This document shows, one piece after another, positions 1 to 34,587 of a DNA stretch of 34,587 nucleotides (within the stretch, counting starts at the first letter, position 1; every line of letters starts with the position of its first letter). The DNA lies in the IMG/VR virus record IMGVR_UViG_3300030328_003806, positions 1-34,587 of that record. One strand, 5' to 3'. Below the pieces are notes generated by a model. That model did no database searches. It saw only the letters and a program-made list of their open reading frames with translations, and had not been told where the DNA came from. The translations under genes and the position numbers were made by a program. Source of the stretch: a virus.

Positions 1-635
1 TAGGTGTAGGTAGTTCAGCAAACGATGGAACAGGAGATCCATTGAGAACAGCTATGCAATCAACAAACTCAAACTTTAATGAGTTATACACTCTACTTGG
101 AAATGGAAGTGCATTATCTATTAGTGGAGACGTTACAATGTCAGCAGGAGCAGTAACAATCGCAAATAGTGCTGTTGAAACTGCTATGATAAATGCTGAT
201 GCAGTAGATGGAACAAAAATAGCAGATGATAGTATTAATTCGGAACATTATGTTGATGGTTCTATTGATACTGCTCATATTGCAGATGACCAAATTACAG
301 CAGGTAAACTTGCAGATGAATTTACAGAAGCACTAGCAGTAACAAGTGCTGCATCTATTACTTTAGATGGTGGTGCTTATGATGTATTTACTTGGACTTC
401 AGGTCATTCAACAACATTAGCATTTACTAATATTACTCTTGGAATGACAAAAAGCATAATTATAACAGGAAGTGGTGGTAGTAATACTGTTGCTTTTGGT
501 AATATTAATGGTAGTAGTGGAACATTTAATCTAATATCAGGAACTTATAGTGATGCAGCAGTAAAGAATTTAATTCAACTGAAATTTATATCAACTTCTG
601 AATGTTGGTACACAATTTCACAAATATCAAGTTAA
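1..635 (+). CDS. Tail fibre protein, 5'-truncated (allele A)
   Basis: The reading frame is open from base 3 to the stop at 633-635, so the gene enters from beyond the left edge; the TTG at 42 is only an internal codon. The visible start carries the phage-fibre signature SSANDGTGDPLRTA followed by NSNFNELYTLLG. Then come short collagen-like or beta-helical repeats (DGTKIADDSI, DGSIDTAHIADDQI, AGKLADEF) typical of marine phage fibres, and a compact C-terminal domain from about base 340 ending in ECWYTISQIS. The C-terminal domain is nearly identical to that of the gene at 33744-34514, while the upstream parts differ. It probably forms part of the host-recognition fibre. The next gene starts one base after the stop. 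Confidence 0.8.
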   Translation, partial: GVGSSANDGTGDPLRTAMQSTNSNFNELYTLLGNGSALSISGDVTMSAGAVTIANSAVETAMINADAVDGTKIADDSINSEHYVDGSIDTAHIADDQITAGKLADEFTEALAVTSAASITLDGGAYDVFTWTSGHSTTLAFTNITLGMTKSIIITGSGGSNTVAFGNINGSSGTFNLISGTYSDAAVKNLIQLKFISTSECWYTISQISS

Positions 636-708
636 TATGAAAGCAGTAAATATAAATGGAATAATAACAGTTTACCAATCAGTACCGAATGTACTAAAAA
701 CTTCAACA
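312..708 (+). repeat. Left copy of 397-bp imperfect terminal repeat
   Basis: These bases match 34191-34587 at a constant offset of 33,879 without indels. By eye there are 11 substitutions (about 97% identity). In the fibre coding part only two change amino acids (Glu/Ala and Leu/Gln near LADEFTEALAV); the rest are silent, including a GGT-AGT to GGA-TCA switch. The repeat covers the fibre C-terminal domain and the first 24 codons of the next gene. Confidence 0.95.
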
Positions 709-1119
709 GGTAGTTATCTAAATGCTCCTGCTATGTCAGATGAAGCATTAAGAGATGCAGGTTGTTTTGACCTCGTTATAGATGAAAATTATGATGAGAG
801 AATACATAATTTAGGTGAGGTATATTGGGATACAGAAAACACAGTATTTAGAAAAGATGCAGAGGATAAAACTTGGTCTGAAACTGTTAGCGAATTAAAA
901 ACAAGAAGAATTAATCATTTCAAATCAATAGTTAATAGCGAATTACAGAAAACAGATTGGTATATAATCAGAAATATGGATAATGGTGATGATGTTCCAA
1001 GCATTATTACAGATGAAAGAGCTGAATTAAGAAACCAAGCTGATACAGTTGAATCAGAAATCAATGCACTTACAACTAAAAAGAAAGTAATGCAATATGA
1101 TTTCCCAAATATTGACTAA
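637..1119 (+). CDS. Fibre-associated protein, tail-fibre-assembly-chaperone-like
   Basis: A 160-aa soluble protein starting one base after the fibre stop and overlapping the next gene by one base (TAATG). The C-terminal half (about residues 88-158) contains RRINHFKSIVNSELQKTDWY, a helix with ERAELRNQA and the ending MQYDFP. This layout resembles phage tail-assembly chaperone domains of the Phage_tail_APC type (short helix, sDW motif, YR/LR helix). The N-terminus (MKAVNINGIITVYQSVP) looks like a small beta domain. A role in folding or capping the flanking fibres is inferred from position and this weak resemblance. Its first 24 codons recur at the right end of the window. Confidence 0.6.
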   Translation: MKAVNINGIITVYQSVPNVLKTSTGSYLNAPAMSDEALRDAGCFDLVIDENYDERIHNLGEVYWDTENTVFRKDAEDKTWSETVSELKTRRINHFKSIVNSELQKTDWYIIRNMDNGDDVPSIITDERAELRNQADTVESEINALTTKKKVMQYDFPNID

Positions 1120-4100
1120 TGAGTATAGGCGATAAATTATTAAAATCTGCAGCAGCAGGTGGATTAACTCCAAGTGAGAACTTTAAGACAGTTATATATA
1201 CAGGTAATGGAGGAACTCAAACTATTGAAGTAGGATTTAAACCTGACTTGTGTTGGATAAAAAATAGAGAGGGTACAACTTGGCATAATGTACAAGACAC
1301 TACAAGAGGTGCAACCCATCATGTTTACTCAAATGCAAATACTGCCCAAGAAACAACATCAGATGGGCTTACTGCTTTTACATCTACTGGATTCACATTA
1401 AGCTCAGGTAATGGGTTTAATAATGATGGTGTAGGGTTTGTCGCTTGGTGTTGGAAAGCAAAAGGAGGAACTACAAGTAGTAATGGAGTGGGAAGTATTA
1501 CAAGTACAGTACAAGCAAACACAGATACAGGATTTTCTATTGTAAAATATACAGGTACTGGTGCAGATGCTACTGTTGGACACGGTCTTGGGGCAACACT
1601 TGACTTACTTATTGTAAAAGGTTTAGAAACCACAAATGACTGGTCAGTATTACATAAAGATGGAGGTGCAGGTGATTTCTTGCAATTAAATGGTAATTCA
1701 GCAGAATCAGGTGCAGGAAGTATTTTCGGAAGTACATTTACAAGACCAACTGATACTGTATTTACTGTGGGTAATACAGGGGAAACAGGAACTAATACTA
1801 AGGATTATATTGCATATTGTTTTACCTCCATATCAGGTTTTTCAAAGTTTGGATCATACACAGGTAATGGTTCAGCAAATGGACCAATTATAGAAACAGG
1901 CTTTGAGGTTGGTTGGTTAATGGTCAAAAGAAGTGATAGTTCTGCTAATTGGCGAATAGTTGATAACGGAAGAAGTACATCAAACCCAAGACAAAAAGTT
2001 TTATTTCCAAATTTAACCAATGCTGAATTTGATGGAAGCAGCGATGCAGTTAATTTTTTATCTAATGGATTTGAAATAATAAACAATGATACATCTTGGA
2101 ATGCTTCAGGAGGTACATTTATCTATATGGCTTTTGCAACAGACCCTGACACTGAAGCACCAACACTTGCAAGTAGTTTTAATATAGAATTATATACAGG
2201 TACTAAACCTAATTCACAGAATGTAAAAGGTTTTGGATTTTCACCATCTCTTGCTTGGATAAAAATGCGAGATGGTACTGAATGGAATCAATTAATAGAT
2301 ACTGTTAGAGGTGCAACACAAACAATATATAGTAATGCTACAAATGCACAATATGCTGATACAGGTGGTTTAACATCTTTTGATTCTGATGGGTTTACAA
2401 TAGGTGGGAGCACAGGTTTTAATCAAAGTGGAAAATCGTTAGTTGCTTGGACTTGGAAAGCCAATGATGATGAGCCGACACTTTTTGGGGGGGATGCTGC
2501 AGCAGTATATAAATTTGAAGATAATTATAATGATGTAACAGGCACTTACAATGGTTCAGGAACATCAGGAACATCTTTTATTTCAGGTGGTAAGTTTAAC
2601 AAAGCAGCAGCTTTTTCAGGCACTTCATCTAATATGGACACAGGAATTACTGCAAGAAATTGGGAGTCTTGGTCTTTTTGGTTTAAACCTGGAAGTTCAA
2701 ATACAGGGTATAGAGTAATAGTTTGTACTAACAATAGTGGTGATATTGGACAAAATCTTGAATATAATGGTAGTAATAGTTTATATGTTGCAGATATATT
2801 GGGTGGTGCTACTAATACAAATGCTTCTGTAACAATAGATTTAAGGGATGGCGATTGGCATCATATTGTAATTACTAAAACAGCAACAAAAGTAAGGGTA
2901 TATGTAGATAAAGTAGAAAAATTATCAATAGCTAATGCAACTGGTAGTTCTTTACAATCAGGTAATGAATGGTCTTTTGGTAAGGGTAATTATGGTGATG
3001 CGAATAGTGATTTTAATATTGACCAAGCAAGATATTATCAGGGTGTTTTAGAACAAGAAGATATAGATAAATTATATAATGAAACTGCAGCAGACAATGA
3101 TGATTTAACTTTAGGATCACCAAAAGAAACTATAATTAGTGCAAATGCTAATGCAGGATTTAGTATTGTTAAATACACTGGTAATGCTATTTCAGGAACA
3201 AAAGTTCCTCACGGACTTTCATCAAAACCTGATATGGTAATTGCTAAAGGTTTAAGTGGTTCAGCTTCAAGTTGGTGGGTACAACACTCAAGTTTAGCAG
3301 CTGATAAAGTATTAGAACTAAATGGAACTGCTGCTGAAGCAACTTATTCATCTGTATTTAATAACACTGCAGCAACAAGTACAGTTGTTACATTAGGAAG
3401 TGGAGATACAAATAGAAGTGGCGAAACACAAATACTTTACTGTTTTCACGATGTTACAGGGTATAGTAAATTTGGAAGTTATACTGGAAGTGGAAGTGCA
3501 GGTAATGCTCAAAATGTAGGATTCCAACCTGATTTTCTTATGTTTAGAAGATATAATAATTCTGATAATTGGGTAATGGTTGACACGAGAAGAGGTGAAG
3601 ATAAATACCTATTAGCAGACACTACTGGTACAGAACAAAGTTTAGATATATTAGATTTTACTTCTACTGGTTGGACATTTAAAGGAAGTAGTATGAATAA
3701 CAGTAGTGATAATTATATATATGCAGCATTTAAGAAAAATGTAGCAAGTAATACGACATTAGCTAATAGCTTTAAAGCAGTAACATATACTGGGGATGGT
3801 GCTTCATCAAAAAGTATTACAGGAGTAGGATTTCAACCTGACTTTGTGTGGTTGAAAAATAGAGCAGGAACAACTTATCATAATTTAACTGATAGTGTTA
3901 GAGGTGTTGGGAATCAACTAAACTCAAATGATACTGCAGTACAAGAATATAATGCAACATTTTTAACATCTTTTGATACTGATGGATTCTCAATAGGAAG
4001 TGCAAATGGATATAATAATAGTGGAGTTAATTTTGTTGCTTGGTGTTGGAAAGCAGGTAATACTTGGCAATCTAATATAGATGGTACAATACCAAGTATA

Positions 4101-4751
4101 GTAAATGTTAATACTGCAAATGGATTTAGTATTGTTAAATATACAGGTAATGATGTTTCAGGTGCTACTGTTGGTCACGGATTAGGTGCTGTCCCTGATT
4201 TTATCCTTATAAAGAATTTAAGTATAACAAAATCTTGGATGGCTTGGCATAGTTCTTTAAGTGGTGAACTTGGTTATCTTGATAATAATGATGCTTTTGC
4301 ATCTTCAAGATATTCTTGGGCTTTTAATAGTACACAACCAACATCTTCTTTGGTAACATTTAATAATAATTCTAACAGTAATGATTCGCATACTAATGCA
4401 ACAAATGATTATATAATGTATTGTTGGACAGAGAAATCAGGGTTTAGCAAGTTTGGAAGTTATACTGGAAGTGGAAGTGATGGTAATGCAGTTTCGTTAG
4501 GATTCCAACCTGACTTTGTAATGATAAAAAGGACTAATAGCACTGGTGGTTGGTTAATGTTTGATAGTGCAAGAAATACATCTAATCCAAGAAATAATAG
4601 ATTAGAAGCAGATAGTAGTTCTGCTGCAACTACTGGTAGTGCAACTAAATTTTTAGATTTCAATTCAACTGATTTTGAAGCTAATGGTTCTGATACTGAA
4701 GTTAATGCAAGTGGAAGCACTTATATATATATGGCATTTAAAGCAAATTAA
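1119..4751 (+). CDS. Large modular tail fibre/adhesin with LamG-like insert
   Basis: A 1210-aa secretion-signal-free fibre built from three tandem supermodules. Each has an A unit (F-x-YTG-x-G ... PD-x-x-WIK-R-GT, near residues 22, 354 and 885), a B unit (GFSIVKYTG ... HGL, near 138, 680 and 1001) and a C unit (G[FY]SKFGSYTG ... GF-P-F-M-KR, near 240, 781 and 1108). These units resemble DUF7483-type repeats common in marine phage fibres. A LamG/concanavalin-like domain (about residues 456-661, with WSFWFKPG and DGDWHHIVITK) is inserted between A2 and B2 only. LamG folds often bind glycans, so this is a plausible polysaccharide-binding receptor module. Start is ATG overlapping the previous stop. 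Confidence 0.82.
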   Translation: MSIGDKLLKSAAAGGLTPSENFKTVIYTGNGGTQTIEVGFKPDLCWIKNREGTTWHNVQDTTRGATHHVYSNANTAQETTSDGLTAFTSTGFTLSSGNGFNNDGVGFVAWCWKAKGGTTSSNGVGSITSTVQANTDTGFSIVKYTGTGADATVGHGLGATLDLLIVKGLETTNDWSVLHKDGGAGDFLQLNGNSAESGAGSIFGSTFTRPTDTVFTVGNTGETGTNTKDYIAYCFTSISGFSKFGSYTGNGSANGPIIETGFEVGWLMVKRSDSSANWRIVDNGRSTSNPRQKVLFPNLTNAEFDGSSDAVNFLSNGFEIINNDTSWNASGGTFIYMAFATDPDTEAPTLASSFNIELYTGTKPNSQNVKGFGFSPSLAWIKMRDGTEWNQLIDTVRGATQTIYSNATNAQYADTGGLTSFDSDGFTIGGSTGFNQSGKSLVAWTWKANDDEPTLFGGDAAAVYKFEDNYNDVTGTYNGSGTSGTSFISGGKFNKAAAFSGTSSNMDTGITARNWESWSFWFKPGSSNTGYRVIVCTNNSGDIGQNLEYNGSNSLYVADILGGATNTNASVTIDLRDGDWHHIVITKTATKVRVYVDKVEKLSIANATGSSLQSGNEWSFGKGNYGDANSDFNIDQARYYQGVLEQEDIDKLYNETAADNDDLTLGSPKETIISANANAGFSIVKYTGNAISGTKVPHGLSSKPDMVIAKGLSGSASSWWVQHSSLAADKVLELNGTAAEATYSSVFNNTAATSTVVTLGSGDTNRSGETQILYCFHDVTGYSKFGSYTGSGSAGNAQNVGFQPDFLMFRRYNNSDNWVMVDTRRGEDKYLLADTTGTEQSLDILDFTSTGWTFKGSSMNNSSDNYIYAAFKKNVASNTTLANSFKAVTYTGDGASSKSITGVGFQPDFVWLKNRAGTTYHNLTDSVRGVGNQLNSNDTAVQEYNATFLTSFDTDGFSIGSANGYNNSGVNFVAWCWKAGNTWQSNIDGTIPSIVNVNTANGFSIVKYTGNDVSGATVGHGLGAVPDFILIKNLSITKSWMAWHSSLSGELGYLDNNDAFASSRYSWAFNSTQPTSSLVTFNNNSNSNDSHTNATNDYIMYCWTEKSGFSKFGSYTGSGSDGNAVSLGFQPDFVMIKRTNSTGGWLMFDSARNTSNPRNNRLEADSSSAATTGSATKFLDFNSTDFEANGSDTEVNASGSTYIYMAFKAN

Positions 4752-4766
4752 AAAAATAATTAAGAT

Positions 4767-5057
4767 ATGGCAGATTTAGATATAGATGATATTAAAAAGA
4801 AAAAGGTAAATATTTCAATAGAAAACCTAATTATGATAGGTGTTGGAATTTTTACACTTGTAGGTATGTGGTTTGCACTACAATCAGACATAGAACTTGC
4901 AAAAGAATTACCTGAACCTGAGGTTTCAAGAACCGAGTATGATTTAAAAGACCAACTTATTCGTGAGACAATTATGTCAACACAAACTAAAGTGGAGGAG
5001 AATAGCGAAAAACTTGATAAAATAGATGAAAAACTTTACGAAATAATTAAGAAATAA
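4767..5057 (+). CDS. Small protein with one TM segment and coiled coil
   Basis: A 96-aa protein with a short charged N-terminus (MADLDIDDIKKKKVNISIEN), one hydrophobic segment at about residues 21-40 (LIMIGVGIFTLVGMWFAL) and a hydrophilic, heptad-like C-terminal half with Glu/Lys pairs (KVEENSEKLDKIDEKLYEII). This is the topology of an inner-membrane spanin subunit or a membrane-anchored structural accessory protein. It starts 15 bases after the large fibre and its TAATGA junction overlaps the next gene. The neighbouring genes are all membrane-active or secreted, so a lysis role is plausible but not shown. Confidence 0.6.
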   Translation: MADLDIDDIKKKKVNISIENLIMIGVGIFTLVGMWFALQSDIELAKELPEPEVSRTEYDLKDQLIRETIMSTQTKVEENSEKLDKIDEKLYEIIKK

Positions 5058-5377
5058 TGAGACATATACTATTCATATTATTATTTATGATCCAAACAGG
5101 GCTTATACAAGCACAGGACATCACTATATTGCAAGTTAATGCAAAATGGAATCAACATAACGATTTAAATATTAGAGCCATTAGAGGTGCTAAAATTCAA
5201 TATGCAGTTTTAGGAGAACAATCGGCTAACTTTCAAAAATCAATAAAATCAGTTCCTGCACTTCTTATTTATAAAGATCAGACACTTGTTTGGAAACAAG
5301 AAGCAGGGCTTACTTTAAAGCTAACAATTAGCAGAGAAGAAATACAAAAAATAGTAGATAAGTATAAAAATGAGTAG
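5057..5377 (+). CDS. Secreted thioredoxin-fold-like protein lacking CxxC
   Basis: A 106-aa protein with a clear signal peptide (MRHILFILLFMIQTGLIQAQ, cleavage probably near residue 20). The mature part resembles thioredoxin: a first strand with QVNAKWNQHND, a central KIQYAVLGEQ, and the motif KSVPALLIYKDQ, whose VP matches the cis-proline of thioredoxins, followed by a helix to the end. The catalytic CxxC is absent, so redox catalysis is unlikely; periplasmic binding or a chaperone-like role is possible. No lipobox is seen. The next small gene starts inside its last codons. Confidence 0.55.
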   Translation: MRHILFILLFMIQTGLIQAQDITILQVNAKWNQHNDLNIRAIRGAKIQYAVLGEQSANFQKSIKSVPALLIYKDQTLVWKQEAGLTLKLTISREEIQKIVDKYKNE

Positions 5378-5543
5378 CTTTGAACCAACATTGTTAGGTG
5401 TCTTTGTTTTGCTTATATCAATGGCAGAACTTAACGATTTGGCACAATTAGTGTTGGTTTTGGTTACAATTATTTATACATTAATAAAAATTTATGAACT
5501 TATAAAAAAACAAAAAAATGAAAAAGACAATCAAAAAAATTAA
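5370..5543 (+). CDS. Holin-like small membrane protein
   Basis: A 57-aa protein (MSSFEPTLLGVFVLLISMAE...) starting with ATG that overlaps the preceding stop by 8 bases. It has a short hydrophobic stretch at residues 8-18, a small polar turn (AELNDLA) and a strong TM helix at about 26-42, then a basic/polar tail (KKQKNEKDNQKN). Size, topology and charged C-terminus fit a class II-type holin or an auxiliary membrane protein. A second holin candidate lies at 32704-33159. The stop overlaps the start of the cationic peptide gene at 5518. Confidence 0.55.
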   Translation: MSSFEPTLLGVFVLLISMAELNDLAQLVLVLVTIIYTLIKIYELIKKQKNEKDNQKN

Positions 5544-5622
5544 AACTTGGTGGAAGAATAGAAAGCTATCATTTAAGAAATGGTGGAATAGAACAGTAAA
5601 GAAATGGTTAGTTAAAATTTAA
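5518..5622 (+). CDS. 34-aa Trp-rich polycationic peptide, disruptin-like candidate
   Basis: ATG at 5518 lies inside the upstream holin-like gene and the frame runs to TAA at 5620-5622. The peptide has 12 Lys, 2 Arg, 5 Trp and no acidic residue, a formal charge of about +14. Trp pairs at 11-12 and 22-23 plus Trp30 recur in a KW-W-x-R pattern (TWWKNRKLS, KWWNRTVKKW), giving an amphipathic antimicrobial-peptide-like composition. Known precedent: phage disruptins are small cationic peptides that break the outer membrane at lysis (phiKT gp28). The assignment here is inference from composition and from the neighbouring holin-like gene. It ends just before the tail-tube promoter. Confidence 0.5.
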   Translation: MKKTIKKIKTWWKNRKLSFKKWWNRTVKKWLVKI

Positions 5623-5623
5623 T

Positions 5624-5631
5624 TATATTTG
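5624..5631 (+). promoter_or_regulatory. Bacteroidota -7 promoter element (20-nt spacing)
   Basis: TATATTTG matches the Bacteroidota/Flavobacteria -7 consensus TAnnTTTG. It sits 20 nt upstream of the major tail protein ATG, leaving a short A-rich leader. No convincing -33 element is visible. The placement fits a late promoter for the tail operon. Confidence 0.65.
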
Positions 5632-5651
5632 TAGTATAAAATTTAAAAACA

Positions 5652-6083
5652 ATGGCAAGTACAGTATTCAACGGAACAAATTTATTAGTGAAAATCGCAG
5701 ATGATGGTGTTAGTCCTGCTACTATTGGTCATTCCACAAGCTGTTCAATCAGTTTTACAAACGATATGGCAGCAGCAACAACTAAAGATTCTTCAGGATT
5801 TTCAGAAGTAATACCTGCAGTTAGATCAGCAGAAATCTCTTTTGATGGTTTAGTAGATTATACAGATGGTGCAGGTGGTATGACAGGTGGAGGTGAAATT
5901 GCACACAAACTTTTAACAAGACAAAAGTGTGATTTCTCATTCGGAACTGCAGCAACAGGAGATACAGTATATACAGGAGAGGGTTACATTTCAGCAGCAG
6001 AGATTTCTGGTGCTATGGAAGAAGCAGTGACTTACTCTGGAACTATAACTGTTACAGGTGCAATTACTGAAAGTGTTAATTAA
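5652..6083 (+). CDS. Major tail tube protein
   Basis: A 143-aa beta-rich protein beginning MASTVFNGTNLLVKI, with alternating strands, a SCSISFTNDMAAATTKDS segment and an EISFDGLVDYTD segment, typical of the short siphovirus tail-tube family (TP901-1/phage major tail protein 2-like). It is immediately followed by the frameshifted chaperone and the tape measure, which is the diagnostic order for siphovirus tails. It has its own promoter with a 20-nt leader, consistent with high expression. In a circular map it follows the tail terminator gene with lysis and fibre genes in between. Confidence 0.85.
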   Translation: MASTVFNGTNLLVKIADDGVSPATIGHSTSCSISFTNDMAAATTKDSSGFSEVIPAVRSAEISFDGLVDYTDGAGGMTGGGEIAHKLLTRQKCDFSFGTAATGDTVYTGEGYISAAEISGAMEEAVTYSGTITVTGAITESVN

Positions 6084-6093
6084 TAATTTTTAG

Positions 6094-6468
6094 ATGACTA
6101 AACAAAGAGGTTATTATACTCTTAAAATAGGGGGAAAAAATCGCACACTACATTTTAGTATGAACTTTTGGGCAACTTTTACCGAGTTGCTTGAAATTTC
6201 ATTAGATCAACTTGGTGATTTATTTCAATCAGGTGTTTCTATAAAAGCTATTATTTCAATAGTTTATTCAGGTATTTTAACTTACGACCAAGAAAATAAG
6301 AAAGAAATTGATTATGATATATATGATGTAGGAAATTGGCTTGAAGATATTACTGCAGAAGATATTGAGAAGATTATAAAAGCTATGACCGAATCACGAA
6401 TACTTGGAAATGACTTAAATGCAGGGATAAAAAGAAATCCTGATCCTAACGATTCAAAAAAAAAATAA
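6094..6468 (+). CDS. Tail assembly chaperone, short form (gpG-like)
   Basis: A 124-aa acidic, helical protein located between tail tube and tape measure, the position of lambda gpG. It ends ...DPNDSKKK at a run of ten adenines followed directly by TAA. The zero-frame product should be the abundant form. Such chaperones coat the tape measure before tube polymerisation. The assignment rests on position, size and the frameshift site at its end. Confidence 0.8.
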   Translation: MTKQRGYYTLKIGGKNRTLHFSMNFWATFTELLEISLDQLGDLFQSGVSIKAIISIVYSGILTYDQENKKEIDYDIYDVGNWLEDITAEDIEKIIKAMTESRILGNDLNAGIKRNPDPNDSKKK

Positions 6469-6797
6469 CCGATAATACTTCTTGGGAAGATATAACCGAT
6501 TTCTACATTGGTTATTGTGGTATTAATCCTAATGAATTTTGGACTAATACATTTAAAGAGAATAAACTTATATCAGAATCTTATGTAAGTAAGATGAATG
6601 TTCTATGGGAACAAAATCGTTTTTTAGCGACTATGATTCATAATGTAAATTGTACTAAAAAAACACAAATGATAAAACCACACGAGTTGTTTGAGTTACC
6701 ACAGGATAATATTGAAATTAAAAAACCTGTTAAATCTACAAGAGAACAATTTGAGGAATTTCAAGAATTAGTAAACAGTAAGTTGAATAAAAAATAG
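6094..6797 (+). CDS. Tail assembly chaperone, -1 frameshift fusion (gpGT-like)
   Basis: The -1 frame is open from the A10 run to the stop at 6795-6797 and adds about 110 residues (ITDNTSWEDITDFYIGYCGI ... VNSKLNKK), giving a fusion of about 234 aa. The extension has no start codon until Met at 6594, in the middle of an evident domain (GYCGINPNEFW ... KMNVLWEQNRF), so independent translation would lose its first half. A -1 slip on A-AAA-AAA between tail tube and tape measure is the conserved arrangement known from lambda G/GT and many siphoviruses. The exact slip codon cannot be fixed within the homopolymer. Confidence 0.82.
6456..6465 (+). promoter_or_regulatory. Programmed -1 frameshift slippery site (A10)
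   Basis: Ten consecutive A residues, read AAA-AAA-AAA in the chaperone frame, are followed immediately by TAA. Slipping back one base opens the downstream frame. No obvious stimulatory Shine-Dalgarno or stem is visible nearby. Confidence 0.75.
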
Positions 6798-6798
6798 T

Positions 6799-6806
6799 TA
6801 TTTTTG
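6799..6806 (+). promoter_or_regulatory. Bacteroidota -7 element, 4 nt from ATG
   Basis: TATTTTTG fits TAnnTTTG and is separated from the tape measure ATG by only TACT. Transcription should begin at or next to the start codon, giving a leaderless message. Confidence 0.6.
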
Positions 6807-6810
6807 TACT

Positions 6811-8751
6811 ATGGCAGATTTTAAAAGTAAATTACAGGTAGATCTTATTGCAAAAACCAATCAATTTAATCAAGCTATTGGTAAAGCAGAGGGTAAAATA
6901 AAGAGTTTTAGTAGCAATTTAACTAAAACAGGAAAAATGATGACTACAAGGTTATCACTTCCTTTAGCTGCACTTGGAACTTTAGCTGTAAAACAAGCTG
7001 CAAATTTTGAAAAATTACAAACAACATTAAACACTTTAACAGGATCTGCTGAAGAGGGTGCTGCTGCTTTTGAAAAATTAGTTCAGTTTAGTGCTAAAAC
7101 TCCTTTTCAATTAAATGAACTTGTTAAAGTAAACAATACTTTAATGGGATTTGGTTTATCAACAAATCAAGCATTTAATAGTTTGTCAATGCTTGGTGAT
7201 ATTGCAGGAATTGTTGGTGGTGATTTGCAAAGTATTGGAGTTGCTTTTGGTCAAGCTGCAGCAGAGGGTAGGGTTATGACACGAGACCTACGACAGTTTA
7301 TAAATAATGGAGTGCCGATATTAGACATTTTAGCTACTTCTATGGGGGTTGCAAGGGGTGAAATAATGGATATGGCTTCAGAGGGTAAAATATCTTTTGA
7401 TATTTTAAATAAAGCATTTAAAGATGCTACAAGTGAGGGTGGTAAATTCCATAATGGTATGGAAGTTTTAAGTCAAACTCTGAATGGTTTATTCTCAACT
7501 TTAAAAGATAATGTTAATATAGCACTTGCTACACTTGGTGATGAAATAGCAAAAACTTTAAATTTAAAAGAGGGCATACCTGCTTTGTCAAAAAGAATCA
7601 AAGAATTAGTTGATGGCTTTAAATCTCTTGATAAGGACACACAAAAATTAATAATTACAGTTGGTTTATTAGCAACAGTACTTCCACCACTTTTAATATT
7701 AATTGGCACTTTAATAAGCTCAATAACTACGATAACTGCTTTTATTAGTGCTTTAAATCCAATAGTTGTTGCACTAACTGTTGCAATCGGTGGTTTAGCA
7801 GCAATATTTATTCGTGCAAATACACACGGTATTTCTTTTGGAAAAACTTTAAAAAATATGATTTTATCAGCAGGTAATATCAATAGATTTGCACTACTTC
7901 AAGCAGCAGCAGAGAATACTGCAACAGCTTTAGAAAGAATGAATCAAAGTGTTGCACCAAGTAGAAGCAGTATTATTGAAAAAGGACTTGCACCTGGTGG
8001 AACTACTACTGGTGGAACAACATCAACGAGTGGTGGTTTTGAAGATCCTGCAATGGGTGGTGGATTTTTAGGTATAAATCCATTTATAATGGGTACAGGG
8101 TTTATGACCTTATCAGGTATTATAGATAAAGAATTGCCGAAAATGTCAAATCATATCAACGGCTTTACAATGTATATGGATAATCTAACAAAAAAAATTA
8201 CTGATTTTAAAGTTAGTGCAAGTGATGATTTTTCTCAAGTAGCTGAAGTTATAGATGATAAAATAAATGTATTAACTCCTTTTCTACAGGGTTTTGCAAA
8301 TTCTTTAACAAATGCTTTTTCAGGTGCAAGTACAAGTTTTGAATCATTTGCAATGTCAATGTTAGTTATTGTAGGAGATTTATTAATTCAAATGGGTATG
8401 GCAGCAATGGCAGCATCAAAATTATCTGAACTTTTTGCAATACCTGGTGTAGGTTTCGCAGCAGGACTGGCAGCATTTGTATTAGGTGCTATGATAAAAG
8501 GAATAGCATCTTCGGTTCAGGAAAAAGGATTTAAAAAAATGGCAAGTGGTGGTATTGTATCAGGACCTACAACTGCATTAATTGGTGAATATCCAGGTGC
8601 AAGAAGTAATCCAGAGGTGGTAGCACCTTTATCAAAATTAAAATCAATGATTGGTGGTGGTGGTGCAATGCAAGGAGAGTTTGTTTTAAGAGGTCAAGAT
8701 TTAGTTGTTGCACTACAAAGAGCTGAAAGAAACAGAAACAGATTTAAGTAA
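6811..8751 (+). CDS. Tail tape measure protein
   Basis: A 646-aa protein with an N-terminal tape-measure domain (about residues 50-200: AVKQAANFEKLQTTLNTLTG, SAKTPFQLNEL, GVPILDILA), a hydrophobic membrane-like central region (about 280-335: LIITVGLLATVLPPLLIL and following), a Gly/Thr-rich hinge near 390-415 and a further hydrophobic segment near 520-570. The C-terminus has the repeated family motif ASGGIVSGPTTALIGEYPGA. It sets tail length; at about 0.15 nm per residue the tail would be near 95 nm. It overlaps the next gene by one base. Its start codon is directly after a promoter element. Confidence 0.92.
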   Translation: MADFKSKLQVDLIAKTNQFNQAIGKAEGKIKSFSSNLTKTGKMMTTRLSLPLAALGTLAVKQAANFEKLQTTLNTLTGSAEEGAAAFEKLVQFSAKTPFQLNELVKVNNTLMGFGLSTNQAFNSLSMLGDIAGIVGGDLQSIGVAFGQAAAEGRVMTRDLRQFINNGVPILDILATSMGVARGEIMDMASEGKISFDILNKAFKDATSEGGKFHNGMEVLSQTLNGLFSTLKDNVNIALATLGDEIAKTLNLKEGIPALSKRIKELVDGFKSLDKDTQKLIITVGLLATVLPPLLILIGTLISSITTITAFISALNPIVVALTVAIGGLAAIFIRANTHGISFGKTLKNMILSAGNINRFALLQAAAENTATALERMNQSVAPSRSSIIEKGLAPGGTTTGGTTSTSGGFEDPAMGGGFLGINPFIMGTGFMTLSGIIDKELPKMSNHINGFTMYMDNLTKKITDFKVSASDDFSQVAEVIDDKINVLTPFLQGFANSLTNAFSGASTSFESFAMSMLVIVGDLLIQMGMAAMAASKLSELFAIPGVGFAAGLAAFVLGAMIKGIASSVQEKGFKKMASGGIVSGPTTALIGEYPGARSNPEVVAPLSKLKSMIGGGGAMQGEFVLRGQDLVVALQRAERNRNRFK

Positions 8752-11471
8752 TGGCGACTACATATAGAACAAAATATTCATTGTCATTTTCTGATGTAAA
8801 GGGAAATGAAAGAACATTAGAAATTTTATCTAAAGATTATTTTGGTACAGTAACACAAATGGTGGCAGGGGATGAACCTGTTACTATTGCTTGGGAAAAT
8901 GATGATGATTTTTACACACCGATAATCGGTTCTACTTGTACTATAAATTTATATGTTACAGACACTACAAGCTATGATGAGTTTCAGGTATTTGATGAAA
9001 GGCAATATAAAGTTAGATTAAGTTCAGGAAGTGGTACAAGTGGTACTGTAGTAGATACTTTATGGGAAGCTGAAACAGAACTTTGGAATGAAGCTAATAA
9101 TCTTTGGGATAGTTCAGGTGATGTTGATATTTATTGGGAGGGTTGGTTAGTGTCAGATGCTTATAGAGAACAATTTATTTCTACTCCTTATATATTAACA
9201 TTAAAAGCAATAGATGGTCTTGGAACATTAGATTCTTTTGAGCAACCTGATGGTGAAATTTTATTAGATGGAACAGGTGCTATAAATACTGGTTTACAAA
9301 CTAACTTTGATTCTGCTTTTTCCTATGTATATAAAATATTACAAAATTTAGATTTGAATTTTGATATTTATATACAAAATAAAATAAGATCAACAACTGC
9401 TTCACCAGATTTAACTTTATTACACGATATACTTTTAAATGAGTTTTCATTAATGGATGATTTCTCAAAAAGAAATGCAAAGGAAGTTTTAGAAAATATT
9501 TTAAGAATTATAAATGCAAGGATATTTCAATCAAATGGTTCTTGGTATATAATTTCAAATAGTAATTATTATGATGAAGCTATTGTACCTGTTCAAACAA
9601 CAACACAATCGCCATTAGTTCCAACTGTATTAACTCTTGCACCAACTAATCCTACATCATCATCAATGACATTAAATGGAAATGTTACTTCAGATAATGG
9701 ACTTGGTATTATAGAAAGAGGTTTTTATTTTGGTACAAGTTCAAACTATCTTAATAACACACCTAAAATAACTGTAGTAGGAACAACAGGTACTTTTAAT
9801 TCTGCAAAAACAGGTCTATCATCAGGCACAAGATATTATATAACTGCTTATGCAGTAAATTCTGCAGGTGAGGGAGTTGGTGCAACAGTAGACAAAGTAG
9901 CACAACCAACAACTACTTTAGCCACAACATCTGGAGCTCCTGTATTTGATAATACAAAAACAAAAATATCGGAAGTTACAGGAACAGCTATGAAGTTAGA
10001 TGCTTCAATATCATCAAATGGAGGTACAGCTTTAACACAAAGAGGGTTTTATTTTGGAACAACACAAACAATAACTCCTGCAAATAAAAACATAGTATCA
10101 GGAACATCTTTAGGAGATTATACTTTAACTAAAACATTTACTTTTAGTGCAACAGGAACTTTATATTATATGATACCTTATGCAACAAATGGTGTTGCGA
10201 CTGCTTATGGTACTGTTCAAGGAATGTATAGCCATAATGTTCATTTATGTAGGCGAGTTTCTGATAACACAGTATTTGATGCTCAATACAATACATCTTT
10301 TGCAGTTGGTGGTAATGTTACTTTATCAAATAGTGGTTCAACTTGTTATATAGTTGTGGGATCTAAATATGTTTCTAATCCATCTACTGTATCTGCTTTA
10401 CCGACAATAAGTGGTTCTTGTGCAACAACACAAGTTCCTGCAACAACAGTAGCACCTGCAACAACAACAACTAAAGCACCTGTAACAACATCTACAACTG
10501 TTTTTCCAAATGCTAATATATATGTTGTAAGAAGATTATCAGATGGTTTTGAAAGATTTGTTGTAAAAAATGCTTCTTATGCTATAAATTCAAATGTTAT
10601 ATTATCTGTTGATGCTTCAAATTGTTATAAAATTATTAGTGATGAGGTTGCAGGTAGTACATCAGGACTTCCAACAATAGCGAGTGTATGTAATATTACA
10701 ACAACAACATCATCAGTAACAACAACACCACCATTAACTCATTTTATGCACTATAGAGATTGTGCAACAGGAGGTATGGATCAGTTAATTAGTGTTGGTA
10801 ACACAAATAGTAATTTCCCAGAGATAATCAAAAATTCAAGTAATGAATGTTTTTTCAAGTATCAGCAAACACAAGAAACTTCTTCAGAATGGGTAACAAG
10901 AGATTATACTACAGGATTTAGTGATTGTGCTGCTTGTCAAGGAATAACCACGACTGCTGCACCAACTACATCAACTACAGCACCACCTACTGTATATTAT
11001 AAAAAATATATTACTTGTGGTGAACCTACAGGTGCAGTTAGAAAAGTATCAAATACAACAAATTCTTTTCCAAATGTTATAAAAGATAACAACGAGTGTT
11101 TTGAAGCTCAAAGTGGAAATATAAGTATTGGTCCTGATGGTGCAGTTGGTAATTTTACATCTTATGCAAATTGTACTGCTTGTAATGCAGTAGCCACTAC
11201 AACACAAGCATTTACAACAACAGTACAACAATGTTCTGCAGTTCAAGTTTTTGCATCAACTACATCACAAACGGATGCTTGTTGTAATGTAACAACACTT
11301 ACTACTTTTTATATTACTGCTTCATCATTAGCAAATGCTACGATAGTATACAAAGCATCTGATTGTTCAAAAACAGTAGATCCTGGAACATATTTTACAG
11401 ATGATGGACAAACTTATTATTTTTGGAGTGGATCAACATTAACTAATACAAATTGTCCTGCTTGTCCTTAA
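8751..11471 (+). CDS. Cys/Thr-rich modular tail protein with mucin-like linkers
   Basis: A 906-aa protein directly after the tape measure. Residues 1-280 are a unique tail-tip-like domain (YRTKYSLSFSDVKGNERTL, then a Trp-rich LWEAETELWNEANNLWDSS). Two FN3-like modules follow, each with the motif RGFYFGT (about residues 290-390 and 400-500). Then come duplicated Cys modules: an X pair (RRVSDNTVF; RRLSDGFERF), a Y pair (each with N-x-FP-x-[IV]IK and ending C-x-x-C) and a terminal Cys-rich unit ending CPACP. The modules are joined by Thr-rich linkers (TTTTKAPVTTSTT near 573-585, TTTAAPTTSTTAPP near 731-745, and others). It is probably an exposed tail-tip or side fibre. The linkers resemble O-glycosylated mucin segments, and two glycosyltransferase-like genes follow. 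Confidence 0.72.
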   Translation: MATTYRTKYSLSFSDVKGNERTLEILSKDYFGTVTQMVAGDEPVTIAWENDDDFYTPIIGSTCTINLYVTDTTSYDEFQVFDERQYKVRLSSGSGTSGTVVDTLWEAETELWNEANNLWDSSGDVDIYWEGWLVSDAYREQFISTPYILTLKAIDGLGTLDSFEQPDGEILLDGTGAINTGLQTNFDSAFSYVYKILQNLDLNFDIYIQNKIRSTTASPDLTLLHDILLNEFSLMDDFSKRNAKEVLENILRIINARIFQSNGSWYIISNSNYYDEAIVPVQTTTQSPLVPTVLTLAPTNPTSSSMTLNGNVTSDNGLGIIERGFYFGTSSNYLNNTPKITVVGTTGTFNSAKTGLSSGTRYYITAYAVNSAGEGVGATVDKVAQPTTTLATTSGAPVFDNTKTKISEVTGTAMKLDASISSNGGTALTQRGFYFGTTQTITPANKNIVSGTSLGDYTLTKTFTFSATGTLYYMIPYATNGVATAYGTVQGMYSHNVHLCRRVSDNTVFDAQYNTSFAVGGNVTLSNSGSTCYIVVGSKYVSNPSTVSALPTISGSCATTQVPATTVAPATTTTKAPVTTSTTVFPNANIYVVRRLSDGFERFVVKNASYAINSNVILSVDASNCYKIISDEVAGSTSGLPTIASVCNITTTTSSVTTTPPLTHFMHYRDCATGGMDQLISVGNTNSNFPEIIKNSSNECFFKYQQTQETSSEWVTRDYTTGFSDCAACQGITTTAAPTTSTTAPPTVYYKKYITCGEPTGAVRKVSNTTNSFPNVIKDNNECFEAQSGNISIGPDGAVGNFTSYANCTACNAVATTTQAFTTTVQQCSAVQVFASTTSQTDACCNVTTLTTFYITASSLANATIVYKASDCSKTVDPGTYFTDDGQTYYFWSGSTLTNTNCPACP

Positions 11472-11480
11472 AATAACTTT

Positions 11481-12383
11481 ATGAGATATATTTCAGCTCA
11501 ACCTGCAATACTTTATTATGCTTGGCAAATAGATATAATGATTTATTCATTTATTAATAATGGGGTAAAACAAGACCAAATAGATATAATATTAGCTGAT
11601 AATAATGAAAATTGTAACTACTATAATAAGCTAAAAGATAAATATAAAGATGTTAATTTTTACTATTACCCTGACACAAGAGAAGATAAATTTTATGTTT
11701 CAAGTATAAGACCTCATATATTAAAAAAACATTTTGTAAAGTTTCCAGAACTATATAAAGGTGCTTTTCTATATCACGATTGCGATATTGCACTTACAAG
11801 ACCATTAAATATAGAACAGTATTTAGATGATGAAATTTGTTATTTAAGCGACACAAAAAGCTATATTGGATATAATTATATAGTATCAAAAGGTGAAGCT
11901 GTTTTAGATAGAATGTTACATTGTTTTGATCTTGATAAAAAAACAGTAAAAGATAATGAAGAAAATAGTGGTGGAGCTCAATATTTATTAAAAAACATAG
12001 ATTACAAATTTTGGGAAAATGTAGAAAAAGATTGTGTTCAGCTTTATAAAAATATTCATCAGATGAATAAAAAATTAAAAGTGTTAGATGAAAATTATCA
12101 CGAACTTCAAATTTGGTGTGCTGATATGTGGGCAGTCCTTTGGAATTTATGGATAGAAAAAAAACAAACAAAAATTATTAAAGAAATGGATTTTATTTGG
12201 GCGACAGATCCTAAAGAGTTTTGGACAAGAAAAGCTATTTTTCATAATGCAGGAGTTACTAATACAAAAAACAAACTTTTTTATAAAGGTAATTGGCTTT
12301 CAGAAGTGCCACCTAAAAATTTAGATATTAATATTGACAAGTCATCTTATAATTATTATCAACTACTAATTGAAGCACTTTGA
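11481..12383 (+). CDS. Putative GT-A-type glycosyltransferase
   Basis: A 300-aa soluble protein with an N-terminal alternating alpha/beta region and the motif YHDCDIALTRPL at about residues 98-109. Its D-x-D (Asp100-Cys-Asp102) after a hydrophobic strand is the usual nucleotide-sugar/metal site of GT-A enzymes. A second conserved-looking block is AIFHNAGVTN near residue 250. No signal peptide or TM segment is seen. It lies between tail genes and overlaps the next, sialyltransferase-like gene by four bases (TTGA), so the two are probably translated together. The sugar and acceptor are unknown; a virion protein is a plausible acceptor by context. The family is assigned by fold motif only. Confidence 0.6.
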   Translation: MRYISAQPAILYYAWQIDIMIYSFINNGVKQDQIDIILADNNENCNYYNKLKDKYKDVNFYYYPDTREDKFYVSSIRPHILKKHFVKFPELYKGAFLYHDCDIALTRPLNIEQYLDDEICYLSDTKSYIGYNYIVSKGEAVLDRMLHCFDLDKKTVKDNEENSGGAQYLLKNIDYKFWENVEKDCVQLYKNIHQMNKKLKVLDENYHELQIWCADMWAVLWNLWIEKKQTKIIKEMDFIWATDPKEFWTRKAIFHNAGVTNTKNKLFYKGNWLSEVPPKNLDINIDKSSYNYYQLLIEAL

Positions 12384-12877
12384 AAAATAAAATTTTGTTA
12401 GTTGGAAATGGAACGAGTTTATTAGATAAAGAATATTCAAATATAATAAACACTTATTCTATAATAGTTAGATTTAATAGTTTTAAATTAAATGGATATG
12501 AAAGATTTGTTGGCAATAGAACAAATGTTTGGTTTACTGTAAACAGGCATCATTTTGATAAAATAAACACTTTTGATAAAGTTGTAGTTCATTCTTGGGC
12601 AGACAAAGATAAATGTAAAATGTATAGAGAATTAAGAGAAAAAAGACCTGATGTTGAAAAAGTAGATAAAAATGTTTTAAAAAAAATACCACTTGGGTTT
12701 CCATCAACAGGACTTATAGCTATATATTATTTTGATTGCAATGTTGATATTATTGGTTTTGATTGGTGGGGTACAAAAAAACATCATTACGGAGATTCAG
12801 AAGTTAGGGGAAAATTGCATAATCCTCAAAAAGAATATGAAATTATCAAGTCCTTAAATGTAAATATAATTAGTTAA
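12380..12877 (+). CDS. GT29/sialyltransferase-like glycosyltransferase
   Basis: A 165-aa protein with TTG start overlapping the preceding stop. The N-terminus ILLVGNGTSLLDKEYSNII with VRFNSFKLNGYERFVGNRT (residues 5-48) closely follows the sialyl motif L pattern (GNGxSL ... VVRxN ... GxExDVGxRTT). PLGFPSTGLIAIYYFDCN (104-121) followed by IGFDWW matches motif S (PSTG ... L.C..v...GF). HHY (135-137) and H147-x4-E152 resemble motifs III and VS. It is shorter than animal GT29 enzymes and has no membrane anchor, as expected for a compact cytoplasmic form. Function as a sialyl- or other CMP-sugar transferase is inferred from these motifs. Confidence 0.65.
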   Translation: MKNKILLVGNGTSLLDKEYSNIINTYSIIVRFNSFKLNGYERFVGNRTNVWFTVNRHHFDKINTFDKVVVHSWADKDKCKMYRELREKRPDVEKVDKNVLKKIPLGFPSTGLIAIYYFDCNVDIIGFDWWGTKKHHYGDSEVRGKLHNPQKEYEIIKSLNVNIIS

Positions 12878-12882
12878 TTTTG
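12875..12882 (+). promoter_or_regulatory. Bacteroidota -7 element, 4 nt from ATG
   Basis: TAATTTTG fits TAnnTTTG, begins within the stop codon of the GT29-like gene and is separated by TTGT from the ATG at 12887. It predicts a leaderless transcript for the 424-aa tail gene. Confidence 0.55.
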
Positions 12883-12886
12883 TTGT

Positions 12887-14161
12887 ATGGCAACTATAAG
12901 AGAACAACAATTAAATTTATTGCAAACTAATGGTAAAGAAAATATAAAATTCTATATTTTTGATTATACAGGAAGTGCAAAAGGAACAGTTACAAAAGAT
13001 GTTTTAGTAAGTGTTCCAAATAATATACAACCAATAAATGAGAATTTATCAATAGAATATTTAAGACCTTTAAGAAATGTTATTTTAAGAACAGAGCTTA
13101 ATAAAGCCGATACTATAAATAAAAATCCAACTTTTAGATATAAAAATTATAACTGGTCTATAAGTACAGGTAATTCTGTACAACTTCAAGGTTTGCTTGA
13201 TCCTATACCTGTTTCAGGAAGCTATTTTTTAGTATCACCTCAAACAAGTATGCCAATAGTAGATACAGATAAAGGAACAGCTATAATTACAAATGAACTT
13301 TTAAAAACATATATCAATACAGGTTCAGATATAGAGTTTGGGTTTAATTATTATTTTAGCACACACGGTGGTGGTGGAGATAGTTATATATTTTATATTA
13401 CAGCAGGTCTTGACACAACAGGAAATGGAACAATAGATATGGGGTATAGCTTTGATGATAATAAATTTGAAGCAGGATCTGGAAGTTATACTGCTGATAA
13501 ATATTTTAAAAAAATCCAAACAAACAGTATGAATCAATGGGTGAAATTTACACAAATTTTAAATGCACCACAAACTACAAATGAATCTCCAAGAATTAAA
13601 GTAGAAATATACCCTCCTTTTAGAAGTAGTACAGGAGATATAGTTTTACGAACCAATTATTATGATGTTATTTATATTGCAAACAGAAATACTTTAGGAA
13701 AGAAATATGCAGAAAAAAGAGAATATGGAATATACACTTTAGGTGGTGTAATTCAAACAAATAAATTAACAGGTACTTATGAAAGAGAAGAAGTTTATAA
13801 TACAAACAACCTACAAGATTCATTATTTTTAGGCAAAATACAAGGTGAATATAAAAGGAAAAATTTTAATGAATCACAAACTTTAGATGGCATTATATCG
13901 CAAGAAATTATTAATGACTATAGAACAAGTGTAAAAAGATATGAGGGAGATTTTTATAGAAAAGATGTTTCAGAAGATCCTATACAATTTCATAATAAAG
14001 TATGGGTGAATTTTGGAACTAATGTTTTACAAGATCCTGTTTCTGCTATGATTGATTCAATGGAATTTAAAGTAAAATCAAATGAATATTCTATTGTTAT
14101 GCACTTGCCAAATCAAAATGATGACACTCAAAGTTTTATTCAAACTTACTACGAAGATTAA
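12887..14161 (+). CDS. Putative tail tip/baseplate protein
   Basis: A 424-aa, mainly beta protein (MATIREQQLNLLQTNGKEN...) without signal peptide or TM segment. Residues about 145-245 look like a carbohydrate-binding-like beta sandwich (IEFGFNYYFSTHGGGGDSYI ... NQWVKFTQIL). The C-terminal part (about 300-410) has charged segments with EYKRKNFNESQTLDGIISQE and SMEFKVKSNEYSIVMHL. It is the last tail gene before the replication region, a place where siphoviruses commonly encode distal tail proteins. I do not recognise a specific family. It has its own promoter element directly at the start codon. Confidence 0.6.
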   Translation: MATIREQQLNLLQTNGKENIKFYIFDYTGSAKGTVTKDVLVSVPNNIQPINENLSIEYLRPLRNVILRTELNKADTINKNPTFRYKNYNWSISTGNSVQLQGLLDPIPVSGSYFLVSPQTSMPIVDTDKGTAIITNELLKTYINTGSDIEFGFNYYFSTHGGGGDSYIFYITAGLDTTGNGTIDMGYSFDDNKFEAGSGSYTADKYFKKIQTNSMNQWVKFTQILNAPQTTNESPRIKVEIYPPFRSSTGDIVLRTNYYDVIYIANRNTLGKKYAEKREYGIYTLGGVIQTNKLTGTYEREEVYNTNNLQDSLFLGKIQGEYKRKNFNESQTLDGIISQEIINDYRTSVKRYEGDFYRKDVSEDPIQFHNKVWVNFGTNVLQDPVSAMIDSMEFKVKSNEYSIVMHLPNQNDDTQSFIQTYYED

Positions 14162-14206
14162 TAAAATATTTTTTTTATTAGAAAATTTTTTTTAATTTAG
14201 CTTTTA

Positions 14207-14467
14207 ATGAGTTTATTCAAAGAAATATTTGATGGTTGGGGTAATTTGATAAAAGATAAATTTGGAACTTTAGATCAACAAACCAAAGAACTTGCACAAA
14301 CCAGATTGGCGAATTGTCATTTTTGTAAAATGAGAAAAGGAAGAGTGTGTAATCCACTAATGAGTGGCGAACATCTTGTTACAGGTCAAATTGTAAATGG
14401 TTGTGGTTGTTCAATAGATGCAAAAGCATTATCTCCAACATCAGTTTGTCCTTTGGGTAAATGGTAA
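14207..14467 (+). CDS. Small Cys-rich zinc-ribbon-like protein
   Basis: An 86-aa protein whose C-terminal half holds RLANCHFCKMRKGRVC, then GCGCSIDAKAL and finally VCPLGKW. The six or more Cys arranged as CxxC ... C ... CxC ... C suggest a zinc-binding ribbon. Proteins with the ending [V/I]CPxGKW are common in flavobacterial phages near tail genes. The N-terminal part (FKEIFDGWGNLIKDKFG) is an amphipathic helix. Function unknown; a structural or regulatory zinc protein is possible. The upstream 45-base gap is T-rich, with only a degenerate promoter-like TAATTTAG. Confidence 0.6.
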   Translation: MSLFKEIFDGWGNLIKDKFGTLDQQTKELAQTRLANCHFCKMRKGRVCNPLMSGEHLVTGQIVNGCGCSIDAKALSPTSVCPLGKW

Positions 14468-14477
14468 ATTATATATT

Positions 14478-14723
14478 ATGAGTATAAATATAAGTGATTT
14501 TATTACTGAATTTGAGATAGAGTTCATTGATAATATTAGGCGATTAGGTCTAAAGAAAAAAGATGTTGCAAATAAGTTAGAAATGACTATGCCAACATTA
14601 AATTCAAAAATCAAAAATCCTCAAACTTTAAATTTAAAGGATATTGAAAATTTGAAAGAATTAAATTTTAACTTAAAAACTATTTTAAATGAGTCAAACG
14701 AAAACTCCGAAAGCAGCACCTAA
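14478..14723 (+). CDS. HTH (XRE/Cro-like) DNA-binding protein
   Basis: An 81-aa protein starting at the ATG at 14478 (MSINISDFITEFEIEF); an upstream in-frame start would run into the previous gene. FIDNIRRLGLKKKDVANKLE followed by MTMPTLNSKIKNP matches a lambda-repressor-like helix-turn-helix (helices 1-3), then a short helical tail. It is the first gene of the recombination/replication block and overlaps the ERF gene by 35 bases. It could regulate early genes. No dimerisation or repressor-cleavage domain is seen, so a CI-type lysogeny repressor is unlikely. Confidence 0.6.
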   Translation: MSINISDFITEFEIEFIDNIRRLGLKKKDVANKLEMTMPTLNSKIKNPQTLNLKDIENLKELNFNLKTILNESNENSESST

Positions 14724-15186
14724 AAAGGTGGCTAATAAAACTATAGATTATCCTAATTGGAGTATTACAATCAAAATCTATAAGATTCAAAATGAAATTG
14801 GTGCTATTAGTAAAGATGCCACCAATCCATTTTTTAAGTCAAAATATGCTGATATAAATTCAATGTTACAACAACTACAACAATTATTTTTAAAATTTGG
14901 TGTTACAATAGAACAACCTACTTCAAATGGTAGGGTATATACTATTTTAACTTGTATTGAAACAGGACAATCAAAATCAGCAGATTTAGAACTTCAAATG
15001 GTGTCTGATCCACAAAAACTTGGAAGTACGATTACCTATTTTCGTAGGTACACTTTACAAAGTTTACTTGCATTAAACACCAAAGATGATGATGCAAATA
15101 CTGCATCTGGAAAGACAGTAAGTCAAACAAAAGTGCAATCAAACAATCAACATCAACCTGATTGGATGAAAACACAAAAATTTTAA
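14689..15186 (+). CDS. erf: ERF-family single-strand annealing recombinase
   Basis: A 165-aa protein with the ERF core: KIQNEIGAISKDATNPFFKS, YADINSMLQQL, VSDPQKLGSTITYFRRYTLQ and LLALNTKDDDAN. The G-S-x-x-TY-x-RRY motif and the acidic DDDAN are family hallmarks. ERF proteins anneal homologous single strands in phage recombination and genome circularisation. The C-terminal tail is Gln-rich and disordered. It pairs functionally with the RecE-like exonuclease at 15743 and the SSB-like protein at 15219. Confidence 0.85.
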   Translation: MSQTKTPKAAPKKVANKTIDYPNWSITIKIYKIQNEIGAISKDATNPFFKSKYADINSMLQQLQQLFLKFGVTIEQPTSNGRVYTILTCIETGQSKSADLELQMVSDPQKLGSTITYFRRYTLQSLLALNTKDDDANTASGKTVSQTKVQSNNQHQPDWMKTQKF

Positions 15187-15218
15187 ATTAAAATTATGAA
15201 AAATTAAATATTTAAATT

Positions 15219-15521
15219 ATGGTTACAGAAACTATTTATATACAAGGTGTAAGAATTTTTGCACCACACGAAAATGCACCTGATTTTGTATTAGGTCAAG
15301 GATATATAACACCAAAAATATTAGTAGATTTTATTAAAGAAAATCCTAATGTTCTTTCAAGTGAATATGATGGGAATAAACAAATTCCTATTCAAGTTAC
15401 TAAAAAAGATGATGGTGGGTTAGCTTTGAAATTTAACGATTTTACACCAAAGCAAAAAGAGGTACAGACAGAATCTATACCTGTAAAAAGTGAGCAAGTT
15501 GATGATGACTTGCCATTTTAA
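15219..15521 (+). CDS. SSB-like ssDNA-binding protein with acidic tip
   Basis: A 100-aa protein containing GVRIFAPHENAPDFVLGQGY, ITPKILVDFIKENPN and a basic middle (QIPIQVTKKDDGG), ending with the tail DDDLPF. This terminal peptide mirrors the DDDIPF tip by which bacterial SSB recruits partner proteins. The body does not show the classic SSB OB-fold signature, but this type of small protein sits beside recombinases in Bacteroidota phages. An ssDNA-binding role in replication/recombination is inferred from the tail and the ERF neighbour. It is followed by a terminator-like hairpin. Confidence 0.6.
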   Translation: MVTETIYIQGVRIFAPHENAPDFVLGQGYITPKILVDFIKENPNVLSSEYDGNKQIPIQVTKKDDGGLALKFNDFTPKQKEVQTESIPVKSEQVDDDLPF

Positions 15522-15531
15522 ATATAAACAC

Positions 15532-15557
15532 AAGGGGGTATTTAATTATACTCCCTT
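15532..15557 (+). terminator. Rho-independent terminator after the SSB-like gene
   Basis: AAGGGGGTAT and ATACTCCCTT pair with one G-U wobble across a short TTAATT loop and run into a T tract, 11 bases after the stop. Confidence 0.75.
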
Positions 15558-15588
15558 TTTTTAATTTAAAAATTTAATATTAAATATT

Positions 15589-15786
15589 ATGGACACTTGG
15601 ATATTACAACAGTTAATTATCAATCTTGATAAAACTATAAACGAAAAAAATGAAGAAATTAAAAAATTAAAAAACGAGAAAAACGAAGAAATCAAAAAAT
15701 TAAAAAAGGAATTAAAAAAACTAAAGAATAAAGAAAAATCAAATGAAACTAAAACCACAAATTCAGAACTTACAAACCAAGACTGA
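15589..15786 (+). CDS. Small Lys/Glu coiled-coil protein
   Basis: A 65-aa protein, MDTWILQQLIINLDKTINEK followed by tandem units NEEIKKLKNEK and NEEIKKLKKE, forming a heptad-like coiled coil, with a Thr/Asn tail. It lies after a terminator and overlaps the start of the exonuclease gene by 44 bases. The DNA is repetitive and A-rich, so by itself coding status is uncertain, but the start, the spacing and the heptads support a small helical accessory protein, possibly a partner of the exonuclease. Confidence 0.45.
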   Translation: MDTWILQQLIINLDKTINEKNEEIKKLKNEKNEEIKKLKKELKKLKNKEKSNETKTTNSELTNQD

Positions 15787-16531
15787 TTCAATACAAGATT
15801 ATCATTCTAAAGAATGTATATCTGCATCAGGACTAAAATTGATTTCTAAAAAATCAGTTTATCACTACTTAAATAAAAAACCTATACAATCCAAAAGTTT
15901 AGATTTAGGAATCGCAACTCATATAATGGTATATGATGGTTATGAAGAATTTTTAAAGCAATACTTTATAATGCCAAAACTTGATCTTCGTAGAAAAGAA
16001 GATAAAGATATAAAAGAAAAACTTTTAAAAAAGGCAGATGGTAAAATTTTATTATCGCAAGATGATGATACTATTATAAGAGGTATTTATGAAAATCATA
16101 TTAGGTCAGAAATAGCACAAAAATATTCTAATGGCGATATAGAAATATCTCATTATGGTCAGTATGAGGGTATTGATGTTCGTGTTAGACCTGATTGTAT
16201 AGCAAGAGATAGAAGTTGGATAAGTGATGTTAAAACTTGTCAAGATTCTTCACCAAGAGCTTTTAGAATGGATTTATATAAATGGTCTTATCATCTACAA
16301 GCAGTTTTTTATTGCGATATGATAGGTGTTGATCCTTTAAATTTTAGATTTATTGCTTGTGAAACTAACTACCCATATCAAGTGCAAGTGTACTCATTAT
16401 CGGAAGATTTAGTAGAAAAAGGTAGGGATGGATATAGGTCAGCTTTTAAGTATTGGAAAATGTATTTAAATGATGGTATAGTGCCAGGTTTTATTGGCGA
16501 GTATAATAAAGATGGTAGTATAATTATTTAA
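15743..16531 (+). CDS. RecE-like PD-(D/E)XK exonuclease
   Basis: A 262-aa protein with the RecE/Exo VIII C-terminal nuclease layout: ISASGLKLI (residues 26-34), GIATHIMVY with His60, RVRPDCIARD (Asp151), WISDVKTCQD (Asp162-x-Lys164) and YKWSYHLQAVFYCD (Gln186/Tyr190). These make the H ... D ... DxK ... QxxxY active site of 5'-3' dsDNA exonucleases used with annealing proteins. With ERF upstream it forms a two-component recombination system. The N-terminal 20 residues are Lys/Gln-rich. Start is ATG at 15743, inside the preceding small gene. Confidence 0.82.
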   Translation: MKLKPQIQNLQTKTDSIQDYHSKECISASGLKLISKKSVYHYLNKKPIQSKSLDLGIATHIMVYDGYEEFLKQYFIMPKLDLRRKEDKDIKEKLLKKADGKILLSQDDDTIIRGIYENHIRSEIAQKYSNGDIEISHYGQYEGIDVRVRPDCIARDRSWISDVKTCQDSSPRAFRMDLYKWSYHLQAVFYCDMIGVDPLNFRFIACETNYPYQVQVYSLSEDLVEKGRDGYRSAFKYWKMYLNDGIVPGFIGEYNKDGSIII

Positions 16532-16542
16532 AAATCTCTTAA

Positions 16543-17217
16543 ATGAAAGATTTAGCACTAATACGAGGATATGTAAATAAATATTTTGAGTTAGATATTA
16601 GAGATAAAAATAGGAAAAGAGAATATGTTGATGCACGATTTATTTATTTTACATTAAGCAGACAATTAATATCAGGAATTACTTGTGATAGAATCGGCAG
16701 ATCTGTCGGATTAAACCACGCTTCAGTTGTTCACGGTATAAAAACTTTGGAGTTGTTATTAACTTATGACAAAACCATACAAAATAATTATTTAACTTTA
16801 AAGAATATTTGTTTAAGTAATATTGAGAATTTGGCAAACCCTTTTGAAAAATATTTAGGAAAAGAGGATAAACTTCAACATAGTGTAATGGAATATATGA
16901 AATTCCAATACCCAAATGTTTATGCAATTCATATACCGAATGAGGGTAAGCGAAGTCCATTCGAAAGATTTAAGTTTAAATATTTAGGTGGTAGAGCAGG
17001 AGTTCCAGATATTATGATATTTAGATCAAACGGTGAAAAGAATGGTCTTGCTATTGAATTAAAAGTTGGTTATAATAAGCCAACAGAAAATCAATTAGAA
17101 TCTATTGAAAAATTAAAGAAAGAGAATTGGGAGTGTCATTGGCTAAATGATTATGATAAAGTCATACAGGTCATTGAAGATTACTTCAGTAAAAATTCTC
17201 ACAATGCAGACATATAA
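16543..17217 (+). CDS. DnaA domain IV-like / VRR-NUC nuclease fusion
   Basis: A 224-aa two-domain protein. Residues 1-90 resemble DnaA domain IV: RKREYVDARFIYFTLSRQL, CDRIGRSVGLNHASVVHGI, where HASVVHG matches the DnaA D-H-[AT]-[ST]-V signature used for DnaA-box recognition. Residues 105-215 form a VRR-NUC domain: IPNEGKRSPF (132-141), GGRAGVPDIMIF with PD (155-156), IELKVG (ELK 172-174) and TENQ (181-184), the PD-(D/E)XK-type catalytic set. No AAA+ domain is present. A site-directed nuclease at the origin or at recombination intermediates is a reasonable inference. It lies between the exonuclease and the replication genes. Confidence 0.75.
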   Translation: MKDLALIRGYVNKYFELDIRDKNRKREYVDARFIYFTLSRQLISGITCDRIGRSVGLNHASVVHGIKTLELLLTYDKTIQNNYLTLKNICLSNIENLANPFEKYLGKEDKLQHSVMEYMKFQYPNVYAIHIPNEGKRSPFERFKFKYLGGRAGVPDIMIFRSNGEKNGLAIELKVGYNKPTENQLESIEKLKKENWECHWLNDYDKVIQVIEDYFSKNSHNADI

Positions 17218-17218
17218 A

Positions 17219-17455
17219 ATGATATATTGGTCAGAAACTAAACAAAGAATTAGGTTTACAGTTAAACATAATTTTGAAGATTATGAGAATTATGATTATG
17301 TCGGTGCATTGACAAAGGTTGAATTTGATTTACTTATTGAAGCATTATTTGTTAAATATGAAGATGAATTAATAAGTTTTGAAGAAGTACAACTTATGTA
17401 TGATAAGTTAAGAACCTTTTGTAATAATCTAAAAGATATAACAGAGAATTTATAA
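17219..17455 (+). CDS. Hypothetical protein, 78 aa
   Basis: MIYWSETKQRIRFTVKHNFE..., a small alpha/beta protein with a beta-like N-terminus and an acidic helical C-terminus (LLIEALFVKYEDELISFEEV). The ATG at 17219 lies one base past the previous stop; an in-frame ATG at 17204 overlapping that gene is the alternative start. No family is recognised. It is placed among replication genes. Confidence 0.55.
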   Translation: MIYWSETKQRIRFTVKHNFEDYENYDYVGALTKVEFDLLIEALFVKYEDELISFEEVQLMYDKLRTFCNNLKDITENL

Positions 17456-17476
17456 TAATAAATTTAGAATTTTAGA

Positions 17477-18163
17477 ATGACAAAAAAAAGTTACTATGCA
17501 GTTATACCTGCTTTTGTAAGGTATGATTCTGAAATAACTGCAAATGCCAAATTATTATATGGCGAGATTACAGCTTTATGTAATGAAAAAGGATATTGTT
17601 TTGCAAGTAATAAATATTTTGCTGACCTGTATAGTGTAAAAACAAGATCAATAACCGATTGGATTTCGCAATTAAAAGATAAAGGATATATTAAATTAAA
17701 GTTGTTGTATAAAGAAAATTCTAAAGAGGTAAAAAGTAGAGAAATCTACATCACAAATTTTCGTGAGGTATCGCAAAAAAACACACCACCTATAGAAAAT
17801 AATCACCAGGTTAATAATATTATATATAATAATAATAATACAGTTAATAATAAAAGTAAAGAATATTCAGATATTGTTTTAAAGTCTTTTGAACCTATTT
17901 GTAATTTATTTCCACCTCAAACAAGACCTAAAACACAAGCTGAAAAAAATGCTTGGCTTGATTGTATAGATAAACTTGAAAGGTTAGATGGATATTCACC
18001 AAGAAAAGTTTACTTCATATCACAAAAAGTTAGATCAGATGAATTTTGGAAAGACAATTTTTTAACTCTACTTAAATTAAGAAAAAGAAATAAAGATGGA
18101 TTAAAATATATAAATCTGTTTGAAGCAAAATTTGGTAAACAATTAAAACAAATGAATTTATGA
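17477..18163 (+). CDS. Replication initiator/helicase-loader-type HTH protein
   Basis: A 228-aa protein whose first 95 residues are a winged HTH (HTH_36-type): YYAVIPAFVRYDSEITANAK, LLYGEITALCN, FASNKYFADLYSVKTRSITD, WISQLKDKGYI. An Asn-rich linker (about residues 110-130) leads to a helical C-terminal domain (AEKNAWLDCIDKLERLDGYS, SDEFWKDNFLTLLKL) like the DnaD/replication-protein-O group. Such proteins bind the phage origin and load the helicase, encoded downstream at 19103. The stop overlaps the next start (ATGA). Confidence 0.75.
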   Translation: MTKKSYYAVIPAFVRYDSEITANAKLLYGEITALCNEKGYCFASNKYFADLYSVKTRSITDWISQLKDKGYIKLKLLYKENSKEVKSREIYITNFREVSQKNTPPIENNHQVNNIIYNNNNTVNNKSKEYSDIVLKSFEPICNLFPPQTRPKTQAEKNAWLDCIDKLERLDGYSPRKVYFISQKVRSDEFWKDNFLTLLKLRKRNKDGLKYINLFEAKFGKQLKQMNL

Positions 18164-18480
18164 ATAAAACACTTGTAAAAGAACTAAAAGCAAAAGCAGA
18201 AGATGTAGCTGATAAATTTTCTATAAAAAATAGAGAGGGAAATTATAACAATGAAATATTTAAAGTAGTTGAGGTAATTCCAATGTCAGATCATACAGCT
18301 TCGGTAATATTTAAAAAGAATACTGGTAAAAAAGCAGTTTTCTTTTTTTATTATATAAATAGGGGAATTGCTAAAGGTTGGAAATATTTTGTACCAACAG
18401 ATTCTCATATTATAGGTATGCAATCATTTAATTTTTATAAATTAGAAGTTGAAAGGAATAATTATAAAGAAAACTTTTAA
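18160..18480 (+). CDS. Hypothetical protein, 106 aa
   Basis: A Lys-rich alpha/beta protein (MNKTLVKELKAKAEDVADKF ... KKAVFFFYYINRGIAKGWKY). It has no signal peptide; the aromatic stretch VFFFYYI is too short for a TM helix and looks like a core strand. It overlaps its neighbours by four bases upstream and one base downstream, so it is translationally coupled within the replication operon. No function recognised. Confidence 0.6.
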   Translation: MNKTLVKELKAKAEDVADKFSIKNREGNYNNEIFKVVEVIPMSDHTASVIFKKNTGKKAVFFFYYINRGIAKGWKYFVPTDSHIIGMQSFNFYKLEVERNNYKENF

Positions 18481-19106
18481 TGAATGTATTAGAATTATTT
18501 GCAGGTTCTTGTACTTTTAGCAATGAAGCTAAAAAGTTAGGTTATAATACATTCACTTCTGATTATAAGCAATTCAATAATATAGATTATGTTGTTGATA
18601 TACTTGAATTTGATGTTTTAAAAGTTCCATTTAAACCTGATTTAATATGGGCAAGTCCACCTTGTACTTATTTTAGTGTAGCATCTATTGGTAAACATTG
18701 GAACAAAGACCATACACCAAAATCTAATAATGCTTTAATTGGTGTTAAGTATGTTCAAAAAACAATAGATATTATAAATTATTTTAAACCTAAATATTGG
18801 TATATAGAAAATCCAAGAGGTAAATTAAGAAAATTAGAAGTTGTAAAAGGTCTTGAAAAAGCAACTGTTTGGTATTGTCAATATGGTGATGATAGAGCAA
18901 AACCTACAGATATTTGGTCAAACAATATTTCATCATTGTTAAATCCAAATGGTTGGAATCCAAGAAAACAATGTTTTAATGGTAATAAAAATTGTCATCA
19001 TCAACCTGCACCAAGAGGTAGTCGAACTGGTACACAAGGATTAAAAAATAATTATGAAAGAAGTAAATTGCCAATAGAATTATGTAAAGAAATATTAGGA
19101 AAATGA
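18480..19106 (+). CDS. Compact C5-cytosine DNA methyltransferase
   Basis: A 208-aa protein with motif I LELFAGS (residues 4-10), motif IV SPPCTYFS with the catalytic Cys near residue 62, motif VI IENP near 110, a motif VIII-like VWYCQYGDDRAKPTDIWSN and a C-terminal GTQGLKNNYERSKLP region. It is much shorter than typical bacterial Dcm enzymes (300-400 aa), with a minimal target-recognition region, as in many phage versions. It would methylate phage DNA, probably to avoid host restriction. It overlaps both neighbours in the operon. Confidence 0.8.
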   Translation: MNVLELFAGSCTFSNEAKKLGYNTFTSDYKQFNNIDYVVDILEFDVLKVPFKPDLIWASPPCTYFSVASIGKHWNKDHTPKSNNALIGVKYVQKTIDIINYFKPKYWYIENPRGKLRKLEVVKGLEKATVWYCQYGDDRAKPTDIWSNNISSLLNPNGWNPRKQCFNGNKNCHHQPAPRGSRTGTQGLKNNYERSKLPIELCKEILGK

Positions 19107-20776
19107 AAGAAAAGTTTTTAGAATTTGGAATAGACATTGGGTTTAAAACAGGTGAATTTCACACTACTTGTCCAAAGTGTTCACACAAAAGAAAAAAGAA
19201 AAGAGAAAGGTGTTTGTCTATAAACGAACCTAAAGGATTATTTAATTGCCATCATTGTAACTGGTCAGGAAATGTAAATCTTACCAAAAAGAAAGAATAT
19301 GTAAGACCAATAGAGGTAAAATCAGAATTATCTGAAAAAACTTTAAAATGGTTTTCTAAAAGAGGTATTACCGAAACAACACTTGTGAATTGGAAAATTA
19401 CAGAATCTAAAGAGTATTTCCCACAAGCAAAACAACAAAGAGTAGCTATTAATTTTAACTACTATCGTGAAAAACAACTTATAAATATTAAATATCGTGA
19501 TGGTCAAAAGAACTTTAAGTTATTTAAAGATGCTGAACTTATCTTTTATGGTATAGATAATATTAAGACAATGAACAAAATTTATATAACAGAGGGAGAG
19601 ATAGATGCACTTTCACTACACGAGGCAGGTCTTTATAGTGTTTGTTCAGTTCCTAATGGTGCTAATATAGGATCACAAAGATTAGAATACCTTGATAATT
19701 GTTGGGAATACTTTGTTGAAAAAACGGAAATAGTATTATGCACCGATAATGATGATGCAGGGTTATCATTAAGAAATGAACTTGCAAGAAGATTTGGTCA
19801 AGGAAGATGCAAGTATGTAGAATTTGGCGATTATAAAGATGCTAACGATATTCTTGTAAACAAAGGTGCAAGTGAGCTTCGTGAGATTATTAGTAAAGCA
19901 AAAAACTTTCCGATTGAAGGTGTGCTAAATATTCACGATATTTGGGATAGTGTATTAAATTATAATGAAAATGGAATCAAGAATTATAGTGTGCGACTTG
20001 GAGACAGTAATAGATATTTTAACATTAGCTTCGGAGAATGGACAGTTCTCACAGGGATACCTAATGCAGGGAAATCAGATGTCTGCGACCAAATATGCAC
20101 TAACCTTGCAATACACAACGATTTTCGGATAGCAATGTTCTCTCCAGAGAGTTTTCCTTATGAAGCTCATATAAAACGACTTGCTAATAAGATAAACGAA
20201 AAAGAATGTACAACAGAAGATCTAAACAACACAAAAGATTTTATTGAAGAACACTTTTTCTTTGTTAAGATAGACTTGCAAAATCTTACTCTAAAAGGCA
20301 TTTTAGATGCTTTTAAACAACTTGTTTTTCAAAAAGGGGTAAATATTTGTGTTATAGATCCATATAATATGTTAGACCACTCTGCTCAAAAAGATTTTAC
20401 TTATGTTGGTAAACTATTATCAGAGATTACCCAGTTCTGCCAACAAACCAATACTCATTTATTTTTAGTTGCTCATCCAAGAAAAATGGAAAGTGTTGAG
20501 GGAAAATATAGAGTTCCAAATCCTTATGATATTTCCCAGTCAAGCGACTTCTTTAATAAAGCATATAATTGTATTACTTGTTATAGAAATATTGGTCAAA
20601 AAACAATATATGGAAGTGATAGTGTTCAAATATATGTTCAAAAAATAAAGAGAAAAGAAAATGGGAAACAAGGCGATTTTATGGTTGCACCTGATTTTAA
20701 AAATGGGGGTGTGTATAAAGAAATAGATAAAGACAAACAAAGGTTTGAAGTAATAAAAGACAATATACCTTTTTAA
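19103..20776 (+). CDS. Bifunctional primase-helicase (T7 gp4/Twinkle-like)
   Basis: A 557-aa protein with an N-terminal zinc-binding domain (CPKC 23-26, CHHC 49-52), a TOPRIM primase domain (YITEGEIDALSLHEAG near residue 160; CTDNDDAG near 213) and a RecA-type DnaB helicase domain with Walker A GIPNAGKS (near 318-325), Walker B NICVIDPYNM (near 416) and a later LFLVAHPRKM segment. This is the T7 gp4 arrangement, so it should unwind DNA and prime lagging strands. No DNA polymerase is seen, so the phage probably relies on the host polymerase. Confidence 0.9.
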   Translation: MKEKFLEFGIDIGFKTGEFHTTCPKCSHKRKKKRERCLSINEPKGLFNCHHCNWSGNVNLTKKKEYVRPIEVKSELSEKTLKWFSKRGITETTLVNWKITESKEYFPQAKQQRVAINFNYYREKQLINIKYRDGQKNFKLFKDAELIFYGIDNIKTMNKIYITEGEIDALSLHEAGLYSVCSVPNGANIGSQRLEYLDNCWEYFVEKTEIVLCTDNDDAGLSLRNELARRFGQGRCKYVEFGDYKDANDILVNKGASELREIISKAKNFPIEGVLNIHDIWDSVLNYNENGIKNYSVRLGDSNRYFNISFGEWTVLTGIPNAGKSDVCDQICTNLAIHNDFRIAMFSPESFPYEAHIKRLANKINEKECTTEDLNNTKDFIEEHFFFVKIDLQNLTLKGILDAFKQLVFQKGVNICVIDPYNMLDHSAQKDFTYVGKLLSEITQFCQQTNTHLFLVAHPRKMESVEGKYRVPNPYDISQSSDFFNKAYNCITCYRNIGQKTIYGSDSVQIYVQKIKRKENGKQGDFMVAPDFKNGGVYKEIDKDKQRFEVIKDNIPF

Positions 20777-20786
20777 ATAAAAAAAT

Positions 20787-21968
20787 ATGAAACAAAAAAT
20801 AAGTATAAAAAAAATAAAACCAAATAAAAATAATCCAAGATTTATAAACAACTCTAAATTTAAAAGATTAGTAAAATCTATTGAGGAGTTTCCTCAAATG
20901 TTAGAAAAACGACCAATTATTGTTGATGAAAATTTTATTGTTCTTGGTGGTAATATGCGATTAAAGGCTTGTAAAAAAGCAGGACTTAAAGAAATTTGGA
21001 TTGAACAAGTTATTGGTTGGTCAGAAAATCAGAAAAAAGAATTTATCATAAAAGATAATTCAAGTTTTGGTGAGTGGGATTGGGATATATTAGCAAATCA
21101 ATGGGATATAGAACAGTTAGAAGATTGGGGGTTAGATATTCCTGAAATACCAATTGTTGATGTAGAAGCAGAAGAAGATGATTACCAAATACCTGATGAA
21201 ATAAAAACAGATATTGTATTAGGGGACTTAATAGAAATAGGCGAACATAGATTGTTGTGTGGCGATAGTACAGACAGCGAACAAGTGGCTAAGCTAATGA
21301 ATGGAGAGAAAGCAGATATGGTTTTTACTGATCCACCATATAATGCCTTAAAGAGTTGGAAAAAAAATGAAACTAAAAGCGAAACAAGATTAAATCCTAA
21401 CGAATGGTTTGCAAATGATAATATGAATTGGAATGATTTTGAACAATTTTTATTAGATAGTTTTAAAAATTTTAATAGCGAAAGTGTTTATATATGTTGT
21501 GACTATAGAATATATCATATAGTTAAAAAACAAATAGAATTATGTAATTATAAATTAAAACACTTAATCGTATGGAAAAAAAATATATGGGGATTAGGTA
21601 AAAGATATAGATTTCAGCACGAATTAATTATATATGTAACAAAAGAAAATAATTCACCGTTTTATGGTGACAACTCTCAAAGTGATGTGTGGGAGGTTGA
21701 TGTAGATAGGCAAACTAAACATAAAACACCAAAACCAATAGAATTGTCGTCTATTGCTATAAAAAACAGTAGTAAAATAAAGATGTTAGTTCTTGACCTA
21801 TTTCTTGGTAGTGGTTCAACAATGGTAGCAGCTCACCAATTAAAAAGAAAATGCTATGGAATGGAACTTGATCCAAAATATTGTCAAGTTATAATAGACA
21901 GGATGCAAAAACTTGACACTAATATTGAAATAAAAATTAATGGTAAAAAATATAAATCAAAAAACTAA
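20787..21968 (+). CDS. ParB-like/DNA adenine-type methyltransferase fusion
   Basis: A 393-aa protein. Residues 1-120 are a ParB/Srx-like N-domain (IKKIKPNKNNPRFINN, RPIIVDENFIVLGGNMRLKA). A linker holds the segment DIVLGDLIEIGEHRLLCGDS, then the methyltransferase motif IV DPPYN near residue 182 and a C-terminal AdoMet site (LVLDLFLGSGSTMVAAHQLK near 333; YGMELDPKYC). The order (IV before I) indicates a beta-class N6-adenine or N4-cytosine methyltransferase. ParB-methyltransferase fusions are common in phages and protect genomes from restriction. It ends the replication operon, followed by terminator hairpins. Confidence 0.85.
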   Translation: MKQKISIKKIKPNKNNPRFINNSKFKRLVKSIEEFPQMLEKRPIIVDENFIVLGGNMRLKACKKAGLKEIWIEQVIGWSENQKKEFIIKDNSSFGEWDWDILANQWDIEQLEDWGLDIPEIPIVDVEAEEDDYQIPDEIKTDIVLGDLIEIGEHRLLCGDSTDSEQVAKLMNGEKADMVFTDPPYNALKSWKKNETKSETRLNPNEWFANDNMNWNDFEQFLLDSFKNFNSESVYICCDYRIYHIVKKQIELCNYKLKHLIVWKKNIWGLGKRYRFQHELIIYVTKENNSPFYGDNSQSDVWEVDVDRQTKHKTPKPIELSSIAIKNSSKIKMLVLDLFLGSGSTMVAAHQLKRKCYGMELDPKYCQVIIDRMQKLDTNIEIKINGKKYKSKN

Positions 21969-21969
21969 A

Positions 21970-22030
21970 CTCGTTCTTTATATTTAGCTTATTATTCAAA
22001 TCCTAATAAGCGAACTTTTTAAATAACGAG
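21970..22030 (+). promoter_or_regulatory. Nested hairpin region with possible alternative pairing
   Basis: GCTTATTA (21987-21994) and TAATAAGC (22004-22011) form a perfect 8-bp stem followed by GAACTTTTT, a possible first terminator. Outside it, CTCGTT (21970-21975) is complementary to AACGAG (22025-22030), which is also the left arm of the next terminator. The two pairings are mutually exclusive. Confidence 0.5.
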
Positions 22031-22053
22031 GTTTTGTTAGTTTCCTCGTTTTA
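22025..22053 (+). terminator. Terminator after the replication operon
   Basis: AACGAGG (22025-22031) pairs with CCTCGTT (22044-22050) and is followed by a short T run. A new promoter element begins two bases later. Confidence 0.6.
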
Positions 22054-22054
22054 A

Positions 22055-22062
22055 TACCTTTG
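22055..22062 (+). promoter_or_regulatory. Bacteroidota -7 element, 4 nt from ATG
   Basis: TACCTTTG fits TAnnTTTG; TAGA separates it from the ATG at 22067. A TTTG at 22033-22036, 18 bases upstream, could serve as the -33 element. Confidence 0.6.
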
Positions 22063-22066
22063 TAGA

Positions 22067-22240
22067 ATGTTTGATGTTAATATAGCTTTAATGAGAGGTT
22101 TTGGGGTAGGAATTAACTACTCTAATGAAGATTTAGAGGGTGTAGATTACATAGCTAATGATCTGCGACATACTATTCAAATAATCTTTTTTTTCGTAAT
22201 AATCAACATAAATTACTATACTCCCATAGAAGAAGATTAA
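22067..22240 (+). CDS. Small hypothetical protein, 57 aa
   Basis: MFDVNIALMRGFGVGINYSN EDLEGVDYIA..., then a hydrophobic strand (IQIIFFFVIININYY) and an acidic end (TPIEED). The G-F-G-V-G-x-NYSNE hairpin followed by HTIQI resembles small beta-hairpin proteins often seen in flavobacterial phages. It forms a separate cistron with its own promoter element directly at the start codon, downstream of a terminator. The hydrophobic stretch might be membrane-associated, but is flanked by beta-like residues. Function unknown. Confidence 0.5.
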   Translation: MFDVNIALMRGFGVGINYSNEDLEGVDYIANDLRHTIQIIFFFVIININYYTPIEED

Positions 22241-22292
22241 AATTAATCTCATTGATTATCAAGTAGTTAGCAATTTTTACTAATTATATATA

Positions 22293-22324
22293 TAAAATAT
22301 TCTTTTATTTGTAAAATATTCTTT
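22293..22324 (+). repeat. 13-bp direct repeat in AT-rich intergenic region
   Basis: TAAAATATTCTTT occurs at 22293-22305 and 22312-22324, 19 bp apart start to start (nearly two helical turns). It lies in the 128-base gap before the 199-aa gene; TATATTTA at the end of the gap could be a degenerate -7 element. Operator or promoter function is possible but unproven. Confidence 0.5.
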
Positions 22325-22368
22325 ATATTTAAGTATTATTAAAACAAAACTAACTTAAAATAATTAAA

Positions 22369-22968
22369 ATGAAAAATATATTACAACCACAATTAGTAGA
22401 GAAATCACTAACAAAAAAAGAATTTCTAAATAACATTACTATTAAAAATTACCAAGAATGTAAAAGCAGAAATGGTATCGCTTATTCTGCTGATATTTAT
22501 TACAAAGGTAAATTTGTATGCGATATTATAGAAGCAGGTCAAGGTGGCGAATTAAAAATAAATCCATATTCAAAAGTTTCTAAAGATAAGTGGGAATTTG
22601 ATAATACAATCAATGCTATATTTGAAACTATTGACAAAAAAGAATTAAAAATAATTTCTTCAATTAAAAATGAAGATGGAAGTTTTTATTCTTATGTAGC
22701 AAGATTAGATAGTTTATTAATTGAAGCAGTAGATGATTTTTGTGCAAAAAAAGATTTTGAAAAAAATCAAAAGAAAGGTTTATTGTTAGATACAAATAAA
22801 AAAGGTGAATATAGGATTATATCTTGGGGTAATGTTACAATACCTACATTACTAAAGAAATATGGTAATAAAGGTAGGGATGTAATACAACAAGGAATTA
22901 CCAAATATAAAGACAAAGAAGATATATTAAATAAAGAATACTTAATGTCCTTAGGATTTACCTTTTAA
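22369..22968 (+). CDS. Hypothetical protein, 199 aa, isolated cistron
   Basis: A soluble alpha/beta protein: KKEFLNNITIKNYQECKSRN, AYSADIYYKGKFVCDIIEAG, then a long acidic/basic helical middle and LPTLLKKYGN-like C-terminal helices. No signal peptide, TM segment or catalytic motif is apparent. It stands alone between an AT-rich regulatory gap and a strong terminator, outside the structural and replication operons. This is the arrangement of a moron or an early host-takeover gene. No function is recognised. Confidence 0.65.
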   Translation: MKNILQPQLVEKSLTKKEFLNNITIKNYQECKSRNGIAYSADIYYKGKFVCDIIEAGQGGELKINPYSKVSKDKWEFDNTINAIFETIDKKELKIISSIKNEDGSFYSYVARLDSLLIEAVDDFCAKKDFEKNQKKGLLLDTNKKGEYRIISWGNVTIPTLLKKYGNKGRDVIQQGITKYKDKEDILNKEYLMSLGFTF

Positions 22969-22993
22969 CCTAAATCATTGTTTTAAAATCAAG

Positions 22994-23017
22994 CCCACCT
23001 ATTTGGTGGGTTTTTTT
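22994..23017 (+). terminator. Strong rho-independent terminator
   Basis: CCCACC (22994-22999) and GGTGGG (23005-23010) pair across TATTT and are followed by seven T. It separates the 199-aa cistron from the packaging genes. Confidence 0.85.
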
Positions 23018-23020
23018 ATG

Positions 23021-23028
23021 TACTTTTG
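23021..23028 (+). promoter_or_regulatory. Bacteroidota -7 element, 4 nt from GTG
   Basis: TACTTTTG fits TAnnTTTG; TAAA separates it from the GTG at 23033. The spacing identifies GTG, not the upstream in-frame TTG (23003) or ATG, as the TerS start. Confidence 0.6.
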
Positions 23029-23032
23029 TAAA

Positions 23033-23482
23033 GTGAAAACAAACAAAAAAGAACATACTAAAAAAGCATTGCTTACTGCTTTAGAAAAATCATTAGGAGT
23101 TGTTACAAGTGCTTGTAAGATTGCTAAAGTGGGTAGAACTACTTTTTACCAATATCTAAAAGAAGATGAAGATTTTGCTAAAAAGGTAAAAGACATTGAA
23201 AATATCGCTTTAGATTTCGCTGAAAGTCAATTACACAAACAAATACAAGAGGGAAATACAACTGCTACAATATTCCTACTAAAAACAAAAGGGAAAAAAA
23301 GAGGGTATATTGAACGACAAGAAATCCAACACGATGGATCAATTAAATCAACACTTATAGAATGGAAACCACCACAAGAAGAAAAGTTGAGCAAAGATGC
23401 AACAGACAATTCTACGACCTTATCAAATCAGAAAAAAGATTCAAAGTCCATCAAGGAGGAACAAGATCAGGAAAAACAGTAG
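23033..23482 (+). CDS. terS: Small terminase subunit
   Basis: A 149-aa protein taken from GTG at 23033; longer in-frame starts lie inside the terminator and promoter and are rejected. The N-terminus is an HTH (KKALLTALEKSLGVVTSACK, KVGRTTFYQYLKED) followed by a helical oligomerisation region (ALDFAESQLHKQIQEGNTTA) and a beta segment (RGYIERQEIQHDG). The last 40 residues are charged and disordered and overlap TerL by 121 bases. TerS recognises packaging sites and regulates TerL. Confidence 0.85.
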   Translation: MKTNKKEHTKKALLTALEKSLGVVTSACKIAKVGRTTFYQYLKEDEDFAKKVKDIENIALDFAESQLHKQIQEGNTTATIFLLKTKGKKRGYIERQEIQHDGSIKSTLIEWKPPQEEKLSKDATDNSTTLSNQKKDSKSIKEEQDQEKQ

Positions 23483-24552
23483 CTGTTTGTCAATACCTTG
23501 TTTATTTACTTACAACATCAGAGAAACCTTTAACTATCTCTATTGTTCGTAAGACATTACCTGCACTTAAAGGTTCTGTATTAAGAGATATAATGCTAAT
23601 TCTCCAGGACACAGGTATTTATTTTTTAGGAGTTCATAACAAAGCTGAAAACACTTTTAGCTATAATGGGCATTTAATTGAGTTTCTATCGGTAGATGAA
23701 CCACAAAAGATTCGTGGTCGTAAAAGGCATATAGCTTTTTTAAACGAGGGTAATGAGCTTAATATTGAGGATTTTAGACAAATCAATATGAGAACAATAG
23801 ATATGGTAATTCTTGATTTTAACCCATCTGATCCTATACATTGGATATATAGCGACCTAATACCAAGAAAAGATTGCGATACCTGGATAACGACATATAA
23901 GGATAATAAGTTCTTGTCGCAAGACCTGGTAAATGAGATTGAAAGAATGAAAAAAAGAGATATAGATTATTGGAGGGTTTACGGAGAGGGTTTAAAAGCT
24001 ATATTTAGTGCAAGACAAGTATTTAATAATTGGGAATTTATAGATTATAAAGATTTCCCAGAGTTTGACCTGGAAATGGAATCTGTAATAGGAATTGACT
24101 ATGGATATTCTAATGATCCTACAGCTTGTGTTCTTGTCAATAAAAAGAACGATAAAATATATATTCACGAAATATTATATCGTAAGTCAATGACCAACTC
24201 TGATATTGTAGATTATCTTAAAGAAAAAGGTTATGGAGAAGTTTTATGTTATGGCGATTCTGCAGAACCTAAATCAATAGAAGAAATGCGAAGATTAGGT
24301 CTTTATATTAAACCTGCAGTAAAAGGTCAAGGGTCTATAAACTCTGGAATATCAAAATTAAAAGAATATGATATAATTGTTAGTAATGAGTCAAAGAATA
24401 TTATCAATGAATATCATAGTTATTATTGGGAACAATTAAAAGATGGAACGATAATAAACAAGCCACAAGACAAAGAAAATCATACAATGGATTCTATTCG
24501 TTATGCTGTTTATTCCCATTTTGGAAAGCGAGAAAACTTTTTTGTAATTTAA
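23362..24552 (+). CDS. terL: Large terminase subunit
   Basis: A 396-aa protein with Walker A GGTRSGKT (32-39), an ATPase core (RKTLPALKGSVLRDI, HIAFLNEGNEL as the Walker B/catalytic Glu region) and a C-terminal RNase H-like nuclease with acidic residues in IGIDYGYSNDPT, YGDSAEPKSI and HTMDSIRYA. It powers DNA packaging and makes headful or site-specific cuts. The ATG at 23362 is the only in-frame start that keeps the conserved N-terminus, so the unusually long overlap with TerS appears real. Confidence 0.92.
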   Translation: METTTRRKVEQRCNRQFYDLIKSEKRFKVHQGGTRSGKTVAVCQYLVYLLTTSEKPLTISIVRKTLPALKGSVLRDIMLILQDTGIYFLGVHNKAENTFSYNGHLIEFLSVDEPQKIRGRKRHIAFLNEGNELNIEDFRQINMRTIDMVILDFNPSDPIHWIYSDLIPRKDCDTWITTYKDNKFLSQDLVNEIERMKKRDIDYWRVYGEGLKAIFSARQVFNNWEFIDYKDFPEFDLEMESVIGIDYGYSNDPTACVLVNKKNDKIYIHEILYRKSMTNSDIVDYLKEKGYGEVLCYGDSAEPKSIEEMRRLGLYIKPAVKGQGSINSGISKLKEYDIIVSNESKNIINEYHSYYWEQLKDGTIINKPQDKENHTMDSIRYAVYSHFGKRENFFVI

Positions 24553-24556
24553 TTAG

Positions 24557-24564
24557 TATTTTTG
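24557..24564 (+). promoter_or_regulatory. Bacteroidota -7 element (20-nt spacing)
   Basis: TATTTTTG fits TAnnTTTG, with 20 nt before the portal ATG, the same spacing as in front of the major tail gene. Confidence 0.6.
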
Positions 24565-24584
24565 TAAAATATAAAGATATTTAG

Positions 24585-26201
24585 ATGGCATCAATATTAG
24601 ACAGGTTTGGAAAATTAGTTTCTAAAAACTTTCAAAAGACAAGTATAGATTTTAACAAAGCAATATTCAATTATTTAGGTAATTCTATTTTATGGAATCC
24701 TGATAATGATGAAACTTATGTTAACAAAGGCTATAGACAAAATACAACTATTTATTCAATAGTTAATCTGATAGCAAAAACAGCATCCTCAATTCCTTTT
24801 AATGTTTATGAGATTAAAAGCGATAGTGATTTAAAAAGGTATAAGTCAATTACAAGTGGTCTTGCAAATGGTATGAGTTTACATAAAGCAGAGATATTAA
24901 GAAAGCACTCACTACAGGAACTACACGATACAGAATTACACGAACTACTTGAAAGACCGAATCCTGCACAAAGTTATAGTAGTTGGATTCAAGAGATAAT
25001 AGCTTTTGGTAAATTAACAGGTAATAGATATATCTATGGTATAAAACCTGAATCAGGTCCTAATCAAAGTAAATTCCAGGAACTTTATGTTTTGCCAAGT
25101 CAAAATGTTGAGATTAATAGTGGTGGGATATTTGAACCTGTAAAATCTTATACATTAGATTACAATGGTAATTATCATATTCCTGTTGAAGATGTTTGCC
25201 ATATTAAAGATTTTAATCCTTACTATGATGGTACAGGATCGCACCTTTACGGAATGTCGCCACTAAAAGCAGGATTACGAGCTTTAGATACTAATAACGA
25301 AGCAGTAACGACTGGTGCGAAATATTTACAGAATCAAACTGCAAGAGGAGTTTTAATGTCAGAGGAGGGAGATTTAAACGAAGTTCAAGCACAAGCATTA
25401 AAAGAGAAGTTTAGAAATAATTATTCAGGATCTAAAAATGCAGGAGATATTGTTATTACTCCTAAAAAATTATCTTGGGTTAATTTTGGAATGACTGCTG
25501 CTGATCTTTCACTTATTGAGCAGTATAATGCTTCAATTAAAGATTTATGTAATATTTATTCAGTTCCTGTTGTTTTACTTAACAATACAGAATCATCAAC
25601 TTACAATAATGTAATAGAAGCTAAAAAGAGTTTATACCAAAATGCTATTATTCCAGAACTTAATAAAGTTCGTGATGAGCTTAATAGATGGTTAGCACCT
25701 GCTTATGGCGAAAAAATATATATAGATTTTGATTACACTAATATTTCAGAATTACAAGAAGAAATGGATAAAGTGGTAAATCAGATGTCTAATGCTTGGT
25801 GGCTAACTCCAAATGAAAAAAGACAAGCAATGTCATATAGTATTGATGCTGATAATGAAAAGTTAAACGATTTTTATATTCCTGCCAATCTAATGCCATT
25901 AGAAGATGATATTATTGAAGATGACTTTAAAAGTTTAGAAACAAACTTTAGTGAACTTTATGATGTAAAACTAAATGATATAAAAGATGATAAGAAAGAA
26001 GAAGTAGAAGAAAAAAGAGCAGCTACTGAAGTAGGTCCTGATAAATACACAACTATCAGGGAAGCTGAAGATAGAGCAAAAGAACTTGGAGGATCAGGTC
26101 ATCATATTCACAGGTATCAAGGTGAGGTATATTATATGCCATTTAAAACTCACGAAGAATGGTTAAGAAGAACAGGAAAGAAAAAAGACTGGTCAATATA
26201 A
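24585..26201 (+). CDS. Portal protein (HK97 family)
   Basis: A 538-aa protein with the phage portal core: QNTTIYSIVNLIAKTASSIP, LLERPNPAQSYSSWIQEI, HIKDFNPYYDGTGSHLYGMS, TTGAKYLQNQTARGVLM and SVPVVLLNNTESSTYNN. It forms the dodecameric DNA gate of the head. The last 60 residues (from about 479) are an extra domain with a His-rich GSGHHIHRYQGEVYYMPF and THEEW, a small motif of the type appended to virion proteins in some phages; a metal-binding or scaffold role is possible. Confidence 0.9.
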   Translation: MASILDRFGKLVSKNFQKTSIDFNKAIFNYLGNSILWNPDNDETYVNKGYRQNTTIYSIVNLIAKTASSIPFNVYEIKSDSDLKRYKSITSGLANGMSLHKAEILRKHSLQELHDTELHELLERPNPAQSYSSWIQEIIAFGKLTGNRYIYGIKPESGPNQSKFQELYVLPSQNVEINSGGIFEPVKSYTLDYNGNYHIPVEDVCHIKDFNPYYDGTGSHLYGMSPLKAGLRALDTNNEAVTTGAKYLQNQTARGVLMSEEGDLNEVQAQALKEKFRNNYSGSKNAGDIVITPKKLSWVNFGMTAADLSLIEQYNASIKDLCNIYSVPVVLLNNTESSTYNNVIEAKKSLYQNAIIPELNKVRDELNRWLAPAYGEKIYIDFDYTNISELQEEMDKVVNQMSNAWWLTPNEKRQAMSYSIDADNEKLNDFYIPANLMPLEDDIIEDDFKSLETNFSELYDVKLNDIKDDKKEEVEEKRAATEVGPDKYTTIREAEDRAKELGGSGHHIHRYQGEVYYMPFKTHEEWLRRTGKKKDWSI

Positions 26202-26221
26202 TCTAATAAAGTTTTTCTTTT

Positions 26222-27115
26222 ATGGACATTAAAAAAATAAAAGCAAATTTTCATAAGAATTGGTTAAAGCAATTAGAGATTGGCGAGAAAAAACAAGATA
26301 AGATATGGTTTGATTATCTAAATGGAGAAGCTAATAAGATAATTGATGAGTTTTTAGCTAATAATAAGAATATTCAAAATGTAGATGCTTATTATACTTT
26401 AGATCAGTTTGAAAATTTATATATAGGTCTTTATAAAGATATTGGACTACGAATGGCAAATTGGTATATGAATAATTATAAAAAGTATATAAGAAAGCAA
26501 GATGCAAGTCAGTTTCAAGATATATGGTCAGAGAAATTTGCATTTATTGGAAAAGCAACAGCAGGGCAAAGAATTGTTAGTGTAAGTGGCAATAGGAAAA
26601 AGGAATTAATAAAAACACTTAATAAGTATATGGCTAATCCAGAGTTTCAAGTAATGAATGAAAGACAAGCTCAAAGAGTGTTAAGAAAAAAGTTTAAACA
26701 TATAAGTATTGTAAATGCTAAAAGAATTATTAGAACAGAAAGTGTAAATGCTGCTAATTATGCAACCAATCAAAGTGCTATTGATATTTTTGGAAAAGAT
26801 AATTTACAAAAAGAATGGATAGCAACAAGAGATAACAGGACAAGATTAGAGCATATTGAAGCAGATGGACAAATTGTTAAGATGGAAGAAAACTTTATTG
26901 TAGGTGGACAAAAGTTAGAAAGACCTGGTGATCCATCAGGTTCTGCTTGGAATGTAATCAACTGTCGTTGTACTACAGCACCATTTCCAATAGAGGTTGA
27001 ACAAAATGTAAGTTCAGGAAGAATTATTGACATTGTAGGTGCAGTTGCACAAACAGTCGCAACTGTTGCTGTTGTAGAAGAAATTTTAGATAGCGATACA
27101 CCAGAAAATAATTAA
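26222..27115 (+). CDS. MuF-like minor head protein
   Basis: A 297-aa protein. The N-terminal half is helical and basic (KKIKANFHKNWLKQLEIGEK). Residues about 160-262 match the Mu gpF/SPP1 gp7 domain: RIIRTESVNAANYATNQSAI, KEWIATRDNRTRLEHIEADG, GSAWNVINCRCTTAPFPIE, with the characteristic R-T-E, D-x-R-x-x-H and NCRC motifs. It lies between portal and protease as in HK97-like heads. It is a head-morphogenesis protein, probably packaged in the virion. No toxin domain is fused. Confidence 0.88.
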   Translation: MDIKKIKANFHKNWLKQLEIGEKKQDKIWFDYLNGEANKIIDEFLANNKNIQNVDAYYTLDQFENLYIGLYKDIGLRMANWYMNNYKKYIRKQDASQFQDIWSEKFAFIGKATAGQRIVSVSGNRKKELIKTLNKYMANPEFQVMNERQAQRVLRKKFKHISIVNAKRIIRTESVNAANYATNQSAIDIFGKDNLQKEWIATRDNRTRLEHIEADGQIVKMEENFIVGGQKLERPGDPSGSAWNVINCRCTTAPFPIEVEQNVSSGRIIDIVGAVAQTVATVAVVEEILDSDTPENN

Positions 27116-27126
27116 GTGAAAATTAA

Positions 27127-27134
27127 TAACTTTG
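27127..27134 (+). promoter_or_regulatory. Bacteroidota -7 element, 4 nt from ATG
   Basis: TAACTTTG fits TAnnTTTG; CATT separates it from the protease ATG at 27139, implying a leaderless message for the protease-capsid pair. Confidence 0.6.
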
Positions 27135-27138
27135 CATT

Positions 27139-27849
27139 ATGGAAAATAATATAATATATAAATCAAGTCCGATAGGGGAACTTCAGGACATAGATGATAA
27201 GACAGGAATCGTAAAGGGTTATGGTTCAATTTTTGGCAACATTGATTCAGATGGCGATATAATCACAAAAGGTGCTTATACTAAAACAATATCTGAAAAT
27301 GGTAATAGAGTAAAATATCTATACCAACATCAAATGGATAAGCCATTAGGAAAAATGGTTAATCTTTATGAAGATGAAAAAGGATTAATGTTTGAAGCAG
27401 AGATTCCTAAAACTCAACTTGGTAAAGATGTATTAGAACTTATGAAAGCAGGAGTAATAACTGAAAATAGTGTTGGTATTTTACCAATGCAAAAAGAGGG
27501 TTGCCCTGATGGAATGGAAAATTGTTATAGAAAACTTACAGAGGTAAAATTGTATGAAATATCTGCAGTTACTTTAGCTGCAAATGATGAAGCAATGATA
27601 CTTGATGTAAAAGGGAATTTTGATAAGGAAAAAGTATTGGGTAGATATGATAATCTTGTGAAGCTAATTCGCAAGGGCAGCATATCTGACAATTTAGGTT
27701 ATGCTATTGAAGCAGAACTTATAAAGCTAAAATCAATTTTTAATGATAAAGCCACTTTGCCAACTGATATGGAAGTTACAGAGCCGACTACAATTAAAGC
27801 AGATAATAGCGAGATATATAAATATTTGTTTAATAAATTAAAATCATAG
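27139..27849 (+). CDS. Prohead maturation protease (HK97 U35 family)
   Basis: A 236-aa serine protease: VKGYGSIFGNIDSDGDIITK, catalytic His64 in YLYQHQMDKPLG, catalytic Ser111 in TENSVGILPM and a likely third residue Glu140 in KLYEISAV. It cleaves the N-terminal delta domain of the capsid protein encoded next. A Cys pair (CPDGMENC, residues 122-129) inserts after the Ser motif. The C-terminal 80 residues are a helical tail that may act as a scaffold. Confidence 0.9.
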   Translation: MENNIIYKSSPIGELQDIDDKTGIVKGYGSIFGNIDSDGDIITKGAYTKTISENGNRVKYLYQHQMDKPLGKMVNLYEDEKGLMFEAEIPKTQLGKDVLELMKAGVITENSVGILPMQKEGCPDGMENCYRKLTEVKLYEISAVTLAANDEAMILDVKGNFDKEKVLGRYDNLVKLIRKGSISDNLGYAIEAELIKLKSIFNDKATLPTDMEVTEPTTIKADNSEIYKYLFNKLKS

Positions 27850-27854
27850 AAATT

Positions 27855-29063
27855 ATGACAGATGAAACGAAAAAGGAATTAGACCAACTCGGAGATTTGG
27901 TTGATTCTAAAATCGAAAAAGCAATGGTGTCGGCTAAAGATAATGCTAAAGGTGAAGTTTCTGAATCACTAAAAGGTGAAATAGACAACTTAACTGAACA
28001 AATCTCAACAAAGCACGAAGAAGTGCAAAAGAGATTAGATAGTATTGAAGTTTCAAGTAAAAAACTTGAAGCAAAAGCTACTGCACCTGCTACTTTTAAA
28101 TCAGCTTTAAAAACAGCGATTGATGGTGGTGCTATTGACAACCTTAAAAAAGGTAATTCAAGAGCAGCAGCTTTCGAAATCAAAGCTGATATGACAACTG
28201 GTGCTGACTATACTGGCGAGGTAATCGCTGCTACAAGAGCTCCAGGTATTAAATATGATCCTACTACTCCTGTTCATATAAGACAGATGCTTCCTATTGG
28301 AACAACTAACTCTGATCTTATTAGATATGTAACAGAATCAGCTTACACAGAGGGTGCTGCTGCAACTTCAGAGGGTAGTGCATTAGGGCAAACTGACTTT
28401 AACTTAACTGCTTCAACAGCTAATGTTGAAACAATCGGTACTTATTTAAGATTATCAAGACAAATGCTTGAAGATACAGAACAATTAAGTTCTTATATTT
28501 CTGCAAGAGTTCCTGCTAAACTTTTAACAGTAGAAGATGACCAGTTACTTGGAGGAAATGGTGCTGCACCTAATTTACACGGTTTGAGAAATACAGGTAC
28601 TATTTGGAGTACTGGTGCATCAGGTTTTGGTGCTGCTGATTTCGCTACACCACAAGAGTTTGATGTATTAATTACTGCTGTAAACCAAGTTGCAAAACAA
28701 AACTACAGATGTGATTACATACTTCTACATCCTACTGATTTCCACAAGATCCTTGCTCTTAAAGATTCTGACAACAGATATCTGAAAGACCAAGTTTATC
28801 AAGGACTTCAGCCAACATTTATGGGTATTCCTGTAATGATTAATACTTCTATGGCACAAGGTGAGTTTATAGTTGGTAACTTCTCTCAAGGAGCTCAACT
28901 ATGGGTAAGAGAAAATGTAAGTGTTGAATTTTTTGACCAAGATTCTGATAATGTTCAAAAGAACTTTATCACAGTTAGAGTTCAAGAAAGAATCGCTTTC
29001 ACTACTTATTTACCAAATGCTTTTTGTAGAGGAGATTTCGCTACAGTAATAGCAGCTTTATAA
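27855..29063 (+). CDS. Major capsid protein (HK97 fold)
   Basis: A 402-aa protein. Residues 1-80 are a charged coiled coil (delta domain, KKELDQLGDLVDSKIEKAMV) acting as internal scaffold. The mature part shows HK97 landmarks: IRQMLPIGTTNSDLIRYVTE, ETIGTYLRLSRQMLEDTEQL, RVPAKLLTVEDDQLLGGNGA, DYILLHPTDFHKILALKDSD and QERIAFTTYLPNAFCRGDF. The protease is six bases upstream and a strong terminator follows. Codon use is richer in C-ending codons than its neighbours, as expected for the most abundant product. Confidence 0.93.
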   Translation: MTDETKKELDQLGDLVDSKIEKAMVSAKDNAKGEVSESLKGEIDNLTEQISTKHEEVQKRLDSIEVSSKKLEAKATAPATFKSALKTAIDGGAIDNLKKGNSRAAAFEIKADMTTGADYTGEVIAATRAPGIKYDPTTPVHIRQMLPIGTTNSDLIRYVTESAYTEGAAATSEGSALGQTDFNLTASTANVETIGTYLRLSRQMLEDTEQLSSYISARVPAKLLTVEDDQLLGGNGAAPNLHGLRNTGTIWSTGASGFGAADFATPQEFDVLITAVNQVAKQNYRCDYILLHPTDFHKILALKDSDNRYLKDQVYQGLQPTFMGIPVMINTSMAQGEFIVGNFSQGAQLWVRENVSVEFFDQDSDNVQKNFITVRVQERIAFTTYLPNAFCRGDFATVIAAL

Positions 29064-29088
29064 TCATAAGATTTAGAGTATATAAATT

Positions 29089-29113
29089 AAAGGGGCTTTA
29101 TGCCCCTTTTTTT
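29089..29113 (+). terminator. Terminator after the capsid gene
   Basis: AAAGGGGC pairs with GCCCCTTT across TTTAT, followed by a T tract, 25 bases after the capsid stop. Confidence 0.88.
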
Positions 29114-29187
29114 ATACACTTACCTTAAATAAATATTAAATAAATTATCTTTTTTAAAGAATTTTTTGTTTTTATCAATTATTTAAT

Positions 29188-29195
29188 TAATTTTG
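29188..29195 (+). promoter_or_regulatory. Bacteroidota -7 element, 4 nt from ATG
   Basis: TAATTTTG fits TAnnTTTG; TTTA separates it from the ATG at 29200. A TTTG at 29165-29168, with a 19-base spacer, is a good -33 candidate. Confidence 0.62.
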
Positions 29196-29199
29196 TTTA

Positions 29200-29307
29200 A
29201 TGAAAATAGTTATACCTAAACTCTCAATATCAAAGATCTGGCTTATTAGCTGTAGTGCGAGGGTTTGGGTGTTAACTTTAAAATTAATTAAAAAATGGAA
29301 AAAATAA
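29200..29307 (+). CDS. Small basic peptide, 35 aa
   Basis: MKIVIPKLSISKIWLISCSA followed by a basic, Trp-containing tail (RVWVLTLKLIKKWKK). The coding call rests on the promoter element exactly four bases before the ATG and the overlap with the next small gene. It is amphipathic and positively charged, with no acidic residue, possibly membrane-associated. Function unknown. Confidence 0.4.
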   Translation: MKIVIPKLSISKIWLISCSARVWVLTLKLIKKWKK

Positions 29308-29393
29308 TAGAATATATAGAAAAACACAAATTAGATCAGAAATTGATTTATTGGATTGTAATTACTATGCTAATTTTAATAATATTAAGATGA
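29295..29393 (+). CDS. Small single-TM protein, 32 aa
   Basis: MEKIIEYIEKHKLDQKLIYW followed by a hydrophobic end (IVITMLILIILR) forming one likely TM helix at the C-terminus. The start overlaps the preceding gene by 13 bases and the stop overlaps the next start (ATGA). This coupling supports translation. Unknown function. Confidence 0.42.
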   Translation: MEKIIEYIEKHKLDQKLIYWIVITMLILIILR

Positions 29394-29626
29394 GTAAAAT
29401 AGATTTATCACCATCAGGAATTGTTGGATTTCTGAATAATAGAAAAGCAAAGCATAGAGAATATGTTGGCAATAGAGTTTGGGAACTGCACGATGAAATT
29501 TGCAGTATCGCTTTAAATATTGATAAATGTAAAAAAGGACAATACGAGGGAACAGTCAATTTAATGAAGCGAAAGTTATATTTTATGAAAAAATATCAAA
29601 GGTATTATAGAGTTTTAATTATATAA
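29390..29626 (+). CDS. Hypothetical basic protein, 78 aa
   Basis: ATG at 29390 overlaps the preceding stop (ATGA); an in-frame ATG at 29351 is less likely because it lies deep in that gene. The protein MSKIDLSPSGIVGFLNNRKA ... is Lys/Arg-rich and helical, without a recognised motif. It sits in the accessory stretch between capsid and connector genes. Confidence 0.5.
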   Translation: MSKIDLSPSGIVGFLNNRKAKHREYVGNRVWELHDEICSIALNIDKCKKGQYEGTVNLMKRKLYFMKKYQRYYRVLII

Positions 29627-29630
29627 CGAA

Positions 29631-29816
29631 ATGGAAGAAGATAATATTGAATTTAAGGATTATAAGCCAACCACACTTGTTTCGCATTTATTAAAAATTG
29701 TGAATAACAGAGTATTTGCAAATAATATAAGCCAGGATTCAAAAAATTTTTCTAATAATTATGAGAAAATGGTAAAAAAAGTTTATGAAATAGATAGAAT
29801 TGTAAATAATTTATAA
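29631..29816 (+). CDS. Hypothetical protein, 61 aa
   Basis: MEEDNIEFKDYKPTTLVSHL ... is a small helical protein starting four bases after the previous stop and ending 62 bases before a terminator. It has no TM segment or known motif. It is probably co-transcribed with the three small genes upstream. Confidence 0.5.
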   Translation: MEEDNIEFKDYKPTTLVSHLLKIVNNRVFANNISQDSKNFSNNYEKMVKKVYEIDRIVNNL

Positions 29817-29878
29817 AGATAAAGAAAGATATAAAATAATTTTTTAGTTAGTTTTTTTCATATTGATTAGTTAGTTTG

Positions 29879-29911
29879 AAAGTGGTTAATTAAGTTTAGC
29901 CACTTTTTTTT
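29879..29911 (+). terminator. Terminator before the nuclease gene
   Basis: AAAGTGGT pairs with GCCACTTT (one G-U) and is followed by a long T tract leading directly into a promoter-like element. Confidence 0.82.
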
Positions 29912-29918
29912 AACTTTA
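29911..29918 (+). promoter_or_regulatory. Degenerate -7 element before the nuclease gene
   Basis: TAACTTTA differs from TAnnTTTG at the last base; CAATC (5 nt) separates it from the GTG at 29924. It overlaps the end of the terminator T tract. Confidence 0.4.
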
Positions 29919-29923
29919 CAATC

Positions 29924-30283
29924 GTGGATGTAAATACACGAGGTTGTGTTGCTGAATATTCATTCGGTGTTGAGTGCTTAAAAAGAGGCATTATAGTTTC
30001 CTTTCCCATACTTGATTCTTGTGTTTATGATTGTATTGCAGATACAGGGAAAAACATTTATCGCATACAAATAAAATCAACAGGAAAAAAAAAGGAAAAA
30101 AACAGATCAACAGTTCAAGCAAATTGGCATACTATCTATACAGAACAAGATGTTGATTATTTTGCCGTATGGGTGGATCTATATAAAGGATTCTTTATTT
30201 TTAAAAATATAGGACAACAAAGTATAAGATTAAGTATGGATAATACAAATTCAAAATTTTTTAATAACTTTGACTTCAAATAG
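29924..30283 (+). CDS. PD-(D/E)XK nuclease-like protein (PDDEXK_5-like)
   Basis: A 119-aa protein with GTG start. RGCVAEYSFGVECLKRGIIV carries Glu11 in the first helix, FPILDSCVYDCIAD the acidic Asp36 and IYRIQIKSTG the Q49-x-K51 strand, a pattern of PD-(D/E)XK proteins of the group I intron endonuclease/PDDEXK_5 kind. Residues 78-106 (DVDYFAVWVDLYKGFFIF) complete the fold. It has its own terminator upstream and another downstream, so it is an autonomous transcription unit inserted between capsid and connectors. Whether it acts in homing, host DNA degradation or resolution is unknown. Confidence 0.62.
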   Translation: MDVNTRGCVAEYSFGVECLKRGIIVSFPILDSCVYDCIADTGKNIYRIQIKSTGKKKEKNRSTVQANWHTIYTEQDVDYFAVWVDLYKGFFIFKNIGQQSIRLSMDNTNSKFFNNFDFK

Positions 30284-30310
30284 TTTTTTCTTTCTTTATT
30301 CTTTTCAACC

Positions 30311-30345
30311 AAAAGCACTATAAATTTTATGGTGCTTTTTTTTTG
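30311..30345 (+). terminator. Terminator after the nuclease gene
   Basis: AAAAGCACTATAAA pairs with TTTATGGTGCTTTT (one G-U; the central A/T bases form the loop), followed by a T tract and then a new promoter element. Confidence 0.82.
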
Positions 30346-30353
30346 TATTTTTG
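30346..30353 (+). promoter_or_regulatory. Bacteroidota -7 element, 4 nt from ATG
   Basis: TATTTTTG fits TAnnTTTG; TTAT separates it from the ATG at 30358. It restarts transcription for the connector operon. Confidence 0.62.
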
Positions 30354-30357
30354 TTAT

Positions 30358-30510
30358 ATGTTAATACGAATAATAAAGTTTTTTAAAGATGCTATTCAAG
30401 AAATTTCTGATAGAGCTGAAATGAAACATCTAAGAGAAGATAAAAGAAAAAAAGAAACTAAAGAATTAAAACAAGCATATAAGCGAGAAACAAAAGATTT
30501 AAAATTATGA
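30358..30510 (+). CDS. Small charged helical protein, 50 aa
   Basis: MLIRIIKFFKDAIQEISDRA followed by a Lys/Glu-rich helix (KKETKELKQAYKRETKDLKL). It starts directly at a promoter element and overlaps the connector gene by four bases (ATGA), so it is the first gene of the head-tail connector operon. It may be membrane-peripheral or an assembly factor. Unknown function. Confidence 0.5.
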   Translation: MLIRIIKFFKDAIQEISDRAEMKHLREDKRKKETKELKQAYKRETKDLKL

Positions 30511-31052
30511 CATATTATAGTAATCCATTAAATAGGTTTCATACACAAATAAAAATCAATTCTACAACAGGTAGTGAGATTGTTACAACATCTAATGCAA
30601 AAGATTATATGAGGGTTGATACAACTGCTGATGATACACTAATAGGTCAAATAGTAACAGAGGCAAGAATTATAATTGAGAACTATATAAGTAAAGATAT
30701 AGTAGCAAAAACAAGATCATTGTATTTATCGGCTGTAGATGAAAGATTTGTATTACCTTTTTCTCCAATAGCTTCAATTCAATCTATAACAGTTGATGGA
30801 ACTGCAACAACTGATTATACAACATACGGTCTTGATGATACGATTATAGAACTTGGCGACTTACCATCAGAAGAAGTGATTGTTAATTACACAACAGCAG
30901 GAATGAGTGATAGTTTGTTATATGCTGCAAACTTGCAATTAATATCAACACTTTATGATAATAGAGCTGATTTTGTTGTAGGTGCTACAGTAAGTGATTT
31001 ACCAATAGAGGTCAAAACAATATTAAGTTCTCACAAAACACCATTTATATAA
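30507..31052 (+). CDS. Head-tail connector (gp6-like adaptor)
   Basis: A 181-aa protein with the gp6/gp15-like adaptor layout: VTTSNAKDYMRVDTTADDTL, IGQIVTEARIIIENYISKDI, then beta strands RFVLPFSPIASIQSITVDG and a closing helix (LLYAANLQLISTLYDNRADF). This protein docks under the portal as the first connector ring. The order adaptor, joining protein, gp10-like, tail terminator downstream is diagnostic. Confidence 0.85.
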   Translation: MTYYSNPLNRFHTQIKINSTTGSEIVTTSNAKDYMRVDTTADDTLIGQIVTEARIIIENYISKDIVAKTRSLYLSAVDERFVLPFSPIASIQSITVDGTATTDYTTYGLDDTIIELGDLPSEEVIVNYTTAGMSDSLLYAANLQLISTLYDNRADFVVGATVSDLPIEVKTILSSHKTPFI

Positions 31053-31060
31053 AATATATA

Positions 31061-31387
31061 ATGAATGCAGGAAAATTAAATAAAAGAGTGTTGATAAAAA
31101 GGCAAACTAAATCTACTGATGGATTCGGTGGATTTACAGATACAGTAGCTACACAATCTACTATATGGGCAAAAGTTGATTATATAAATGGAGATATTAC
31201 AAGTAAAAATGGTAAAAAAGATAGAAACTTAAAAGTAGAGGTTATAATAAGAAAAAAAACTGCTGATACTTTAAATATAACTGACTTATTGCAAATTGAA
31301 AATACAACTGGTTTTTTCCAGATAAATAAAATGTTTGATAGTAATTATAAATATTACACAACAATAGAAGCAACTAAAAGGGAGTAA
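31061..31387 (+). CDS. Head-tail joining (head closure) protein
   Basis: A 108-aa beta-barrel protein: [60 protein letters not shown]. The opening R-I-x-I-x-x-x-x followed by D-GF-G ... WAKV is the signature of the phage head-tail joining family (Phage_H_T_join). It is eight bases from the adaptor and overlaps the next gene by one base. Confidence 0.85.
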
Positions 31388-31740
31388 TGAGCATAAAAGT
31401 CAATCAATCTGATCTACGAAAATTAGAACGAAAAATGGCAGAATTAGATGCTATTACAAAAACTAATGGTAGTGCTTATACACTTTTAGATAGAGCAGGT
31501 CTAAATATTGTAATAGATATTAAAAAACCACCGATTCCTGTTGATACAGGAAATTTAAGAAGAAGTGTTATTTATGATAAATTTCAAAAGGCAATAATAT
31601 CACAAGCAGAATATTCAGGATTTCTTGAATTTGGTACAAGATTTATGAAAGCACAACCATTCTTTTTTGGTAAAATAAATTTAGGTTTAGTAAGGTTAAT
31701 GTCAGATTTAAACAATGCAATAAATAGAGCTTTAAGATGA
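31387..31740 (+). CDS. HK97 gp10-like tail/neck protein
   Basis: A 117-aa protein with the gp10 family core: basic N-terminal helix ([17 protein letters not shown]), [20 protein letters not shown] and [20 protein letters not shown]. The P-V-DTG-x-LR-x-S and E-x-GT-x-x-x-x-A-QPF motifs are hallmarks. It is a neck/tail-completion component. It overlaps the next gene by four bases. Confidence 0.87.
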
Positions 31741-32174
31741 AAGAACCAATACATTATATAAGACAAAAAATATATACACTTCTAAATGGAAATGTTAGTT
31801 ATGGTGGATCAAATGTACCTGTTTATAATAGAGTGCCATCAACACAAGATGAGCCATATATTATAGTTTACTCTGTAGAAACTGCAGGTGTAACACCTAA
31901 TCAAACAGATTTTATTTACGAGTGTATTACAAGAATTGAAGTAGTTACATCTTTCTTTGCAGATAGTGGTGGGGAATTACAATGTAATTCAATAGTTAAT
32001 ACGATTCTTGGATTAATAAAAACATCAACAACTGATTTCTTTGATCTAACAAGTCAAAATTTCAATGTATATACAAGTGTATTAAATGGTGTTAGTTATA
32101 GTGAAGAAGAAGATGAGGAAAAAACATATTTTAAAGCAATTATAGACATTGCAAATAGAGTTCAACAAAATTAA
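31737..32174 (+). CDS. Tail terminator/completion protein (DUF3168-like)
   Basis: A 145-aa protein: [58 protein letters not shown], then a helix and [13 protein letters not shown]. The VYNRVP ... PYI ... IEVVT pattern matches the lambda gpU/DUF3168 tail-terminator group. In a circular reading, the tail tube gene follows after the lysis and fibre genes. Confidence 0.82.
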
Positions 32175-32180
32175 TAAGTT

Positions 32181-32711
32181 ATGGCAAAAAAAGATAAATT
32201 CAGTAATCATATAAGTTGGAAAGAAGCTACAGGTTCAGCTACTGCTAAAAAACTTGATATTGATAATACTCCAGATGATGAGCAGTTATCTAATATGAAA
32301 ACATTAGCAGAAGAATTATTTGAACCATTAAGAGAAAAAGTTGGTCAACCAATTAGAATAAATAGTTTCTTTAGGTGTCAAGAATTAAATCAAGCGATTT
32401 CAGGATCTGCGACAACTTCGCAACATATTAAAGGTCAAGCGATTGATTTAGATGCTACAAAAGGAATGACTAATAAAGAGTTGTTTTGTATTATAAAATC
32501 AGAGTTTGAATTTGATAAGCTAATTTGGGAACACGGAGATAATGAAAATCCTGATTGGATTCATATATCTTACAGAAAAGGTAATAATAGAAAATTAGTT
32601 TACCAAGCTACAAGAAAAGCAGGTAAAGGTTACACTACATATCAATATTTTGATTTATGTATTTGTGATGATAAATGTGAAACTGATTGTAAAACCGATT
32701 TAGATGAGTAA
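32181..32711 (+). CDS. Peptidase M15-type endolysin
   Basis: A 176-aa protein with the M15_3 zinc peptidase site: SFFRCQELNQAISGS, SQHIKGQAIDLDAT (His82 and Asp89, the H-x6-D pair) and DWIHISYRKG (His128). It should cleave D-Ala/L-Ala-type peptidoglycan stem peptide bonds. The C-terminal 20 residues are Cys/Asp-rich (CICDDKCETDCKTDLDE). There is no signal peptide, so release would need a holin, one of which is the next gene (eight-base overlap). Confidence 0.87.
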   Translation: MAKKDKFSNHISWKEATGSATAKKLDIDNTPDDEQLSNMKTLAEELFEPLREKVGQPIRINSFFRCQELNQAISGSATTSQHIKGQAIDLDATKGMTNKELFCIIKSEFEFDKLIWEHGDNENPDWIHISYRKGNNRKLVYQATRKAGKGYTTYQYFDLCICDDKCETDCKTDLDE

Positions 32712-33159
32712 GCAAAAAAAGAAACTTAAAGATACTGCAGTAGGTAAATTTTTACTTGGTGCAGGAACAGGTATAATAGATAATTTAGGTGATGTACTTC
32801 CTGATAAAGGTGTAATGGGGTTAGTAAAAAATCTTATTAAGAAAGATCCACAACTTCCTGCTGAAGATAAAGAAAAGGCATTAGCACTTTTAAATCAAGA
32901 CACTATTGAAATGCAAGAAGTTTCAAAAAGATGGGATTCAGATATGAAAAGTGATTCGTGGATGTCGAAAAACACAAGACCGATGGCACTTATATTTCTA
33001 ACAGTATCTATGGTATTACTAATTTTTATTGATTCAACAGGAATAGAATTTTCAGTTGATAGTGGTTGGATTGATTTATTAAAAAGTTTGTTAATTACAG
33101 TCTATGTAGCTTACTTCGGTTCGAGGGGTGCTGAGAAGTTTAAAACGATTAGTAAGTAG
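32704..33159 (+). CDS. Holin of the GTA_holin_3TM type
   Basis: A 151-aa protein with a hydrophilic N-terminal half (residues 1-85, Lys/Asp-rich, with KALALLNQDTIEMQEVSKRW) and two clear TM helices at about 97-114 (PMALIFLTVSMVLLIFID) and 121-138 (WIDLLKSLLITVYVAYFG). The preceding motif W-x-S-K-NTRP is characteristic of the 3TM holin family found in gene-transfer agents and phages. Adjacent to the endolysin, as expected. The stop overlaps the next start by one base. Confidence 0.8.
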   Translation: MSKQKKKLKDTAVGKFLLGAGTGIIDNLGDVLPDKGVMGLVKNLIKKDPQLPAEDKEKALALLNQDTIEMQEVSKRWDSDMKSDSWMSKNTRPMALIFLTVSMVLLIFIDSTGIEFSVDSGWIDLLKSLLITVYVAYFGSRGAEKFKTISK

Positions 33160-33299
33160 TGCCGAGAGTTAAAAGACCAAAGGTATTTATATATATACCA
33201 CCAAAGAAAAAAAAGCGACCAGGTAGGCATAGTAAAAATGCAAGTAAAGGTCAAAATGCTTATAAGAAAAAATATCGTGGACAGGGTAGAAAGCATTAA
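33159..33299 (+). CDS. Small basic virion-associated-like protein, 46 aa
   Basis: GTG start overlapping the holin stop. The peptide PRVKRPKVFIYIPPKKKKRP followed by GRHSKN ... YKKKYRGQGRKH is strongly basic and ends with the YRGQGR motif I associate with small proteins of flavobacterial phages. About 20 of 46 residues are Lys/Arg/His and no acidic residue is present. It may bind nucleic acid or the virion; function is unknown. The promoter of the fibre locus follows. Confidence 0.6.
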   Translation: MPRVKRPKVFIYIPPKKKKRPGRHSKNASKGQNAYKKKYRGQGRKH

Positions 33300-33311
33300 A
33301 TATTAATTTAT

Positions 33312-33319
33312 TATTTTTG
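33312..33319 (+). promoter_or_regulatory. Bacteroidota -7 element (18-nt spacing)
   Basis: TATTTTTG fits TAnnTTTG, with 18 nt before the ATG at 33338, a short AT-rich leader as before portal and tail tube genes. Confidence 0.58.
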
Positions 33320-33337
33320 TATTAAATATTCAATATT

Positions 33338-33610
33338 ATGGCGACAGATTTATATTATTCAGGAGATTTTCAAAGTGCTGCTTTTGGACATAAAGGTTTA
33401 AGAATTTTAGGTTCAGGAGAAAGTTCAGTAGGTGGAGAAAAATTTAATGCTATTCAAGCAGTAGCAGATGCACAAGTAGATTTTACTTCTTCGGCAGGTG
33501 CAGGAGATACAACAGTAACAAATCTTGCTTTAGAAGCAGGGTTTATAATGTATGGAAATTTAACATCTATTACAGTAGATAGTGGAAAAATAATAGCTTA
33601 TTTACAATGA
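33338..33610 (+). CDS. Small virion/fibre-locus protein, 90 aa
   Basis: A beta-rich protein: MATDLYYSGDFQSAAFGHKG, SSVGGEKFNAIQAVADAQVD, then AGFIMYGNLTSITVDSGKII. Small proteins of this kind commonly sit next to fibre genes of marine phages and may be decoration or fibre-attachment components. No signal peptide. It overlaps the next small gene by four bases (ATGA). Confidence 0.6.
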   Translation: MATDLYYSGDFQSAAFGHKGLRILGSGESSVGGEKFNAIQAVADAQVDFTSSAGAGDTTVTNLALEAGFIMYGNLTSITVDSGKIIAYLQ

Positions 33611-33732
33611 TAGGTTTATTTAATACTATATCAACTGCTGCAGTAAAATTAAAATCTCATATTGAGAAATATTGGAATGAGTATAATAGTTTATGGGAAG
33701 CTGAAGCAACAGATTGGGATCAAGCACAATAA
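33607..33732 (+). CDS. Small Trp/Glu-rich protein, 41 aa
   Basis: MIGLFNTISTAAVKLKSHIE followed by KYWNEYNSLWEAEATDWDQA and Q. It is coupled to the upstream gene by an ATGA overlap and lies 11 bases before the fibre gene. The LWEAEATDWD segment is reminiscent of LWEAETELWNEA in the 906-aa tail protein (near residue 104), so it may contact the same partner. Unknown function. Confidence 0.5.
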   Translation: MIGLFNTISTAAVKLKSHIEKYWNEYNSLWEAEATDWDQAQ

Positions 33733-33743
33733 AAAAATAAGAT

Positions 33744-34514
33744 ATGGCAAGTTTAACAGGTAATAAAATAAAAGATACATATTCATCACTACTAAAAGTT
33801 GGTGATAATGGTGCAATAGATAGTTCAGCACAAGCACTTACAGATGGTGCAGGAAATGCACTTGGACTTACACTTACAAATGCAGGTGTAATTGTTTCAA
33901 CTACAAATGGAACATTAATAGGAACATCTGATACTAATGTTGTAACTGCAGCATTACTTAATGTTTCAGGTAATGGATCAGCAGGTGAAATATTAACTTC
34001 AGATGGTGATGGTTCATTTTCTTGGGGTGCAGCAGCTACAGGTGATATTACAGGTGTAACTGCAGGAACAGGTCTATCAGGTGGAGGAACAAGTGGTGCA
34101 GTAACAATTAATCTTGATACTCACACAGGAGATGTAACAGGTACAACTGCTTTAACGATTGCAAATGATGTAGTAACTGCAGATAAATTAGCAGATGAAT
34201 TTACAGCAGCACAAGCAGTAACAAGTGCTGCATCTATTACTTTAGATGGTGGTGCTTATGATGTGTTTACTTGGACTTCAGGTCATTCAACAACATTAGC
34301 ATTTACTAATATTACTCTTGGAATGACAAAAAGCATAATTATAACAGGAAGTGGTGGTAGTAATACTGTTGCTTTTGGTAATATTAATGGATCAAGTGGA
34401 ACATTTAATCTAATATCAGGAACTTATAGTGATGCAGCAGTAAAGAATTTAATCCAATTGAAATTTATATCAACTTCTGAATGTTGGTACACAATTTCTC
34501 AAATATCAAGTTAA
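33744..34514 (+). CDS. Tail fibre protein (allele B)
   Basis: A complete 256-aa fibre. The N-terminus MASLTGNKIKDTYSSLLKVG is a standard virion-attachment segment of phage fibres (GNKIxxTYxxLLK), followed by Gly/Thr-rich repeats (GNGSAGEILTSDGDGSFSWG, GVTAGTGLSGGGTSGAVTI). The C-terminal domain from LADEF on is nearly identical to that of the truncated fibre at the left edge; the middle is unrelated and lacks the SSANDGTGDPLR and DGSIDTAHIADD elements. This gene shows what a complete copy looks like, including the attachment segment. The next gene starts one base after the stop. Confidence 0.82.
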   Translation: MASLTGNKIKDTYSSLLKVGDNGAIDSSAQALTDGAGNALGLTLTNAGVIVSTTNGTLIGTSDTNVVTAALLNVSGNGSAGEILTSDGDGSFSWGAAATGDITGVTAGTGLSGGGTSGAVTINLDTHTGDVTGTTALTIANDVVTADKLADEFTAAQAVTSAASITLDGGAYDVFTWTSGHSTTLAFTNITLGMTKSIIITGSGGSNTVAFGNINGSSGTFNLISGTYSDAAVKNLIQLKFISTSECWYTISQISS

Positions 34515-34587
34515 TATGAAAGCAGTAAATATAAATGGAATAATAACAGTTTACCAATCAGTGCCGAATGTACTAAAAACTTCAACA
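34191..34587 (+). repeat. Right copy of 397-bp imperfect terminal repeat
   Basis: Matches 312-708 base for base at a constant offset with 11 substitutions and no indels, and runs exactly to the end of the window. Upstream similarity falls away quickly, apart from the shared KLADEF codons. Confidence 0.95.
34516..34587 (+). CDS. Fibre-associated protein, 3'-truncated copy
   Basis: The first 24 codons (MKAVNINGIITVYQSVPNVL ...) are identical in protein to the gene at 637-1119 and differ at one silent base. The window ends inside it. It is either the same gene seen again on a circular map or a real second copy. Confidence 0.85.
   Translation, partial: MKAVNINGIITVYQSVPNVLKTST

Follow-up and report, generated by a model that had tools for sequence, protein, structure and literature searches.

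Probable exchange of a fibre tip-chaperone cassette between two unrelated marine phage lineages, and a likely assembly switch at the ends of one phage contig

It is likely that the DNA analyzed here as the window, that is, all 34,587 nucleotides of IMG/VR record IMGVR_UViG_3300030328_003806, holds the circular genome of one phage (lineage 1), that the fibre stem of a second phage (lineage 2) was joined to it by the assembly, and that a real exchange of a fibre cassette between the two lineages lies beneath this join. The first 311 bases would be the stem of a co-occurring phage of the other lineage, joined at an identical stretch of 125 bp, and this stretch would be identical in both phages because the lineages truly exchange their host-recognition cassette. 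The features concerned are listed in Table 1.

Table 1. Positions in the window of the fibre cassette, its junctions and the recombination genes.
Feature	Position	Strand	Identity or basis
Stem of fibre A, first 16 nt lacking	1..278	+	278/278 identical to L005
Tip domain of fibre A, left copy	279..635	+	lineage-2 haplotype to 511, then other haplotype
125-bp stretch, site of the haplotype switch	387..511	+	125/125 in both ends and L005
Putative tail-fibre assembly chaperone	637..1119	+	phrog_4912 tail fiber assembly, E 6e-5
Large fibre	1119..4751	+	four DUF7483 repeats and Laminin_G_3 lectin-like domain (Pfam); phrog_24898 tail fiber
Two small cassette genes of lineage-2 type	4767..5377	+	g4767 94% and g5057 77% aa to G002
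Interior recombination breakpoint, near 5370	5365..5380	+	left side nearer G002; right side 91-100% to G001, unlike G002
ERF	14689-15186		PF04404, E 7.5e-23
Exonuclease VIII-like gene	15743-16531		phrog_412, E 5e-52
Stem of fibre B, native lineage-1 stem	33744..34157	+	95% aa to G001, 82% to G005
Tip domain of fibre B, lineage-2-like	34158..34514	+	95-97% aa to G002/G003/G010, 77% to G001
Stem-tip junction, about 22 bp common to both lineages	34190..34212	+	G001-like before, lineage-2-like after
Chaperone gene, first 72 nt, right-end copy	34516..34587	+	71/72 vs 637-708

The two ends of the window carry a near-identical repeat of 397 bp, which exceeds chance by far. Alignment of positions 312-708 with 34191-34587 gave 11 mismatches and no indels (97.2% identity). 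Nine of the 11 differences were silent, the two others being E/A at 328 and L/Q at 334. Since four of the silent sites are accounted for by one single change, GGT-AGT to GGA-TCA, sequencing error can be excluded, and the original prediction of an indel-free, mostly silent and biological divergence between the two copies is borne out. The repeat finder extended the similarity to the left as far as 279 and 34158. Upstream of the repeat, the proteins of the two stems were unrelated (best blastp E 0.17), also as predicted. The left fibre ORF is truncated and lacks its first 16 nt, base 1 of the window being gene nucleotide 17 as in L005. The distance between the two copies, 33879, fits a circle with an overlap of 708 bases; the record is filed as 'linear' in IMG/VR.

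Gene order, size and single copy in relatives indicate that the window represents a single circular genome of about 33.88 kb, siphovirus-like and with one fibre gene, plus the 708 overlapping bases. The siphovirus-like plan is deduced from PHROG matches to terminase, portal, major head protein, neck, tail terminator and tape measure, found along with endolysin, holin, primase/helicase and exonuclease VIII. The nearest contig is G001 (28,105 bp), with a DNA identity of 96-98% over most of its length and of 89-93% near its ends; its TerL, portal and major head protein are 98-100% identical in amino acids to those of the window. This contig spans the window from 4909 to the right end and continues into sequence matching 709-854; as it crosses the join in this way, fibre B precedes the chaperone of the window. 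Another relative, G005 (33,971 bp), has this gene circle at about the same length, opened elsewhere, between window positions 5668 and 5685, and it carries the fibre, the chaperone and the big fibre once each. The chaperone was single-copy in all 14 records searched, and also in each of 31 distinct contigs, which are those where the g33338 gene is followed by the chaperone as well as by the big fibre. From G001, G005 and these 31 contigs, one circle and its overlap therefore follow. Thus, the prediction of a single-fibre circular genome measuring about 33.9 kb is supported, while its other branch, tandem cassettes, is not.

Stem A, at the left end, is native to lineage 2 and appears on sequence grounds to be foreign to the phage of the window. 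In lineage 2 (G002, G003 and G010/L005), it comes after the portal of that lineage and a gene of 165 aa, and the gene order at L005 is lineage-2 portal, 165-aa gene, fibre and chaperone. G002 measures 37,578 bp and has an exact end repeat of 119 bp, as expected for a complete circle. Its portal belongs to another PHROG family than that of the window, the TerL proteins of the two lineages share 27% amino acid identity, and at the DNA level G002 resembles the window nowhere but in the fibre cassette, in the gene of a small nuclease and in a short piece near 33.2 kb. Lineage 2 gave no megablast match to isolate phages. No tape measure was recognized in the ten lineage-2 proteins scanned, and a podovirus-like virion is thus possible. 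At its N-terminus, stem A weakly resembles T4 gp9/10.

The comparison of both ends with L005 located the join. Over 1-511, the left end shows no difference from L005 (511/511), and over 512-636 it matches this contig at 118 of 125 positions. The right end, aligned to the same positions, departs from L005 ahead of 387 and agrees with it fully over 387-636. A composite of the left end over 1-386 and the right end over 387-636 reproduces L005 at 636/636, vs 629/636 for the left end and 322/325 for the right end without compositing. In IMG/VR, the 125-bp stretch itself matches solely the contig of L005. Read from these alignments, the window ends appear as reciprocal crossovers within one identical stretch and, because the haplotypes at the two ends are reciprocal, this end crossover is most likely an artificial switch made by the assembly between co-occurring phages. 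A length of 125 bp is close to or above the usual word length of short-read assembly, and such a pattern is what a de Bruijn assembly yields when it takes a wrong way out of a segment common to two genomes. On the other side of the balance, the chaperone starts with TACCAATC in both ends; this sequence is common to them and absent from the other contigs compared, so that the lineage-2 phage of the sample is not identical to L005 at this place. Exact searches gave no match in IMG/VR for this private chaperone allele and, over 150 bp, none outside the window for the combination found at the left end. Also against the switch, L007 naturally has this combination at sites 386 and 512-515.

Beneath this switch, the cassette from the tip to g5057 appears to have moved between the lineages, because tip, chaperone and g5057 are lineage-2-like and are followed by a sharp swap near 5370. 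Whichever pairing of the two ends is taken, each tip has an amino acid identity of 95% or more to lineage 2, vs 77% to G001, a contig that is nearly identical elsewhere. The chaperone of the window is 94-95% identical to lineage 2, and g5057 is just 45% identical to its counterpart in G001, which is of the same species. The big fibre is about equally distant from both lineages. Across lineages, tip and chaperone reach 93-97% amino acid identity while the head and tail genes lie outside every DNA match; the same cassette is thus found in phages with unrelated structural genes, as the TerL comparison also indicates. The stem-tip junction at the right end would be a second breakpoint made in vivo. 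The original prediction had placed swapping at the shared tip, which is seen in the sequence; the particular crossover at the contig ends is best read as the assembly switch. The prediction had also taken the stems as the moving part. The direction is the reverse: the stem stays with its virion type, and the tip, the chaperone and the genes after them move.

Our proposed mechanism is as follows. The exchanged cassette would consist of the tip, the chaperone, g4767, g5057 and probably the big fibre, and would recombine at short conserved patches, possibly with the ERF and exonuclease VIII of the phage; recombination genes of ERF and RecE type had been predicted, and both are present in the window. 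The N-terminal stem would dock on each virion type and remain in place. The C-terminal domain, the chaperone and the distal lectin-like fibre would travel as a matched set, and moving this set would alter receptor specificity. The gene at 16543-17217 was also considered as ERF and was rejected, its protein being made of the DNA-binding C-terminal domain of DnaA joined to a VRR-NUC nuclease domain.

Other readings of the contig ends have to be weighed against the assembly switch. A real reciprocal recombinant would give the same pattern at 387-511, the cassette does move between lineages, and all four combinations of sites 386 and 512-515 were seen across contigs. Part of the phage population might thus have the lineage-2 stem in its sole fibre gene, the ends being two true alleles. 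We nevertheless consider this unlikely, as stem A was found in none of the 31 cassette-bearing contigs, as the window ends are exact reciprocal halves around L005, and as a stem made for another virion would probably not attach. The original prediction of two alleles of one phage with exchangeable stems is thus not supported, given the perfect match of the left end over 1-511 to a lineage-2 contig and the absence of stem A from the lineage-1 relatives compared. A broader version, which we find quite unlikely, is that of a live exchange among ocean phages, in which stems are fixed, the set of tip, chaperone and distal fibre moves between siphovirus-like and unrelated phages often enough to leave 250-bp identity today, and some genomes of the window's phage carry the stem of the other lineage.

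A tandem arrangement, with stem B, tip and chaperone beside stem A, tip, chaperone and big fibre and with an assembly broken inside the repeat, would agree with the fact that 1-5377 is one continuous block of which each tested part but the big fibre is lineage-2-like. Also, the more distant L127, L086 and L027 have two tip-bearing fibre genes per contig (812-3601 and 5821-6360 in L127; 7177-7830 and 15342-15848 in L086). However, the cassette is single-copy in G005 and in every other relative compared, and the reciprocal haplotype switch would be left unexplained, which makes this arrangement very improbable. A direct repeat at both contig ends could also be the physical terminal repeat of packaged DNA, but the copies differ by 3%, lie inside a gene and resemble one phage ahead of 387-511 and another beyond it. 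We rejected this last reading on account of the differing copies and of the different phages matched on each side, and leave it next to no probability.

The role of the chaperone is putative and was assigned from its weak PHROG match and its position. Its AlphaFold model was confident, with strands in the N-terminal part and helices in the C-terminal part; fold searches returned helical-bundle look-alikes only, without a confident match. This protein had no match in Pfam and none among isolate phages in a protein search, and 52 pattern matches in bacterial and archaeal genomes included no relatives. The big fibre, whose lectin domain is laminin-G/concanavalin-like, is probably the distal receptor-binding fibre. 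The tip of fibre B was modelled as an all-beta domain (AlphaFold pLDDT 91.5). Its best structural neighbours included TSP4 residues 53-182 (Z 8.1) and T4 gp9 residues 66-168 (Z 7.2), with VIA Z of 7.2-8.8 to several phage spike/baseplate proteins and 3.5 for the next unrelated rows. The best Foldseek E was 0.006, with no match at 0.001 or better. As the XD1 modules corresponding to these two are described as spacers between modules binding other proteins (PMC8825819), the tip may be a platform bearing the distal fibre rather than the receptor-binding end. A stand-alone tip-domain gene of about 119-127 residues was observed in L083 (9986-10345), L084 (2624-3007) and L122 (5986-6345), directly upstream of the chaperone gene in L083 and L084.

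Among the matches listed, isolate phages matched the big fibre region weakly, at about 65-71% identity, and were mostly Pelagibacter phages; a SAR11 host is plausible. Several other genes of the window were observed. Two genes of DNA methyltransferase type (18480-19106 and 20787-21968) are absent from G001, whose flanks are continuous across both. Among the tail-side genes, a small protein (12380-12877) matches glycosyltransferase family 29 (sialyltransferase) in part but above the cutoff, at E 3.8e-11. A PDDEXK_5 nuclease gene (29924-30283) is flanked by the genes of the major head protein and of the head-tail connector; lineage 2 has a homologue of about 62% identity, located downstream of the cassette.

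Exchange of fibre and fibre assembly genes is classical in P2, Mu and T4-like phages. Two unrelated marine phages with near-identical host-recognition DNA are probably competitors for the same hosts and swap specificity with each other. Also, cassettes shared in this way can lead to a contig spliced from two viruses, which would mislead analyses of host range and alleles. In this regard, fibre-bounded islands and microdiversity are known to fragment short-read assemblies (PMC6487183), and here likewise the cassette or its immediate flank is where two contigs of one species stop; unlike those breaks, the present one would also join two different phages. In work on the metaviromic islands of marine phages, tail fibres, lectin-like proteins and tail fibre assembly proteins rank with the most variable genome parts (PMC3909814), and our data similarly show host-recognition genes that vary between otherwise closely related marine phages; such islands are defined by under-recruitment of reads, whereas the cassette described here is known from contigs alone. 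At the structural level, the weak match of stem A and the overlap of the tip model may point to a likeness to the XD1 domains of T4 gp9/gp10 and CBA120 TSP4 (PMC8825819). Finally, cross-morphotype exchange of fibre and chaperone is already known, and the window is a recent, well-delimited case of it. Alteromonas phages A5, V22 and P24 share a tail fibre-chaperone host-recognition module (PMC10579305) and, compared by description, the fibre C-terminus, chaperone and central fibre are there too common to different morphotypes with otherwise unrelated genomes. In contrast to that module, which reflects an old exchange with fibres 35-60% similar, the tip DNA of the window is 97-100% identical to the closest lineage-2 contig.
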